Assembly (NCBI RefSeq): GCF_028356935.1
Contig: NZ_CP102798.1
Coordinates: forward strand, 868,001 to 932,000
Direction of reading: 5' to 3'
DNA from: Lysinibacillus sp. OF-1
GTDB taxonomy: Bacteria; Bacillota; Bacilli; Bacillales_A; Planococcaceae
DNA: 64,000 nucleotides
The position numbers and the translations under genes are program-made. The notes below the pieces were generated by a model. It worked only from the letters and a program-made list of their open reading frames with translations. It did no database searches and had not been told where the DNA came from. This document shows, piece by piece, positions 1-64,000 of the stretch. How positions within the stretch are numbered: position 1 is the first letter of the stretch; every line of letters starts with the position of its first letter.

Positions 1-696
1 GCGTATGCGAAGGAAATGCTAGCTAAAAAAGAAGAGATTTTTGAAACCATTCAATCCTTAACAACAAAGGTCAACGGGACATTAAAAATTGCCTGTGCAT
101 CCATTGTTGGTCAAAACTGGCTACCTAAAATTTTAAAGGATTTTGTGTCAAAATATCCTGAAGCTAAAATATCACTGATGACGGGCTGGAGCTCTGAAAT
201 TGTCAAGGCACTCTATGAGGGCGAGGCACATGTAGGCATTGTACGTGGCCAAGTTGACTGGAAGGGAGAAAAGATTCACCTTTTCAGAGATACTCTTTAT
301 TTAGTGGACAAAGAAGTTAAGACCATTGAAGATGTGTTGAAGACAGACCGTCCATTTATACAATATAAAAGTGATTCTAACTACTATCAAGAAATTCAAC
401 AATGGTGGCAACAGCATTTTGCATCAAATCCTAGAAAACAAATTTTAGTGGATCAAATTGAGATTTGTAAGCAAATGGCCTTAAATGGCATCGGCTATGC
501 TATTTTACCTTCCATTACTTTAAATGACCACGATGCCATTCATAAAATCCCGCTGTCCAATGATGAAAAGGAATTTGGGCTTACGCGAGATACTTGGTTA
601 ATTGGCTATGAATCCTCCTTTGAATTGAGACAGGTAGAGGCTTTTGTTGAAGTAGTGCAGGATCATGCACGTTGTTTGTTTGATTATACAAAATAG
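1..696 (+). CDS. LysR-family transcriptional regulator, 3' part only
   Basis: The reading frame is open from the first base, so the gene begins outside the window. What remains is the C-terminal effector-binding part of a LysR-type regulator. The segment beginning VNGTLKIACASI opens a periplasmic-binding-like fold and is followed by a hydrophobic alternation typical of LysR substrate-binding domains. The N-terminal winged helix is missing, so neither the DNA target nor the effector can be inferred. The gene ends at a TAG and is followed at once by a strong terminator. The first ATG in the window, at 16, is internal and should not be taken as the start. Family assignment is fairly secure; function is unknown. 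Confidence 0.8.
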   Translation, partial: AYAKEMLAKKEEIFETIQSLTTKVNGTLKIACASIVGQNWLPKILKDFVSKYPEAKISLMTGWSSEIVKALYEGEAHVGIVRGQVDWKGEKIHLFRDTLYLVDKEVKTIEDVLKTDRPFIQYKSDSNYYQEIQQWWQQHFASNPRKQILVDQIEICKQMALNGIGYAILPSITLNDHDAIHKIPLSNDEKEFGLTRDTWLIGYESSFELRQVEAFVEVVQDHARCLFDYTK

Positions 697-698
697 CC

Positions 699-737
699 AA
701 AAAGGCAATTCCAAGTCATGTCGGAATTGCCTTTTTG
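699..737 (+). terminator. Intrinsic terminator after LysR gene
   Basis: Inverted repeat AAAGGCAATTCC / GGAATTGCCTTT with a 10-base loop, followed by a T run. It separates the LysR gene from the operon starting at 870. Confidence 0.85.
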
Positions 738-825
738 TATTCATTATTAAATCGCTTATTTCTTAAGAGTTTATGAATATTCATGAAGATATCATAAGAA
801 ATGGAACAAAATGCAATTTAAATCG

Positions 826-831
826 TATAAT
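826..831 (+). promoter_or_regulatory. Candidate -10 box (TATAAT) for the MoxR/VWA operon
   Basis: A perfect TATAAT lies about 39 bases upstream of the first gene of the eight-gene operon. The matching -35 (around 803-808, GGAACA) is a poor match to consensus, so only the -10 is offered. Confidence 0.4.
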
Positions 832-869
832 TATGTAACCATCTATTTACATAAAAAGGAGTTGAGCTT

Positions 870-3260
870 TTGAAAAAGACAAAAATGACGGCACTGACCT
901 TATTAGTCATGCTTGTAATTAGCTTTTTATTGCCTTCTACACAGGCAAGTGCTGCTGCTACATTAGAGGTCAAAGCAACAGCGGGTATTTCAGGTAAAGC
1001 TAAATATCAATCAGTGGTGCCACTACAAGTAACAGTAAAAAATAATGGTGCAGATTTTTCTGGAGATATGGCCATTAATTCTGCCAATTCTTATGAGGCT
1101 GCATCAGCAATCGTCGTGCCAATCGATATAGCAGCAGGAGAAGAAAAGACATTTACTTTCTATCAGGATGGGTTAGCTGACTATAGTTATTCGGACGCAG
1201 ATTTATTTGCCTTTTATGAGGGAAGCATTGAGAAAGGAAAAAAGGTTGCCTATAAAGGAACTAAACGCCTACAATCTAATTTTTTAGATCCTTCAGCAAC
1301 GTTTATTTATACATTAACAGATAAAAGTGATCGACTATCGGCCTTTTTACGTTTATCAACATTTGTTGTTCAAAGCAGTGTCGAAGTATTTAATATTAAT
1401 CAATTAAAAGATTATACATTCCCAGAAGATTCACAGGGACTTGCTATGGCCAATGTCATTGTAGTGGATGAAGTGGCGATAGCCGATTTAACACAAAAAC
1501 AACAAGAGTCCTTACTAAAATGGGTACAAGATGGCGGTACATTACTCTTAGGGGCTGCTGACCAAATTGATGCCACAGCAGGTATTTTGAAAGAGTATTT
1601 ACCATTATCATTATCACAAGAGATGACTTCTATTTCTGCAGAGGCATTAACTAAATTATCGGGTGGAGGCATTTTTACACAGCCTATTTCGGTTTACTCG
1701 TCTACTAGTAGTGAAGGAAGTTTACCAGTACTAACAGAAAATAATACAGTGTTAGCAGCAAAGAAAAAAATTGGTAGTGGAGAAATTATTCAAACAGCTT
1801 TCTCTTTAGGTGATCAACCGCTTGCATCAATGGACGGCTATGCTGCCCTTATAGCTAAAATGATTGATATTCAGAACATTTCGCAGCAAGGGATGATGAG
1901 ACAGGGGCAATCATCACTCGACCAAATTTCTTATGAGCTTCGTAACATTAATGAATTATTTCCATCCTTTGAAGTATCAGTAAGCTATATGCTAATTGTC
2001 ATTATTCTTTATATTTTAATTATCGGGCCACTGCTTTACGTTGTTCTTAAAAAAATGGACAAGCGTGAGCATGCATGGTGGATCATTCCATCGATTTCAA
2101 TTGTCCTTTCAATTGTTCTCTTTATTGTTGGAGCCAAGGATCGTATTGTTCAGCCACAAGTTCAACAATCTGCATTCTATAAAGTAAACGAAGATAGTAG
2201 TGTAAATGGTTATTATGTAGAGTCGATTCTAACAAATCGTAGTGGGGATTTTGTGGTCAATGCTGATCAAAATACGACTGCCATTGCTTTGAGAAATTAC
2301 AATAATTTCACAGGGACGATGGGAGCTTTGCATGAATCTTCTTATATAAAAGAAAATGCTAACGGTTCGACGTTAACATTACGCGACTTAAGCTACTGGT
2401 CTGTGCAATCCTTTGGTGGAAAAACGTCAGCTCAAAATATGGGCAAGATGGATATTGATATAACATTGAAAAATGAAAAGCTAACAGGAACGGTTAAAAA
2501 TAATTTCCCATTCACATTAAAAGATGTCACATTAATTTCTGGTGTGAAAGAAGTGAAGCTAGGGGATATTGAAGCGAATGGAACGTTACAGGTTAATAAG
2601 GAACTGAAAACAACGGTTCTTCAAAAACCATCGATATTCAATAATTATAATTATAGTTACCCATCGAAGAAGGATGAGGTAGACCCAATGCGTATTGAAA
2701 GAATGAAATCATTAGCATTACCGCTTGTAGAAAATGATAACCAGCCAATACTCACAGCTTGGACAGATCAAGCTCTTGTAGGAGTAGAACTAGAAACAAG
2801 TGCTAATATGTCACCGATTACTACGCTTGTTCAACCGTTTAAAGGAAAAGTGGAGCTATCAGGTCCATTTACAATGAAGCGCAATAACTTCACTTATACA
2901 TTAGTACCACTTTCAGCAAGTGGACACTATGAAAAAATTGATGAATTGAACAATTGGTACCTATCTGATGGTTTATACGAAGTCACAATGGCAATGCCAG
3001 ATCAATTTATGGATGCTGTTCAATCACTTAATGAGCTCACAGTTTCCAATAAGGATGTTGCACGTATGCAGATAGCGATCTGGAATAATGAAACTAACGT
3101 ATATGAACCACTGGTAGATACAAAGCAAGTGTTTACGGATAAAATTTCAAAGTACTTTAATCAAGATGGAGAACTGCGAATGGAAATAAAATATGGTCCT
3201 GATCCATCTGGAGAACAAACGAAATTACCAGATATAGAGCTGAAAGGAGTGGCAAAATAA
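870..3260 (+). CDS. Exported/membrane protein of the MoxR/VWA operon
   Basis: A 796-residue protein. It starts at TTG 870, chosen because AAAAAGGAG ends 8 bases upstream. Residues 1-29 form a signal peptide (Lys-rich start, hydrophobic core, cleavage near ASAAA). A large extracytoplasmic part follows, including a stretch resembling a glutamine-amidotransferase-like fold around residues 190-240. Two membrane segments lie near 370-395 and 402-420, and a second extracytoplasmic domain follows. This topology is usual for large membrane proteins encoded beside MoxR, DUF58 and VWA genes. It is the first gene of an operon and its stop overlaps the start of the ABC ATPase gene by one base. Its biochemical role is unknown; a role in assembling or exporting envelope components is inference from context. 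Confidence 0.8.
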   Translation: MKKTKMTALTLLVMLVISFLLPSTQASAAATLEVKATAGISGKAKYQSVVPLQVTVKNNGADFSGDMAINSANSYEAASAIVVPIDIAAGEEKTFTFYQDGLADYSYSDADLFAFYEGSIEKGKKVAYKGTKRLQSNFLDPSATFIYTLTDKSDRLSAFLRLSTFVVQSSVEVFNINQLKDYTFPEDSQGLAMANVIVVDEVAIADLTQKQQESLLKWVQDGGTLLLGAADQIDATAGILKEYLPLSLSQEMTSISAEALTKLSGGGIFTQPISVYSSTSSEGSLPVLTENNTVLAAKKKIGSGEIIQTAFSLGDQPLASMDGYAALIAKMIDIQNISQQGMMRQGQSSLDQISYELRNINELFPSFEVSVSYMLIVIILYILIIGPLLYVVLKKMDKREHAWWIIPSISIVLSIVLFIVGAKDRIVQPQVQQSAFYKVNEDSSVNGYYVESILTNRSGDFVVNADQNTTAIALRNYNNFTGTMGALHESSYIKENANGSTLTLRDLSYWSVQSFGGKTSAQNMGKMDIDITLKNEKLTGTVKNNFPFTLKDVTLISGVKEVKLGDIEANGTLQVNKELKTTVLQKPSIFNNYNYSYPSKKDEVDPMRIERMKSLALPLVENDNQPILTAWTDQALVGVELETSANMSPITTLVQPFKGKVELSGPFTMKRNNFTYTLVPLSASGHYEKIDELNNWYLSDGLYEVTMAMPDQFMDAVQSLNELTVSNKDVARMQIAIWNNETNVYEPLVDTKQVFTDKISKYFNQDGELRMEIKYGPDPSGEQTKLPDIELKGVAK

Positions 3261-4195
3261 TGATAGAAATTCGTGACTTAACGAAACGATATGGCTCCTT
3301 TACAGCATTAGATCATTTAAACTTGTCCTTAGAAGAAGGCGTTGTATTTGGATTTGTTGGTGCTAACGGGGCAGGGAAATCTACAACATTCTCTATTCTA
3401 GCCACACTATTGTCGCCAACTTCTGGTGATGCCTTGATCAATGGCAAAAGTGTTGTGAAGGAACCGAAGGAAGTGCGCAAGCAAATTGGCTATATGCCTG
3501 ATTTCTTTGGTGTCTATGACCAGCTAAAAGTAGATGAATATTTAGATTTTTATGGTGCGAGCTACGGTATTCAGCTAGCAGAGCGTCAAGTGTTAATTCC
3601 ACAACTATTAGAGCTAGTGAATTTAACAAACAAACGCTATGAATATGTGGATTTATTATCACGGGGGATGAAGCAACGCTTATGTTTAGCCCGTGCCCTT
3701 ATCCACGATCCCAAGGTATTGATTTTGGATGAGCCTGCATCAGGTTTAGATCCGCGAGCTCGTGTGGAAATGCGAGACATTTTACGGAATTTAAAATCCA
3801 TGGGGAAAACCATTTTAATTTCCTCGCATATTTTGCCAGAGCTTGCTGAGATGTGTGATGAAATCGGCGTCATTGATAATGGCAAGCTAATTGCACATGG
3901 CAATGTAGCTGCGATTCAAGCACAACTACAGGGAGAAAAGCGTATTGTGATGAAAGTGACAGATCGACTCGATGCAGTACGTGCATTTTTAGAGGAAGAT
4001 CCCCATATTTCTTCTATTGATGTCATCGACAATCGCTTAGAAATAGCCTTTAATTACCGTGGAACAGACGCAGAGCAAGTGTCATTATTAAAAAAGGCAA
4101 TGCTTGCCGATTTACCGATTTATGCATTAAGTGAGGAAGAGAAAGATTTAGAGGATGTCTTTATGGCAATCACGAAGGGAGCGGACAATCAATGA
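3260..4195 (+). CDS. ABC transporter ATP-binding protein (ABC-2 type)
   Basis: A 311-residue ATPase subunit. Walker A (GANGAGKS, residues 34-41), the signature region LSRGMKQRL near 134-142 and Walker B VLILDEPASGLDP are all present, as is the switch histidine (ISSHILPE). A C-terminal extension of about 80 residues is typical of ATPases that partner ABC-2 permeases. The ATG overlaps the stop of the upstream gene (TAATG), and the gene overlaps the following permease gene (ATGATG), so the three are probably co-translated. With the permease it should form an exporter. The substrate is not evident from sequence. Confidence 0.9.
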   Translation: MIEIRDLTKRYGSFTALDHLNLSLEEGVVFGFVGANGAGKSTTFSILATLLSPTSGDALINGKSVVKEPKEVRKQIGYMPDFFGVYDQLKVDEYLDFYGASYGIQLAERQVLIPQLLELVNLTNKRYEYVDLLSRGMKQRLCLARALIHDPKVLILDEPASGLDPRARVEMRDILRNLKSMGKTILISSHILPELAEMCDEIGVIDNGKLIAHGNVAAIQAQLQGEKRIVMKVTDRLDAVRAFLEEDPHISSIDVIDNRLEIAFNYRGTDAEQVSLLKKAMLADLPIYALSEEEKDLEDVFMAITKGADNQ

Positions 4196-5037
4196 TGGAA
4201 AGATTTTATAATCCGGTACTTGTAAAAGAATTGAAGTTGCGCTTCCGTTCTTTTAAAAGCTTCTCAGGGTTAATGTTTTATTTAGCAGTACTGTGTATTT
4301 TCATTGCAGGATTTTTATTGCTTACGACTGAATTTACTGGCAGGGGCTTCTTTAGACCAGAAACAAGCTTTATGATGTTTGCTGTGCTAACCATTTTACA
4401 AATGGCATTAGTTCTTTTCATTACTCCAAGTTTAACTGCAGGTGCCATCAGTAGTGAACGTGAGAAGCAAACTTTAAATATTTTACTAACAACAACACAA
4501 AGTTCTACACAAATTGTTATTGGAAAATTATTATCCTCTGTAGCATTTCTAGTATTGATGCTGGTAGCAGGATTACCACTATATAGCTTAGTATTTCTAT
4601 TCGGTGGTGTATCACCTTCACAGCTTATTTCTATATTTTTATTTTATTTAGTTACTGTAGTAGCAATAGGTAGTATTGGTGTGATGTTTTCAACAATTAC
4701 AAAGAGAACCATTGTGGCCATGATTGCAACATATGGATCGATTATTTTTTTAGGTGGTATTACAGCATTCTTCTTCTTTTTAACAATGGCCTTTCATCAA
4801 ATGGGTAATGCCATTGGTACAAGCACCTCCTTTATGACTTATTTTTGGGCGTCTATCAATCCAGGTGCCTTGATGTTGACGCTTATTTCACCAGAGATGG
4901 GTGATGCGTTAGCTGAGCTTTCTGGTATAGAACTACCTGTATGGATTATGTATTTAATTGCTTATGTATTGATTATTGTACTTTGTTTAACGATTGCAAT
5001 TAAAAAATTACGTGCCAACATGAAAAGTAACCGATGA
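4192..5037 (+). CDS. ABC-2 type transporter permease
   Basis: A 281-residue polytopic membrane protein with about six hydrophobic segments. Between the second and third lies the stretch AGAISSEREKQTLNILLTT, a hallmark of the ABC-2 permease family (NosY/GldF-like): a conserved E-R-E-K/R-G/Q-T-L-E/N loop next to a membrane helix. It overlaps the ATPase gene by four bases and is the obvious membrane partner of that ATPase. Gld-type exporters are often found beside large signal-peptide proteins like the one encoded upstream. What is transported is unknown. Confidence 0.88.
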   Translation: MMERFYNPVLVKELKLRFRSFKSFSGLMFYLAVLCIFIAGFLLLTTEFTGRGFFRPETSFMMFAVLTILQMALVLFITPSLTAGAISSEREKQTLNILLTTTQSSTQIVIGKLLSSVAFLVLMLVAGLPLYSLVFLFGGVSPSQLISIFLFYLVTVVAIGSIGVMFSTITKRTIVAMIATYGSIIFLGGITAFFFFLTMAFHQMGNAIGTSTSFMTYFWASINPGALMLTLISPEMGDALAELSGIELPVWIMYLIAYVLIIVLCLTIAIKKLRANMKSNR

Positions 5038-5049
5038 GGAGGAATTGGT

Positions 5050-6465
5050 ATGGAGCGTCGTAAGCAGTTACGAAAATATATTCAGCGTGCAAAGTCGAGC
5101 TTAACTCTTGAAAGAAGTATTCCCATTGCACAGTACGGTTTGTTTTTGGCATTGCTTTCGAGTGCTTCTCTCGTTTTAATTTCCCGACTATTTGTTTGGC
5201 CATATTATCGTCAAATAGCATTAGGTGCATTCATTACTGTTATGGCTGCAACTACTGTTTACATATGGTGGAAACGTGTCAACGAAAGAGAGGCTTTGCA
5301 TACTCTGGATCATTATTTTTCTCATAATGAGTTAGTGACAGCATTATCGTTTAAAGATGATCAGGACCCTCTTGTCCAATCTTTATTATCTAAAGCCATA
5401 CAAAATGTTGAAAAAGCTTTTGCTGACTTTAAGGCTCGAAAGAAACATCTGTTTCGTCCAAAGGCATTTATCGGATTATTCGTCACAACAGTTGTACTAG
5501 CCATTCTTTATATGTTCCCGGCAGCGACGCAAATAGAAGCAATCGAGATTGAAAAAGAGCAAGCTGTTATCGAAGATATGAAAAAGGAAGTTGCTGAACT
5601 AGAGAAAAAAGCACAAACAAAAGAAGTTAACGAGCAATTGCAAGAGCTTCAAAATACTTTAAAAGAGGCTGAAACGGCAGAAGAGGCTTTACGGGAAGTT
5701 GTGAAAAAGCAAAAGGAACTAGCCCTAAAGGAACAGCAATTAAAGGATAAACAAACGGCTAGTCAAGATGGGGCAGAAGAAGAACAAAGCTTATCGAAGG
5801 AAGAGGTTGAGCAGCTAAAAGAGCTTGCTCAAATGCAGCAAGGGCTAACGGAAAATGCAAATGCTACTCAAACGGCTATGAGCAAGCTTGGTAAGCCAGC
5901 AAGTAATTCCTTACAAAATGCTATTGCTAGTGCCAATCATAATGCAAGCAGTAACAAACAAAACAATCAACAGTCTTCTGGCAATGCCCAACCTAGCAAT
6001 CAGCAAAGCCAAGCAAGTCAGTCTGGTCAAAATAATGCTCAAAGTGGTTCCAAACAACAAGGACAAGGACAGGGACAAGGACAAGGACAAGGACAGGGAC
6101 AAGGACAAGGACAAGGACAAGGACAGGGGCAAGGACAAGGACAGGGGCAAGGACAAGGCCAAGGACAAGGGCAAGGACAAGGTCAAGGAGCAGGAAGTGG
6201 CCAAGGCGGTCGAAATTTATTAACGACACCTAATCGAGTTGGCGGATCAAGTGAGACATCAGTAGATGGTGGAGCGTTAGGAGATGGTTCTCATGTATCT
6301 GAGCAACAGGGAAATGGACCAATAACAAAGGGCTCTATTCGACCATATGAAGAAGTAATTGGCTCCTATAAAGACAGCTATTTAGAAAGCTCAGAGCGTT
6401 TACAATTACCAAAGGATTTACAAAATGTCGTGCAATCTTATTTCACGTCAATTGAGTCGCAGTAG
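5050..6465 (+). CDS. Membrane protein with coiled coil and (Gly-Gln)21 tract
   Basis: A 471-residue protein with RBS GAGGAGG and ATG at 5050. Hydrophobic segments lie near residues 27-47, 54-73 and 137-155. A long charged coiled coil rich in Glu, Lys and Gln follows (about 160-270), then an Asn/Ser/Gln-rich linker. Next come 21 uninterrupted Gly-Gln dipeptides (residues 338-379, bases 6061-6186) and a C-terminal segment ending IGSYKDSYLESSERLQLP...VQSYFTSIE. The overall plan resembles the DUF4175-like proteins found in MoxR/VWA clusters, whose C-termini carry similar low-complexity regions. It sits between the ABC permease and the MoxR gene. Function unknown. Confidence 0.8.
   Translation: MERRKQLRKYIQRAKSSLTLERSIPIAQYGLFLALLSSASLVLISRLFVWPYYRQIALGAFITVMAATTVYIWWKRVNEREALHTLDHYFSHNELVTALSFKDDQDPLVQSLLSKAIQNVEKAFADFKARKKHLFRPKAFIGLFVTTVVLAILYMFPAATQIEAIEIEKEQAVIEDMKKEVAELEKKAQTKEVNEQLQELQNTLKEAETAEEALREVVKKQKELALKEQQLKDKQTASQDGAEEEQSLSKEEVEQLKELAQMQQGLTENANATQTAMSKLGKPASNSLQNAIASANHNASSNKQNNQQSSGNAQPSNQQSQASQSGQNNAQSGSKQQGQGQGQGQGQGQGQGQGQGQGQGQGQGQGQGQGQGQGQGQGQGAGSGQGGRNLLTTPNRVGGSSETSVDGGALGDGSHVSEQQGNGPITKGSIRPYEEVIGSYKDSYLESSERLQLPKDLQNVVQSYFTSIESQ
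6061..6186 (+). repeat. 21 tandem hexamers encoding Gly-Gln
   Basis: Twenty-one consecutive 6-base units, mainly GGACAA with variants GGACAG, GGGCAA, GGCCAA and GGTCAA, lie in the membrane-protein gene. All units read Gly-Gln. Because the unit is a multiple of three, gain or loss of units by slippage keeps the frame. Confidence 0.95.
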
Positions 6466-6476
6466 GAGGAAAAGAA

Positions 6477-7472
6477 ATGGCATTTACAGAGCAACAGTAT
6501 GTAGAGATGAGCGCGAAATTACACCAAGTAAAAGAAGAAATTCATCGCTTCATTGTTGGACAGGAAGAAGCAATTGATTATACGCTGTATGCAGTTCTAG
6601 CAGATGGTCATGCCTTATTAGAAGGTTTACCAGGATTAGGGAAAACAATGTTAATCCGTACAATTTCTGAAGTACTAGATTTGTCGTTTTCACGTATTCA
6701 ATTTACACCCGATCTTATGCCTGCTGATATAACAGGGACAAGTATGATTGAACGGACGCCTGATGGCAAGCAACAATTTACATTTCAACCTGGGCCAATC
6801 TTTAGTCAAATGGTGTTAGCCGACGAAATTAACAGGGCAACACCGAAAACACAAAGTGCCTTGTTGGAAGCAATGGGAGAAAAAACGGTGACGATTTTGG
6901 GGGATACGAAAAAAATGGCGAAACCATTTTTCGTGTTAGCGACTCAAAATCCTATTGAAATGGAAGGAACCTATCCATTACCTGAAGCACAAATGGACCG
7001 TTTCCTTTGTAAAATTCTTGTACCGTATCCTGAAAAAAGTGAACTTATGGAAATTATGAAGCGAACGACAGGTGCGCAGGAAATTGGTTTACAGAAGATG
7101 ATGAATACTGAGGGTCTTATGGAAGCTCAGCAAATGGTGAAAGAAGTAATGGTTGCCGATGAAATGCTGGAATTTGCCACAGATCTAGTGGTGGCTACGC
7201 ATCCTGAAAGACCAGATGCTCTGAATGAAGTTAAACAATATGCCATGTATGGCAGTGGTCCACGTGGTTTGCAAAGCTTAATAAAACTAGCAAAGGCTAG
7301 AGCACTTATGAACGGACGTTTCCATGTTTCTGTAGCTGATATAAAATCTGTTGCAAAACCGGTTTTACGTCACCGAATGCTGTTGAATTATGAAGGGGAG
7401 GCTTCAGGGAAAACAGCTGATGATGTGATTGATGTTATTTTAGAAAAAGTTCAACAAGGTGTTAGCAAGTGA
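6477..7472 (+). CDS. MoxR-family AAA+ ATPase
   Basis: A 331-residue AAA+ ATPase. Walker A is GLPGLGKT (residues 50-57) and Walker B is VLADEINRA (113-121). The sensor-1 region reads ATQNPIEMEGTYPLPEAQMDRF, a MoxR signature. RBS AGGAGG precedes the ATG at 6477. MoxR proteins act as chaperone-like ATPases that activate or assemble partners containing a VWA domain, and four genes of this operon fit that scheme. The stop overlaps the GTG of the DUF58 gene, indicating translational coupling. The particular client is unknown. Confidence 0.93.
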   Translation: MAFTEQQYVEMSAKLHQVKEEIHRFIVGQEEAIDYTLYAVLADGHALLEGLPGLGKTMLIRTISEVLDLSFSRIQFTPDLMPADITGTSMIERTPDGKQQFTFQPGPIFSQMVLADEINRATPKTQSALLEAMGEKTVTILGDTKKMAKPFFVLATQNPIEMEGTYPLPEAQMDRFLCKILVPYPEKSELMEIMKRTTGAQEIGLQKMMNTEGLMEAQQMVKEVMVADEMLEFATDLVVATHPERPDALNEVKQYAMYGSGPRGLQSLIKLAKARALMNGRFHVSVADIKSVAKPVLRHRMLLNYEGEASGKTADDVIDVILEKVQQGVSK

Positions 7473-8344
7473 CAGCAAAATACTTATTGCCCGAAGACTG
7501 GTTAGCAAAAATCAGTCGCTTTCAAGTAGCGACGGCCTCCAAACTACGCGGGCAGCATAAGGGTTCGCACCGTTCACAACGCTTCGGGGCTTCTCTCGAT
7601 TTCTCAGATTTTAGAGAATACCATTTAGGTGATGATGTACGCCAAGTAGATTGGAACGTTTTTGCTCGAACAGATAAATACTTTATCAAGAGGTTTTTAG
7701 ACGAGCAAGAGATGCGTGTACACATTTTACTCGATACTACTAAATCAATGGGGGAGAGCGCTAAGTGGCTATTTGCTCGTCAAATTGTGGCCTCCCTCGG
7801 CTTAATGGTGCTCGGTCGTGATGATCGTTTGTCTTTTTCGTTTGTCCAAGATGAGGTGAAACCACCGTTTCGACGGAAGGGTGCCATGTATCGTCGAGCT
7901 TTTTTACAAGTAGTAACAGATATAGAAGAAGCGAATTATGCTAATCGATTTGCACAGGGTGCACTAAAAGCTATGCCTAAGGATAGTACCGTACTCTTCA
8001 TTATTACAGATGGGTTAGAGCCAATTGAGGAATGGGAGCAGCTGTTAAAAAGACTACCACGCTATGCTGGGGATGTTCGCATTTTGCAAATTGTTACGCA
8101 AGAAGAGTTATCACCAAATTATTTGGGGGATGTCCGCCTTCTTGATCGTGAAACAGGCAATGGTGTCAATGTGACGATGTCTACTAAAGTATTAGACACC
8201 TATCATGCAAGACGATTATTACATGAAGAAGAATTTGAAGCCATTTGCCGCCGCTTTGGCGTTCGAAAATTACAATTGAAAGTGGAAGATGGACTGCAAC
8301 ATGCGATCTTTCAACAATTATTAAAAGCACATTGGATTAGGTGA
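7469..8344 (+). CDS. DUF58 domain protein (VWA-like)
   Basis: A 291-residue protein starting at GTG 7469, overlapping the MoxR stop (GTGA). The DUF58 core is clear: residues 30-70 hold FGASLDFSDFREYHLGDDVRQVDWN. A VWA-like segment follows (HILLDTTKSMG), keeping the D-x-T-x-S pattern of a metal-ion-dependent adhesion site, and a later VLFIITDGLEP strand. No signal peptide or membrane helix is apparent, so it should be cytoplasmic. DUF58 genes nearly always follow moxR genes and are thought to be direct partners of the ATPase. Exact role unknown. Confidence 0.9.
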   Translation: MTAKYLLPEDWLAKISRFQVATASKLRGQHKGSHRSQRFGASLDFSDFREYHLGDDVRQVDWNVFARTDKYFIKRFLDEQEMRVHILLDTTKSMGESAKWLFARQIVASLGLMVLGRDDRLSFSFVQDEVKPPFRRKGAMYRRAFLQVVTDIEEANYANRFAQGALKAMPKDSTVLFIITDGLEPIEEWEQLLKRLPRYAGDVRILQIVTQEELSPNYLGDVRLLDRETGNGVNVTMSTKVLDTYHARRLLHEEEFEAICRRFGVRKLQLKVEDGLQHAIFQQLLKAHWIR

Positions 8345-8355
8345 GGTGAGCCGTA

Positions 8356-10101
8356 TTGGGCTTTAGTCAAATTATATTTAGCTGGACGGCCATCATCCCG
8401 GTCATTGTCCTACTCTATTATTTCTTTCGTAAAAAATATACTGATCAAACTGTCTCTTCGACTCTATTTTGGTCTGAAATTATGCAGGAAACCCGTGTAT
8501 CACCTTATTTAAAGCATTTACAAAAAAATGCCTTACTATATTTACAGCTGCTAGCATTACTGCTACTTGTATTGGCGCTGATGAATCCATATGTGAAAAA
8601 ATCAACCATTGTGGGTGCGCAAACGATATTTATTGTTGATACATCAGCCACGATGCTAGCAGGAAAGGATTCATCAACCTTTGACACACATAAGCAAGAA
8701 ATGTTGACATTGATGGAAGAGTTGAATGGGCGACCTGTTACATTGATTACAACAGGTGCCGCTCCAAAAGCCGTTTTGCAGCAAGAAACAAATATGAATG
8801 ACATTGAAAAAGCGATTAAAGATTTACAAGTATCCTATGAAACGGCTGAAATGACGAAGGCACTGGATGTTGCACAGGCATTTGTGGGCGATACACCGAC
8901 TTCTATCTATGTTTTTACAGATACGCTTGATAAAAAGCAATTACCAATGGATAAAGATTCAGTGAAATGGCTAGTTAGAGGTGCTGCAAAAGACTTAACA
9001 AATATCGCCATTACACGCTTTGCTGCAACGACAGATGGTCAGGTTACGATGGCACTTGTACAGCTCCATAATGATACAACTGCTGAACAAAAGGTGACAT
9101 TAGCGATACAAAATGCAGAGGGTGAAAAGCTGGTAGCAGAACGTGTCGTTGTGCCTCCAAATGAAGCCATTACGAAAACCTTCAAAGATTTACCCTTAGC
9201 AAAATCGATGACAGCTATTATTGATGCAAAGGATGATTATGCCGTAGACAATCAACAAACCGTCTTACTACAAACGACTACTTCAAAAATTGTTGTTGAT
9301 CAGGGTATGCATCAGTTGATACAAAAAGGTTTTCAAAGTGTCAGTAGCGGCGTGAAAATCGCTCCGTCTTTACAAGTAGCTGACAATCAGGATGCAACTG
9401 TCATCACAAACCAAACGGCCTTATTGGAGAAGATGGAGAAACCGCTAGTATTATTTGGACGTGATGATGCCGAAAAAGTGGAAACAAGTGGTACAGTAAG
9501 TGCTAAAAGTGATGCATTATTTGCTTTTAGCGAACTAAAGGATATTTATGTTAGTGCTATTTATCCTGGATTTTCGGATTATGAAACCATTGCTTCTGTA
9601 GGAGATGAGCCGTTTATCCAACGCTCTCCTAAAGGAGATATCGTTGTTTTAGCGGATATTGCTGATACAGATTGGCCATTGCATCCATCATTCCCGCTAT
9701 TTTTATGGAGTACTGAGCAACAGTTAACAGAATCAGTCGGTTCACTTGGTATTTTCACACCGAATGAACAGCGTGCAGTAGCCTTAGCGCAAGGAGACTG
9801 GAGTGTTTATTCGCAAGAAGATGAGTTTCTTTCTTCTATTACACAGGGCATGTTAATTGCACCAAAACAACCAGGTATTTATATGGTACGTTCAAATAAT
9901 GAAGAAAAACAATTTATTGTGCAATTGCAAGCCCAGGAACGTGTTATTGAACAAGGAACAAGCTATACATTAGGCGACATTTCAGACAATGGGAAGGAAG
10001 AGGTATCGATGGCCTCCTTCGTACCTTGGTTAATTGTAATAGTTTTAATTTTGCTTGTTGCAGAGTGGGAGGTGCAACGACGTCGTGGATTTACGAATTG
10101 A
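8356..10101 (+). CDS. BatA-like membrane protein with VWA domain
   Basis: A 581-residue protein. TTG 8356 is the start, with GTGAGGTGAG just upstream. The N-terminus matches the BatA pattern: a first helix, a short loop with FWSEI, then a second helix near residues 59-75. A VWA domain follows with a degenerate metal-binding motif (DTSAT, near residue 95) and a matching ITTG strand. The long middle part is probably extracytoplasmic and a C-terminal helix (VPWLIVIVLILLVAEW) closes the protein. It overlaps the next gene. Likely a membrane-bound partner of the MoxR ATPase; specific function unknown. Confidence 0.82.
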   Translation: MGFSQIIFSWTAIIPVIVLLYYFFRKKYTDQTVSSTLFWSEIMQETRVSPYLKHLQKNALLYLQLLALLLLVLALMNPYVKKSTIVGAQTIFIVDTSATMLAGKDSSTFDTHKQEMLTLMEELNGRPVTLITTGAAPKAVLQQETNMNDIEKAIKDLQVSYETAEMTKALDVAQAFVGDTPTSIYVFTDTLDKKQLPMDKDSVKWLVRGAAKDLTNIAITRFAATTDGQVTMALVQLHNDTTAEQKVTLAIQNAEGEKLVAERVVVPPNEAITKTFKDLPLAKSMTAIIDAKDDYAVDNQQTVLLQTTTSKIVVDQGMHQLIQKGFQSVSSGVKIAPSLQVADNQDATVITNQTALLEKMEKPLVLFGRDDAEKVETSGTVSAKSDALFAFSELKDIYVSAIYPGFSDYETIASVGDEPFIQRSPKGDIVVLADIADTDWPLHPSFPLFLWSTEQQLTESVGSLGIFTPNEQRAVALAQGDWSVYSQEDEFLSSITQGMLIAPKQPGIYMVRSNNEEKQFIVQLQAQERVIEQGTSYTLGDISDNGKEEVSMASFVPWLIVIVLILLVAEWEVQRRRGFTN

Positions 10102-12682
10102 TACGCCATTAGTATTGTTGCTATTACTTCCATTGTTCTTGTATTTTGGATGGACTTATTTTCGAGAACGGCAGCGACTAAAAAAGAGTCATATTGTTGT
10201 GCTTGCTATTCGCATAGTAGCGATATGCTGTTTAGTTTTGGCACTTGCAGGGCCGTATTTATTATTACCGATAAAAGAAGAACAGATCGTGTATTTACTA
10301 GACCGATCTGCGTCTATGAATGGTACAGAAGATGAGATGGCTCAGTTTATACAGGAGAGCCTACAATCTAAAAAAGAACCCCAACTTGCAGGGATCTATT
10401 CTTTTTCTTCCACTTTACAAACAGAAGCCATTTTGTCTAAAGAATTAAAGGATGTACCGAAGCTTACAGAAATCAAAGCAACAGATCAAACGAATATTGA
10501 ACAAAGTCTACAGCTTGCAACAGGCATAGTTGATCCAAAAAAAGCGACTCGCCTTGTATTATTAACAGATGGTAATGAGACAAAAGGAGATGCTTTAGAA
10601 TTTGTCTCCAGATTGAAAGGTGCCAATATTAGTGTGGACGTTGTACCTTTTAGTCTACCAGTTGTCCATGATGTGTCGCTCAAAAGCTTTGTCTCTCCTC
10701 AGGTTGCTTATGTAGGAGAGCAGCAACAATTAGTAACAGAAATTCATGCAACAGCAGCAGGGCAAGGGGAGCTGTTATTATATGAAAATGATGAACTAAT
10801 TCATCGCGAGGCAGTTGAGCTGACGGAAGGTACAAATGTGTTTACCTATAAACACGCAGCAACAGCTGAAGGACTTGTAAAATACGAAGCAGTTATTCAA
10901 GTTGGGCAGGATGCTATTTTTGAAAACAATAAATTAACAAGTGTCACAATGGTACAAAGTGAACCCCATTTACTCATCGTCAATGGCTATGAAACAGCTT
11001 CACCTATCGCGGCAGCACTTGGTAGTCAATCCATTGCCTATGATGTTGTCGATCCTAAAAGCCTACCAAATGAACTGTCCAGCTATTTACAATATAATGC
11101 GATCATTTTTGACAATGTGCCTGGTCATTTAGTTGGTGAGGCGAAAATGAGTGTGATTGAGCAAGCAGTCAAAAACTTTGGGGTTGGTTTCACGATGGTT
11201 GGTGGAGAAAATAGTTTTGGTTTAGGAGGCTATTTTAAAACGCCAATTGAAACGTTATTGCCTGTGGAGATGGAAATTAAGGGCAAGGAGCAATTACCTT
11301 CATTAGGGCTAGTCATAGTGCTGGATCGTTCTGGCAGTATGCATGGCTCGAAGCTAGAGCTAGCTAAGGAAGCAGCGGCACGTTCTGTTGAAATGCTACG
11401 AGATGAGGATACATTAGGCTTTATCGCCTTCGATGATCGTCCTTGGGAAATTATAGAAACCGCGCCTCTTAAAAGTAAAGAAGAGGCAGTGGATACCATT
11501 CTATCAGTAACACCAGGAGGCGGAACAGAAATCTATAGTTCATTAGCTAAAGCCTATGAAAATCTCGCCGATTTAAAGCTTCAACGTAAACATATTATTC
11601 TTTTAACCGATGGGCAATCACAGTCTGGGAATTATGAGGATTTAATTGCTGAGGGAAAAGAAAATGGTATCACTTTATCAACAGTAGCGATTGGACAAGA
11701 TGCTGATGCTAACTTACTCGAAGCACTTAGTGATATGGGTAGTGGACGGTTCTATGATGTCATTGATGAACAAACCATTCCTTCTATTTTATCTCGTGAA
11801 ACAGCTATGATTTCTCGCACCTATATTGAGGATAATCCGTTTTATCCAGCAATTTATAATGCCGCAGGATGGAATTCGCTATTTGCCAATGGCGTCCCTC
11901 AAATGAATGCTTATATTGGAACGACAGCTAAGCAAGGGACAACCGTAATTGCAGAAAGTGAGAAGGAAGATCCTGTGTTAGCACAATGGCAATATGGACT
12001 CGGTAAAACATTTGCTTTTACATCCGATTCAACGGGTAAATGGACAGGAGATTGGGCAAGATGGCAGGACTGGGGAACATTTTGGCAGACGCTTATTTCA
12101 CAAATGTTGCCAAGCTATAATGATGTTGCCTATGATGTGAGATTAGAAGCTGATGGCTCCTTTATGATTACAGACCCTACAAATGAAGCCGCATTTTTAG
12201 ACATTGTAGCGGTTAATGAAGCAGGGGAGGAGTTAGAAACACAGTTAGAAACCATTTCAGCCTCCCAAGTTCGAGCTGTTGTACAGGCCGAACCTGGATT
12301 GATTTTCTTCCGTATAGCGGATGAGCAGCAGGCCATTTATCAGGCAGGTCTAAGTGTTCCTTATAGTGCTGAGTATGAACTGCTCCCTGTTAATGAAAAA
12401 CTGATTGAAGAGTTAACAAATCAAACAGGGGGAGCCGTTTTAAAAGAACCACAAGATGTGTTCCGTGACTTTACAACCAAAGGAGCGGATCGACAAAACA
12501 TTGCTACATGGCTTCTTTTAGCAAGTATGCTTCTATTCTTTATGGATATTACCATAAGACGTTTTGGGTGGAGTTTCTTAACAAAAACGAATAAAAAAGA
12601 GCAGCCAATTGAGGAGAAACCTGTACAAGCAGAAGATACGAACGTAGCCCAGCTATTAAAGGGTATGAAAAAACGATCATAA
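10085..12682 (+). CDS. Membrane protein with two VWA domains and a GATase-like domain
   Basis: About 865 residues from GTG 10085. I prefer this start to TTG 10055 because GGGAGGTG sits about 10 bases upstream and the N-terminus then reads VDLRIDTPLVLLLLLP, a normal membrane start. Two N-terminal helices are followed by a first VWA domain (LDRSASMNG) and a segment resembling a glutamine-amidotransferase-like fold (IVNGYETASP...FTMVGGENSFG). A second, well-formed VWA domain contains VLDRSGSMHG and LLTDGQS. A C-terminal membrane helix lies near LLLASMLLFFMDI. This layout resembles YegN/BatB-type proteins. It is the last gene of the operon, before a strong terminator. Molecular role unknown. Confidence 0.85.
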   Translation: MDLRIDTPLVLLLLLPLFLYFGWTYFRERQRLKKSHIVVLAIRIVAICCLVLALAGPYLLLPIKEEQIVYLLDRSASMNGTEDEMAQFIQESLQSKKEPQLAGIYSFSSTLQTEAILSKELKDVPKLTEIKATDQTNIEQSLQLATGIVDPKKATRLVLLTDGNETKGDALEFVSRLKGANISVDVVPFSLPVVHDVSLKSFVSPQVAYVGEQQQLVTEIHATAAGQGELLLYENDELIHREAVELTEGTNVFTYKHAATAEGLVKYEAVIQVGQDAIFENNKLTSVTMVQSEPHLLIVNGYETASPIAAALGSQSIAYDVVDPKSLPNELSSYLQYNAIIFDNVPGHLVGEAKMSVIEQAVKNFGVGFTMVGGENSFGLGGYFKTPIETLLPVEMEIKGKEQLPSLGLVIVLDRSGSMHGSKLELAKEAAARSVEMLRDEDTLGFIAFDDRPWEIIETAPLKSKEEAVDTILSVTPGGGTEIYSSLAKAYENLADLKLQRKHIILLTDGQSQSGNYEDLIAEGKENGITLSTVAIGQDADANLLEALSDMGSGRFYDVIDEQTIPSILSRETAMISRTYIEDNPFYPAIYNAAGWNSLFANGVPQMNAYIGTTAKQGTTVIAESEKEDPVLAQWQYGLGKTFAFTSDSTGKWTGDWARWQDWGTFWQTLISQMLPSYNDVAYDVRLEADGSFMITDPTNEAAFLDIVAVNEAGEELETQLETISASQVRAVVQAEPGLIFFRIADEQQAIYQAGLSVPYSAEYELLPVNEKLIEELTNQTGGAVLKEPQDVFRDFTTKGADRQNIATWLLLASMLLFFMDITIRRFGWSFLTKTNKKEQPIEEKPVQAEDTNVAQLLKGMKKRS

Positions 12683-12690
12683 TAGAGTGA

Positions 12691-12728
12691 AGGCAGTGCA
12701 AAATCATTCCATTTTGCACTGCTTTTTT
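12691..12728 (+). terminator. Intrinsic terminator of the MoxR/VWA operon
   Basis: GCAGTGCAAAAT / ATTTTGCACTGC with a 6-base loop, followed by six T. Confidence 0.9.
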
Positions 12729-12905
12729 GAATGCTTTGAGGTTTTAAAAAATGGTGCAAAGGTGATTGACAAAGTGCAGCCTTCGAAAAGTGCTTCTCAG
12801 GGGAGAGAGACGCTCATAAAGAAACGAACCCCGCTCAAAGACTAGAAAAGGAATCTTCTCGCACATCTTAAAGAATTTCCAAAATCAAAAAGCACTCAGC
12901 ACCAC

Positions 12906-13406
12906 TCAATAAAGCGAAGAATTAAAACTCTTTACTAGTACCGATTTTCGCAAAGTACTAGCTACCATAACACCTAAGATGGCCCCGATGGTACTTGATG
13001 TTAAAAAGGCTGGCATGAAGAATAATGCAGCTACGGATGTCTCCATAAGCAATTTTGCATAGGGTACGGCAATAAGTGAAGCTAAAATACCAGTGCCAAA
13101 AACTTCGCCGAATCCTGCTAGCCATGGTTTTCTACTGTATTTGTAGGCAAGGGCCGCACACAATGCACCAATAATACTACCAGGAATCGCTAAAAGAGAG
13201 CCTGTACCAGTAAAGATACGAATGATGGCTGTCACAAAGGCAACTAGAACTGTTGGCACGGGTCCTAGTATAATAGCTCCTATTACGTTAACAGCATGCT
13301 GAATGGGGTAGGCACGTGCGATGCCTGTTGGTATGGATACAAAGGTAGATCCTGCTACAGCAATCGCTACTAATAAAGCCATGATTGTCATTTTACGAAT
13401 TGACAT
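12906..13406 (-). CDS. thiW: ThiW, S component of a thiazole/thiamin-precursor ECF transporter
   Basis: About 166 residues and five or six membrane segments. Start ATG 13406 is preferred over the in-frame GTG 13415, which overlaps the GAGGAG ribosome site. The N-terminal pattern MTIMALLVAIAVAGSTFVSIPTGIARAYPIQHAVNVIGAIILGP is characteristic of ThiW. ThiW is the substrate-binding S component of an energy-coupling-factor importer thought to take up a thiamin precursor (hydroxyethylthiazole). It would share the EcfAAT module encoded elsewhere. The TPP riboswitch directly upstream independently supports a thiamin role. Monocistronic here, since no thi biosynthesis gene is adjacent. Confidence 0.9.
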   Translation of the reverse strand: MSIRKMTIMALLVAIAVAGSTFVSIPTGIARAYPIQHAVNVIGAIILGPVPTVLVAFVTAIIRIFTGTGSLLAIPGSIIGALCAALAYKYSRKPWLAGFGEVFGTGILASLIAVPYAKLLMETSVAALFFMPAFLTSSTIGAILGVMVASTLRKSVLVKSFNSSLY

Positions 13407-13445
13407 AAGGTTCACTCCTCTTGAATAAAATCATGAGGGAAATTA

Positions 13446-13483
13446 AAAGGCCGCTTCCTTTAAACAATAGGAAGCGGCCTTGC
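13446..13483 (-). terminator. Terminator of the TPP riboswitch expression platform
   Basis: Perfect 11-bp stem (13448-13458 with 13470-13480), followed on the minus strand by TTTTAATT. It lies between the riboswitch aptamer and the thiW ribosome site, so ligand-controlled termination is likely. Confidence 0.85.
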
Positions 13484-13507
13484 ATAGACAATGACAATAG
13501 CAAGTAG

Positions 13508-13602
13508 CGCCACTTCCCTCCGCTAGTATGAACTAGATCAGGTTCAAAGGGTCCGTACATCATCATATACGTCTCAGCCTTTTAAAGGCTCCCCTAGTGG
13601 TA
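13508..13602 (-). promoter_or_regulatory. TPP riboswitch (THI element)
   Basis: On the minus strand the conserved THI-box segments occur in order: ACTAGGGGAGCC, GGCTGAGA, GACCCTTTGAACCTGAT, then TAGCGGAGGGAAGTGG. These are the invariant TPP-binding core elements (the CUGAGA and ACCUGAU motifs). It controls thiW, through the terminator that follows it. Binding of thiamin pyrophosphate would be expected to switch expression off. Confidence 0.96.
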
Positions 13603-13671
13603 AATATCATTCAATTTTATTAACCAACATTACTGTAACATAATGTTAAAAATAGTCAATGATTTTTCTGA

Positions 13672-14868
13672 CTATTTCGTATCAGGATGCATTAGATGAG
13701 GTGCTTTTTTCAATGTCCAGATGAGTGCAAGGAAGAAGCAGGCTAATAATATGATAGATCCGAAAATATATGGACTGTTCATATTCCAGTCAAATAGTAA
13801 ACCTGCTAAGGCTGGTCCAATCATATTGCCAAGGCTCATGTAAGCATTATTCAAGCCCGCAGCAAACCCTTGTTCTTTCTCTGCAAGCTTTGAAATTAGT
13901 GTATTTACAGCAGGACGAATTAGTGTTGTTGCTGTAGAGAAAATAGTTGCTACAACTAATATAAGAGCGAAGCCAGATACAAACAATATTAAGAAAATAG
14001 CAACAGATGCAATAAATAAATTGACTAACACAACTTTCATTTCACCAAAGCGATTAAAAAGTGGTGTAATCACAAACATTTGTACAACTACCCCAAAAGC
14101 ACCACCGACAACTAAAATAATCGCAATATCTACGGGTGTGTAATTAAACTTTTCTGTCACAAATAATGACAAGGTTGTTTGGAAGTTGGCAATTCCGAAC
14201 GAGAACACGAGCATGATAATGAGCATAACGAAATAAGGCATATGTATGGAACGAGCCATTTGCTTCGCCAGATTTTCTTGCTTTTGCTTGTCATGTGAAG
14301 TGTTTGGTTTAGTAGATGGTAATAAAAAATAAGATAAAACAGATGCTAGTATGGCAGCAACTCCTGCCGTGAAAAATGGAAAATGTAAACTAACCTTTGC
14401 TAAGAAACCACCTATTCCTGGCCCTATCATAAAGCCAAGTGACATAGCAGCACCCAACATACTCATACCTTTTCCACGTTCCTCGTAGGTAGTAACGTCA
14501 GCTACAAATGCCATAATAGGAGGTGCAACAAATGCGGAACCTAGACCGCCTAAAAAGCGTGCTAAAAATAGCATCCAGACGTCTGTGGCTAGGCCAAAAC
14601 CGATTTGTGCAAGACCTGTCACAATAAGACCGAAAATAATTAAATTTTTCCGACCATACTGATCCGAAAGATTCCCAGCAATTGGAGAAAATACGAATTG
14701 AGCTAAGGCGAACGTTGCAATTAGCATACCTAGAACTTGTCCTGCTGCACCGAATATTTTTAAATACTCTGGCATGACAGGAATAATAATTCCAATACTC
14801 CCCATTGCGATAAACATATTAAACATTAAAATATATAAAGCCGCCTTATTGGACTTCTGCTGGGTCAT
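13672..14868 (-). CDS. MFS multidrug efflux transporter, NorA/Bmr-like
   Basis: A 398-residue protein from ATG 14868, chosen because AAAAGGGGG lies 8 bases upstream; the open frame extends 30 codons further without a ribosome site. Twelve hydrophobic segments are visible. Motif A is GNLSDQYGRKNLI in the loop after helix 2, and motif C, the antiporter signature GPGIGGFLA, is in helix 5. These place it in the drug:H+ antiporter-1 family with NorA and Bmr. Such pumps export fluoroquinolones, dyes and similar cations. The actual substrate cannot be told from sequence. It is a single gene with no adjacent regulator. Confidence 0.85.
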   Translation of the reverse strand: MTQQKSNKAALYILMFNMFIAMGSIGIIIPVMPEYLKIFGAAGQVLGMLIATFALAQFVFSPIAGNLSDQYGRKNLIIFGLIVTGLAQIGFGLATDVWMLFLARFLGGLGSAFVAPPIMAFVADVTTYEERGKGMSMLGAAMSLGFMIGPGIGGFLAKVSLHFPFFTAGVAAILASVLSYFLLPSTKPNTSHDKQKQENLAKQMARSIHMPYFVMLIIMLVFSFGIANFQTTLSLFVTEKFNYTPVDIAIILVVGGAFGVVVQMFVITPLFNRFGEMKVVLVNLFIASVAIFLILFVSGFALILVVATIFSTATTLIRPAVNTLISKLAEKEQGFAAGLNNAYMSLGNMIGPALAGLLFDWNMNSPYIFGSIILLACFFLALIWTLKKAPHLMHPDTK

Positions 14869-15046
14869 CGAATGAACCCCCTTTTTATAATCAAATATAC
14901 TAAAGTCTATCATAAGATATCCTATCATCATATCGGTTGAAAGTCTGAAATGAAACATACCTGCTAGTGCAGCAATACCAATCCACGATGTAGAAAAGAA
15001 TAAACAGACAATAGGTGAGGTGCTGCCAGAAGCAGGAAGATAATAG

Positions 15047-15091
15047 AAAAAGGTCTATCGACAAAATAAAAATTCATCGATAGACCTTTAT
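15047..15091 (-). terminator. Terminator downstream of potD
   Basis: AAAGGTCTATCGA / TCGATAGACCTTT (15049-15061 with 15077-15089) with a 15-base loop. On the minus strand the stem is followed by a T-rich run. It ends the pot operon. Confidence 0.85.
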
Positions 15092-15096
15092 ATGCT

Positions 15097-16170
15097 TTAA
15101 CGAATACTCATTTTAAATTCTAAAAACAATTCATTATATTTCCCTAAATAGTCTGGTCCTAAATTTTTGTAAACTTCTAATGTATCGCGTTGTTCTTCAG
15201 AAGGATAGTAGCGTTCATCAGAAACAACTTCTTCATCCATTAAGTCCATAGCAGCGATATTAGGCGTAGAGTAGCCTACATAATCGGCATTTTGTGCACC
15301 CGATTCAGCACTTAGCATGAAATTGATAAAGGCATGGGCACCGTCGATATTTTTCGATGTTTTAGGGATGACCATATTATCGAACCATAAATTCGAGCCT
15401 TCCTCAGGTACAGCAAAGTCTAGCTCCTCATTTTCATACATCATATCTGCTGCTTGCCCAGACCAAGTAAGGGCTACAGTGGCCTCATTGTTGATCATTA
15501 ATGGTGTAATTTCATCTCCAATGATGGCTTTTACATTTGGTGCAAGTGTGATTAATTTATCAGTAGCCTTACGTAGTTCCTGATTGTCTAGTGAGTTCAA
15601 GGAATATCCGAGACTGTTTAAGCCCATTCCAATGACTTCACGAGCACCATCTACTAAAAAGACTTTTCGTTTTAAGGATGGGTCCCATAAATCGTCCCAA
15701 GAAGAGAAATCTAAATCTCCCACAAGGCTTGGATTGTAGACAATGCCTACTGTTCCCCAGAAATAAGGGACTGAATATTTATTGTCATCATCGAATGGTA
15801 AATCTAAAAAGTAAGGATCGATATTTTTAAAATTAGGGATTTTTGTTTTATCTAAAGGAATCAATAAATTTTCTTCCTTCATTTTTTCTATCATATACTC
15901 AGATGGAACGGCAATATCATACGCTGTTCCACCTTGTTGAATTTTGGTCATCATCGCTTCATTGGAATCAAATGTCTCGTAGATGACATGAATGCCTGTT
16001 TCTTTTTCAAATTGTTTTAACAAGTCAGGATCAATATATTCTCCCCAGTTAAAGATTGTCAACGTGTCTTTTCCACTTTTACCGCCGCCTGCACTTAAGG
16101 CGTCAGCCGCATAGAATAAAAGGGCTGAAACAACAAGGATGGCGATGGTAGCTTGAATTAATGACTTCAT
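15097..16170 (-). CDS. potD: Spermidine/putrescine-binding protein PotD
   Basis: A 357-residue extracytoplasmic solute-binding protein. The family core begins at LTIFNWGEYIDPDLLKQFEKE (about residues 37-57), followed by YDIAVPSEYMIEKM and later MINNEATVALTWSG, all typical of PotD/PotF. Residues 5-27 form an N-terminal hydrophobic segment. No cysteine follows it, although Gram-positive binding proteins are normally lipoproteins, so here the protein may be held by an uncleaved anchor or released. It is the last gene of potABCD and overlaps potC by four bases. RBS GGAGGG precedes the ATG. Role: capture of polyamines for PotABC. Confidence 0.93.
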   Translation of the reverse strand: MKSLIQATIAILVVSALLFYAADALSAGGGKSGKDTLTIFNWGEYIDPDLLKQFEKETGIHVIYETFDSNEAMMTKIQQGGTAYDIAVPSEYMIEKMKEENLLIPLDKTKIPNFKNIDPYFLDLPFDDDNKYSVPYFWGTVGIVYNPSLVGDLDFSSWDDLWDPSLKRKVFLVDGAREVIGMGLNSLGYSLNSLDNQELRKATDKLITLAPNVKAIIGDEITPLMINNEATVALTWSGQAADMMYENEELDFAVPEEGSNLWFDNMVIPKTSKNIDGAHAFINFMLSAESGAQNADYVGYSTPNIAAMDLMDEEVVSDERYYPSEEQRDTLEVYKNLGPDYLGKYNELFLEFKMSIR

Positions 16171-16964
16171 CGTTGTCCCTCCATTCTTTTACTCGTACGA
16201 CTTGTAATGAAATAATAACCAACAACGACTAACACCGTAACAAAGAATACCAAACCAGAAATAGCATTAACCGTTAAAGAAATACCTGCACGGGCCATGG
16301 AGTAGATTTCTACAGATAATGTGCTGAAGCCATTCCCTGTTACGAAAAATGTCACGGCAAAATCATCTAAAGAATACGTAAGGGCAAGGAAGAAGCCCGC
16401 AAAAATACCTGGTTGAATATAAGGAAGAATGACACGCATCATAATATCCTTTTTCGTAGCCCCTAAATCTAATGCTGCATCGATTAAGGATTTATTCATT
16501 TCTAGTAGTTTAGGTAAAACCATTAGAACAACAATCGGTACACTAAATGCGACATGGGCTAACAAGACAGACGCAAAGCCAAGCTTAATGCCAACCATTG
16601 TAAATAAAATTAAGAAGCTAGCACCAATAATAACGTCTGGGCTGACGATTAAGACATTGTTTAAGGATAGTAAAGTATTGCGCATTTTTGAATCTTTGAC
16701 AGTCACAATACCGATTGCACCTAGTGTGCCAATAATAGTAGAAATCAAAGCAGAAAGTAATGCCACGATTACAGTATTAATTAATATAACAAGAAGACGT
16801 GAATCTTCAAAAACAGCTTTATAATGCTCTAAAGTAAAGGATTCAAAGTGATTCATGGAGCCGCCACTATTGAACGAGTAAAAAATTAAATAGAAGATGG
16901 GAGCATACAGAACGATAAAAACAATCGTTAAATAGACTTTAGCTGATGCAGATAGTTTGTTCAT
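16167..16964 (-). CDS. potC: Polyamine ABC transporter permease PotC
   Basis: A 265-residue inner permease with six membrane segments. The EAA loop reads IDAALDLGATKKDIMMRVILPYIQPGIFAG, the site where the ATPase docks. Preceded by AAGGAGG, and its ATG overlaps the potB stop. PotC pairs with PotB to form the channel for spermidine/putrescine uptake. Confidence 0.93.
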   Translation of the reverse strand: MNKLSASAKVYLTIVFIVLYAPIFYLIFYSFNSGGSMNHFESFTLEHYKAVFEDSRLLVILINTVIVALLSALISTIIGTLGAIGIVTVKDSKMRNTLLSLNNVLIVSPDVIIGASFLILFTMVGIKLGFASVLLAHVAFSVPIVVLMVLPKLLEMNKSLIDAALDLGATKKDIMMRVILPYIQPGIFAGFFLALTYSLDDFAVTFFVTGNGFSTLSVEIYSMARAGISLTVNAISGLVFFVTVLVVVGYYFITSRTSKRMEGQR

Positions 16965-17770
16965 CGTACGCGACCTCCTTTATCTTTTTGTCCCGTAATG
17001 AGCATAATAATCACCATGAATAAAATTAAGAACACAGCAATAGTAGAACCCATCCCCCAATTTTGTGTTACAAGAAATTGCTGTTCAATCGCTGTACCAA
17101 GCGTGATGACGCGATTTCCGGCAATTAAGCGTGTAATCATAAACAGGGATAGCGCTGGAATAAAGACAACTTGAATTCCAGATTTAACGCCATCCATTGT
17201 TAATGGTAAAACGACACGGCGAAAAGTTGTAAAAGCAGAGGCACCTAAATCGCGTGCTGCATAAATAAGCGTTGGGTTTAATCGATCTAAGGAGTTGAAG
17301 ATCGGTAAAATCATAAACGGAATAAAAATATAGACCGATACAAAGACAAAGCTAATATCCGTAAAGAGCATTTGCTTAGGATCGAAGCCAAATACTTCAA
17401 TAAATGCATTAATTGGTCCATACAATCCAAAAATGCCGATAAAGGCATATGTTTTTAACAATAGATTAATCCAAGAAGGAATAATGATGAGCAGAAGCCA
17501 AAGCTGTTTATGCTTTGTCTTCGTTAAGAAATAAGCAGTTGGGTATGAAATTAATAAAGTAAAGAATGTAATTAAAAAGGCATACCAAAACGAGCTCAAT
17601 GTCATCTTTAAGTAAACAGAAGTAAAGAACGCTTTATAGTTATCGAGCGTGAAATTGCCATGTAAATCAAGTAGGGAATAATAAACAACGAGGGCAATCG
17701 GCGCGATAACGAAAAAGGCAATCCATAACACATACGGAAATAACGCTGATTTCGATGTCTTAGTTTGCAT
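16961..17770 (-). CDS. potB: Polyamine ABC transporter permease PotB
   Basis: A 269-residue permease when started at ATG 17770, nine bases after a GGAG. The frame also offers ATGs at 17776 and 17785 (up to 274 residues), but these sit too close to or inside that ribosome site. Six membrane segments are seen. The EAA loop is [30 protein letters not shown]. The start lies inside the end of potA, so potA and potB are probably coupled. Forms the transmembrane channel with PotC. Confidence 0.92.
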
Positions 17771-18866
17771 CTTCATCGTCTCCATACGATTCTAATCGTT
17801 TATCGAACTCTTCCTCAGTTTCATTTAAGCGCATTACGTGAATAGCCTCAGGATCAAAGCCTAAGCCAATTTCTGTCCCTACTTCTGCTTTTTTCAATGA
17901 ATGGACTAGCCATTCATTGCCATCTTTATCATACGTCGATAATTCATAATGTACGCCTCGGAATAATTGTGTATCCACTTTCACCACAAGTTTCCCTTTA
18001 TCGATAGTTGTCATTTCTAAATCTTCTGGTCGAATAACAATATCAATTTTTTCATTTGGTTTCATCCCTTGGTCGACACATTCGAAAATTTTGCCAGCAA
18101 ATTCAACTTTGAAATCTTCAATCATCACACCTGGTACAATATTAGATTCACCAATAAAGTCAGCCACGAAGCGGTTAATCGGTTCATCATAAATATCCAC
18201 TGGCGTACCTGATTGTTGAATTTGTCCTTCACTTAAAACAAAAATCTCATCACTCATAGCAAGTGCTTCTTCTTGATCATGTGTAACAAAGACAAAGGTT
18301 TTGCCAAGACGTTGCTGTAATTCACGCAATTCATACTGCATTTCAGTACGTAGCTTTAAGTCTAATGCGGAAAGTGGCTCATCCAGTAAAATGACTTCGG
18401 GGTCATTAACAATGGCACGCGCAATCGCCACACGCTGACGCTGCCCACCAGACATTTCAGAGATTTCGCGGTTGCTGTAGCCTGCCAAATTGACAAATTT
18501 TAATGCCTCAGCCACACGTTCCTTTATTTCATTTTCAGGCAGCTTTTTAATGCGTAGTCCAAATGCGACATTTTCGAAAACATTTAAATGAGGAAATAGC
18601 GCATAATCTTGAAAAACAGTATTGACCTGACGTTCATTTGCAGGTACTGCATTAATTTTTTTATCGTGGAAAAATATATCTCCAGTCGTTGGTTCTGTGA
18701 AACCAGCAATAATTCGTAAAATGGTTGTTTTTCCACAACCAGATGGACCAAGGAGTGTATAAAATTTACCTTTTTCAAGCTCCAAGTTGATATTCTTTAA
18801 GACGACGGTACCGTCACTATAAGACTTTGAAACATTTTCAAAGCGGATAATGGAATTCGTTGTCAT
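17760..18866 (-). CDS. potA: Polyamine ABC transporter ATPase PotA
   Basis: A 368-residue ATPase. Walker A is GPSGCGKTT (residues 40-48), the signature is [14 protein letters not shown], Walker B is [12 protein letters not shown], and the H-loop is [14 protein letters not shown]. The C-terminal 130 residues form the TOBE regulatory domain usual for PotA ([12 protein letters not shown]). RBS AAGGAGG is well placed before ATG 18866. First structural gene of the transporter, directly downstream of its likely regulator gene. Confidence 0.95.
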
Positions 18867-18883
18867 TGATGCGCCTCCTTAAG

Positions 18884-19426
18884 CTATAAATAAGAATCTG
18901 TTGCAACGAGTAAAATTTTAGTTTCATCTGCATGTGCATTGAAAATTTGATGATGATCTGTCGCGTCAAAATAAAGAGCATTGCCCTCACTTGCGATATA
19001 CTGTTCATTCCCTAAAACAAGACGAATACGTCCTTTGACAACATAAATAAATGTTTCTGAGAGCGACGGCTCAAATTGCTTGAATTCGCCATCAGCAGCA
19101 AAGGTTAAGAAAATGGGTTCCATCTCTTTTTCGTTAGATGTAGGGATTAGCCATTGAATTTCATAATTTTTTTCTTCATCTGTATAGATAGATTGGTCTT
19201 CTTCTGTATAGACAACCTTTTGTTCAGGTGAGTCATCATCAAAAAAATCTTTAGGTGTTGAACCTAACACTTCCAAAATAGAAAATAATGTTTCAATAGA
19301 AGGTGAGTTTAAATCACGTTCTAATTGGGAGATATAACCTTTACTTAAATCTGTACGTTCTCCAAGTTCCTCTTGGGTAAGACCTTTTTTTAAACGAAGC
19401 GCTTTAATTTTTGCTCCTATTTGCAT
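18884..19426 (-). CDS. Cro/C1-cupin transcriptional regulator of the pot operon
   Basis: A 180-residue protein. Residues 5-60 form a Cro/C1 helix-turn-helix (GLTQEELGERTDLSKGYISQLERDL). A C-terminal cupin fold covers about 110-180, with the strand LSETFIYVVKGRIRLVLGNEQY. The family includes PuuR, the putrescine-responsive repressor. Seventeen bases separate it from potA, so the five genes form one operon. The role of polyamine-responsive autoregulator is inference from context. Candidate operators lie directly upstream at 19444-19505. RBS TAGGAGGG. Confidence 0.88.
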   Translation of the reverse strand: MQIGAKIKALRLKKGLTQEELGERTDLSKGYISQLERDLNSPSIETLFSILEVLGSTPKDFFDDDSPEQKVVYTEEDQSIYTDEEKNYEIQWLIPTSNEKEMEPIFLTFAADGEFKQFEPSLSETFIYVVKGRIRLVLGNEQYIASEGNALYFDATDHHQIFNAHADETKILLVATDSYL

Positions 19427-19443
19427 CTTTTCCCTCCTAGAAG

Positions 19444-19505
19444 AAGTTTAGCAATCATAAACTTTTGAAATACGAAGTTTACTTTAACGAAACTTTTAGT
19501 TTACT
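19444..19505. promoter_or_regulatory. Candidate operator cluster for the pot operon regulator
   Basis: A perfect inverted repeat AAGTTTA-N7-TAAACTT (19444-19464). A second, AAGTTT-N9-AAACTT, lies at 19475-19495, and a third AGTTTACT at 19498-19505. All lie just upstream of the regulator gene, where an autoregulated promoter is expected. Confidence 0.5.
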
Positions 19506-19832
19506 AAAACCATTACAATTATACATAATAATTTTTTTTTTGCAATCATTTTTCGTGAAAAAAATAGCTATAAAATGTTAAAAAAACAGGCATAAAGAAA
19601 ATGGAGAAAAATTTTGTATAGGGTAGAATATTTTTGTTAAAAATAGTGAATAAATAGGCTGTAGCAGTCATTTCATTTGTGGATTTGACGATTTCTTGTC
19701 ATGCCACTTCAAACGTACAAACGAGCGGAGTTTACTTGTTTGAAAAACTGCGATTACTCTGCTATCGTAGAAGATGAGTTCGCTTGTGCGAATGGAATAT
19801 ATAAACTACATATTTATTCGGAGGGATTTATT
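19506..19832. other. Intergenic region between divergent pot and ykuU units
   Basis: AT-rich leader region. An open frame runs into ykuU from 19701, but it has no ribosome site and its predicted residues do not resemble a peroxiredoxin N-terminus, so it is treated as non-coding. A short hairpin (TTCGC-TTGT-GCGAA) lies near 19780-19793. No other feature recognised. Confidence 0.4.
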
Positions 19833-20375
19833 ATGGCAGAACGCATGGTAGGTAAACAAGCACCTGACTTTACAATGGAAGCAGTACTTTCAGACAAATC
19901 ATTTGGTAAAGTATCATTAGAAGATATTAAAGCACAAGACAAATGGACAGTTCTTTTCTTCTATCCAATGGATTTCACATTTGTATGTCCAACTGAAATC
20001 ACTGCGATGAGTGATCGTTATGACGAGTTTGAAGACTTAGATGCAGAAGTAATCGGTGTTTCTACAGACACAATCCACACTCACTTAGCATGGATTAACA
20101 CAGACCGCACTCAAAATGGTCTTGGTGAATTAAAATACCCATTAGCTGCAGATACAAACCACCAAGTTTCGAAAGAATATGGTGTTTTAATTGAAGAAGA
20201 AGGTATCGCATTACGTGGTCTATTCATCATCAACCCAGAAGGCGAATTAAAATACCAAACAGTATTCGATAACAACATCGGCCGTGATGTTGATGAAACG
20301 TTACGTGTACTTCAAGCACTTCAAACTGGTGGTCTTTGCCCAGCAAACTGGCGTCCAGGTCAAGCAACTCTATAA
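19833..20375 (+). CDS. ykuU: 2-Cys peroxiredoxin (YkuU/AhpC-like)
   Basis: A 180-residue peroxiredoxin from ATG 19833, with GGAGGG 8 bases upstream. The peroxidatic cysteine is Cys52 in DFTFVCPTE, and the resolving cysteine is Cys169 in GGLCPANW, so this is a typical 2-Cys enzyme. It reduces hydrogen peroxide and organic hydroperoxides using thiol donors in the cytoplasm. The next gene encodes a thioredoxin-like protein, as in the B. subtilis ykuU-ykuV pair. A terminator separates the two here, so each probably has its own transcript or partial readthrough. Confidence 0.93.
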   Translation: MAERMVGKQAPDFTMEAVLSDKSFGKVSLEDIKAQDKWTVLFFYPMDFTFVCPTEITAMSDRYDEFEDLDAEVIGVSTDTIHTHLAWINTDRTQNGLGELKYPLAADTNHQVSKEYGVLIEEEGIALRGLFIINPEGELKYQTVFDNNIGRDVDETLRVLQALQTGGLCPANWRPGQATL

Positions 20376-20407
20376 TCTAAATAGAGTCGAGTCATTATGG
20401 AACAAAT

Positions 20408-20442
20408 TAAAAGTCCCCACGACAAGTTTGTGGGGACTTTTA
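20408..20442 (+). terminator. Terminator between ykuU and ykuV
   Basis: AAAGTCCCCA / TGGGGACTTT hairpin followed by T residues. Confidence 0.8.
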
Positions 20443-20523
20443 ACTGAATTTTTGTTTTTGAGAAGGGTTTTCAATTGTTATCGAACTAGTTGAAAACAAC
20501 CTATATATTAGAGGAGGATTTTT

Positions 20524-20979
20524 ATGAAACTTCGTGAACAAATGCCTGAGCTAGTAGGTGCAACGACTTGGTTAAATGGGGAAGTAACAAAAGCTGAATT
20601 AGTAGGCGAGAAACCAACATTAATCCACTTTTGGTCAGTAAGCTGTCATTTATGTAAAGAAGCAATGCCGGACGTCAACAATTTCCGTGATCAATTTAAA
20701 GATGAATTAAATGTTGTAGCAGTACATATGCCGCGTTCTGAGGCAGACACTGATTTAGATACAATCAAAGCAGTAGCAGCAGAACATGATATTGTGCAAC
20801 CAATCTTTGTAGATAGTGAAATGAAACTAACAGATGCTTTTGAAAACCAATATGTACCAGCATATTTTGTGTTTGATAAAGATGGTCAGCTGCGTCATAT
20901 GCAAGCTGGAGGAAGTGGCATGAAAATGCTAGAAAAGCGTGTCAATCGCGTGCTAGATGAGATGCGTAACGCTGAATAA
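20524..20979 (+). CDS. ykuV: Thioredoxin-like thiol-disulfide oxidoreductase YkuV
   Basis: A 151-residue thioredoxin-fold protein with the active site CHLC (Cys41, Cys44) after FWSVS. A conserved cis-proline region reads YVPAYFVFD. There is no signal peptide or membrane helix, so it is cytoplasmic. Length and position next to the peroxiredoxin match B. subtilis YkuV, a dithiol-disulfide reductase. RBS GAGGAGG precedes ATG 20524. Probably a redox partner of the peroxiredoxin or of other oxidised proteins. Confidence 0.9.
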   Translation: MKLREQMPELVGATTWLNGEVTKAELVGEKPTLIHFWSVSCHLCKEAMPDVNNFRDQFKDELNVVAVHMPRSEADTDLDTIKAVAAEHDIVQPIFVDSEMKLTDAFENQYVPAYFVFDKDGQLRHMQAGGSGMKMLEKRVNRVLDEMRNAE

Positions 20980-20990
20980 TAAAAAGAAGT

Positions 20991-21021
20991 TTAGACGGGG
21001 ATCAAGATCCTCGTCTTTTTT
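20991..21021 (+). terminator. Terminator after ykuV
   Basis: AGACGGGGATC-AA-GATCCTCGTCT (one G:U pair) followed by six T. Confidence 0.85.
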
Positions 21022-21118
21022 AGTTATTCAACATTGACGAATAGACTCTTGTTTTAACAATACATATGATAAAGAATAAGCTACAATGATGGTATAGTAG
21101 TTTTCGGAGGGATTTTTT

Positions 21119-21784
21119 ATGATGAAAAAAGAGTTTGCGGTCATAGGGCTTGGGCGTTTTGGAGGAAGTATTGTTCGTGAATTAATGAGTCAGGGTGCAC
21201 AGGTGATGGCAATTGACCATTCTTCAGAGCGTGTAGATGAATTTGCCTCCATTGCTACCCAGGCTGTCATTGCAGATTCAACTGATGAATCGGTACTGAA
21301 TTCATTAGGTATCCGTAATTTTGAGCATGTTATTGTAGCAATTGGTGAAGATATCCAGGCGAGTATATTAACAACGATTATTTTAAAGGAAATTGGTGTT
21401 GAGCAAATTACAGTAAAGGCTCAAAATGACTATCATGAAAAAGTTTTACGTAAAATTGGTGCAGATTTTGTTGTCCATCCCGAGCGAGATATGGGGATTC
21501 GTATTGCTAATAATATGTTATCTAATACAGTGCTAGATTATTTAGAGCTTTCGGATGAACATTCAATTATGGAGTTAAAGGCAAATGACGCGATTGCAGG
21601 ATACTCCATTATGGATTTAGATATTCGAGCAAAATATGGCATTAACATTGTAGGAATCAAGCGTGGAGCTGATATTATCGTGTCTCCACAAGCAAGTGAT
21701 AAGATTTTACTAGGAGATATTATGCTTGTGATAGGTGCTGACGTTGATATAAATCGCTTTGTTAAAAAGGCATTGAATGGGTAA
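21119..21784 (+). CDS. ktrC: Potassium channel regulatory subunit KtrC (TrkA/RCK)
   Basis: A 221-residue RCK protein. Residues 5-135 form the TrkA-N domain with the nucleotide-binding glycine motif GLGRFGGS (10-17) and the acidic strand-end MAIDHS. Residues about 140-221 form the TrkA-C domain. It gates a KtrD/KtrB-type potassium channel in response to ATP/ADP and c-di-AMP. The channel gene is not in this window, as with ktrC in B. subtilis. CGGAGGG precedes the start; ATG 21122 is an equally possible start. Confidence 0.9.
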   Translation: MMKKEFAVIGLGRFGGSIVRELMSQGAQVMAIDHSSERVDEFASIATQAVIADSTDESVLNSLGIRNFEHVIVAIGEDIQASILTTIILKEIGVEQITVKAQNDYHEKVLRKIGADFVVHPERDMGIRIANNMLSNTVLDYLELSDEHSIMELKANDAIAGYSIMDLDIRAKYGINIVGIKRGADIIVSPQASDKILLGDIMLVIGADVDINRFVKKALNG

Positions 21785-21790
21785 TGGCAA

Positions 21791-22270
21791 ATGACTAAAA
21801 GAAGATGGAGACTTGTTATTTTTGCCGCTGTTTTACTAATTGGTGCTTTTATCATGCAATATCGAGAAAAAAATGAAGATGAGGCAATCTCCCTAATTTT
21901 AGATCATGCCACAGAAATCGATGCAATTGAATTATTGCAAGGGGACCAATCTTTATTGCAAGCTACAGGAGATGAAGCAAAAGACTTTATAGAGAAACAT
22001 CCATTAAGTCATGTAAGAGATCTCTCTAAAAAGGAAAGAACAATTTTTGAAGAAGAGCCAGCTTATCATATTGTTTATAAAATGAAAGAAAAGCCTCTTT
22101 ATGAGGTGGAAATTTTAAAGGTAGCCATTCGTTCTGAGCTTGATGAAGAATTGCAACAAATGGTCTTCACCGTTGGCGATACACAATATTTGGTTTATTG
22201 GGCCAATGAGAAAAAAGCCCTCGAACAATCAACCAATACACAACGGTTACTCGAACAATTCGGACAATAA
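21791..22270 (+). CDS. Hypothetical membrane-anchored protein
   Basis: A 159-residue protein not recognised. One N-terminal hydrophobic segment (residues 6-22) is followed by a soluble, highly acidic domain with KHPLSHVRDLSKKER and YEVEILKVAIRSELDEE. There is no cysteine after the helix, so it is not a lipoprotein; it is probably tethered with the C-terminus outside. It starts six bases after ktrC without a strong ribosome site, suggesting translation coupled to ktrC. A terminator follows. A potassium-related role is only suggested by position. Confidence 0.65.
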   Translation: MTKRRWRLVIFAAVLLIGAFIMQYREKNEDEAISLILDHATEIDAIELLQGDQSLLQATGDEAKDFIEKHPLSHVRDLSKKERTIFEEEPAYHIVYKMKEKPLYEVEILKVAIRSELDEELQQMVFTVGDTQYLVYWANEKKALEQSTNTQRLLEQFGQ

Positions 22271-22271
22271 C

Positions 22272-22316
22272 GCAAGTAGTGATTCAGCAATAAGGGCTGG
22301 TCACTACTTTTTTTAT
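22272..22316 (+). terminator. Terminator of the ktrC unit
   Basis: AAGTAGTGA (22274-22282) pairs with TCACTACTT (22301-22309), followed by a run of T. Confidence 0.8.
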
Positions 22317-22401
22317 AAAAGTGGAAAGTAATATTTGGAAAAAATGTTTGATTTCTGTCTGATGGTTGAATTACACTTTGCATAAAGAAGGAGGTAGAAA
22401 A

Positions 22402-22905
22402 ATGCAGTTTATAACAAGTAACTGTGTGATAGAGCCATTACAACCAGAACATTACAAAGCTATACATATGCTTTACTCCAATGGACAAGTTAGAACCTAT
22501 CTTGGAGGTGTGCCACAGGACAGCTATATAGAGGCATCCTTTAAAGGTATGCTAGCAGCACCATTTCCTAATACATATTTATATATATCATTAAAGACGA
22601 CAGGTGAATTTATTGGACTTGTTTCTATCGATGAATACCATGATAAAGAGTTATATGAGCTTTCCTATCAATTTTTACCACAGTATTGGGGAAAGGGGCT
22701 AGCTTTTGAAGTCCTTACAGCGGTGATGGAAGAGGGCCTGAATTATTTAGATATATCATCGATTGTGGCAGAAACACAAACTGCTAATAAGGCATCTTGT
22801 CACTTACTCGAAAAGTTAGGTATGCACAAAGTACAGGTGTTAGAAAGGTTTGGTCATGAACAAGCCCTGTACGAAATAAGGAAAAATCATAAAGGGTCAA
22901 AATAA
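22402..22905 (+). CDS. GNAT family N-acetyltransferase (RimJ/RimL-like)
   Basis: A 167-residue protein from ATG 22402; AAGGAGGT sits 7 bases upstream, so the longer frame from 22366 is rejected. The acetyl-CoA-binding stretch is YQFLPQYWGKGLAFEVLTAVM (motif A: Q-x-x-G-K-G/A), followed by ETQTANKASCHLLEKLGM, typical of RimJ/RimL-like GNATs that acetylate protein N-termini or small molecules. Substrate unknown. A second GNAT gene follows. Confidence 0.85.
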   Translation: MQFITSNCVIEPLQPEHYKAIHMLYSNGQVRTYLGGVPQDSYIEASFKGMLAAPFPNTYLYISLKTTGEFIGLVSIDEYHDKELYELSYQFLPQYWGKGLAFEVLTAVMEEGLNYLDISSIVAETQTANKASCHLLEKLGMHKVQVLERFGHEQALYEIRKNHKGSK

Positions 22906-23067
22906 ATTATTGCACGATCAGCAAGTGGATTTTCGCGGCAAATCCCTTCATTTATCGCTAACTATATTTTGCATCAAATGAACGAATCAAAATATGTTTT
23001 ACTCAGCATGCCATCATTAAGAACGAATAATGCAGATTACTATAATTTAAAGAGAGAGGAACTTTAC

Positions 23068-23562
23068 ATGCTAATACGAGAAGCAACACGCAAGGATAGT
23101 ACACAGATTATAGCTGTTATGACAAATGCAGAGGCATCCAATCTTATGCTATTTGGCCCAGGTGAGCGAAAATTAGAGCCCGAGCAATTTGGAAGCTATA
23201 TTGAAAAGCTATATCATAGCCACCATTCAGCTTTATTCGTGGCGGAAATGGAACAAAAGATTGTTGCTTATTTAATTTTACAGGGCAATGAACCATCTAG
23301 AATTGCTCACCGTGCTTATCTTGTAATAGGCATACATAGTGACTATCGAGGAAGGAAAATAGGGACGGCATTATTTAATCATGTAGAGGATTGGGCAAAA
23401 GTTAATGGTATCCATCGTTTAGAGTTAACCGTTATGGAAAATAATGAGGCTGGAATTGCTTTATATAAGAAAATGGGATTTGACATAGAGGGAATAAAGC
23501 GAAATTCCTTATATGTAGATGGTCAATATATCAATGAATATTATATGTCAAAGCTATTATAA
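23068..23562 (+). CDS. GNAT family N-acetyltransferase
   Basis: A 164-residue protein from ATG 23068, which has AGAGAGAGGA upstream; the frame extends back to 22969 without a ribosome site. Motif A is GIHSDYRGRKIGTALFNHVEDWA (around residues 89-111). The C-terminal strand reads LELTVMENNEAGIALYKKMGFDIEG. Belongs to the common GNAT class that acetylates amines. Its sequence is unrelated to the preceding GNAT beyond the fold. Substrate unknown. Confidence 0.85.
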   Translation: MLIREATRKDSTQIIAVMTNAEASNLMLFGPGERKLEPEQFGSYIEKLYHSHHSALFVAEMEQKIVAYLILQGNEPSRIAHRAYLVIGIHSDYRGRKIGTALFNHVEDWAKVNGIHRLELTVMENNEAGIALYKKMGFDIEGIKRNSLYVDGQYINEYYMSKLL

Positions 23563-23586
23563 TTTGATAGGGAGAGGAATGTACGT

Positions 23587-24567
23587 ATGACGACACAGAT
23601 CAATATCGGCATTTATTCACCATCCTCACCAGCAACGGTGACGGCGTTGAAACGTTATGAACGTGCCAAATTGTTTCTAGAAGAGAAAAACTTTCAAATC
23701 GTAACAGGTTCTCTTACTGGCAAATCAGATTATTATCGCTCTGGTTCACCAAAGGAACGTGCGGAAGAATTAAATGAATTACTACGCAATCCAGATGTGG
23801 ATATCATTATGTCTACAATCGGAGGGACAAATGCCAATAGTATGCTGCCCTACATTGATTATGAGGCGTTTCGTCAACAGCCCAAAATAGTCGTAGGTTA
23901 TTCGGATGCAACAGCCATTTTACTTGCTCTTTATGCAAAGACAGGTATAGCAACTTTTTATGGTCCAGCGTTTGTCCCTTCTTTTGGCGAGTTTGAACCA
24001 TTAGTAAATGACACCTTCAAGTTTTTTGAGGATTATTTCTTTAAACCGCAAGCACTACCTTATGAAATGCCAATGCCCTCTTACTGGTCAGATGAACCAG
24101 TTAACTGGCTCGAGAAGACGGTTGATAAAAAGCTCAAGAAAAATGAATGGTTAACGATTCAGGAAGGGGTTGTAGAAGGTAGGTTAATTGGCGGCAATGT
24201 AAATGCAATGTATGGTTTTATTGGCACGCCTTATTTCCCTGAAATTTTGGAAGGTGACATTTTATTAGTGGAGGACTGCTTAAAAAATGCTGCTATTGTT
24301 GAAAAGAATTTTGCTATGCTGAAATTGCATGGTGTCTTTAATAAAGTAAGGGGCATTATTTTGGGCAAACATGAATGTTATGATGATTTAGGAACGGGCA
24401 GACAACCCTATGATATTCTACTTGAACAGTTGGATGGAATAGAGATACCTCTATTAGCAGAGGTGGATATTTGCCATACACATCCTATGCATCCAATAGC
24501 GATAGGGAAACGAGTAAAGCTAGATGCAACAGCTAAAAAGATATATTGTGTAGAAAAATGGTTGTAA
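23587..24567 (+). CDS. S66 family peptidase, LD-carboxypeptidase/MccF-like
   Basis: A 326-residue protein with RBS GGGAGAGG and ATG 23587. The nucleophile elbow GYSDAT holds Ser106. The acidic and histidine members of the Ser-Glu-His triad are likely in LLVEDC (about 237-242) and DICHTHPMHPIAIG (about 297-310). The segment STIGGTNANSMLPYID is typical of S66. The family includes LD-carboxypeptidases that trim murein peptides and MccF enzymes that inactivate microcin C. The sequence shape is nearer the MccF-like subgroup, but the substrate is not provable from sequence. No signal peptide, so cytoplasmic. Confidence 0.88.
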   Translation: MTTQINIGIYSPSSPATVTALKRYERAKLFLEEKNFQIVTGSLTGKSDYYRSGSPKERAEELNELLRNPDVDIIMSTIGGTNANSMLPYIDYEAFRQQPKIVVGYSDATAILLALYAKTGIATFYGPAFVPSFGEFEPLVNDTFKFFEDYFFKPQALPYEMPMPSYWSDEPVNWLEKTVDKKLKKNEWLTIQEGVVEGRLIGGNVNAMYGFIGTPYFPEILEGDILLVEDCLKNAAIVEKNFAMLKLHGVFNKVRGIILGKHECYDDLGTGRQPYDILLEQLDGIEIPLLAEVDICHTHPMHPIAIGKRVKLDATAKKIYCVEKWL

Positions 24568-24603
24568 TGATAAAGTCTTGCATATGGAGCAAGGCTTTGT
24601 TTG

Positions 24604-25143
24604 CTAAAGATTTCTATAATCATCATCAGTGATGACGTACATTTTCACATTTTGGTATTTTCCTTTAACAAACATACTTTTGCGTAAAATTCCTTCAAAT
24701 TGCATGCCTGATTTCTCCATAACCTTTTAAGAGGCTATATTTTCTTCAAAACATCGCGCTTGAATACGTACTAAATTTATTTCCTTAAAGCCAAAGTCAA
24801 TCAGTTTTTTTTGTTGCTTCTGTAGTGAATCCTTTATTCCAATAATCCTCCGAAAGTACATAACCAATTTCTGCATATTGATGTGTGTTGCTAATCGTAA
24901 CAAAATCGATTGTACCAATTAGTGTACTTCGATGCCCAAAAGTAGGAGATTACCTTGCTGATAGCCATTTAATATTCGTTTTAAAAAAGCTTTAGTATCC
25001 TCTAAACTTGTATGGGCCTGCCACGTCACATAGCGTGCCACATTTTCGCGAGAAGTGTAATCATACATCGCCTCTAAATCTAGTGGAGCAATAGGTCTTA
25101 AAAGTAGCCTTTCCGTTTTCAAAATAGGTATTGCATGTTTCAT
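24604..25143 (-). pseudogene. Broken GNAT acetyltransferase gene
   Basis: Read on the minus strand, a complete GNAT of about 175 residues can be followed only by crossing three lesions. Codons from ATG 25143 read MKHAIPILKTERLLLRPI through GNLLLLGIE. A frameshift near 24919-24926 moves the coding to STLIGTIDFVTISN...YWNKGFTTEAT. One extra A in an eight-A run (24806-24813) shifts it back to KKLIDFGFKEINLVRIQARC. An in-frame TAA at 24727-24729 interrupts ENIAS/KVMEKSGMQFEG, and the family-like C-terminus continues to a TAG at 24604. Three independent defects argue for decay over programmed frameshifting; sequencing error could explain one or two. Confidence 0.85.
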
Positions 25144-25161
25144 TTATTTCCCTCTTTAAAT

Positions 25162-25207
25162 TGAAAAAGTCGACCCAATTTCTTAATACATTGGGTCGAC
25201 TTTTTAT
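25162..25207. terminator. Strong bidirectional terminator
   Basis: A 16-bp perfect stem (25164-25179 with 25190-25205) with A/T flanks on both sides. It ends the small gene at 25256-25459 on the minus strand. Confidence 0.85.
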
Positions 25208-25255
25208 CTTAATATCCTTAAGAGCTGTCTGGTGAAAAATCCTACTAGCTTCACT

Positions 25256-25459
25256 TTATGGATAACGTTTAGCAGTAGCTGAGGAATCCTTTGTGTTGGA
25301 TTTATGTTGTTCGTCTTTCACTTTTTCATTCAGTTCTTCAACAGGTATTGGATCGACTGTTTTCATATCCTCGTGTTGATCGAAAATGCTTTTTTTATCT
25401 GTATCCAGTACATCAGGGTTGTTTGTATAACGAGTTTTCGCTTGTTTTTTTTCAGTCAT
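25256..25459 (-). CDS. Small hydrophilic protein, unknown
   Basis: A 67-residue, highly charged protein with no hydrophobic segment (Lys, Asp, Glu, Asn rich). A good ribosome site (AGAGGTG) lies 7 bases before the ATG and a strong terminator follows, so a genuine small gene is likely. Composition suggests an unfolded or small cytoplasmic protein. Not recognised; no function assigned. Confidence 0.6.
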   Translation of the reverse strand: MTEKKQAKTRYTNNPDVLDTDKKSIFDQHEDMKTVDPIPVEELNEKVKDEQHKSNTKDSSATAKRYP

Positions 25460-25534
25460 TCATTATCACCTCTTACTATAAGCTTTCACTTTTTTACTAG
25501 AGTTTAAACATATTAGTTTTAGGTGATATGTGGA

Positions 25535-26758
25535 CTAATCGTTTGTTGGCTTACCAGCAGCTAACAAGACTTTACTTCCAAGTAAGAAAAATCCTTGAAT
25601 GAAAAGTAATATTCCTGTCCCTATTAGTAGCCATTCGATAGCAATTATATCAGCTATTGGACCAAAAATAAGCATACCTAAAGGCATCATAGAGGTAGAA
25701 ATCATGCTAAGAATACCAAATACTCGCCCCATATAATCACTTTCTACTTTTTCTTGTAATAACACCGTTGCGGGTGTATTAAAGATTGGCATAGCTATTC
25801 CTGTAACAGCCATTATCACGAGATACAGCCAAAAAACAGGAATAATTCCAAGAGCCATTGTACAAAGACCAAATAATAAAGCAGATAATGTCATGGTATG
25901 CACTTTATTTTTAAAGCCACCCCATGTCGCGATGGCAATACCACCGATTAACATACCAATGGCAAAGGCCATTTCGATGGCAGTCAAACGCCATACATCA
26001 TCGCCAAAGCTACGTGTAACTTGCAAAGGTGTTAAAAAGGCAGCAGGTGCAGCGAGCAACATGAAAAAGGCAAAGAACAAGAATAATTGTTTTAAGAAAG
26101 CATGCTCTTTAATGTAGATGAAGCCTTGTTTCATATCACTAAAATAGCTTGTTGTCTGTGGCTGATTCGCTTTGGCATGTGCAGGAATATGCAGAAATAA
26201 TAAGAAGATGGTGATGGCAATAGCAGCTGTCGTCACATCAATAAAGAAAATGGATTCGATTGAAGCCATCGTTAATAATGCCCCACTTGCCATGGGTGCA
26301 AGAATCATGATAAAAGCTTGAATACTGCTGTTTATCCCATTAACCTTCATTAAATGCTCTTCAGGCACAAATTGAGGTAAAATAGCGCCTACAGCAGGTG
26401 TTTGAATACCTGCACCAACTGCACGTACCGCTGATATAACAAATAATAGCCAGAGCTCATCATAGCCAGTTAAAAATAAAATAGCTAAAATTAACGTGGA
26501 TAAGGCAATCATGCCATCTGCCAAAATAATAAGCCATTTACGATTGTAGCGATCTGCCCAAACACCAGCAATTGGTGCTAAGAAGAAGGTCGGTACAAAA
26601 CCGCAAATAATCGCAATGGTCATCATGATGCCTGATTGCGTTGTAAGTGTGATATACCATGTAATGGCATATTGCACTAGAGCAGAGCCAAAAAGTGAAA
26701 TGGTTTGACTGCTTAAAAAAAGTATCGTATTGCGTTTCCAATGATCCAAATTCGTCAT
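25535..26758 (-). CDS. MFS transporter, macrolide-efflux (Mef) type
   Basis: A 407-residue protein with about twelve membrane segments. The N-terminus (WKRNTILFLSSQTISLFGSALVQYAITWYIT), the loop APIAGVWADRYNRKW after helix 2 and RAVGAGIQTPAVGAILPQFVPEEHL match the MFS_3/Mef family, which includes MefA macrolide pumps and YfiS-like proteins. The ATG at 26758 has AAAGGG directly adjacent; TTG 26749 would have better spacing, so three residues at the start are uncertain. The 140-base leader holds an Arg-Leu-Arg leader peptide and a terminator. That supports drug-inducible expression, probably by macrolides. The substrate is inferred, not shown. Confidence 0.85.
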   Translation of the reverse strand: MTNLDHWKRNTILFLSSQTISLFGSALVQYAITWYITLTTQSGIMMTIAIICGFVPTFFLAPIAGVWADRYNRKWLIILADGMIALSTLILAILFLTGYDELWLLFVISAVRAVGAGIQTPAVGAILPQFVPEEHLMKVNGINSSIQAFIMILAPMASGALLTMASIESIFFIDVTTAAIAITIFLLFLHIPAHAKANQPQTTSYFSDMKQGFIYIKEHAFLKQLFLFFAFFMLLAAPAAFLTPLQVTRSFGDDVWRLTAIEMAFAIGMLIGGIAIATWGGFKNKVHTMTLSALLFGLCTMALGIIPVFWLYLVIMAVTGIAMPIFNTPATVLLQEKVESDYMGRVFGILSMISTSMMPLGMLIFGPIADIIAIEWLLIGTGILLFIQGFFLLGSKVLLAAGKPTND

Positions 26759-26800
26759 CCCTTTCTAACAGTAGTGCCTGTGTGGAAAGTTGAAAGACAA

Positions 26801-26832
26801 CAAAAAAGAGGGGGTGTTGCAGTCCCCTCTCT
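26801..26832 (-). terminator. Attenuator terminator in the MFS leader
   Basis: Minus-strand hairpin AGAGGGG / CCCCCTCT (26824-26830 with 26807-26814), followed by TTTTTT. It lies between the leader peptide and the MFS gene, so it must be passed for the pump to be expressed. Confidence 0.8.
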
Positions 26833-26836
26833 TCCT

Positions 26837-26951
26837 GTATTCCTAAAACAGACTAGACTAATCCCATTTCCCTTGCACAGCAGGCAAAGTGTACACATAT
26901 TTAGTTAATAATGTGAAATCGTAGTCTGATTGAAGCTGTCATTAGGAATAC
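26837..26951 (-). promoter_or_regulatory. Complementary segments of the MFS leader RNA
   Basis: Two segments can pair. The ten bases 26942-26951 (RNA GUAUUCCUAA, between the leader ribosome site and start codon) are exactly complementary to 26837-26846 (UUAGGAAUAC). In addition, 26922-26928 (CAGACUA, the codons around the Arg-Leu-Arg motif) are exactly complementary to 26849-26855 (UAGUCUG). Both pairings can coexist in one helix with a bulge. A ribosome stalled at the motif would block the second pairing. Confidence 0.65.
26901..26942 (-). CDS. Leader peptide MTASIRLRFHIIN, predicted drug-sensing
   Basis: A 13-codon open frame with a strong ribosome site (GGAGGG, 8 bases before the ATG) and a TAA stop. 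It encodes MTASIRLRFHIIN. The core R-L-R-F after M-T-x-S closely resembles the ErmD leader MTHSMRLRFPTLNQ, whose RLR motif stalls macrolide-bound ribosomes. It precedes an intrinsic terminator and a Mef-type pump gene. Predicted role: cis-acting sensor of ribosome-targeting antibiotics. The peptide itself has no other expected function. Confidence 0.82.
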   Translation of the reverse strand: MTASIRLRFHIIN

Positions 26952-26976
26952 CCTCCGTTCTATATAAGTTGTGTTG

Positions 26977-27006
26977 ATTGTAGCATAAAGTTTATCTGCG
27001 CGTAAA
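26977..27006 (-). promoter_or_regulatory. Candidate promoter of the MFS leader transcript
   Basis: Minus strand: TTTACG (27006-27001), 18 bases, then TACAAT (26982-26977) with an extended TGC before it. Placed about 25 bases upstream of the leader ribosome site. Confidence 0.5.
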
Positions 27007-27092
27007 GAACGAATCAAACACCTTAACATTTTAGGACCAGAGCTAATAACAAGGGAAATGATAGTAAAATAACAAATTGCCGAGAAAAGCAT

Positions 27093-27350
27093 TTCACCGC
27101 TCTCTTGGCTGTTTTTTTGTTTTGATTATACAGATTTTAGAATCAACTAAAGTATTTGATAAAATGAATGACAACAAAAAGTATCATTTAATAGTGCTAT
27201 TAATTTATAGATTTTAAGCTGCTTCTTCTTAAATAGACGGAAATACTTATGACCGCATTATTTCATTCATCCAGTGAAGTATCTTTGGAGACGTGCATTT
27301 AGCGAGAACCTATCATATACTAAAATAGAAAAATAGCAAATGGAGGAAAT
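27093..27350. other. Intergenic region before the yngK-like gene
   Basis: AT-rich. It holds a weak hairpin with a T run on the plus strand (about 27083-27119) and presumably the promoter of the gene at 27351. Nothing else recognised. Confidence 0.35.
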
Positions 27351-28919
27351 ATGAGAAAGAATAATAGTAAATGGAAACTTATCACTTTTGTCGCGATGAT
27401 TTTTGTGTTATGCCTATCGACAATTCCTGAAAAGACAGCGATGGCAAGCACGACACAGCCGAAAAGGGAAATGCGGGCTGTCTGGATTTCAACGGTTCTT
27501 AATATTGATATGAAAGCGGGTATGACTAAGGAGCAGTATACAGCTTGGACACGCCAAACATTGGATCAATTAAAAGCCAGCAAATTGAATACAGTTATTT
27601 ATCAAGTAAGGCCAACAAATGATGCAATGTATGCGTCTGAGCTAGCGCCATGGTCATCCTACATAACAGGGAAAAAGCAAGGTACAAATCCTGGTTACGA
27701 TCCTCTTGCAATTATGGTAGAGGAAGCACATAAACGAGGGATGGAGCTGCATGCCTGGATGAATCCTTATCGTGTAACAATGTCTGGACAAAAACTAACA
27801 GACCTTGCTGCCGATAATGTGGCAAGAACCCATCCAAACTGGGTTGTCAAATATGGCAAACAATATTATTTAAATCCTGGTTTACCAGAAGTACAAGACT
27901 ATTTAGTGGAAACAGTAAGAGAGCTAGTAGCCAATTACGATATTGATGCAGTCCATATGGATGATTATTTTTATCCATATAAAATTGCAAATGAAGTCTT
28001 TCCAGATCAAGCAGCTTTTAAAAAATATGGTGGTTCCTTTAAAAAGGTGGAAGATTGGCGACGAGATAATGTCAACCAACTTGTAGAAAATCTATACACA
28101 GCCATTAAAGATACAAAACCATATGTTCAATTTGGTATTTCTCCATTTGGCGTATGGCGCAATAAATCACTGGACAAAACAGGAAGCGATACGCGAGCTG
28201 GTGTCAATAATTACGATGATTTATATGCAGACGTCAGAACATGGATTCAAAATGGCACGATTGATTACATTACACCACAAATTTATTGGTCAAGAACATT
28301 AGCTGTTGCGAAATATGGGACATTGCTAGATTGGTGGAGCCATGAGGTACAAACATATGCAAAAACACACCCTGTTCATCTATACATTGGACTTGCTGAT
28401 TACAAGGTTGGCAATGACAGTGATGCAGCATGGAAAAACAAAATGGAATTACCAAGTCAAATACTAGCGAATCGTTCGGAAAAGGTAGCAGCCAAAGGGC
28501 AAATGCACTTCTCCTTAAAAAGTATTCAAAACAATAAACTGGGCTATGCAACGATTGTTAATCAACAACTATATAATTATACAGCACTGACACCAGGTAC
28601 AACTTGGGATGATGACACTAGGCCGAATAAGCCGACTTTTGTACAAGTGACAAAGGGAGCGACTGGTCGCAAAATTGACATTATAGACGAAAATGAAACA
28701 CAACCACGTAAGTATGTCATTTATCGTTTTGCAGGGAACAAAGAGGGTTCTTATAATGATCCTCAAAATATAGTGGATGTTGTTTATAATATGGATGGCA
28801 TCACTGAATTTGTGGACAAGACAGCTCTTGCTAAGCAAAGCTACACATACGGCATTACGGCTGTATCTGCTGCAGGTGTGGAAAGCAAGGAAGTTTTTGT
28901 GGTGAAAGATAATCAGTAA
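27351..28919 (+). CDS. YngK-like glycoside hydrolase (GHL10/DUF187), exported
   Basis: A 522-residue protein. Residues 1-31 form a signal peptide ending near AMAS. The catalytic-type (beta/alpha)8 domain follows: REMRAVWISTVLNID, NTVIYQVRPTNDAMY, HAWMNPYRV, NPGLPEVQDYLV and AVHMDDYFYPY, all hallmarks of the DUF187/UPF0748 family represented by B. subtilis YngK. A C-terminal domain of about 90 residues looks fibronectin-like (PTFVQVTKGATGRKID...TYGITAVSAAGVES). Members act on cell-surface or peptidoglycan-related glycans, but the substrate here is not known. RBS GGAGG; terminator follows. Confidence 0.88.
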   Translation: MRKNNSKWKLITFVAMIFVLCLSTIPEKTAMASTTQPKREMRAVWISTVLNIDMKAGMTKEQYTAWTRQTLDQLKASKLNTVIYQVRPTNDAMYASELAPWSSYITGKKQGTNPGYDPLAIMVEEAHKRGMELHAWMNPYRVTMSGQKLTDLAADNVARTHPNWVVKYGKQYYLNPGLPEVQDYLVETVRELVANYDIDAVHMDDYFYPYKIANEVFPDQAAFKKYGGSFKKVEDWRRDNVNQLVENLYTAIKDTKPYVQFGISPFGVWRNKSLDKTGSDTRAGVNNYDDLYADVRTWIQNGTIDYITPQIYWSRTLAVAKYGTLLDWWSHEVQTYAKTHPVHLYIGLADYKVGNDSDAAWKNKMELPSQILANRSEKVAAKGQMHFSLKSIQNNKLGYATIVNQQLYNYTALTPGTTWDDDTRPNKPTFVQVTKGATGRKIDIIDENETQPRKYVIYRFAGNKEGSYNDPQNIVDVVYNMDGITEFVDKTALAKQSYTYGITAVSAAGVESKEVFVVKDNQ

Positions 28920-28931
28920 ATAGCTTATGAT

Positions 28932-28980
28932 AAAAAAACAGCTACTCATGCAATATAACTGCATGAGTAGCTGTTTTTTA
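28932..28980. terminator. Bidirectional terminator between yngK-like gene and RND pump
   Basis: Perfect stem AAACAGCTACTCATGCA / TGCATGAGTAGCTGTTT with a 7-base loop and A/T flanks on both sides. It serves the two convergent genes. Confidence 0.88.
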
Positions 28981-31900
28981 TTAATTTTCTTCAATATCTT
29001 TACGGTTTTTCTTTAACATTTTAGACAGCATTTCATAGACAATTGGTACAACAACTAATGTTAATAGTGTTGAAGATAGTAAACCACCAATTACAGTAAT
29101 AGCTAAGTCTTTCGAAATTAAACCACTGCCACCAGAACCAAGTGCCATTGGAATCATTGCCCCGATTGTGGCAATGGCTGTCATTAGGATTGGACGTAAA
29201 CGTGTTGCTCCTGCTTCGAGGATCGCTTCACGCATGGCAAGACCATCATGTTCCATATGAATGATGCGGTCGACTAATACGATGGCATTGGTTACGACGA
29301 TACCAATCAACATCAACAGACCCATCATTACAGATACAGAAATAGTTTGACCTGTAACGAATAAACCAATAAATGCTCCAATTACGGCGAATGGTAGGGA
29401 GAATAGAATAGCGAATGGAGCTAAACCTTCTCCAAATGTTACTACTAAGATGAAGTAAACAATGGCAATTGCCGCTAACATAGCAATACCAAGCTTAGTG
29501 AATGTTTCTTGCATATCGGCAGCAACACCCGCAACACCAGTTGTAACACCTTTTGGTAAATCTAATTTATCAATTTTCTTATCAGCAGCAGAAGTGGCTT
29601 TTGAAATATCGTCTCCGATAATCGTACCAGATACAGTTGCAAAGTATTCACCTTTTGAACGAGATAACGAGTTAAGTGTCGTACCTTCCTCGACATCAAC
29701 TAATTCACCGATTGTCATGGTTGTGCCTAAAGCCGTTTTAATTTCAGTAGCTAAGACATCATCTAAGGAAGTAGCAGCTGCTTTAGCATCACGTTGAACG
29801 ATCACATCAATATCTTTACCATCATTTTTAACGGTAGTTAATACTTCTTTTGTTGTATTCGAATTTAATGCCATCACGATTTGAGCTGTTGTTAAACCAT
29901 ATTGTAGGACATTTTTTTGTTCTACTTTTAGTACATGCTCTACGTATGGATCTTCGTTATCAGATTTAATATCTTCTAAGCCATCCACTTCTTTTAGGAC
30001 ACCTTCTACTTGTTTCACAGCATCTCGAAGTTTATCTAAGTCATCACTATATAATGTGTAGCTGACTTCGTTTGAAGACATAGACATAGAAGAGAAGTTT
30101 TGAGACTTCCATTCTCCTGATTGACCGATGTTGAATACATAGTCTTCTACTTCTTCACGAGCTTTAGGGAAGTCTTCCATATCTGGATCAAAGATAAGGT
30201 ACATTAAGGCACCACCAGCGCCTCCACCCATCATCATTGCTGATGGATCAACATTATTTGCATCCGTTATGGAAACTTGTAAAATATTAACGTCTTTACG
30301 CTTCATTAATTCTTTTTCTACTTTTTCAACATTCGCTGCCGTTTCATCAGCTAGTTCTCCAGTTGAAGGAGTATACGTTAAGTACATTACTTTTTCTTCT
30401 TGTGATCCCATGAAACTAAAGCCAATAAGTGGTGTTAATGCAAGAGAACCAGCAAGTAGGGCAATCGCAATGATAGAAGTAATAATTTTGTGATTTAATG
30501 TTTTTTCTAAAATACCTCTGTACCAAGTAGCAAGTTTCCCAACTTCTTTATGTTGGCTTTCTGTTTTTTCACCGTATAATTTTTTACGGAATAAGAAGTG
30601 AGATAATGCAGGTACGATGGTGATAGCTACTAATAGTGATGCACCTAGTGCAAATGTCATTGTTAGGGCGAATGGCATGAATAATTCGCCTACCATACCA
30701 CCTACGAAAATTAGTGGGGCAAATACCGCTACCGTTACTAATGTAGACGAAAGAATTGGTTTAAACATTTCAATCGTTGCTTCACGAATAAGGGCACGAC
30801 CCGTAAGTTTTTCTTGTTTTAAGTGAATGCGTCGATAAATATTTTCAACAACTACGATCGAGTCATCGATCACACGCCCAATTGCGACGGTAATCGCTCC
30901 AAGTGTCATAATGTTGAGTGTGATATCCATCCAGTTTAATAGCAGTAATGCCATGAAGACAGAAACTGGGATAGAAATAATTGAAATAATAGTTGATTTG
31001 AAATCGCGTAGGAATAGTAAAATGATTAAGACTGCAATAGCGCCACCAAATACTGCTTTTTCGATCATTGTAAATACAGAATCTTCAATTGGGGCTCCTT
31101 GGTCAAGGGAAATATCTACATTTAAGCCGTCTAATCGTTTTTCTTCATCTTTAATAAGGTCTTTTACTGCATTAACAACTGTTACCGTATTCGCATCCTG
31201 ACCTTTCACGATTTGAATGGCGATGGCATCTTGCCCATTTGTACGTGAAACAGATTGTACTTTACCTTCTACTTCAATTTTAGCAATATCACCTAGACGA
31301 ACGAAAGGTGAAGGATTTGTAGCTGAAGGTGTAACTGGAATTAATAAATCTTTTAGCTCATCAACAGATTGTACTTTACCATCTACTGAAACAGCCTGTT
31401 CGCCAACAGTAAACTGATATAAACCAAGTGACAGTGACATATCACTTGCCTGAATCATTTGTTTAACTGTATCCTCCGTTAAACCAAGTGCAGCCATTTT
31501 TTCTTCATCATATTTAAATGATACTTGTTCAATGTGCTGACCTGTGATGGTCGCAGAGGCAACACCATCAATTTTTTCAATTTTTGGAAGTAACACGTCT
31601 TCTACTGTAGAAGTTAAGTCTACAATATCTTCCTTAGAGCTACTTACAGATAAAGCAACTACTGGCATCATGTTCATGCTAATCGCCATAATAGTAGGCT
31701 CTTGAGCACCTTCAGGTAGTTTAAGATTATCTAAAGCTGCTTCTAATTGACGTTTCTTCTCATCCATATCAATTCCGTAGTCGTATTCTACTTGAACTTG
31801 TGCTACGTTGGAAGAGGATGTTGAGTAAACAGCTTTCACATCTTCTAAGCTTTCTATGGATTTTTCAAATGGAATGGAAAGCTCATTCATTACTTGTTCA

Positions 31901-32076
31901 GGCGTTGCGCCAGGATATACTCCCATGACAATTAAATATGGGATTGAAATATCGGGTATTGATTCCATTTTCATTCTTGTACCGGAATAAATACCAGAGA
32001 CAGTGATGATAATTGTTAGTAACCAAACTGCCAATTTGTTTTTTAATACGAAATTAACTAAACCTTTCACCTTCAC
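28981..32076 (-). CDS. RND efflux transporter, SwrC/YerP-like
   Basis: A 1031-residue pump of the AcrB type. The N-terminal helix (LAVWLLTIIITVSGIYSG), the loop IPYLIVMGVYPGATPEQV, and the helix segments LNIMTLGAITVAIGRVIDDSIVVVENIYRR and GIVVTNAIVLVDRI are the conserved RND features. The twin halves each carry a large extracytoplasmic loop. The closest remembered relative is B. subtilis SwrC (surfactin resistance and swarming). Gram-positive members work without an outer-membrane channel and are driven by protons. Divergent from a TetR gene, with a shared operator between them. Substrate unknown, likely amphiphiles or drugs. Confidence 0.92.
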   Translation of the reverse strand: MKVKGLVNFVLKNKLAVWLLTIIITVSGIYSGTRMKMESIPDISIPYLIVMGVYPGATPEQVMNELSIPFEKSIESLEDVKAVYSTSSSNVAQVQVEYDYGIDMDEKKRQLEAALDNLKLPEGAQEPTIMAISMNMMPVVALSVSSSKEDIVDLTSTVEDVLLPKIEKIDGVASATITGQHIEQVSFKYDEEKMAALGLTEDTVKQMIQASDMSLSLGLYQFTVGEQAVSVDGKVQSVDELKDLLIPVTPSATNPSPFVRLGDIAKIEVEGKVQSVSRTNGQDAIAIQIVKGQDANTVTVVNAVKDLIKDEEKRLDGLNVDISLDQGAPIEDSVFTMIEKAVFGGAIAVLIILLFLRDFKSTIISIISIPVSVFMALLLLNWMDITLNIMTLGAITVAIGRVIDDSIVVVENIYRRIHLKQEKLTGRALIREATIEMFKPILSSTLVTVAVFAPLIFVGGMVGELFMPFALTMTFALGASLLVAITIVPALSHFLFRKKLYGEKTESQHKEVGKLATWYRGILEKTLNHKIITSIIAIALLAGSLALTPLIGFSFMGSQEEKVMYLTYTPSTGELADETAANVEKVEKELMKRKDVNILQVSITDANNVDPSAMMMGGGAGGALMYLIFDPDMEDFPKAREEVEDYVFNIGQSGEWKSQNFSSMSMSSNEVSYTLYSDDLDKLRDAVKQVEGVLKEVDGLEDIKSDNEDPYVEHVLKVEQKNVLQYGLTTAQIVMALNSNTTKEVLTTVKNDGKDIDVIVQRDAKAAATSLDDVLATEIKTALGTTMTIGELVDVEEGTTLNSLSRSKGEYFATVSGTIIGDDISKATSAADKKIDKLDLPKGVTTGVAGVAADMQETFTKLGIAMLAAIAIVYFILVVTFGEGLAPFAILFSLPFAVIGAFIGLFVTGQTISVSVMMGLLMLIGIVVTNAIVLVDRIIHMEHDGLAMREAILEAGATRLRPILMTAIATIGAMIPMALGSGGSGLISKDLAITVIGGLLSSTLLTLVVVPIVYEMLSKMLKKNRKDIEEN

Positions 32077-32117
32077 ACCTACCCTTTATTGACTATCTAA
32101 ATTCAATTATTTATACT

Positions 32118-32135
32118 AATGACTAATCGGTCATT
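32118..32135. promoter_or_regulatory. Candidate TetR operator between RND pump and regulator
   Basis: Inverted repeat AATGAC-N6-GTCATT (18 bases), central in the 93-base divergent region. The half-site resembles sites bound by TetR proteins of RND pumps. Confidence 0.6.
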
Positions 32136-32169
32136 TGTCAACGAAATGCATTAGGAGAGATTTAAAAAT

Positions 32170-33003
32170 ATGTTAAAAAAGCAATTAATTATGGAGAAAG
32201 CGATAGAGCTATTTTCTGAACAGGGTTTTGAAGCTACGTCAGTTCAACAAATTACAGAACGCTGTGGAATTTCTAAAGGTGCATTTTATTTATCCTTCAA
32301 AACAAAAGATGAGCTCGTTATTTCAATGGTGGATTACTATTTACAGCAGTTCATTACAGATATTGACCAAGTAGTCAGAGGAACCTATAGTAAAGAAACC
32401 GTATTGGTTGAATTTTATAAAAGCATCTTTCAAGCATTCAAAGCACATTCTACATCTGCTCGTGTGTTCTTTAACGAAAAGGTCTTTCTAACAAAAAAAG
32501 AGCTATTTCATAAAATAACAGCGTATGAAGCAGAAATGTCGAAATCAATCATCTATATGCTTGAACAACTTTATCAGGATAAATTACAAGAAACGAAATA
32601 TGATGTGATGTATTGTATAAAAGGATTTATGAAGAGTTATGCTGAGCTTTTTATTTTTTCAGATATGCCACTAGATTTAGAGCAATTGGCAAAATCTTTA
32701 GCAGAGAAGACAGATATTATTGCACACCATACAACCATTCCTTTTATTACAGCAGATCTTGTGCCATTTATTGCAAAACCTTGTGAACAAGATGTTTCAA
32801 AAGATGCTTTACTACAATTATTGGAGCAAAATATTGATCCTACTGAGGATCCTATTGTAAAAGAATCCCTTATGCTATTGAGACAAGAAATAGAAAATCC
32901 TACTTACAGTAAAGCCATCATTAAAGGGCTAATAGAAAATCTACGTCAAGACACAGCCTATCATTGGATTGCTTATGTAAGCGCAAAATACTTTAATATT
33001 TAA
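32170..33003 (+). CDS. TetR-family regulator of the RND pump
   Basis: A 277-residue protein, longer than the usual 190-220 of TetR proteins. The helix-turn-helix covers residues 10-56: EKAIELFSEQGFEATSVQQITERCGISKGAFYLSFKTKDEL. The remaining 220 residues are helical and would form the ligand and dimer domain, with an extra C-terminal part. Divergent from the RND gene across a palindromic operator, so it probably represses the pump and itself. The inducer is unknown. RBS AGGAGAG. Confidence 0.9.
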   Translation: MLKKQLIMEKAIELFSEQGFEATSVQQITERCGISKGAFYLSFKTKDELVISMVDYYLQQFITDIDQVVRGTYSKETVLVEFYKSIFQAFKAHSTSARVFFNEKVFLTKKELFHKITAYEAEMSKSIIYMLEQLYQDKLQETKYDVMYCIKGFMKSYAELFIFSDMPLDLEQLAKSLAEKTDIIAHHTTIPFITADLVPFIAKPCEQDVSKDALLQLLEQNIDPTEDPIVKESLMLLRQEIENPTYSKAIIKGLIENLRQDTAYHWIAYVSAKYFNI

Positions 33004-33012
33004 ACTACTGGA

Positions 33013-33054
33013 TAGAATTGTTCACGTTATGTAGGTGAACAATTCTATTTTTTA
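33013..33054 (+). terminator. Terminator after the TetR gene
   Basis: GAATTGTTCAC / GTGAACAATTC (33015-33025 with 33035-33045), followed by TATTTTTTA. Confidence 0.8.
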
Positions 33055-33828
33055 GTGGGTGAGTGAGGGGACAGATTGCCAAGCCTCTAACGCACTATTA
33101 AAAGGGACTTGAATCCATAATAGCCGTTCAAGAAAATCTTTGACTTCAATCGGTAATTTCAATTCTTGCTGCCAGGCTTGCTCTTTTCGTTTGCTTGGCT
33201 TGTAGTTTGAGTACAGTAAAAATAATAAAAAATGACCGACAAAATATAAATCGCTAATATGATTTTCTGCTCGTTTAGGATTTTCAATAGCAGAGAGGTC
33301 GATGTGCTTCTGATAAGTGGTAGCGAGACCAAAGTCAATAATATGCAATTGTTGATGGACTAGCAATATATTAGGAATACGTAAATCGCGATGAACAATA
33401 CCATGATTGTGTAATTCAATAATTTGTTCTAAAAGTTGCTTTGTAATGGCAAGTGATTGAACAACTGTAAACTTGGCACCATCCTCAAAAATCAGTTGTT
33501 CAAAAGTTTGCCCATTGACATAGTCCATAATAAAAAATGGACTTTCTTGAATCGTTCCTGTTGAATGGATGGTAGGAACATAGGGCAGTGAAACTTGTTG
33601 GAGTATGTGTATTTCTTGTTTAAATTTTTGGATGGTTTTCTTGTGGTGACGGTGTTTGGGACGCAAGCATTTTAAGACAAATAGCTTTGATGAACAATCC
33701 TCAATCAAATATGCACGACCATATGCACCATAGCCAAGCAATTTTTTAAAAGAGAAGTTGGGATGTTTGGCAATGTAATGTGCTACAGCCTGATCGAAGC
33801 CTTTTTCGGATAGTCGCTTCCACCACAT
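33052..33828 (-). CDS. Eukaryotic-type Ser/Thr protein kinase-like protein
   Basis: A 258-residue protein with a single kinase domain and no membrane segment. The Gly-rich loop is GYGAYGRAY (32-40), the ATP lysine Lys53 is in VLKCL, and the paired acid is probably Glu72. The catalytic loop is HRDLRIPN (146-153), with Asp148 and Asn153 kept. The usual lysine after HRDL is Arg150. The metal motif DFG is at 165-167. An active kinase is likely but not certain. Its ATG overlaps the stop of a 59-residue basic protein gene, so the two are translationally coupled; that protein may be its substrate or partner. Weak resemblance to B. subtilis YrzF-type kinases. Confidence 0.82.
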   Translation of the reverse strand: MWWKRLSEKGFDQAVAHYIAKHPNFSFKKLLGYGAYGRAYLIEDCSSKLFVLKCLRPKHRHHKKTIQKFKQEIHILQQVSLPYVPTIHSTGTIQESPFFIMDYVNGQTFEQLIFEDGAKFTVVQSLAITKQLLEQIIELHNHGIVHRDLRIPNILLVHQQLHIIDFGLATTYQKHIDLSAIENPKRAENHISDLYFVGHFLLFLLYSNYKPSKRKEQAWQQELKLPIEVKDFLERLLWIQVPFNSALEAWQSVPSLTH

Positions 33829-34007
33829 TAACTGCTAAAGAAACTCATTGAGCTGAAAAGACTACGTGAGCTTTTACGAGAGCCACGTTTATAATGCTTA
33901 TGACCATAATAATTATGTCGTTTAGAATACTTGCGACGGCTACTTGATGAAGAATAACGACGTTTGGATTTACCATTGAGCAAGGAATGAAGAATTTTAT
34001 CTAGCAT
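33828..34007 (-). CDS. 59-residue Ser/Arg/Tyr/His-rich basic protein
   Basis: A small open frame from ATG 34007 with AAAGGAG 8 bases upstream. The product starts MLDKILHSLLNGKSKRRYSS, continues with SSSRRKYSKR and HNYYGHKHYKRGSRKSS, and ends with a hydrophobic MSFFSS. Its stop shares one base with the kinase start (TAATG). Strongly positive, with no acidic residue after Asp3, and more than a quarter serine. This composition recalls the basic repeats of spore coat proteins such as CotG, which are kinase targets. Not recognised as a known family; role inferred only from linkage to the kinase. Confidence 0.72.
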   Translation of the reverse strand: MLDKILHSLLNGKSKRRYSSSSSRRKYSKRHNYYGHKHYKRGSRKSSRSLFSSMSFFSS

Positions 34008-34083
34008 AAAAAACGCTCCTTTAGATGTTGTTATAACTATATACGTAAAAATAAAAAAGGAGGTTTCAATATTTCAAAAATAA

Positions 34084-34118
34084 AAAAGAAGCTATGTAAA
34101 CTTTACATAGCTTCTTCA
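34084..34118 (-). terminator. Terminator-like hairpin after rnjA
   Basis: AAGAAGCTATGTAAA / TTTACATAGCTTCTT stem with a very short loop; on the minus strand it is followed by a T-rich stretch. It lies just downstream of the rnjA stop. Confidence 0.75.
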
Positions 34119-34125
34119 CAAGAGG

Positions 34126-35793
34126 TTAAACCTCCATAATAATCGGTAGAATCATTGGTCGACGTTTTGTCTTTTCGAATAGATACGGCCCTAAAACATC
34201 AGTTATTTCATTTTTCAATTCTGTCCATTGAGGTGTTTTGCCTTGAATCGTTGCATTCAGATGACGATTTAGCATTTTCTGTGCCTCGTTAATCATCGTA
34301 CCTGATTCACGCATATAGACAAAGCCACGTGAAATGATGTCAGGACCTGAAACGATTTTTTGGTTTTCCATATCTACACTAACTACTACAATGACCAGAC
34401 CTTCTTCAGAAAGGATGCGACGATCACGTAATACGATATTGCCGATGTCGCCAATACCATTACCATCAATATAAACATCTCCAGAAGGGATACGACCGGC
34501 AACATGCGCTTCATTGGCACTTAATGCCAACACATCACCGTTTTCCATCACAAATGTATTGTCGAGTGGAACATCGCAATCTTCTGCTAGATGTGTATGC
34601 ATTTTTAACATACGGAATTCACCATGGATAGGCATAAAGAATTTAGGCTTCATTAAACGAAGCATCAGTTTTTGTTCTTCTTGTGAGCCGTGACCAGATG
34701 TATGGATATTGTTTAAAGCGCCGTGAATGACTTCTGCACCTGCGCGGAACAATAAATTGATAATTTTATTAACACTCACAGTATTACCTGGTACTGGGGA
34801 AGAAGAAAAGATAACCGTATCGCCAGGTTGTATTTGAATCTGACGGTGCGTACCATTGGCAATGCGTGATAGGGCTGCCATTGGTTCACCTTGAGAGCCT
34901 GTACATAAAATCATCACTTCGTTTGCAGGAAGTCGGTTGATACTTTGAGCATCGATAAATGTATCCTTTGGAGCGGTAATATAGCCAAGCTCACGACCAA
35001 TGGTAATAGCATTGTCCATGGAGCGACCAAAGACAGCAATTTTTCTTCCGTATTTTATGGCAGCATCTGTGGCTTGCTGTAATCGGTGAATATTTGACGC
35101 AAATGTAGCAAAAATAATACGACTATCCACTTTACGGAAAATCTCATCGATACTCTTTCCAACTGTACGCTCTGACATTGTGAAATTAGGCTTTTCAGCG
35201 TTGGTACTATCTGATAGTAAGCAAAGCACGCCATCACGTCCAATTTCAGCCATCTTCGTTAAGTTGGCTGGCTCACCCACTGGTGTAAAATCAAATTTAA
35301 AGTCACCTGTGTGAACGATATTACCAGGTGGTGTTTTCACAACAACACCATATGCATCAGGGATACTGTGTGTTGTTCTAAAGAAGCTCACAGATGTTTT
35401 TCTAAATTTAATAACATCCTCTTCTTTAATTTCGATTAGCTTTGTTGTACGTAGCAAGCCATGTTCTTCTAATTTATTACGTAATAAGCCAAGTGCAAGC
35501 TTACCACCATAGACAGGGACATTTACTTGACGTAAAAGGTAGGGAATACCACCGATATGGTCCTCGTGTCCATGTGTAATAAACAGTCCTTTAATTTTGT
35601 CGACATTACGTACTAAGTACGTATAATCAGGAATAACATAGTCAATGCCGAGTAAATCATCTTCTGGAAATTTAATGCCAGCGTCAATTAAAATGATTTC
35701 ATCTTGAAATTGAACGCCGTAAGTGTTTTTGCCGATTTCGCCCAGTCCGCCGAGCGCGAAAACAGCTGCTTGGTCATTTTTAACAAACTTCAT
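34126..35793 (-). CDS. rnjA: Ribonuclease J1
   Basis: A 555-residue metallo-beta-lactamase/beta-CASP nuclease. The zinc motif HGHEDH is at residues 74-79, and GDFKFDFTP and SDSTNAE follow. The beta-CASP motifs include [13 protein letters not shown]-like [16 protein letters not shown] and [10 protein letters not shown]. RNase J1 has both endonuclease and 5'-3' exonuclease activity and is central to RNA turnover in Bacillales. It follows rpoY with a ribosome site (GGAGG) inside the end of that gene, the same arrangement as in B. subtilis. Length matches the family. Confidence 0.96.
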
Positions 35794-35798
35794 GTTTG

Positions 35799-36008
35799 TT
35801 AAATTTCCTCCAAGACGAAGTTCGGGCTTGCTTGTTCGTACTCTAAATAGTTACCTTCAAGCAGTTGAACGAACTCGATGTTGTAGTTACGGTCTTTTAG
35901 CTTTTGACGTACTTCGCGTTCTGAAGCAGCTTCAAGGTATAGACTTTTAGTGTTTTCGCGAACTGGAATCTCATTTGCATTTTCTTGATAATAAACTTTG
36001 TAAATCAT
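35799..36008 (-). CDS. rpoY: RNA polymerase epsilon subunit
   Basis: A 69-residue protein from ATG 36008, with GGAGAG upstream; the open frame extends 25 codons further without a ribosome site. It begins [19 protein letters not shown] and has the RpoY/YkzG pattern, including SLYLEA and IEFVQLLEG. Epsilon binds RNA polymerase in Firmicutes. The gene sits directly upstream of rnjA, as in B. subtilis, five bases apart. Confidence 0.94.
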
Positions 36009-36254
36009 AGTTTGCTCTCCTTTAATTGCGTACAATTTTCTTGCACCTTTGACTACTACCACACACGTGCTACAAGAAAACAACGAATTTCCTTCATAAA
36101 GCCTTCATAAAGAAATGTACGTTTGTAATTCTTGTATCTCAAAGCTTCAGCTGTGCACTATGTTTTAAATTTATATAGGAAGTAGTGAGACAGTGGTTGC
36201 GTATAGCCAAATAAATGCATTTCCTTTATATTATCACGCAGTTCCTCTAAAATA

Positions 36255-36284
36255 AAGAAAAGCCCTTCAAATAATGAAGGGCAA
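36255..36284 (-). terminator. Terminator of the 23-codon peptide gene
   Basis: GCCCTTCA-TTAT-TGAAGGGC on the minus strand, followed by TTTTCTTTATTTT. Confidence 0.8.
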
Positions 36285-36287
36285 ATG

Positions 36288-36359
36288 TTAGGCAATTGAT
36301 TTTTTTCCGAGTACGCCACGAAGTTGCTTCAACAATTTCCGTTTTAGTTTCTTCAGCAT
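36288..36359 (-). CDS. 23-residue cationic amphipathic peptide
   Basis: A short open frame with AAGGAG 9 bases before its ATG. The product is MLKKLKRKLLKQLRGVLGKK followed by SIA: no acidic residue, 9 Lys/Arg, and leucines spaced to make one amphipathic helix. It has its own consensus promoter and terminator, giving a transcript of about 120 bases. It may bind membranes or RNA. Not recognised as a named family. Confidence 0.65.
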   Translation of the reverse strand: MLKKLKRKLLKQLRGVLGKKSIA

Positions 36360-36380
36360 GGCACATCACTCCTTAGGATC

Positions 36381-36409
36381 ATTATAATAAAAATTATTGT
36401 CTATGTAAA
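36381..36409 (-). promoter_or_regulatory. SigA-type promoter of the 23-codon peptide gene
   Basis: Minus strand: TTTACA (36409-36404), exactly 17 bases, TATAAT (36386-36381). Near-consensus; the start site would fall close to 36374. Confidence 0.8.
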
Positions 36410-36436
36410 GTCATTTACCTTGAAAGGATGCTATTT

Positions 36437-37225
36437 ATGGAAATGGTTAATAAAATGAACAAAATTTTGTTTTTTGATGTAGATGGTACGCTTTATAACA
36501 GTGAAAAAAAATTACCTGCATCTGCAAAAGAGGCGCTTTTGGCAGCACGTCGAAATGGCTATGAACTGGCAATTGCAACAGGACGAGCTCCGTTTATGAT
36601 TGAGTCACTACTAGAAGAATTAGAAATTGATACGTATGTTACTTTCAATGGACAATATGTTGTATACAAGGGTGAAGTTGTCTATACAAATGGCATTGAA
36701 AAGGAAGAACTAGCAAAAATCATTGCCTTTGGTGAGGCTCGTAATGAACCAGTAGTATTTTTAGATGATAAACGTATGATTGCCTCTATTAACGATCATC
36801 ATATGGTAGCTGAGAGCTTAGATACACTGAAATATCCATATCCAGCATTAGACTCTTCTTATTATATGCAGAACAATGTATATCAAACACTTATTTTTAT
36901 GGAAGAAAAAGATGAATCTTTATATTGTGAGACATTCCCAAATGTTCAATTCATACGATGGCATCGCTATTCTTGTGATATTTTACCAAAAGGTGGCTCA
37001 AAGGCTGCTGGTATCGAAAAGGTGCTAGAAAGAATGGGCATCACTTTACAAGATGCTTTTGCTTTTGGAGATGGTATAAACGATATTGAAATGCTGCAAG
37101 CTGTTGGGACAAGTGTTGCCATGGGGAATGGTCATGAGAGAGTGAAGGCGGTGGCACATCATATTGCCGACCATGTAGATGAGGATGGTCTTGCAAAAAT
37201 CATGCGCAAGCTAGTAATTATATAA
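36437..37225 (+). CDS. ykrA: HAD-family (Cof-type) phosphatase YkrA
   Basis: A 262-residue protein from ATG 36437, which is 8 bases after GAAAGGA; ATG 36428 overlaps that ribosome site. HAD motif I is FFDVDGTLYNS, motif II is AIATGR, and motif III/IV is KGGSKAAGIEKVLE with FGDGINDIEMLQ. The C2B cap domain in the middle makes it a Cof-type hydrolase acting on small phosphorylated metabolites. Its position after rpoY and before def matches ykrA of B. subtilis. Substrate unknown. Confidence 0.88.
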   Translation: MEMVNKMNKILFFDVDGTLYNSEKKLPASAKEALLAARRNGYELAIATGRAPFMIESLLEELEIDTYVTFNGQYVVYKGEVVYTNGIEKEELAKIIAFGEARNEPVVFLDDKRMIASINDHHMVAESLDTLKYPYPALDSSYYMQNNVYQTLIFMEEKDESLYCETFPNVQFIRWHRYSCDILPKGGSKAAGIEKVLERMGITLQDAFAFGDGINDIEMLQAVGTSVAMGNGHERVKAVAHHIADHVDEDGLAKIMRKLVII

Positions 37226-37227
37226 AA

Positions 37228-37268
37228 AAACAACTAGTTGGAAAAATTTCAACTAGTTGTTTTTTTAT
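37228..37268. terminator. Bidirectional terminator between ykrA and DeoR gene
   Basis: ACAACTAGTTGGA / TTCAACTAGTTGT with A/T flanks on both sides, between convergent genes. Confidence 0.85.
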
Positions 37269-37273
37269 TATGA

Positions 37274-38041
37274 CTAGTTTTCCTCAATGTTGACGACTTT
37301 TATTTGAATGCTTTTATCGGAAAAATGCTGAATCGTCTTTTTAGAAAGTGCATTGTCTGTGATAATGACATCTATGTCAGTCAAAGGACAAACTTGAATC
37401 GCTACATCCTTATTAAATTTGGAGGAATCTGTAGCAACGTAAACTGTTTGGGAGATAGAGATAATTTGTTTTCTAGTAATTGCCTCATCCAAACTAAAAT
37501 CAGAAATACCTTTTTCAATGGAAACGCCACTAGCACATATAAACGCTTTATTGATATTCAAATGTTCAAAGCGGAATAAAAACTCATTCGATGTCACTGA
37601 TTTTTCGGAATGACGAACTTTACCACCGATTAGTATAACCTCAATATTAGAGCCGATTAGATCAAATGCTATAGGTAGTGAGTTTGTTACTACTGTTAAT
37701 TTTTCCTTGTTCAATAAAAAGGGGGTCATTTGATAGGTAGTGGTTCCACTATCGACAAAAATACACTCCCCATTTTCCACGAGTGAGGCACAAGCTTTGG
37801 CAATGGCGATTTTCTCTGCTAACTGCTCATGAAGTCTTTGATCGATTATTCCCTCAACAGGCTCAATATATTTAATACCCCCATAAAACTTTTCAATTTT
37901 CTTATCATGCATCAGCTGTTGGACATCGCGGCGAATTGTTTCCATCGAAACATTAAATTCTTTTGTGAGTGTTACTAACTTAACAACCTTATGTTGTCTT
38001 ACATACTGCAAAATTTGATGTTGTCTTTCTATCATATACAT
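37274..38041 (-). CDS. DeoR-family regulator of the phosphonate operon
   Basis: A 255-residue protein. The N-terminal winged helix reads RQHQILQYVRQHKVVKLVTLTKEFNVSMETIRRDVQQL, a DeoR signature. The C-terminal domain (about 75-240) is the DeoR sensor fold with FVDSGTTTYQM, VVTNSLPIA and VILIGGKVR. DeoR proteins usually sense a sugar phosphate or related phosphorylated intermediate. Divergent from the 2-aminoethylphosphonate operon, so it probably controls that operon. Its own upstream region holds a tandem array of 11-base repeats. GAGGTG precedes the ATG. Confidence 0.87.
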   Translation of the reverse strand: MYMIERQHQILQYVRQHKVVKLVTLTKEFNVSMETIRRDVQQLMHDKKIEKFYGGIKYIEPVEGIIDQRLHEQLAEKIAIAKACASLVENGECIFVDSGTTTYQMTPFLLNKEKLTVVTNSLPIAFDLIGSNIEVILIGGKVRHSEKSVTSNEFLFRFEHLNINKAFICASGVSIEKGISDFSLDEAITRKQIISISQTVYVATDSSKFNKDVAIQVCPLTDIDVIITDNALSKKTIQHFSDKSIQIKVVNIEEN

Positions 38042-38060
38042 GTTATCACCTCTACTAGAT

Positions 38061-38124
38061 ATTTACTCAAAATAATCATAACTTTGTCAACACTTAGTCA
38101 GAATTTACTCAACATTTACACAAA
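38061..38124. promoter_or_regulatory. Tandem 11-bp repeats, candidate DeoR operator
   Basis: Four contiguous 11-mers start at 38081, 38092, 38103 and 38114: ACTTTGTCAAC, ACTTAGTCAGA, ATTTACTCAAC and ATTTACACAAA. A further exact copy of ATTTACTCAA starts at 38061. All copies face the same side of the helix. Confidence 0.6.
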
Positions 38125-38186
38125 AATGCATTTTCCTTTACAAATGGTCACTATACTAAAGCTAAGAACTGAGAGAGGTGACCAAT

Positions 38187-38939
38187 TTGTTAGAGCTAAA
38201 AAATATCGCAAAAAGCTATAAAAATAAGAAAGTTTTAGTAGATATCAATGTAACCATCGAATCAGGTGAAATCATTTCGTTACTAGGGCCAAGTGGTTGT
38301 GGTAAAACTACCTTGCTCAATATCATCTTAGGGCTTGTAGATCAAACGGCTGGACAGCTTGTCTACAATGGACAAGATATATCCAAGCAGTCGATGCAAG
38401 AAAGAGGGTTTAATATTGTGTTTCAGGATTTTGCGTTATTTCCTCATTTAAATGCATACGACAATATCGTTTATGGTTTGAAAAATAAGAACGTGCAAAT
38501 GTCCAAAGAGGAGATACAAGAATATATCGATTTTTTAGAGCTAACACCTCATCTGCAGAAAAAGATTCACGAATTATCTGGTGGGCAAAAACAACGAGTT
38601 TCCATTGCGAGGACACTTGTGATGCAGCCTAAAATACTATTGTTAGATGAGCCACTAAGTGCATTAGATGGCGTCATTAAGGAATCCATCAAGGAGCGTA
38701 TTAAATCTATTGCCCGTGAATTTAAATTGACAACCATTATCGTGACACATGATCCAGAAGAAGCCCTCACATTATCTGATAAAGTCATGATTATTAATGA
38801 GGGAACAGTTGCTCAATTTGGTACACCTCATGAAATAGTAACAGCACCAAAAAATCAATTTATTGAGGATTTTATTTTAAGGCAGCTTCATATTAAGCGA
38901 CATAACATCTATCAATTGTTTGGAGAAACATATGCTTAA
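38187..38939 (+). CDS. 2-Aminoethylphosphonate ABC transporter ATPase (PhnT-like)
   Basis: A 250-residue ATPase from TTG 38187; GAGAGGTG lies 7 bases upstream, which overlaps the alternative GTG 38178. Walker A is GPSGCGKT (34-41), the signature is ELSGGQKQRVSIARTL and Walker B is [12 protein letters not shown]. It belongs to the same family as PotA and PhnT. Paired with a fused permease and a binding protein. The downstream phnW and phnX genes make 2-aminoethylphosphonate the likely substrate. Confidence 0.86.
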   Translation: MLELKNIAKSYKNKKVLVDINVTIESGEIISLLGPSGCGKTTLLNIILGLVDQTAGQLVYNGQDISKQSMQERGFNIVFQDFALFPHLNAYDNIVYGLKNKNVQMSKEEIQEYIDFLELTPHLQKKIHELSGGQKQRVSIARTLVMQPKILLLDEPLSALDGVIKESIKERIKSIAREFKLTTIIVTHDPEEALTLSDKVMIINEGTVAQFGTPHEIVTAPKNQFIEDFILRQLHIKRHNIYQLFGETYA

Positions 38940-40563
38940 AACGAATAAAATGATGAAATTGATTTTTCTACCGATTCTTATTTTTTTCCTATTCTTTTTA
39001 ATTGTGCCATTACTTTATATGTTTTGGCAGTCTTTCAAAATAGGAAATGTGGTGACCATTCAAAATTATATAGATGCTTTACAAAATACCGAAATTCGAG
39101 AAGCCTTTATCAATAGCTTTAAAGTTTCTTTTGTAGCCTCAGTGATTACAACCATTTTAGCTTTTTTATTGGCCTATGCTGTTCATTTTACAACGATGCA
39201 TCGCCATGCGAAAAAGCTTGTGCAAATAGGCATTACTTTGCCCATGCTTCTGCCAACCATCACCTATGGTTTTGTGCTGATTTATACATTTGGTAATCAA
39301 GGAATTCTAACGAAATTAGTGGGGCAACCCCTTTTTACAATTTACGGGTACAACGGTTTGGTGCTTGGTTACGTTTTATACACATTGCCAGTCGCTTTTA
39401 TTTTAATGCAAAACTCCATGCAATATATCGACAAACGATTTTTACTGGTTTCCATGTTAATGCATGATCATTCACTTCGTCGCTTTTATCATACTGTATT
39501 CCGTCCAATGTTAGGTACGATTGGTGGTGCTTTTATTTTAACGTTTATTTTAAGCTTCACAGACTTTGGTATACCCGCATCTGTTGGTGGAAATTACACA
39601 GTGATTGCCACTGAACTTTATCAAGCGATGTTAGGCTCCATTGTCCATTTTGAGCGTGGCGCAGTGATATCAGTGTTAATGCTAGTACCTGCCGTACTTG
39701 GTGTTGCCCTATTAACAATTTTAGAGCGTTTCAATTTTCACTATAAACAAGGTGGGCGAAGTGACCTTGTAAAGCATCGTCTGCGTGACACGTTGTTTAC
39801 TATTTATTCAATTGTCTGTGTGACGATCGTATTCATCATTTTTGTAACGATGTTTATTGTGCCTTTTACGAAAGGCTATCCATATAACTTCAGCTTTACA
39901 TTAGAGCATGTTCAAAATGTACTAGCAGAGAAGGATTTAATAAAGGTATATGTCAATTCTCTTATCGTGGCAGTATTAACGGCTATATTAGGCGTGGTCA
40001 TTACATTTCTGTCAGCGCTACTCAATGTTCGAACACCGTTAAAAGGAAGAAAAAGCTTAGATGTAGCCTCCATGATTACAAATACAGTACCAGGAATGGT
40101 GCTTGGATTGTCCTACTTGTTTTTCTTTAATGGAAGTTCATTAAAAGGTACATTTTTCATCATTGTTGCATGTAATATTGTCCATTTTTTTACGACACCT
40201 TATTTAATGGCGAAAAATTCATTACAAAAGATGGACCCTACATGGGAAGTGACAGCTGAGCTATTAAAGGATTCTTGGTTAAAAACCGTTAGACGAATTA
40301 TTTTGCCGAATATTAGACCGACGATTTATCAAATGTTTAGTTACTTTTTTTTAAATGCTATGGTCACGGTTAGTGGTGTTATTTTCCTTGTCAGCACGAA
40401 GACAATGCTTGTCTCAACACGCATCAAAGAGCTTCAGCATTTCGCAAAGTACACCGATATTTTTGTACTATCGATATTTATTTTATGTACAAACCTCATT
40501 GTGAAATTAGGTTGTGATTATATAACAGCACATAAAGAAAAAGCGGAGGAGATATCAAAATGA
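38932..40563 (+). CDS. Fused two-domain permease for 2-aminoethylphosphonate (PhnUV-like)
   Basis: A 543-residue permease from ATG 38932, with GGAG 6 bases upstream. It contains two complete binding-protein-dependent permease domains in one chain, each with six helices. The first half carries the docking-loop segment LVSMLMHDHSLRRFYHTVFRPMLGTIGGAFI. The second half carries its counterpart EVTAELLKDSWLKTVRRIILPNIRPTIYQM. Fused permeases of this kind occur in phosphonate and iron importers. It overlaps the ATPase gene by 8 bases and the binding-protein gene by 4. Confidence 0.88.
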   Translation: MLKTNKMMKLIFLPILIFFLFFLIVPLLYMFWQSFKIGNVVTIQNYIDALQNTEIREAFINSFKVSFVASVITTILAFLLAYAVHFTTMHRHAKKLVQIGITLPMLLPTITYGFVLIYTFGNQGILTKLVGQPLFTIYGYNGLVLGYVLYTLPVAFILMQNSMQYIDKRFLLVSMLMHDHSLRRFYHTVFRPMLGTIGGAFILTFILSFTDFGIPASVGGNYTVIATELYQAMLGSIVHFERGAVISVLMLVPAVLGVALLTILERFNFHYKQGGRSDLVKHRLRDTLFTIYSIVCVTIVFIIFVTMFIVPFTKGYPYNFSFTLEHVQNVLAEKDLIKVYVNSLIVAVLTAILGVVITFLSALLNVRTPLKGRKSLDVASMITNTVPGMVLGLSYLFFFNGSSLKGTFFIIVACNIVHFFTTPYLMAKNSLQKMDPTWEVTAELLKDSWLKTVRRIILPNIRPTIYQMFSYFFLNAMVTVSGVIFLVSTKTMLVSTRIKELQHFAKYTDIFVLSIFILCTNLIVKLGCDYITAHKEKAEEISK

Positions 40564-41546
40564 ACAAGTCAACAAGCATGATGTTAGGGACAATTAGTGC
40601 AGCGGCGGTTGTTTTAGCTGCGTGTGGAGGGGCTGCAGCTGATTCCAAAGAGCAAGTCATTATTTATTCAAATGCTGATGATGAAGCAATTGAAGTAATG
40701 GAATCCACATTAGATGATAAGGGCTATCAAGGGAAGTATTTAATCCAATCATTCGGTACTTCTGAGTTAGGTGGCAAAATGATGGCAGAAGGGACAGATA
40801 TTGAAGCAGATGTTGTCACGATGGCTTCCTATTTTATAGAAAGTGCTCAAACCTCTAAAGCCATGTTTGTAGATATTTCTTCGGACTTAAAGCCACTTGA
40901 TGGAGGAGTTACATATGCACTGCCGATTTTAGGCAATGTTGGCTCCATCTTTATTAATACAGAGGTATTGCAACAAAAAGGGCTAGCAATACCGAAATCG
41001 ATTAAGGATTTGACAGACCCTGCTTACAAGGAATTAGTATCCTTCCCAAATATTATGGATTCCTCAACAGGCTGGCTTTTAGTACAAGCCATTATAAAGG
41101 AATATGGTGACGATGAAGGACAAAAGGTGTTAGCTGATTTAATTAAAAATGCTGGCCCACATATTGAAAGCTCAGGTTCTGGCCCTATCAAAAAGGTGAA
41201 AACTGGTGAGGTTGCTGCAGGCTTTGGTTTACGTATTCAAGCGATTGATGCTAAAAACGAAGGATTGCCAATTGAATATATTGACCCGACAGAAGGAAAC
41301 TTCACTTTAACGGAATCTGTGGCTGTTGTGGATAAAGAAGGTGATGAGGCTTTAGCTAAAGAAATGGCAAAGGTGATCGCAACGGAGGCTCGCAGTGGTT
41401 TATTGGAGCAATATCCTGTAGCTCTATATGAAGGGGAACAGGTAAAGGATGAGTATGTTCCAGCTTATTTAAAAAAATGGGATACAACATTAACGGTTGA
41501 TTTATTAGAAAAACATCAAGCCTTCTTTAAAGAAGCGCAGCGATAA
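40560..41546 (+). CDS. Phosphonate-binding lipoprotein (PhnS-like)
   Basis: A 328-residue lipoprotein. The lipobox is LAAC (VLAACGG) with the lipid cysteine at residue 22. The mature part has the pattern of extracellular family-1-type binding proteins: VIIYSNADDEAIEVMESTL, ADVVTMASYF and FGLRIQAIDAKNEGLPIEYIDPTEGNFTLTESVAV, a type-2 periplasmic binding fold. Context points to 2-aminoethylphosphonate. Overlaps the permease gene stop. Confidence 0.87.
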   Translation: MNKSTSMMLGTISAAAVVLAACGGAAADSKEQVIIYSNADDEAIEVMESTLDDKGYQGKYLIQSFGTSELGGKMMAEGTDIEADVVTMASYFIESAQTSKAMFVDISSDLKPLDGGVTYALPILGNVGSIFINTEVLQQKGLAIPKSIKDLTDPAYKELVSFPNIMDSSTGWLLVQAIIKEYGDDEGQKVLADLIKNAGPHIESSGSGPIKKVKTGEVAAGFGLRIQAIDAKNEGLPIEYIDPTEGNFTLTESVAVVDKEGDEALAKEMAKVIATEARSGLLEQYPVALYEGEQVKDEYVPAYLKKWDTTLTVDLLEKHQAFFKEAQR

Positions 41547-41559
41547 GGAGTTATAGCAG

Positions 41560-42660
41560 ATGAGTAACTATAAATTATTGACACCAGGACCATTGACAAC
41601 AACTGAAGCGGTAAAACAGGAAATGTTAAAAGATCGTTGTACATGGGATGACGACTATAAAAATGTGACACAAGTGATTCGCAAGCAACTTTTAGCGTTA
41701 GCTCATGTCGAGGAGCCTGAATATACTACGGTGCTTATGCAAGGAAGTGGAAGCTTTGTCGTAGAGTCTGTACTAACAACTGCGATTGGTGATAACGATA
41801 AAGTACTAATTCTAACAAATGGTGCTTATGGTGAGCGAATTGTTGAAATGGCTAACGTTTTAAAGTTACAACATGTTGTTTATAGTGTCCCTTACGATGA
41901 ACAGCCATCCTCATTAGAAGTTCAAGCTTTTCTTGAAAAAGATGCAAGTATTACACATGTAGCCGTAGTGCATTGTGAGACAACTACTGGTATTTTAAAT
42001 CCAATAAAAGAAATAGGAGAAGTTGTTCATTTATTCGATAAAACGTTTATCGTGGATGCGATGAGTAGCTTTGGTGGTGTACCGATGGATGTATCCAATT
42101 TGCATATTGATTTTTGCATTAGTAGTGCCAATAAATGTATTCAAGGTGTGCCAGGTTTTGGATTTGTTATCGCGAACACAAAAGCTTTAGAAAAATGTAA
42201 AGGACAAGCCCGTAGCGTAGCATTAGACTTGTATAGCCAATGGGAAGTGATGAAGCAAGATGGAAAGTGGCGTTTCACATCACCTACTCATGTAGTGGCA
42301 GCTTTTGCGAAGGCGCTTGAGGAGTTAATCGATGAAGGTGGAATCGATGCCCGCCATAAGCGCTATGCGCATAATAATCATATACTTCGCTCTCGTTTGT
42401 CAGTGCTTGGGTTTGAAGCGTACGTTTCAAAAGAGCTTCAATCACCTATTATTACAACATTTTTATTCCCACACAACGAGTTTACTTTTGAGCATTTTTA
42501 TCAGGAAATGAAAAAAGAGGGTTTTGTCATCTATCCTGGTAAGTTGACTGATGTGGATACATTCCGTATTGGCAATATTGGTGATATTCATGAGGAAGAT
42601 ATGCTGACGTTATGTGAGGTTATAGAAAATTATATGGTGGTGAAAACGAATGAAAATTGA
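41560..42660 (+). CDS. phnW: 2-Aminoethylphosphonate-pyruvate transaminase PhnW
   Basis: A 366-residue PLP-dependent aminotransferase of class V type. It begins LLTPGPLTTTEAVKQEML and contains RCTWDDDYKNVTQVIRKQLL, as in PhnW. The PLP lysine is in SSANKCIQGVPGFGFV. It converts 2-aminoethylphosphonate and pyruvate to phosphonoacetaldehyde and alanine. Its stop overlaps the start of phnX by 11 bases, so the pathway enzymes are coupled. RBS AAGGAG. Confidence 0.94.
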   Translation: MSNYKLLTPGPLTTTEAVKQEMLKDRCTWDDDYKNVTQVIRKQLLALAHVEEPEYTTVLMQGSGSFVVESVLTTAIGDNDKVLILTNGAYGERIVEMANVLKLQHVVYSVPYDEQPSSLEVQAFLEKDASITHVAVVHCETTTGILNPIKEIGEVVHLFDKTFIVDAMSSFGGVPMDVSNLHIDFCISSANKCIQGVPGFGFVIANTKALEKCKGQARSVALDLYSQWEVMKQDGKWRFTSPTHVVAAFAKALEELIDEGGIDARHKRYAHNNHILRSRLSVLGFEAYVSKELQSPIITTFLFPHNEFTFEHFYQEMKKEGFVIYPGKLTDVDTFRIGNIGDIHEEDMLTLCEVIENYMVVKTNEN

Positions 42661-43444
42661 AACGGTTATTTTGGATTGGGCAGGAACAGCAGTAGATTTT
42701 GGTTGCTTTGCCCCTGTAAATGTTTTTTTAACAATTTTTGAAGATGCAGGTGTCACAGTTACACTGGAAGAGGCTCGTAAACCAATGGGGATGCTGAAAA
42801 TTGACCATATCCGTACGATGCTGGAAATGCCAAGAATTGCTGAAGGATGGCAACGTGTGCATGGACAAGCCTTTACAGAAGAAAATGTAAGTGCATTATA
42901 CAAGCAGTTCGAAACAAAGTTAATGGAATCGTTGGCAACTTATACAGATCCTATCCAGCATGTGAAAGCGACCGTACAGCAATTGAGAGAAGCGGGAATT
43001 CGAATTGGCTCAACGACAGGCTATACTGATTCCATGATGGAAGTAGTGACAAGACATGCAGCTGACAAGGGTTATCAACCTGATTTTCTCGTAACACCTA
43101 CACAGATAGGGGATAAAGGACGACCATACCCATTCATGATTTTTAAAAATATGGAGGCATTAGGGTCAAAAGCAACAAAGCAAGTTGTGAAGGTTGGCGA
43201 TACAACCTCAGATATAATGGAGGCCTTGAATGCAGGTGTTTGGGCTGTTGGTGTTATTATTGGAAGTTCAGAAATGGGACTTTCCGAAGCAGAGTTCCAA
43301 GCATTAACTGCTGAAGAACAACAGCAAGTGATAGCGAAAACGAAATGCATTTTTGAAGAAACTGGCGCTCATTATACGATTGAAACTATGGCAGAGCTAC
43401 CTGCGTTAATTGAAACGATTAATGAACGTATAACTAGAATATAA
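42650..43444 (+). CDS. phnX: Phosphonoacetaldehyde hydrolase PhnX (phosphonatase)
   Basis: A 264-residue HAD enzyme. The nucleophile Asp9 lies in ILDWAGTAVDFG, and Lys50 in GMLKIDHIRTML is probably the Schiff-base lysine unique to phosphonatases. Later motifs are GSTTGYTDSMM and VGDTTSDIMEALNAG. It cleaves the C-P bond, releasing acetaldehyde and phosphate. It is the second step of 2-aminoethylphosphonate breakdown and the last gene of the operon, followed by a bidirectional terminator. Confidence 0.94.
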   Translation: MKIETVILDWAGTAVDFGCFAPVNVFLTIFEDAGVTVTLEEARKPMGMLKIDHIRTMLEMPRIAEGWQRVHGQAFTEENVSALYKQFETKLMESLATYTDPIQHVKATVQQLREAGIRIGSTTGYTDSMMEVVTRHAADKGYQPDFLVTPTQIGDKGRPYPFMIFKNMEALGSKATKQVVKVGDTTSDIMEALNAGVWAVGVIIGSSEMGLSEAEFQALTAEEQQQVIAKTKCIFEETGAHYTIETMAELPALIETINERITRI

Positions 43445-43492
43445 ACAAAACAAACCTCGGCAGATGTGGATAACTGCCGAGGTTTGTTTTTA
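43445..43492. terminator. Bidirectional terminator between phnX and def
   Basis: AAACAAACCTCGGCAG / CTGCCGAGGTTTGTTT (43447-43462 with 43474-43489) and A/T flanks. Confidence 0.88.
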
Positions 43493-44047
43493 GTCTCGCT
43501 CATATGGGATTGAATCTGGTATTTCGGCAAATGGATTTTTTTCATTAATTCGGTCATAAAACATAACACCATTCAGATGGTCTAATTCATGCTGAAATGC
43601 AATAGCCGGCAATCCTTTAAGGCGCATCTTTTTCTCTTCACCATCAATTGTTTTAAATTTTACTGTGATGCGTGCATGACGTGGCACATACCCAGGAATA
43701 TTACGATCAACAGAAAGACATCCTTCTCCTGCTGATAGGTATGTGTTTTCGACAGAGTGGCTAACGATCTTTGGATTAATGGCCACAAAGCTTAATTGTT
43801 CGCCAGCCTCATCTTTTAAATGAAGGGCAAACATACGCTGTAAGCAATTTACCTGATTGGCAGCTAAGCCAATGCCACTACGCAAATTATATTTTTCGGC
43901 CATTTCAGGATCTTGGCTGTTGATTAAATATTGAAGCATATCCTCTGCAAGCTTTCTTGTTTCATCAGTTAAAGGGAATTTAACTTCCTCTGCTTTTGTG
44001 CGTAAAGTCGGATGACCTTCGCGGATAATATCATCCATTAAAATCAT
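43490..44047 (-). CDS. def: Peptide deformylase
   Basis: A 185-residue enzyme with all three motifs: GIGLAANQ (58-65), EGCLSV (108-113) and HELDH (153-157). The metal is bound by Cys110 and the two histidines. It removes the N-formyl group from new proteins. GAAAGGAAG precedes ATG 44047. Transcribed opposite to pdhA. The insertion typical of Firmicute deformylases is present around 40-57 (INSQDPEMAEKYNLR). Its position corresponds to ykrB/defB of B. subtilis. Confidence 0.96.
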   Translation of the reverse strand: MILMDDIIREGHPTLRTKAEEVKFPLTDETRKLAEDMLQYLINSQDPEMAEKYNLRSGIGLAANQVNCLQRMFALHLKDEAGEQLSFVAINPKIVSHSVENTYLSAGEGCLSVDRNIPGYVPRHARITVKFKTIDGEEKKMRLKGLPAIAFQHELDHLNGVMFYDRINEKNPFAEIPDSIPYERD

Positions 44048-45557
<1,510 letters not shown>

Positions 45558-45560
45558 CCT

Positions 45561-46538
45561 ATGGCACAAATGACGATGATTCAAGCAATTACAGATGCAC
45601 TTCGCACAGAATTAAAGAATGATGAAAACGTTCTTGTATTCGGGGAAGATGTAGGTGTCAACGGTGGGGTATTCCGCGCGACAGAAGGCCTACAAAAAGA
45701 ATTTGGGGTTGATCGCGTTTTTGATACACCATTAGCAGAATCAGGTATTGGTGGCTTAGCAATCGGTCTTTCTCTTCAAGGATTCCGTCCAGTTCCTGAA
45801 ATTCAATTCTTCGGTTTCGTTTATGAAGTAATGGATTCAATCAGTGGTCAATTAGCACGTATGAGCTACCGTAGTGGTGGGGTATATAATGCACCAGTAA
45901 CAATCCGTTCACCATTTGGTGGTGGTGTGCACACACCTGAAATGCACTCTGATAGCTTAGAAAGCTTAATGACAGCACAACCAGGATTAACAGTTGTTGT
46001 TCCATCAACACCATATGATGCAAAAGGTTTACTTATTTCATCTATCCGTAATGACAACCCAGTTATTTTCTTAGAGCATTTAAAACTATACCGTTCATTC
46101 CGTGAAGAAGTACCTGAAGAAGCATACGAAATTCCACTAGGAAAAGCAGATGTAAAACGTGAAGGTACTGATTTAACAATTGTTGCTTACGGTTTAATGG
46201 TTCATGAAAGCTTAAAGGCTGCTGAAGAACTAGAAAAAGAAGGACATTCTGTAGAGGTCATTGATCTACGTACAATTCAACCGATCGATGTGGAAACAAT
46301 TATCGCATCAGTTGAAAAAACAGGTCGTGCAATCGTTGTCCAAGAAGCTCAAAAACAAGCAGGTATCGCTGCAAACGTAGTAGCAGAAATTACAGAGCGC
46401 GCAATTTTAAGCTTAGAAGCTCCTGTTCTTCGTGTGGCTGCACCAGATACTGTGTACCCATTCCCACAAGCTGAAGGTGTTTGGTTACCAAACTACAAAG
46501 ATGTAATGGAAACAGCGAAAAAAGTTTTAACATTCTAA
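45561..46538 (+). CDS. pdhB: Pyruvate dehydrogenase E1 beta subunit
   Basis: A 325-residue transketolase-type subunit. Typical segments: [54 protein letters not shown] and [15 protein letters not shown]. It forms the alpha2beta2 E1 with PdhA. It starts three bases after the pdhA stop. Confidence 0.96.
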
Positions 46539-46585
46539 TAAAGCTTCTAAACTTGAACAACAGTAACTAGAAAGGATGGGTACAC

Positions 46586-47923
46586 ATGGCATTTGAATTC
46601 AGATTACCGGATATTGGCGAGGGAATTCACGAAGGCGAAATCGTGAAATGGTTCGTTAAAGCTGGAGATACAGTAAAAGAAGACGATATTCTTTGTGAAG
46701 TCCAAAATGATAAAGCGGTAGTAGAAATTCCTTCACCAGTTGAAGGAACAGTTGAGGAAGTTTTAGTAGGAGAAGGAACAGTTGCTGTAGTTGGCGATGT
46801 CCTAATCCGTTTGGATGCACCTGGCTATGAGGACATAAAGCTAAAAGGTGATCATCATGCTGAAGAAAAAACAGAAGCACAAGTTCAGGCAACTGCAGAG
46901 TCTGGTCAGGACGTAGAGAAAGCTCCTGCTAAAGAGGAGAAGGCACCAGAAAAAGCTCCTGAAAAAGTGGAGACAGTGATTGATGAAACAAAACGTGTGA
47001 TTGCAATGCCTTCTGTACGTAAATTTGCACGTGATAAAGATGTTAACATCCGTGAAGTGAAGGGTACAGGTAAAAATGGTCGAATCTTAAAAGAAGATAT
47101 TGAAAACTTCTTAAAAGGTGGTGGCTCTGTAGAGGCTGATACGGCAACTGTTGAAACAGTTGATGCAACAGTTCAGCAAGAGGCAGCAGCTCCAGCAGCA
47201 CCTGTAGTTCTTGAAGGGGAATTCCCAGAGACTCGTGAGAAAATGTCTGGTATTCGAAAAGCGATTGCAAAAGCAATGGTACACTCGAAACAAACAGCTC
47301 CGCATGTTACACTTATGGATGAAGTCGATGTAACAGCTCTTGTAGCACATCGTAAAAAATTCAAAGATATCGCTGCTGAAAAAGGTGTCAAATTAACATA
47401 TTTACCATATGTAGTAAAAGCACTTATTTCAACTTTACGCGAGTTCCCTGAATTTAACCGCTCATTAGATGATGCAACGCAAGAAATTATTCAAAAGCAT
47501 TACTATAATATTGGTATTGCTGCTGATACTGAAAGAGGCCTATTAGTACCCGTTATTAAGCATGCAGATCGCAAATCTGTATTTGCAGTGTCTAATGAAA
47601 TCAATGAGTTAGCGACGAAAGCCCGTGAAGGCAAGCTTGCGCCACATGAAATGAAAGGTGCTTCCATGTCCATTACGAATATTGGCTCTGCGGGAGGACA
47701 ATGGTTCACGCCAGTAATTAATCATCCTGAAGTAGCTATACTAGGTATTGGTCGAATTTCAGAAAAACCTGTAATAAAAAATGGTGAAATTGTAGCCGCA
47801 CCTGTGTTAGCATTATCATTGAGCTTTGATCATCGTATGATCGATGGAGCCACTGCACAAAATGCTTTAAATCACTTAAAGCGTTTGTTAAGTGAGCCAG
47901 AATTATTATTAATGGAGGCGTAA
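46586..47923 (+). CDS. pdhC: Dihydrolipoyl acetyltransferase (E2)
   Basis: A 445-residue protein. Residues 1-78 form one lipoyl domain with the modified Lys43 ([11 protein letters not shown]). An Ala/Pro/Lys/Glu-rich linker follows, then the peripheral-subunit-binding domain around 133-168 ([22 protein letters not shown]). The catalytic domain runs from about 205 to the end, with the active-site [10 protein letters not shown] near the C-terminus. It transfers the acetyl group to CoA and forms the complex core. The 47-base gap to pdhB has a ribosome site (AAAGGA). Confidence 0.96.
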
Positions 47924-47927
47924 CAAA

Positions 47928-49343
47928 ATGGTAGTAGGAGATTTCCCAATCGAAACAGATACTCTTGTCATTGGTTCAGGTCCTGGAGGATATGTAGCAG
48001 CAATTCGTGCAGCTCAAACTGGCCAAAAAGTAACAATCGTTGAAAAAAATGTACTTGGTGGTGTGTGCTTAAACGTAGGTTGTATCCCATCAAAGGCATT
48101 AATTTCAGTAGGTCACCGTTTTGAGCAAGCTAAACATTCAGATGACATGGGAATCATCGCTTCTGATGTGAAATTAGACTTCTCAAAAGCACAAGCATTT
48201 AAAGACAGCGTTGTTAAAAAATTAACAGGCGGTGTTGAAGGCTTACTTAAAGGTAACAAAGTTGAAATTGTACAAGGTGAAGCTTATTTCGTTGACGCTA
48301 ATTCAGTGCGTATCATCAATGGTGAATCTGCTCAAACTTACACATTTAACAATGTCATTATTGCAACAGGTTCTCGTCCAGTTGAAATTCCAACATTCAA
48401 ATTCTCTGATCGCGTACTAAACTCTACTGGAGCACTTTCTTTACAAGAAGTTCCTGGTAAATTAGTTGTTATCGGTGGCGGATATATTGGTACAGAGCTA
48501 GGTTCAGCATACGCAAACCTAGGTTCACAAGTTACAATTATCGAAGGCGGAAAAGATATTTTAGCTGGCTTCGAAAAACAAATGACGCAAATCGTGAAAA
48601 AAGGCCTTAAAAAGAAAGGCGTTGAAATGGAAGTTAACGCATCTGCAAAAGGCGTTGAAGAAACTGAAAACGGCGTAGTAGTAACTTATGAAGTTGGTGG
48701 AGAAGAGAAGAAAGTTGAAGCTGACTATGTATTAGTAACTGTGGGTCGTCGTCCAAATACAGATGAAATGGGCCTTGCTGAAATCGGTGTTGAATTCGGT
48801 GAACGCGGTCTAATCAATGTTGACAAACAATGTCGTACAAATATTTCAAACATCTATGCAATTGGTGATATCGTTGCAGGTCCTCAGCTTGCACATAAAG
48901 CTTCTTACGAAGGTAAAGTTGCTGCTGAAGCGATTGCTGGTGAAAAATCAGTTGTTGATTATCTTGCTGTACCGGCTGTATGTTTCACAGATCCAGAAAT
49001 GGCGACAGTTGGTTACAACGAAGAACAAGCGAAAGCAGAAGGCATTGAATACACTGCAGCGAAGTTCCCATTCGCAGCAAACGGCCGTGCGCTTGCATTA
49101 AACCAATCAGAAGGTTTCGTGAAGCTTGTTGCTCGTAAAGAAGATGGCTTATTAATCGGTGCTCAAATCGTAGGTGCTGGTGCATCTGATATGATCGCTG
49201 AGATGGGCTTAGCGATTGAAGGCGGCATGACTGCTGAAGATATCGCTTTAACAATTCATGCTCACCCAACATTAGGTGAAATTACAATGGAAACTGCTGA
49301 AGTATTACTTGGCAACCCAATCCACATTGTAGCGAAAAAATAA
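47928..49343 (+). CDS. pdhD: Dihydrolipoyl dehydrogenase (E3)
   Basis: A 471-residue flavoprotein. FAD motif [10 protein letters not shown] (residues 17-26), redox-active disulfide Cys47-Cys52 in [15 protein letters not shown] motif [13 protein letters not shown], and C-terminal active-site HAHPTLGE. It reoxidises the dihydrolipoyl group of E2. Four bases separate it from pdhC. Last gene of the operon. It could also serve other 2-oxo-acid dehydrogenases. Confidence 0.96.
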
Positions 49344-49349
49344 TTTGAA

Positions 49350-49404
49350 TAAAGGAGTGTAGAAAAAGCGGATGTTCATTCGCTTATCTACACTCCTTTT
49401 TTAT
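49350..49404 (+). terminator. Terminator of pdhABCD
   Basis: AAGGAGTGTAGA...AAGCG pairs with CGCTT...TCTACACTCCTT, followed by a T run. Confidence 0.85.
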
Positions 49405-49524
49405 TTACAATTGTTTTCTTAAATGCAGCTTGTCGTTGAATAAAATAAATAAAAGGTAATAACTTGAAGATGTGGCCCTATGGATATTAAATTTTACTTT
49501 ATGCATAAAAAATAGTATTATAAT

Positions 49525-49539
49525 TGATAATAATTATCA
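49525..49539. promoter_or_regulatory. Fur box upstream of the LysR gene
   Basis: TGATAATAATTATCA is an exact match to the 7-1-7 Fur consensus used in Bacillus (TGATAATnATTATCA) and is the centre of a 21-base perfect palindrome. It lies 25 bases upstream of the LysR start, as expected for iron-dependent repression. Confidence 0.85.
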
Positions 49540-49564
49540 ATTAAAAATGAAGGAATGGGTTACG

Positions 49565-50452
49565 ATGAATGAGCGCTACCGAACATTTATTTTATTAGCA
49601 CAATACAAATCATTTACTGAAACAGCGAAGCAGATGTTTTGTTCCCAACCAACAGTTTCTCAGCATATTCAGCAATTGGAAAGTGAATTAGGCTGCCAGC
49701 TGATCTCACGGAAAAAAAGACAAATCGAGTTAACTACACAAGGCGAAATGGTGTTGGCTTATGCGCAGAAGATGCAGGAAATGGACCAACAATTGCGAAT
49801 AGCAGTAAAGCAGACACAACAGGAAAATATCAAATTATATATAAGTCACTATATTGCAGATAGCTTTTTTGACGAGCTATTTGATAAAAATAATAGCACA
49901 TATAAACAATATCCATATGAAATTAATAGCTATTGCTATGAAGATTTAAAAAGTAGTTTAGTAGAAAACCATGCCAAATTTGCTGTGATGCCGATTTATG
50001 ATGCTGATAAGATTGTTCACGAGTCATTTGATATCGATATTTTATTTGAGGAAGAATTAGTATTAGTGATGACAAATGATCATCCTTTAGCAAGTCGTCA
50101 AATCATTTATACAAGAGATTTGAAAAACTTATCGATGCTATTGTCCCAAAGTTCTTATTTGAATCAGCATATTAAACAAGCTTTACATCAGAAGGCAGTA
50201 CCTGTTTATTATATACAGATGACTAATTTTGAAATTATTAAGAAGGCTGTGCAGCAGGGTATGGGCGTATCCTTTTTACCTTATAAATCAATAGAGGATA
50301 GTCTAGATAAATTAACGTTTAAATATGTGAAAGGTCTATCTATTAAACGAAAAAATGGTATTGTATTTAACCGTAACCAAATTTTAAATGAGCAAGAACA
50401 AGCATTTTGTGAACGTATAAAGAAGAAATTGAAGATAGAGTCTATCAGGTAA
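49565..50452 (+). CDS. LysR-family regulator, Fur-box controlled
   Basis: A 295-residue protein from ATG 49565 (AAGGA ten bases upstream); the frame extends upstream through the Fur box, which excludes the longer start. The helix-turn-helix is FTETAKQMFCSQPTVSQHIQQLESELGCQLISRKKRQIELT, residues 14-54. The remainder is a LysR effector domain. It is oriented like the iron operon that begins 400 bases downstream, which also has a Fur box. A role in that operon's control is inferred from position. Confidence 0.88.
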   Translation: MNERYRTFILLAQYKSFTETAKQMFCSQPTVSQHIQQLESELGCQLISRKKRQIELTTQGEMVLAYAQKMQEMDQQLRIAVKQTQQENIKLYISHYIADSFFDELFDKNNSTYKQYPYEINSYCYEDLKSSLVENHAKFAVMPIYDADKIVHESFDIDILFEEELVLVMTNDHPLASRQIIYTRDLKNLSMLLSQSSYLNQHIKQALHQKAVPVYYIQMTNFEIIKKAVQQGMGVSFLPYKSIEDSLDKLTFKYVKGLSIKRKNGIVFNRNQILNEQEQAFCERIKKKLKIESIR

Positions 50453-50857
50453 GCTAAACTTATAATGGTAAATAAATCCTTTATAGTGTTTCTTCTATTA
50501 TATTTATTAAAATATTTTCTAATTTAATCCAAGCAATATACGAAGCTTTTATTTACTGATTCGTAATTGTTTGGGTTTTTTTATCTTAATTGAGCATCTA
50601 TTCCAGCAGTATGGTAGCACTTGGAGGAATTTATATAGCTTTTTTGCGATGACTTCCAAGAATCATTTTTGATAGAATATCATCCTTCATTTGTAGGTTT
50701 ATAGCATTCTATAAGAAAATGTAATAGTACAATAGGAGATTTTTATAATTCGAGAAAAACGGATAAGTGGACAGCGAAAATTAAAATCTTACACCTTACA
50801 TGATATTGATAATCGTTATCAATGGTGATATAGTTCGAAATGCAAGGAGGTATGAAG
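50453..50857. other. Intergenic region before the iron operon
   Basis: AT-rich. It contains the second Fur box at 50807-50821. No other gene or structured element recognised. Confidence 0.4.
50807..50821. promoter_or_regulatory. Fur box of the iron operon
   Basis: TGATAATCGTTATCA differs from the Bacillus Fur consensus in one position. It lies 36 bases upstream of the first gene's start codon. Confidence 0.8.
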
Positions 50858-51484
50858 ATGTCAAAAGACTATATTGTTGTTCATCCATGTAATATTTTTT
50901 CTCAAGGCAAAGCAGATGAAAATTTTGAAATTGTAGATATGTATGATTTACCGAATATTGAGCTGTCTTCTTATAAATGTATGATAATTTTAGGGTTTGT
51001 CGATCAAGAATTTTTGCAAGAAAAGAAGCAAATTATCGCAGATTTTTTGGCAAGTAAAAAGATTGTATGCTTCTTCGGTAACTTAGTCACAAATTGGTTG
51101 CCAGGACAGCAGGCATTTATTGCAAAGGAAATTCGAAATCATTGGGATTATGACATCTCAATTGCGAAACAACACAGAATTTTTGCAGGTGTAAAGGAAG
51201 AAGATATGACAATAAATAAAGGTGTGAAAGGATTTTTTGCTCGTGGACATCATCCAGCACCTACAGATGCGGAAATTTTATTAACCTTGCCAGACGGTGA
51301 GCCTGTGACATTTATTGACCGAAGCTCAACAAATGGGACTATTTTTATGCATGCAGGTAATAATCTTTTAACTATTGGAGGCATGACACCGTCATCATCA
51401 AAAACAACCAGTCGTATTCCTACACAGCTAATGCAATGGGTACAAGAAGAATACATGTATTTAGCGGAAAGGAGTGTCAAGTAG
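50858..51484 (+). CDS. Unknown protein A of the iron operon (type 1)
   Basis: A 208-residue protein from ATG 50858; AAGGAGG lies 7 bases upstream. No signal peptide or membrane helix. The pattern of alternating strands and helices (YKCMIILGFVDQEFL, KKIVCFFGNLVTNWLPG) suggests a Rossmann/glutamine-amidotransferase-like fold without an obvious catalytic cysteine. Signature motifs: KGVKGFFARG (121-130) and DRSSTNGT (154-161). It is a paralogue of protein C (52291), and is joined to protein B by an overlapping stop/start (TAGTG). First gene of a probable Fur-controlled operon with an ABC iron importer. Not recognised; function unknown. Confidence 0.75.
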   Translation: MSKDYIVVHPCNIFSQGKADENFEIVDMYDLPNIELSSYKCMIILGFVDQEFLQEKKQIIADFLASKKIVCFFGNLVTNWLPGQQAFIAKEIRNHWDYDISIAKQHRIFAGVKEEDMTINKGVKGFFARGHHPAPTDAEILLTLPDGEPVTFIDRSSTNGTIFMHAGNNLLTIGGMTPSSSKTTSRIPTQLMQWVQEEYMYLAERSVK

Positions 51485-52092
51485 TGCGTAAAATAGCTGT
51501 TATGTATAGTGGTAGTTCACAACATTGGCGTACATATAAGACATCTGAATTCGCTCAGTATATTGATCAATTGATTCCAGTGCGTCAGTTAGAGGAAGAA
51601 AATTTAGATGCCTTTGATGTATTAATCATCCCTTCTCAATCTCATACAGGGTTATTAGATAAAAATATTCAAAAGATCTATGATTTTGCGAATACAGGTA
51701 AAGTAGTGGTCACATTTGGCCCTCAGCACAGAGATTGGTTGCCAATGCATAATTGGGAATCTAGGCCAACTAATTTTTGGTGGTGGCTAGAGCCTAATGC
51801 TGATAGTGGCTTGCGTTTAATAGAGGCAACGCATGATTTATTTAAGAATTACCTTACATTGGAGGATGCAACTTGGCATCAACATGGTGTGTACTGGCCA
51901 AGTGAGGGCTGTGAAGTTTTAGTATCGACAGATGATGGTGGGGCCGTCTTATATATTGATCGAGTGAACACAAATGGGATTTGGGTCAATACAACATTGG
52001 ATCCAGATTATCATTTTGGATCTTATTTTATGCCGGCAACAGAACGCTTCTTACGAGGATTTTTACCTTGGCTAAAGAAAGGGCAAATATAA
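51484..52092 (+). CDS. Unknown protein B of the iron operon (type 2)
   Basis: A 202-residue protein from GTG 51484, which overlaps the stop of gene A; AAAGGAG lies about 10 bases upstream. Same general fold as A (FDVLIIPSQSHTGLL, GKVVVTFGPQHRDWLP). Distinct motifs: THDLFKNYLTLEDATWHQHG (116-135), YIDRVNTNG (157-165) and TTLDPDYHFG (170-179). Histidine- and Trp-rich stretches could bind a metal or a ligand; this is inference. Paralogue of protein D (52920). Unknown function. Confidence 0.75.
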   Translation: MRKIAVMYSGSSQHWRTYKTSEFAQYIDQLIPVRQLEEENLDAFDVLIIPSQSHTGLLDKNIQKIYDFANTGKVVVTFGPQHRDWLPMHNWESRPTNFWWWLEPNADSGLRLIEATHDLFKNYLTLEDATWHQHGVYWPSEGCEVLVSTDDGGAVLYIDRVNTNGIWVNTTLDPDYHFGSYFMPATERFLRGFLPWLKKGQI

Positions 52093-52169
52093 GGAATGCT
52101 AAGTGCGCAAAATGATTACTAATAGCTCTATTTGAGACGCAAGTGTTAGTAGTATGTTGGTTCAAGGTT

Positions 52170-52198
52170 TTGACAGGAAAGCTTGCCGTACATAGTGT
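52170..52198 (+). promoter_or_regulatory. Candidate internal promoter before the second gene pair
   Basis: TTGACA (52170-52175), exactly 17 bases, then TAGTGT (52193-52198), in the 198-base gap between protein B and protein C. The -35 is perfect and the -10 is weak. Confidence 0.4.
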
Positions 52199-52290
52199 AG
52201 AAAAATAAGCTTGTGGTATTAAATTAATTATTTTGGAATTTGCTCGTCATTGGTACGGAAATTTTTTGATAAAAGAAAGTAGGAGAACTA

Positions 52291-52923
52291 GTGGAACCTA
52301 TTGCTTATGTTGGCATTGATATTCAGTTTACTCGATTAACGGCTGAGGATCGTGAACGTGGCTTAGTATTTTTATATTTATATGATTTACCCTATGTTGA
52401 TTTAACTGCCTATGCAGGAATAATTATCACAAATCATGTAGAAGAGCAATTTCTACTAGAACATAAAATGATTTTAGATGAATATTTGCTACAGGGTGGT
52501 GTTATCTTTTCACTGACAGAAATATCATTGCCATGGTTAGCAAATGTAGCTAATTGGAAACGCTCTCCTATTCCATTGAAAGATCGCGAAATCATGATTG
52601 AACAAGCTAATTGTTCTTTATTTAAAGGGATAGAGCCTTATGATATTAATTATCGAAAAGGTGTACGGGGCTTCTTTTCTCGTGGCTATTTTGAAGAATT
52701 ACCAGCACATGCGGAAGTGTTAATTACAGATCAAAGTGGTGTACCGATACTTTATGTTGATCGACACTCAACAAATGGCACCATTTTTGCAGGGGCAGGT
52801 ACCGATATTTACAAGGTATTTATGCATGAAGAAAATACATCGAAAAAGCTTAGTATGCAAATGCTAGATTGTATTCGTGAGGAAGCTAACCGCAATTATG
52901 CAAGTGGAGGTATGGGCAAATGA
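52291..52923 (+). CDS. Unknown protein C of the iron operon (type 1 paralogue of A)
   Basis: A 210-residue protein starting at GTG 52291 after GTAGGAGAA. Motifs shared with protein A in the same order: YDLPYVDLTAYAGIIIT, KGVRGFFSRG (123-132), HAEVLIT and DRHSTNGTIF (157-166). It differs from A in lacking the FFGN segment, which reads IFSLTEISLPWL. Its stop overlaps the ATG of protein D. Cytoplasmic by prediction. Function unknown; the conserved pairing with a type-2 protein suggests a heteromer. Confidence 0.75.
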   Translation: MEPIAYVGIDIQFTRLTAEDRERGLVFLYLYDLPYVDLTAYAGIIITNHVEEQFLLEHKMILDEYLLQGGVIFSLTEISLPWLANVANWKRSPIPLKDREIMIEQANCSLFKGIEPYDINYRKGVRGFFSRGYFEELPAHAEVLITDQSGVPILYVDRHSTNGTIFAGAGTDIYKVFMHEENTSKKLSMQMLDCIREEANRNYASGGMGK

Positions 52924-53522
52924 TAGGGATTGTGACGAATGGCTTACCATTTCAAAATCGCTTTTTTGCAGAGCAAGAATTTCATTATTTATATGATGAA
53001 GTGCTACATATTCGCCACTTTCATCAATATGATTTAACAAAGTATGACACACTTATTTTATCTTGTCGCTTAGATATCCGTTCTTTAAAGCGGTATCAGT
53101 CACAATTACTGAAATTTGTTAATGCTGGCAAAAGACTGATTATTTTTGGTGAAATATTGGATTGCTGGTTTCCGACAATTGATTGGGAAGATTCTGAGGT
53201 CAATTTTAGTTGGTGGGTGAGAGATGGCGGTGATTTACCGATGAAAATGCAAAATAATGTGCATCCACTTTTTAAATACGTGACATTGCATGATATGAAA
53301 TGGCATTATCACGGTTCTTTTTTACCACCACAAGGAGCGCAATCGTTATTAGATATTCCAAATGGACGATCGTTATTTTATGTAGATAATGTGAGTTTTA
53401 ATGGAGAACTAGTTGTCACTACACTTGATCCGATGTTTCATATTGGACTAGGTTTTATTGATCAATCAAAGCCGTTTTTACATGGGATGGCAAAATGGTT
53501 AAGAGAGGAAGAAAAACATTGA
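52920..53522 (+). CDS. Unknown protein D of the iron operon (type 2 paralogue of B)
   Basis: A 200-residue protein with motifs matching protein B: YDTLILSC, FVNAGKRLIIFGE, VHPLFKYVTLHDMKWHYHG (114-132), YVDNVSFNG (154-162) and TTLDPMFHIG (167-176). ATG 52920 overlaps gene C's stop (ATGATAG), and its own stop overlaps the TTG of the binding-protein gene. The tight joins link this unknown pair directly to the iron transporter. Function unknown. Confidence 0.75.
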   Translation: MIGIVTNGLPFQNRFFAEQEFHYLYDEVLHIRHFHQYDLTKYDTLILSCRLDIRSLKRYQSQLLKFVNAGKRLIIFGEILDCWFPTIDWEDSEVNFSWWVRDGGDLPMKMQNNVHPLFKYVTLHDMKWHYHGSFLPPQGAQSLLDIPNGRSLFYVDNVSFNGELVVTTLDPMFHIGLGFIDQSKPFLHGMAKWLREEEKH

Positions 53523-54667
53523 AGAAGTATGGACTTGTCGCTGCTGTAGCACTAACAATGTTGCTGGCAGCTTGTAATAATAACAACGAAGAGACGCAAA
53601 ATAATACTAAGCCTCAGGTGGAGCAACAATCATCAGAGTTACAAACGACAAAGGAAGAGAAGCTTGTAGTTGACCAATTAGGACGTGAAGTAACAGTACC
53701 AAATTCGATTGAGCGTGTTGTAATGGGAGGCATTCTTCCATACTTCTCTACTTGGTATGTAGCAACAAATTCTACAAAAGAAATTGCTGGTATGCATCCA
53801 AATTCGTATAATGCAGCAAAACATTCGATGCTAGCAAAAATGTCTCCAGATGTTTTAAAGGCTGATACTTCGTTTATTCAGAATGGTGAAGTCAATGTGG
53901 AAGAATTAATGAAAGTAAATCCACAATTATATATAGAGATTGCAACAGATGAGAAATCAATCCATAAAGTATCAGAGGCAGGTATTCCTGTGGTTGCGCT
54001 CAAGGCAATTGACGCAGCTGCGGCAGAGCCATTAGCTACCTTTAATAGCTGGTTAGAAATAACAAGCCAAATAACAGGCACAACAGAACGTGCTAATCGC
54101 TTCCTAGAGGAAGGCAAAAAAGTACAAGCTCAATTAGATGAAAAGTTAAAAACGATTGAAGAAAAAGATAAGCCTCGCGCGATGATGTTGTTTAGACATA
54201 ATGAAAAGTCGATTACAATTGGAGGGAAAAACTTCTTTGGTAATCAATGGCTCAATGCGACGGGAGCCATTGATGTAGCTGAAAATGATATCCAAGGACA
54301 AAAAGAAGTCAATATGGAACAGGTATATACTTGGAATCCAGATATTATTTTTATTACCAATTTTACAGAGACACAGCCAGCTGATTTGCTTGAAAATAAG
54401 ATAGCTGGGCAGGATTGGAGTCAGGTGAAGGCAGTTCAGGAGGGTAAAGTGTATAAGATTCCATTAGGCATTTATCGTTGGTTCCCACCTAGTGGAGACG
54501 CACCTTTAATGTTAAAGTGGCTTGCACAAAAAAATCACCCAGCGCTATTTGATTATAAAATAGAGGATGAGATTAAAGCATATTATAAAGATTTTTATGA
54601 ATACGATGTGACAGATGAAGATATTCAAGCTATTTTAAATCCGTCTTCAGAAGCAGCTAAATATTAA
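53519..54667 (+). CDS. Iron-compound-binding lipoprotein (FecB-like)
   Basis: A 382-residue lipoprotein from TTG 53519, which overlaps the stop of gene D; the frame extends eight codons further upstream. The lipobox is LAAC with Cys19. The mature part begins with an Asn/Gln/Glu-rich linker. The binding-protein fold follows: VVDQLGREVTVPNSIERVV, NVEELMKVNPQLYIEI and VYKIPLGIYRWFPPSGDAPLMLKWLA, all typical of siderophore/haem/cobalamin binding proteins. The ligand is not determinable. It is followed by FecCD permease and ATPase genes. Confidence 0.88.
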   Translation: MKKYGLVAAVALTMLLAACNNNNEETQNNTKPQVEQQSSELQTTKEEKLVVDQLGREVTVPNSIERVVMGGILPYFSTWYVATNSTKEIAGMHPNSYNAAKHSMLAKMSPDVLKADTSFIQNGEVNVEELMKVNPQLYIEIATDEKSIHKVSEAGIPVVALKAIDAAAAEPLATFNSWLEITSQITGTTERANRFLEEGKKVQAQLDEKLKTIEEKDKPRAMMLFRHNEKSITIGGKNFFGNQWLNATGAIDVAENDIQGQKEVNMEQVYTWNPDIIFITNFTETQPADLLENKIAGQDWSQVKAVQEGKVYKIPLGIYRWFPPSGDAPLMLKWLAQKNHPALFDYKIEDEIKAYYKDFYEYDVTDEDIQAILNPSSEAAKY

Positions 54668-54681
54668 GGGATGATTGGTAA

Positions 54682-55683
54682 ATGCAAAACTGGAAAAAGA
54701 TTATTTTATGGCTCCTCCCCTTGGTGATTGCCGTTATTTCTCTTGGTGTAGGACGCTTTGAGGTTGGTATCGAGCAGCTATTAAAGATTCTTGCTTCACA
54801 GATTTTCCCTATAGAGCCGACATGGACAGAGATGGAAGAAACGGTTATTATCAATATTCGCTTGCCACGTATTCTTCTCGCATTGTTAATTGGTGGAGGT
54901 TTAGCAATTGCAGGTGCTAGCTTCCAAGGAATGTTTGGTAATCCGCTAGTATCACCAGATATTTTAGGTGTTTCGGCGGGAGCTGGCTTTGGTGCTTCTC
55001 TTGGGATATTATTGTTTGGGCAAAATTTTGCCACACAGATAATGGCATTGCTTTTTGGATTAGGTGCCATCGGCTTTACGTTTTTAATTGCTGGCGCACG
55101 CAAAAATGCTCCTATTTTTATGTTTGTCTTAGCAGGTGTTATTACATCGGCACTGTTTAATGCGCTTATTTCGTTAACTAAATTTGTAGCTGACCCAGAG
55201 GAAAAGCTACCTGCGATTACCTATTGGTTGATGGGTAGCTTAGGAACGGTTACTTATAAAGATTTATATATAGGTGGACCACTGATTATTATCGGTATGT
55301 TAATACTTTATTTCCTAAGATGGCGATTAAATATTTTAACCCTCCCAGAGGATGAGGCAAAATCAATGGGAATTTCTGTAGTGCCTTTGAAATGGATGAT
55401 TATATTTGGTGCCACTTTGATTACTGCGGTGTCTGTTGCGGTTGCAGGAATTGTTGGCTGGGTGGGTTTGATTATTCCACATGTTGCTCGTATGCTTGTT
55501 GGAAACAATAATCAGCATGTATTACCAATGTCGATTGCTATTGGAAGCGTCTATTTGTTAGTAATTGATAATTTAGCACGTTCTATAACAGCAACAGAAA
55601 TACCTTTATCGATTTTAACAGCGATTATTGGTGCACCATTCTTTGCTTATTTACTGCGTAAATCTGGAGGTGGATGGGCGTGA
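54682..55683 (+). CDS. FecCD-family iron ABC transporter permease
   Basis: A 333-residue permease with about ten membrane segments. Conserved pieces are RLPRILLALLIGGGLAIAGASFQGMFGNPLVSPDILGVSAGAGFGA and GWVGLIIPHVARMLVGNN, the FecCD (BtuC-like) hallmarks. Probably a homodimer, since only one permease gene is present. The stop overlaps the ATPase start. Imports an iron complex, or less likely another cofactor, with the FecB-like protein. Confidence 0.93.
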   Translation: MQNWKKIILWLLPLVIAVISLGVGRFEVGIEQLLKILASQIFPIEPTWTEMEETVIINIRLPRILLALLIGGGLAIAGASFQGMFGNPLVSPDILGVSAGAGFGASLGILLFGQNFATQIMALLFGLGAIGFTFLIAGARKNAPIFMFVLAGVITSALFNALISLTKFVADPEEKLPAITYWLMGSLGTVTYKDLYIGGPLIIIGMLILYFLRWRLNILTLPEDEAKSMGISVVPLKWMIIFGATLITAVSVAVAGIVGWVGLIIPHVARMLVGNNNQHVLPMSIAIGSVYLLVIDNLARSITATEIPLSILTAIIGAPFFAYLLRKSGGGWA

Positions 55684-56492
55684 TAATTGAAGTGAAAAAT
55701 GGCAATTTTTATTATGAAAAGCATCGTAAGAAATCCCAAAATCTTTATGTAAACAATATTAATTTTACACTGGAACCAGGACAAATTATGGCCATCCTTG
55801 GTCCTAATGGAGCTGGAAAGACAACGATGCTCAAATGTATTACAGGGTTACTAGAGTGGAAGCAGGGAGAAACCTATATAGATGACAAGCCATTGTCTAC
55901 TGTCAAGCGTAAGGAGCTTTGGCAACGTATTGGCTATGTACCGCAAGCTCATAAAATGGTATTTGGTTTTACAATAGAAGAGCTTGTTGTGATGGGAAGA
56001 GCCCCTTTTATTAGTACATTGGCCCAACCATCAAAAAAAGATTTAGAAGCGGCGCATTTGGCATTAGATATAATTGGTATCGTCCATTTAGCAAAAAAAT
56101 CATGCAATGAGGTAAGTGGCGGCGAGCTACAGCTGGCTTTAATAGCTCGCACACTGGTTGCCGATCCAGAAATACTTATTTTAGATGAACCAGAGTCACA
56201 TTTGGATATTCAAAAACAAATTACTATTTTACAAACAATCAAGCAATTAGCGAGAGAACGTGGCATTTCTTGTATTATTAACACGCATTATCCTAATCAT
56301 GCCTTTTATTTAGCTGATCGGGTCCTGATGACGGCAAAGGATAAGGGTGTTGTATATGGCGCTGTACGTGAAATAATGACGGAGGAAAGAATGCAGTCGT
56401 TTTTTGGTATCGAGCTAAAAAAAATACTGTATGAAGAAGAGAATTATGTGGTAGAAACAATGGTTCCACGTGCATTAGGTGCAGAAAAATAA
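55680..56492 (+). CDS. Iron ABC transporter ATPase (FecE/FhuC-like)
   Basis: A 270-residue ATPase. I favour GTG 55680, 8 bases after GGAGGT and overlapping the permease stop (GTGA), over ATG 55674, which is only two bases from that ribosome site. Walker A GPNGAGKT (41-48), signature EVSGGELQLALIARTL, Walker B ILILDEPESHLD. The D-E-P-x-S-H-L-D pattern is characteristic of FecE/BtuD-type ATPases. Last gene of the operon. Confidence 0.92.
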   Translation: MIIEVKNGNFYYEKHRKKSQNLYVNNINFTLEPGQIMAILGPNGAGKTTMLKCITGLLEWKQGETYIDDKPLSTVKRKELWQRIGYVPQAHKMVFGFTIEELVVMGRAPFISTLAQPSKKDLEAAHLALDIIGIVHLAKKSCNEVSGGELQLALIARTLVADPEILILDEPESHLDIQKQITILQTIKQLARERGISCIINTHYPNHAFYLADRVLMTAKDKGVVYGAVREIMTEERMQSFFGIELKKILYEEENYVVETMVPRALGAEK

Positions 56493-56712
56493 GGAGTGCC
56501 GCTGGCTTGACTCCAATCAACCATTCTGCAAAAGTGTCTTTTCCTCTTTCATACTAGCCGTTGGGGACTAAATAACCCTTTATTTGTCTTATTAGAGAGA
56601 GGATAGACCCTTATTTTCAAGATGGAGAAGTGATGAGTGACAACACCCCTCCATAAAATGGGTAGTGGAAATCTTTGCTAAAAAGATAACCTTTTTATGG
56701 ATTGGAAGGCTA

Positions 56713-56783
56713 CTTGACTCCGATGGGATAGCGAGACAGGCGAGCCCACAGGAAAGCAAGTAGCCGGAAATCCATTTTCACCT
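56713..56783. repeat. Possible degenerate Bacillales intergenic repeat
   Basis: The segment with TTGACTCCGATGGGATAGCG, GACAGGCGAGCCCACAGG, then GGAAAGCAAGTAGCC resembles the shape of dispersed Bacillaceae intergenic repeats (GACTCC..GGG, GAGACCCCGCAGG, GCGGAAAGCAAGTAGCC) that I remember. Base composition is clearly richer in G and C than its surroundings. A single copy was found in this window. Confidence 0.4.
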
Positions 56784-56825
56784 TTCACAAACATTCTATG
56801 GATAGTTTTGTTTTTCCACACTATG

Positions 56826-56861
56826 TAGCATGTAGTTGTTTTCCCAACTACATGCTTTTTA
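56826..56861 (+). terminator. Intrinsic terminator
   Basis: AGCATGTAGTTG-N7-CAACTACATGCT-type stem followed by TTTTAG; probably ends the iron operon transcript. Confidence 0.8.
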
Positions 56862-57027
56862 GCTATTTTACTGTATTAGCTTGGTGCGTGAGTCGGCTAC
56901 ATTGATAATCAGGTAGTGGTATTGCCTTCAAATATTATTTCTATTATTTGCAAGCTCCTTTAATTATTCTGAATAATCGATAAATGGTATAATGATAGCA
57001 TTGTAGAAAGTAAGGGAGGATTTCATA

Positions 57028-57810
57028 GTGGAGCTTAATTTAACTGGGAAAGTAGCAATTATTACAGGATCGAGTAAAGGAATTGGTTATTATACGGCCA
57101 TGCAACTTGTCAAAGAGGGGGCTCATGTTGTACTTTGCGCACGTGGAGAAAAACAGCTACAGGTGGCGGCTGGATGTATTAAAAATGAAACGGATGTGGA
57201 TGTTTTAATTGTTCCAGCTGATGTTACAAAGGAAAAGGATTGTAAGTATTTAATTGAGCGTACAGTAGAACATTTTGGACGCATTGATATTCTCATTAAT
57301 AATGCAGGTACGGCTTCAGCGAATCCCTTTGAGTCAGTGAGTAGTGAGCTGTGGCAAGCAGATTTAGATTTAAAAGTATTTGGGGCTATACATTGCTCCA
57401 AATATGCTGCACCATATATGCGTAAGGCTGGTGCAGGTGCAATCGTTAATGTGACAGCGGTGATGGCTAAGACACCTCCAGCAAGCTCGCTTCCTACTAC
57501 AGTTAGCCGCGCTGCGGGACTTGCTTTGACAAAAGCGATGAGCAAGGATTTAGGGAAGGATAATATTCGCGTAAATTCTGTATGTATTGGGCTTATTCGC
57601 AGTGATCAGATCGAAAAGAATTGGAAAAAGGAAGAACCTAATTTATCGTGGGAAGAATATTCTCGTATGGTAGGGAAAACTATTCCACTTGGACGTGTAG
57701 GTGATACGCAAGAAGCCGCTAACGTCATCACATTTTTAGTTTCTGATGCAGCAAGTTATGTTACAGGGACTTCAGTGAATATTGATGGTGGCTCTGGTCA
57801 CGCATTATAA
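57028..57810 (+). CDS. Atypical SDR oxidoreductase lacking the catalytic residues
   Basis: A 260-residue Rossmann protein. The cofactor motif is TGSSKGIG (13-20) and NNAG is at 91-94. In the catalytic segment, alignment to FabG-type SDRs places Ala144 where the catalytic Ser should be, Thr157 in place of Tyr and Arg161 in place of Lys. The classical tetrad is thus absent. It resembles a group of FabG-like SDRs known to lack a perfect tetrad. It may not reduce a carbonyl by the usual mechanism. RBS GGGAGG. Substrate unknown; sits downstream of the iron genes but after a terminator. Confidence 0.82.
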   Translation: MELNLTGKVAIITGSSKGIGYYTAMQLVKEGAHVVLCARGEKQLQVAAGCIKNETDVDVLIVPADVTKEKDCKYLIERTVEHFGRIDILINNAGTASANPFESVSSELWQADLDLKVFGAIHCSKYAAPYMRKAGAGAIVNVTAVMAKTPPASSLPTTVSRAAGLALTKAMSKDLGKDNIRVNSVCIGLIRSDQIEKNWKKEEPNLSWEEYSRMVGKTIPLGRVGDTQEAANVITFLVSDAASYVTGTSVNIDGGSGHAL

Positions 57811-57896
57811 ATAGGATAATCTTTTTTAGGAAAATAATTTTAATGATGTCTCATTAAATTATGATGAGACAACCCCTATATTTCTCTTAATTAAAA

Positions 57897-57926
57897 GAAG
57901 AAAGCCATCCGCTTTCTTTTTTTATA
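57897..57926 (+). terminator. Terminator after the SDR gene
   Basis: AAGAAAGC-CATCC-GCTTTCTT followed by a T run. A further hairpin, TGTCTCAT / ATGAGACA, lies just upstream at 57847-57871. Confidence 0.75.
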
Positions 57927-58004
57927 TTATTTTCCTAAAATTATAATAGACAGAAAATTCTTGCAGATGTAGAATGAACGATATAGGGGGTGAAAAGTGG
58001 CGAA

Positions 58005-58451
58005 ATGTTGAACGAAAATTTTGCTGCGCTATTGTTGCGAGTTATTCGTATCATTGCTCAAATTGGCATACTGACGATTTTTTATTACATGGGGGTGGGA
58101 ATAGTAACATATTTACACATACCTCTTCCAGGAAGTGTTATTGGATTACTATTATTAGCACTTTCACTCATGTTTAAAATCATTAAGGTGGAATATATTC
58201 AAGACGGTGCCAGTTTTTTAATTGGTATGTTAACATTGTTTTTCATACCAGCAACGGTAGGTGTTATTGATTATCCAGAACTCATGTCAGTCACTGGCCT
58301 GTTGATTATTTTAGCCGTTATTGCTAGTACATTAATCTCTATTTATGTCACGGGTTTACTGACACAAATCATTGAGAAAAAAGAATTGGCGAAAAAAGAA
58401 GGTACGGAAACCACTGTTGATGAAGGGAAGGGAGAGTTAACGGTTGATTGA
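58005..58451 (+). CDS. LrgA/CidA-family holin-like membrane protein
   Basis: About 148 residues from ATG 58005 (GGGGGTG upstream); an in-frame GTG at 57990 is the alternative. Four membrane segments. Family features: GVGIVTYLHIPLPGSVIGLLLLALSLMFKIIKVEYIQDGASFLIGMLTLFFIPATVGVIDY. LrgA/CidA proteins are small holin-like proteins linked to control of murein hydrolase activity and metabolite export. The gene overlaps its lrgB-like partner by 8 bases. A charged C-terminal tail follows the last helix. Confidence 0.88.
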   Translation: MLNENFAALLLRVIRIIAQIGILTIFYYMGVGIVTYLHIPLPGSVIGLLLLALSLMFKIIKVEYIQDGASFLIGMLTLFFIPATVGVIDYPELMSVTGLLIILAVIASTLISIYVTGLLTQIIEKKELAKKEGTETTVDEGKGELTVD

Positions 58452-59121
58452 AGCAATTGTTGTCCTAAGTACCGTCATTATGTTTGTATTGTTCACAAAG
58501 CTTTATCAGCGATTTCCACATCCCATCATGATCCCCTTGGTCACTACTACAGTGGTCAGTGTGATGATTTTACTTATATTCGATATTCCATATGCAACAT
58601 ATATGAGAGGTGGAGAATGGCTTCAGAAAATGCTTGGACCAGCAGTTGTCGCACTTGCCTATCCTCTCTATAATCAACGAGCTATTATTCTAAAATATAA
58701 GTATTCTATTTTATCAGGACTTTTCATCGGTATGATTACAGGCTTAATGACAATTTTTGTATTACTAAAATGGATTGGTGTAAAGTCTAGCTGGATGCTG
58801 ACGGCCTTACCTAAATCATTAACCACGCCTGTTGGGATGCAGGTAAGCGAAACGATAGGGGGTATCCCGCCTCTAACTGCTGTTTTTGTGATGATTGCAG
58901 GATTTGTAGGGGCTATTATTGGACCATTCGTTATTAAATATGGCAAAATCAACTCGGCCGTTAGTAGAGGTGTGGCTGTAGGCAGTGCCTCACATGGTGT
59001 AGGTCTTGTAAAATTAAGAGAATATGGGGAACAGGAATTATCAGTTGGTTCATTATCGATGGGCTTAACCGCTGTTATTGGGGCATTTTTCTGTCCTTTA
59101 TTTGTTTATTTATTTTTATAA
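58444..59121 (+). CDS. LrgB-family membrane protein
   Basis: A 225-residue membrane protein starting at TTG 58444 after AAGGGAGAG. LrgB hallmarks: YPLYNQRAIILKYKYSILSGLFIGM, LPKSLTTPVGMQVSETIGGIPPLTAVFVMIAGFVGAIIGP and GSASHGVGLVKLREYGE. LrgB proteins work with LrgA-type partners and have been connected with transport of pyruvate/lactate-like acids and with lysis control. Ends the two-gene operon. Confidence 0.9.
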   Translation: MIEAIVVLSTVIMFVLFTKLYQRFPHPIMIPLVTTTVVSVMILLIFDIPYATYMRGGEWLQKMLGPAVVALAYPLYNQRAIILKYKYSILSGLFIGMITGLMTIFVLLKWIGVKSSWMLTALPKSLTTPVGMQVSETIGGIPPLTAVFVMIAGFVGAIIGPFVIKYGKINSAVSRGVAVGSASHGVGLVKLREYGEQELSVGSLSMGLTAVIGAFFCPLFVYLFL

Positions 59122-59144
59122 TCCAATTGTCGCTTTGTGCAAAA

Positions 59145-59185
59145 AAAGAGTTGTCTCAAAAACTATTTGAGACAACCTCTTTAGC
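59145..59185. terminator. Bidirectional terminator between lrgB-like and methyltransferase genes
   Basis: GTTGTCTCAAA / TTTGAGACAAC (59150-59160 with 59166-59176) with A or T runs on both sides. Confidence 0.82.
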
Positions 59186-59777
59186 TTTTTTCAATAATCA
59201 ATTGAATCGTATGGGCTAGCCCAGTGTGTAGCATTCCTTCATGTCGAATTTGCTCACCTGTAAAAAAGTGGATAATTTTATATGCTTGACACCATTGAAG
59301 GACATCTAAAGGGTTATATAAAAAATCGAGTTGCTGTGGACCACCTGAAGCATAAGGGAGCTGATAAATGGAATATAACTCCATCATAATTCGCCCTCCT
59401 GGTTTGACTGAATCGATAATCTTTTGTATGACCGTTTGTTGTTGCTTTGCTGGAAAATGTCCAAATACCATAATGGCCGCATCATATTTATTAACGGGAA
59501 GCTCATCCAGCAGTAAATCGGCTAGCTTAGTTTGAACTGTCACTTGATGCTTCAGTGCTAATTGTTCAGTTTTTTGAAGGCCACTCTGTGCATAATCATA
59601 GGCAGTAACCGTATGTCCAGCTGTGGCTAAAAAAACAGCATTACGTCCTTCACCCTCTGCATAGGCGGCGATATTAGGGGAATCTTTCAAATAATATACA
59701 TAATCTTTAATAAAGGCATTAGGTTGTTCGCCATAAACGTATTCTGCTCCTTGAAAACGTTGATCCCAAGTATTCAT
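59181..59777 (-). CDS. Class I SAM-dependent methyltransferase (TehB-like)
   Basis: A 198-residue enzyme. It begins WDQRFQGAEYVYGEQPNAFIKDY; motif I is AYAEGEGRNAVFLA, and motifs II and III are AIMVFGHFP and VKPGGRIMMELYS. This resembles TehB/thiopurine-methyltransferase-like small enzymes. GGGAGTG precedes the ATG. The physiological acceptor is unknown. Confidence 0.85.
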   Translation of the reverse strand: MNTWDQRFQGAEYVYGEQPNAFIKDYVYYLKDSPNIAAYAEGEGRNAVFLATAGHTVTAYDYAQSGLQKTEQLALKHQVTVQTKLADLLLDELPVNKYDAAIMVFGHFPAKQQQTVIQKIIDSVKPGGRIMMELYSIYQLPYASGGPQQLDFLYNPLDVLQWCQAYKIIHFFTGEQIRHEGMLHTGLAHTIQLIIEKS

Positions 59778-59997
59778 TTAGTTCACTCCCTTTTTTATAT
59801 TGTAAATAATATAGATTGCTTATTCTAATTTTTAGCTTATTAGTTGAAAGCTTCAAAAAGCAAATCATAAATTCTTAAGTAATATTCAAGTACCATTTAT
59901 TATGTAATTAATAATGATTGGGACAGGTAAAGAGAAATTTCTAAAGCTGCAATGATATCCAAGCATAGCAAAGCTCACATGAGTGTTTTAGAGATAA

Positions 59998-60038
59998 TGA
60001 AAAAGCTAGCTCTTCACAATGAAGAACTAGCTTTTAAT
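59998..60038 (-). terminator. Terminator of speA
   Basis: AAAAGCTAG-C-TCTTCA / TGAAGA-A-CTAGCTTTT with a 4-base loop. On the minus strand it is followed by a T-rich stretch; on the plus strand by TTAATTTTT. Confidence 0.82.
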
Positions 60039-60040
60039 TT

Positions 60041-61510
60041 TTAAAAAATAGGTTTTCGTTCTTTTATTACCCGAATTGTTTTCAATGTTGTATCCTCGGG
60101 TCCTTGTACTGGTAAACCTGCTTCAATATTCATTTGAATATAATGAATATTTTCTTGTGTAATTATTTCCCCGGGAATAAAAATCGGAATTCCAGGAGGA
60201 TAGACCATAATAAATTCTGCACAAATACAGTTATCCGCTTCTGCAAGAGGAACGACTTCTGTATCGGCATAAAAGGCATCACGTGGTGACATGGCAAGAG
60301 CTGGGATTTCTGGTACATTCACTACAGCTTCTGTGATAGCCGCTTCAGAATCGAATGCTTTTGACATACGAGTAAGTGCATTTACTAAAAGATTAATTTC
60401 TTTTTTCGTATCTCCCAATGTCACTAAACATAAAATATTGTAAAGGTCAGACAGTTCCACTTCAATATTGGCATTATATCGTAACCATTCCTCAGCTCTA
60501 TGACCAGAAATACCTAAATCTTTTACACTAATAAGCAGTTTTAATGGGTCCATATCATAGGTCGCCGATGAATGTAATTTTTCCTTACCTGCACACTTTA
60601 AGTGCGCTATTTGATTGATGCGTTTACGCGCATCTTTTGCTAAACGCAATGCATCGTCGATTAAATCATATCCATGAATGGCTAGCTGGCGACGAGCTGT
60701 GTCAAGCGAAGCGAGTAATGGATATGAAGTCGATGTCGTTGTTAGCATGGAAAAGACAGCTTGTACACGTTTCGCTGAAACAAGACCTTCACGGACATTT
60801 AAAATGGAAGTTTGCGTCATGGAGCCACCGAGCTTGTGTACACTTGTTGCTGCCATATCTGCACCTGCCTCCATTGCTGAATACGGTAGGTCATCATGGA
60901 ATTTTATGTGTACACCATGTGCTTCGTCTACGACTACTGGAATCTGACGATCATGAGCGATTTCGACAATGCGCTTTAAATCAGCTGTAAAGCCAAAATA
61001 AGTTGGATTAATAACAAGTACAGCTTTTGTGTCTGGATAAGCATTCAACGCTTTTTCGACAGCTTCAGGCGATATGCCATGAGAAATTCCATATTCACTG
61101 TCGACTTCTGGGTGAATAAAAATTGGAATTGCACCAGCGAATACAATCGCCGACATAATAGATTTATGAACATTCCGTGGCACTAGAATCTTATCACCTG
61201 GGCCGACGACGGTCAGAATCATCGTCATGATGGCGCCACTAGTACCTTGGACGGAAAAGAATGTATGATCAGCACCAAAGGCTTCAGCTGCAAGGCTTTG
61301 TGCTTCTTTAATAGCACCCTTTGGTGAATGTAAATCGTCTAGTGGAGCAATATTAATTAAATCAATTGATAAAACGTTGTCGCCGACGAATTCTCGGAAA
61401 GCAGGGTCCATCCCTTGCCCTTTCTTATGGCCTGGAATATGGAATTGAATTGGATGTCTGTTCCGATGTTTAAGTAATACGTCGAACAATGGAGTCTCTA
61501 GTTGTGACAA
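60041..61510 (-). CDS. speA: Arginine decarboxylase SpeA (Orn/Lys/Arg decarboxylase family)
   Basis: About 489 residues starting at TTG 61510. This start is chosen because GTGAGGTGG lies 8 bases upstream and because the product then begins LSQLETPLFDVLLKHRNRHPIQFHIPGHKKG, aligning with the remembered B. subtilis SpeA N-terminus; GTG 61522 is the alternative. PLP enzyme with lysine in TSVHKLGGSM and the binding motif DEAHG. Makes agmatine, the precursor of putrescine and spermidine. Its position beside yktA and yktB and after the pdh operon matches B. subtilis. Cytoplasmic. Lysine decarboxylase activity is an alternative within the family. Confidence 0.9.
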   Translation of the reverse strand: MSQLETPLFDVLLKHRNRHPIQFHIPGHKKGQGMDPAFREFVGDNVLSIDLINIAPLDDLHSPKGAIKEAQSLAAEAFGADHTFFSVQGTSGAIMTMILTVVGPGDKILVPRNVHKSIMSAIVFAGAIPIFIHPEVDSEYGISHGISPEAVEKALNAYPDTKAVLVINPTYFGFTADLKRIVEIAHDRQIPVVVDEAHGVHIKFHDDLPYSAMEAGADMAATSVHKLGGSMTQTSILNVREGLVSAKRVQAVFSMLTTTSTSYPLLASLDTARRQLAIHGYDLIDDALRLAKDARKRINQIAHLKCAGKEKLHSSATYDMDPLKLLISVKDLGISGHRAEEWLRYNANIEVELSDLYNILCLVTLGDTKKEINLLVNALTRMSKAFDSEAAITEAVVNVPEIPALAMSPRDAFYADTEVVPLAEADNCICAEFIMVYPPGIPIFIPGEIITQENIHYIQMNIEAGLPVQGPEDTTLKTIRVIKERKPIF

Positions 61511-61653
61511 CGCAGGTACCACCTCACTTTATAATATCTAAGAAAACAAATGAATTATAGCACCTAACGACACGAAAAAATAGACTTTTCATAAAAATAA
61601 AAGGTTTTTTTCAGGATAAAGAGAAATTAGTATCGAACGAAAGGGGAGGTACT

Positions 61654-62613
61654 ATGAATTGGAATACACGTGTGACGGAGCTTTTGCAGGTTAAATACCC
61701 CATTATTCAAGGAGGGTTAGCCTATTTAGCATATGCTGATTTAGCGGCAGCTGTATCGAATGCTGGCGGTCTAGGGCAAATAACAGCCATGAGCTTACGA
61801 GATCCTAATTTATTACGAGCAGAGATCCAGAAAGTCCGAACATTAACAGATAAACCGTTTGGCGTAAATTTTGCGATTGGTCTGCATGGTATAGGCTTTG
61901 AGGAGATGGTGCGCGTTGCAGTTGAGGAAGAAGTACCAGTTATTACGATGACTGGAGGAAACCCAGCACCTATTTTTGAGTTGCTAAAAGGAACAGCTAT
62001 CAAAAAATTGGTACTTGTAGCTGCTCGTAGACAAGCCCAAAAAGCTGAACAACTAGGAGCAGATGCTGTGATGGTTGTTGGTCAAGAGGGGGGAGGTCAT
62101 CTTGGGCGAGATGACGTTGGCACAATGGTGCTAGTTCCTCAAGTGGTTGATAGTGTGAAAATTCCAATCATTGCTTCTGGAGGCATTGGTGATGGGCGTG
62201 GTTGGCTAGCTGCACACGCATTGGGAGCTGAAGGTATTGAAATGGGCACACGCTTTATTGCCACAAAAGAATGTGTCGATGCATCAGAGGCTTATAAAGA
62301 GGCTCTGCTTGCTAGTACGGAGGCTGATACGACGATTATTAAGCGTTCTATCGGCGCGCCAGCACGAGCTTTACGTAATGAATTTACGACAAAGATTTTA
62401 GAAATTGAGGAAAAAACACCAACATATGAGGCTTTAAAAGACTATATCAGTGGTTCAGCCAATAAGCGTTTTATTTACGATGGCAATCAAAATGAAGGCT
62501 TTGGCTGGGCTGGTCAAGTGACGGGAATGATTCACGATATCCCAACCGTAGCGGAACTTATTAATCGAATGGTTGCAGAAGCTGAAAGTATCCGGTTAAA
62601 ATGGGGGCAATAA
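61654..62613 (+). CDS. Nitronate monooxygenase / FabK-like flavoprotein
   Basis: A 319-residue TIM-barrel flavoprotein. Characteristic pieces are YPIIQGGLAYLAYADLAAAVSNAGGLG at the N-terminus, VVGQEGGGHLGR (FMN-binding) and IIASGGIGDGRGWLAAHALGAEGIEMGTRF. The family (PF03060) contains nitronate monooxygenases and FabK enoyl-ACP reductases; the EGGGHLGR form fits either. It stands alone, away from other fatty-acid genes, which favours nitronate monooxygenase. RBS GGGGAGG. Confidence 0.88.
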   Translation: MNWNTRVTELLQVKYPIIQGGLAYLAYADLAAAVSNAGGLGQITAMSLRDPNLLRAEIQKVRTLTDKPFGVNFAIGLHGIGFEEMVRVAVEEEVPVITMTGGNPAPIFELLKGTAIKKLVLVAARRQAQKAEQLGADAVMVVGQEGGGHLGRDDVGTMVLVPQVVDSVKIPIIASGGIGDGRGWLAAHALGAEGIEMGTRFIATKECVDASEAYKEALLASTEADTTIIKRSIGAPARALRNEFTTKILEIEEKTPTYEALKDYISGSANKRFIYDGNQNEGFGWAGQVTGMIHDIPTVAELINRMVAEAESIRLKWGQ

Positions 62614-62633
62614 CATAAAGGTGGTTTTGTCGA

Positions 62634-62921
62634 ATGGAATATTCTTATCCGTTTTCAACTGATTGGTCCACAGAGGAAATTGTGGATGTCGTTCAATTCT
62701 TTGAAGGAATTGAGAAAGCTTATGAAAAGGGCATCAAGCGTGAAGTCATGCTGGCTAAATATCGTCGCTTTAAAGAGATTGTTCCATCTCAAGCAGAGGA
62801 AAAAACAATTTTTCGAGAATTCGAAGAGGCAAGTGGCTATATTAGCTATCCTGTCGTCAAACAAACCAAGGAAGCCGAAGATGGGATGCTTATAAAAATT
62901 GTCCCTAAAAACGGTCGATAA
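62634..62921 (+). CDS. yktA: UPF0223 family protein YktA
   Basis: A 95-residue small protein. It begins [69 protein letters not shown], the UPF0223 pattern. It has AAGGTGG upstream and lies next to yktB, as in B. subtilis. No known function. Confidence 0.9.
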
Positions 62922-62961
62922 AAAATGGATGTGAGCACAACTCACATCCATTTTTTAATTT
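62922..62961. terminator. Bidirectional terminator after yktA
   Basis: AAAATGGATGTGAG-CACAA-CTCACATCCATTTT with A/T flanks on both sides, between convergent yktA and yktB genes. Confidence 0.85.
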
Positions 62962-63032
62962 TTTGTGTTAAAAAACGACATTTTGCATAAACTACATCAA
63001 TAAAAATCATCATTAAATGAATCTAAGTAAAA

Positions 63033-63659
63033 CTATTTTCCAACAATGACGTTGTAAAGAGGAAGTAAGCGATTAAATGTTTCCTCTGTTAATTGTTGTA
63101 ACTCGCTAGCTGTTAGCTTTGTCGCTTGCTCTTTTGGAATGTGACGACCAACCAAGAACTCACCTTTTTTGACATCTCGCAGTCGTATAAGTAATGCTTC
63201 AAGCTTGTCTTCTTTTGCCTCTTCGAGAGAAATGGCCTCAGGGGACATATGATCACCTGACACAATAAAATCAGTAGGAAGTTGCTCCAATAAAGATTTA
63301 TGGGCAAGTAAACGCTCAGCCATAACATTTTTTTGTGGTGCTTCATAAATAATAGCTAAGACGATGAATAAATGTGTGTGCCATAGACCAATCTGAAAGT
63401 GAGGCAATGATTTATAACCTCTTTTATAGGGAGCGAAGGCAACCCAACTATCCTTTGGTGGGTTGACAGTTCTTCGAGCATGTTTGGCAACATGAGGGAA
63501 GAATTCTTCACCTAGTTGGCTAGAGAAATAAGCAGAAAAGTCTTCTCCTAGCTGATTGAATTTTGGACGTACAAGGGAAGTTAAAGCATCCATTCTTTGT
63601 TCTAAACCGTCTATTGTAAAAACATTAAAGTCTTTGTTTGTCCACTTTGTTTTTGGCAA
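63033..63659 (-). CDS. yktB: UPF0637 family protein YktB
   Basis: A 208-residue cytoplasmic protein. Family pattern: WTNKDFNVFTIDGLEQRMDALTSLVRPKFNQLGEDFSAYFS, KHARRTVNPPKDSWVAFAPYKRGYKSLPHFQIGLW and FIVLAIIYEAP. Function unknown. GAAAGGAG precedes the ATG. Position and orientation beside yktA match the B. subtilis block. Confidence 0.9.
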   Translation of the reverse strand: MPKTKWTNKDFNVFTIDGLEQRMDALTSLVRPKFNQLGEDFSAYFSSQLGEEFFPHVAKHARRTVNPPKDSWVAFAPYKRGYKSLPHFQIGLWHTHLFIVLAIIYEAPQKNVMAERLLAHKSLLEQLPTDFIVSGDHMSPEAISLEEAKEDKLEALLIRLRDVKKGEFLVGRHIPKEQATKLTASELQQLTEETFNRLLPLYNVIVGK

Positions 63660-63785
63660 TTTTATTTTACTCCTTTCGTTTTATAAGGTTTATTTTACGC
63701 TGATTTTGGGAAAAAATCTTATAACAAGAACTTTATCGAAATAAAAAAGTTTTTGTAAAAAAAATTAAAAAAGGAAGTGTTTTTT

Positions 63786-63983
63786 ATGAAACCTATCGTA
63801 AAAATTATACGTAAAGTTGACATTGAAAAGCAATATGAACACATTTTACAATTAGAATTAGATTATGAATTAGCATCACTCTTTGAGGCGATGAATGAAA
63901 AAAATGATATTGAAATTGAAAAAAGTAAAAAACGTCTGGCTGAAATACAGATGGAACTTGAAAGCTTGCACGCCTATGCGTAA
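63786..63983 (+). CDS. ykzI: Small protein YkzI-like
   Basis: A 65-residue protein from ATG 63786 with AAAAGGAAG upstream; GTG 63777 overlaps that ribosome site. It is highly charged and helical (EKQYEHILQLELDYELASLFEAMNEKND). Position between yktB and the window end corresponds to ykzI in B. subtilis, and the length is similar. No function known. Sequence similarity was judged from memory only. Confidence 0.68.
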   Translation: MKPIVKIIRKVDIEKQYEHILQLELDYELASLFEAMNEKNDIEIEKSKKRLAEIQMELESLHAYA

Positions 63984-64000
63984 TCAAAATTTAATACCTA

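Follow-up and report, generated by a model that had tools for sequence, protein, structure and literature searches.

The Mef-like efflux gene of the window, by which we mean the whole 64,000-nucleotide stretch of Lysinibacillus sp. OF-1 DNA that was analyzed, lies behind an ErmD-type RLR attenuator that is part of a broad, apparently uncatalogued RNA family. We are confident that this element is a ribosome-mediated transcription attenuator of the ErmD type, and we infer drug stalling at its leader, antiterminator pairing, and induction of the pump. Descriptions of inducible macrolide resistance usually take one gene at a time. On balance we favor the view that the leaders of ErmD and of this pump and the uORF motif of hflX are homologous and form a single RNA family. 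This family would be a portable cassette for drug sensing, placed in Bacilli before six or more unrelated gene families (seven if SDR is counted) and carried as far as plasmids labelled Gram-negative. If so, a single RNA family standing before genes for pumps, factors that protect the ribosome, a factor that splits it, methylases, and enzymes that modify drugs would account for a shared drug response. The family could then be used as a probe, a sequence-based route to unrecognized inducible resistance genes, and any gene of unknown role behind the RNA, such as the SDR oxidoreductase group, would be a candidate resistance gene. The interest of the finding lies in the RNA scaffold, in how broad and modular the family is, and in the placement of an ErmD-type RNA ahead of a Mef-like pump. 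The switches of ErmD, mef(E), hflXr, and tlrB have each been published already (PMC4335068, PMC6310831, PMC6851288, PMC8298421).

All elements of the attenuator and the pump are on the minus strand of the window. A promoter-like pattern match at 26977..27006 (TTTACG-18-TACAAT) consists of a -35 element, TTTACG, and an extended -10, TACAAT. The sequence-only reading of this DNA had called it near-consensus; the site is present, and it is largely kept among the RLR-bearing genus rows that were displayed, but the description is generous, since it has 9 of 12 consensus matches and patterns of this kind occur at chance level (7 found versus 6.8 expected in shuffles). The other parts named in that reading were all recovered. 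The Shine-Dalgarno sequence GGAGGG (26951..26956) precedes a 13-codon leader ORF, MTASIRLRFHIIN (26901..26942), which is conserved in relatives and carries RLR at codons 6 to 8. Two exactly complementary segments are nested around it. In the outer helix, P1, the 5' strand GTATTCCTAA (26942..26951), which runs from the end of the Shine-Dalgarno sequence through the start codon, is an exact 10-base complement of the 3' strand TTAGGAATAC (26837..26846). The inner helix, P2, has as its exact part CAGACTA (26922..26928), spanning the Arg6 and Leu7 codons, and TAGTCTG (26849..26855), which overlaps the proposed antiterminator strand. The covariance model R1, described below, places two hairpins inside these helices: P3 (26894..26915), which contains the 3' end and stop codon of the leader, and P4 (26871..26889). 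It matches the whole RNA core (26834..26960) with 62.2 bits. A predicted intrinsic terminator hairpin follows at 26802..26835, with a 12-bp stem, a 10-nucleotide loop, a folding energy of -16.3 kcal/mol, and a T run at the base of the 3' arm that makes up its last six 3' bases. A pattern scan for terminators listed none, probably because the scan permits loops of 3 to 8 nucleotides only. The MFS gene (25535..26758; 407 amino acids), identified as an ORF and by profile scans, comes next. The leader RNA folds at -58.3 kcal/mol (z = -3.56). Dinucleotide shuffling of positions 26805-26975 gave a 10-mer complementary pair by itself in 7 of 1,000 sequences and the nested 10- and 7-base segments in none of 1,000.

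A first pattern was taken from the conserved core and scanned across the genomes of named species, giving 19 loci (in one, L048, a contig end cuts the Shine-Dalgarno sequence). By eye, all 19 had the same RNA ahead of a resistance-type gene: 12 Mef-like MFS pumps, 3 HflX proteins, and 4 Mph phosphotransferases. The model R1 was built on 13 sequences (seed alignment A4), with both the window and the ErmD leader outside the seed. It found matches in 22 of 32 genomes of the genus and, in a sample of the class, in 96 of 398 genomes and 49 of 145 genera. A sample of the phylum gave 8 matches among 299, five of them outside the class; the four of these that were inspected lie before a Mef-like MFS gene, two ABC-F genes, and an Mph-like gene. 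The ErmD leader MTHSMRLRFPTLNQ of Bacillus licheniformis scored 92.2 bits (E = 5.6e-19), which shows that ErmD's own leader belongs to the R1 family. A second copy of the RNA was found in the window's own genome, outside the window (L052; G000:C1:4456811-4456944), with the leader MGYSMRLRFTFLNQ before an ABC-F gene that blastp clustering groups with an Msr-family representative; a single genome therefore carries two such switches. Rfam gave no match over the window leader RNA at gathering scores, where the sole match in the window is a TPP riboswitch at 13498-13605 (minus strand). A search of 19 loci with E values up to 1 gave five Rfam matches, all below the gathering score and none covering the leader. 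Identity with a known Rfam family was rejected, there being no leader match in the window or in the 19 loci searched.

We examined 151 RNA loci (100 plus 51), among which at least three places occur twice (L012/L062, L013/L063, and L003/L072) and L043/L081 is probably a fourth. The genes behind them come mostly from families with a known role in resistance to drugs that target the ribosome: Mef-like MFS pumps (32 loci), ABC-F proteins (31), HflX (27), Mph (25), and Erm (18), followed by RlmA-like proteins (7), LmrB-like DHA2 MFS pumps (7), SDR (2), another MFS pump (1), and one unclear case; one locus (L106) has the unclassified downstream gene, and another (L169) is a weak RNA match. These classes rest on blastp clusters, reading of the ORFs, and an NCBIfam scan of one representative per class, in which HflX, Erm, the Msr ABC-F, the EmrB subfamily, and a short-chain dehydrogenase model passed the cut-offs, whereas Mef, Mph, RlmA, and Lmr(B) were best matches under the curated cut-offs. 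For 35 of 100 aligned RNAs, two of the 35 involving L106, the nearest RNA relative lies before a gene of another class. This comparison of nearest relatives suggests that the gene behind the sensor may have been exchanged repeatedly. In five of the loci with LmrB-like DHA2 pumps (L056, L057, L058, L061, and L065) the leader is MTLRF or MTLKF, with the first Arg replaced by Thr; leaders of this group possibly sense a different drug.

The RNA is also found on plasmids. A similar leader was matched in 25 plasmid records, and R1 confirmed the RNA in all eight that were opened; the window RNA itself, used as query, gave no plasmid match. In the opened records the RNA stands before ErmD, before Mef(F)-Msr(G) (two records), before Mph (two records), before an RlmA-like gene that is followed by Msr, before an Msr-type ABC-F gene in a record labelled Stenotrophomonas, whose leader resembles the Lysinibacillus copies, and before an SDR gene in a record labelled Acinetobacter (L188, 1975-2091). 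The two SDR oxidoreductase loci, L060 and L188, have the same RNA fold, with the leaders MIDILSLNR and MIDILTLNR, which are without R-x-R; in L060, by eye, P2 pairing is kept through different codons. DNA similar to the SDR locus occurs in 35 plasmid records, 15 of them over at least 80% of the query. Among the matches listed are six E. coli rows in which the match begins inside the RNA, so that the 3' part of the RNA alone is present there, and the SDR-locus match in the E. coli rows listed overlies an APH(6)-Ic annotation. Judged by its position behind the RNA, the SDR gene could be an unrecognized inducible resistance gene.

A Shine-Dalgarno sequence, a start codon, and a leader with an R/K-x-R/K motif were found together in 124 of the 151 loci, compared with 46 of 3,020 dinucleotide shuffles, a control that was run because the leader finders favor peptides of the +x+ form. 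With the chosen start kept, the motif was present in 130 of 150 loci and 148 of 3,000 shuffles, the starts coming from the motif-favoring finder. A looser finder gave +x+ in 132 of 151 loci, five without a Shine-Dalgarno sequence, and left 19 without the motif. The motif begins at codon 6 in 79 loci and at codon 5 in 34. The Arg codons of the leaders vary synonymously (AGA, CGA, CGT, and CGC), as do the Arg/Lys codons across the family, an indication that selection acts on the peptide. Ribosomes stalled on ErmDL hold Leu7 in the P site (PMC8298421), and the window leader likewise has R6-L7-R8; the same study describes stalling of ErmDL with erythromycin that persists without RLR.

Covariation of the helices was examined in several alignments. 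In the model-fitted alignment A5 (100 of the 151 loci), 89.9% of cells pair and 25 of 33 pairs show both-sided changes, a value reached by none of 500 shuffles; slid partners pair in 32 to 63%. In P2, one pair is open in most A5 rows (68 of 99). At the first Arg codon one of four pairs has a both-sided change, and these pairs hardly vary. The unfitted seed alignment A4 has three both-sided pairs, and 52 of 500 shuffles score as high; RNAalifold on a MAFFT alignment (A3) gave 10 pairs, one of them compensated, probably so few because its rows are misaligned. Since A5 leans to the model, pairing was also tested in an alignment-free manner. For the tests on sets of 106, 98, and 114 loci, 31 near-duplicates among the 151 were left out by eye, and loci lacking a terminator, GUCU, or leader that could be used were dropped as well. 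Paired with its own partner, P1 scored -14.3, versus -8.5 with swapped partners, and its own strand was better than the mean swapped one in 111 of 114 loci; the values for P2 were -14.5 versus -12.4, with the own strand better in 90 of 114, and both counts are inflated by shared ancestry. Covariation of the two helices had been put forward earlier as a check on the proposal; P1 covaries clearly and P2 less so.

Terminator-like hairpins of -7 kcal/mol or better are present in 143 of the 151 family loci. The pairing of the GUCUG-pyrimidine strand with the terminator 5' arm scored -9.1, versus -6.9 for dinucleotide shuffles and -7.2 for the reversed strand; it was better than the shuffles in 86 of 106 loci and than the reversed strand in 77 of 106, and lay within the best 5% of its own shuffles in 32 of 106. 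Against mononucleotide shuffles it was better in 97 of 108 loci, and against swapped partners in 68 of 108 (P = 0.04, which is marginal). At the window the strand scored -9.7, weaker than the dinucleotide shuffle mean of -11.2; a longer strand gave -11.7 versus -9.0 swapped, with 15% of mononucleotide shuffles as good. When stalling was simulated in 98 loci by masking the ribosome footprint, antiterminator pairing rose from 0.21 to 0.26, which was not significant (P = 0.06), with a rise of more than 0.1 in 24 loci and a fall in 12. By class, the Mef loci went from 0.16 to 0.33 and the window from 0 to 0.32, and HflX and Erm went slightly down. At equilibrium the terminator of the stalled RNA still forms (0.80). 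In these models the antiterminator step is weakly supported, and we therefore infer the passage from stalling to readthrough; kinetics, or interference exerted directly by the stalled ribosome, may be more important than antiterminator pairing.

A scheme of drug-dependent stalling, refolding, and readthrough fits the conservation described above and, by analogy, the published stalling at ErmD. In the absence of drug, the leader would be translated and the ribosome released; the Shine-Dalgarno and start region would then pair with one downstream strand (P1) and the RLR codons with another (P2), with P3 and P4 inside, and the terminator would form and keep the pump off. Once a macrolide or ketolide occupied the exit tunnel, the ribosome would stall as on ErmDL, Leu7 occupying the P site and Arg8 the A site. 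Covering the RLR codons, it would block P2 and so P1, and the freed GUCUG-pyrimidine strand would interfere with the terminator 5' arm, allowing RNA polymerase to read into the pump gene.

Several known systems share parts of this arrangement. The ErmD/ErmK attenuator of B. licheniformis has the same RNA, as judged by R1, RLR at codons 6 to 8, and a terminator between leader and gene; it differs in governing an rRNA methylase, in its leader, and, by eye, in having two terminator-like hairpins (locus L183) where the window has one. The uORFC-6-1 motif of Bacillales (PMC8632094) is likewise a structured RNA with an RLR uORF before hflX, the gene class of 27 of our 151 loci, but as described it has 51 examples, mainly before hflX. 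From that description, the hflX subset of the R1 family is probably the published motif. An RLR uORF also precedes hflX in hflXr/rli80 (PMC6310831). The tlrB/yxjB system (PMC6851288) shares an R-x-R leader, macrolide stalling, and attenuation of both transcription and translation, here of an RlmA(II) gene; set beside the window by its description, it differs in that RYR closes a 9-residue leader and the inducer is tylosin. The sequence-only reading had treated RLR leaders as known before methylase genes and one before a Mef-type pump as possibly new. The suggested novelty does not hold, since transcription attenuation of a Mef pump by way of an MTASMRLR leader is in print (PMC4335068, PMC10314930), as are RLR leaders before hflX (PMC6310831, PMC8632094). 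The likeness of the leader peptides has been noted as well, for Mef(E)L, ErmK, and MsrA (PMC4335068), for RLR leaders (PMC6310831), and in general terms (PMC11264731). In the open literature searched, as far as its text was available, we found no paper in which one RNA model unites the switches of ErmD, mef(E), hflXr, and tlrB, and nothing on the window leader.

The resemblance to mef(E) raises the question of whether the streptococcal mef(E)/mel attenuator was carried into the genus. Mef(E)L, MTASMRLR, shares seven of its first eight residues with the window leader (MTASIRLR), which is one residue different and five residues longer, and both precede a Mef-type pump, the window's being a distant relative, with transcription attenuation as the mode of control for mef(E) (PMC4335068) and the proposed one here. 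The RNAs, however, differ. We found seven MTASMRLR leaders on viral contigs (L195 to L201), with a Mef-like ORF visible behind the leader in four (L195, L197, L199, and L201; the others end or change earlier). R1 had no leader match in any of the seven, the one match listed (13.7 bits) lying elsewhere in L199, and their leader RNA, by eye, is unlike the window's. The mef and mel/msr(D) genes, moreover, form an operon on mobile elements, whereas the window pump is chromosomal and alone, with no msr gene among the window ORFs behind it. Such a transfer is very unlikely, and identity with the mef(E) attenuator RNA, tested in the direction from R1 to mef(E), was rejected. Because R1 matches the ErmD leader but not the MTASMRLR leaders, we conclude that the window RNA is of the ErmD type and not the mef(E) type, despite the similar peptide. 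A similar peptide on two RNA scaffolds, that of the window and that of L195 to L201, reflects either convergence or very deep divergence.

Other readings accept the leader and change what it does. The main target of the switch might be translation of the pump or the stability of its mRNA, with the terminator in a minor role. The tlrB and cplR switches join transcription and translation attenuation (PMC6851288, PMC10201436), and the antiterminator evidence at the window is weak; since the pump's Shine-Dalgarno sequence sits past a strong predicted terminator, and terminator-like hairpins recur so widely in the family, we give this reading a modest chance. A leader that senses a nonmacrolide signal, such as lincosamides or generally slow translation, seems to us improbable. 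It would suit the members without +x+, which include the LmrB-like (MTLRF) and SDR (MIDIL) groups, and the induction of hflXr by lincomycin as well as erythromycin (PMC6310831), but the window holds the full MTASxRLRF form, in a family whose Arg/Lys codons vary synonymously. A chance assembly of short ORF, hairpin, and terminator, for which the chance-level promoter match could be cited, has next to no probability and was rejected on the absence of the nested segments from the shuffles and on conservation across genera with covariation. An ErmD-type transcription attenuator remains the preferred reading of the element.

The pump itself, on sequence comparison, is a distant relative of Mef. It is 31% identical to Mef(F), and in the NCBIfam scan it scored 228.4 bits against a cut-off of 800 for Mef(B) and 201.3 bits against 675 for Mef(A), so that it reached no curated score for a named Mef. 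It would presumably export macrolides. Homologs of the pump (E of 1e-60 or better) were found in 30 of the 101 genomes searched, 17 from the same genus, the window's own included, and 13 more distant. An MTASxRLRFH leader precedes 12 of the 17 genus homologs, in agreement with the expectation that RLR leaders would recur in relatives, and three have an RFR leader (MPGRFRFHNLNR twice and MPSRFRFRNLNR once); the remaining two, L014 and L018, have no leader within 1,000 bases and no R1 match. Among the 13 distant homologs, four have an MTASMRLR, MTTSMRLR, or MTASMKLR leader, and one of the nine without a leader, L029, offers only 196 bases of upstream sequence. With leaders at 15 of 17 genus and 4 of 13 distant homologs, the leader accompanies the pump in most of its close relatives, though not in every relative. 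In the three same-genus loci with RFR leaders (L015, L016, and L017) the leader starts 391 to 575 bases upstream of the pump, and one pump homolog, L008, has an internal TAA, yet its RLR leader is present. Near the MFS pump in the window are a large RND-type efflux gene (28981-32076, minus strand) and, divergent from it, a TetR-like regulator (32170-33003, plus strand), both named from their ORF translations.
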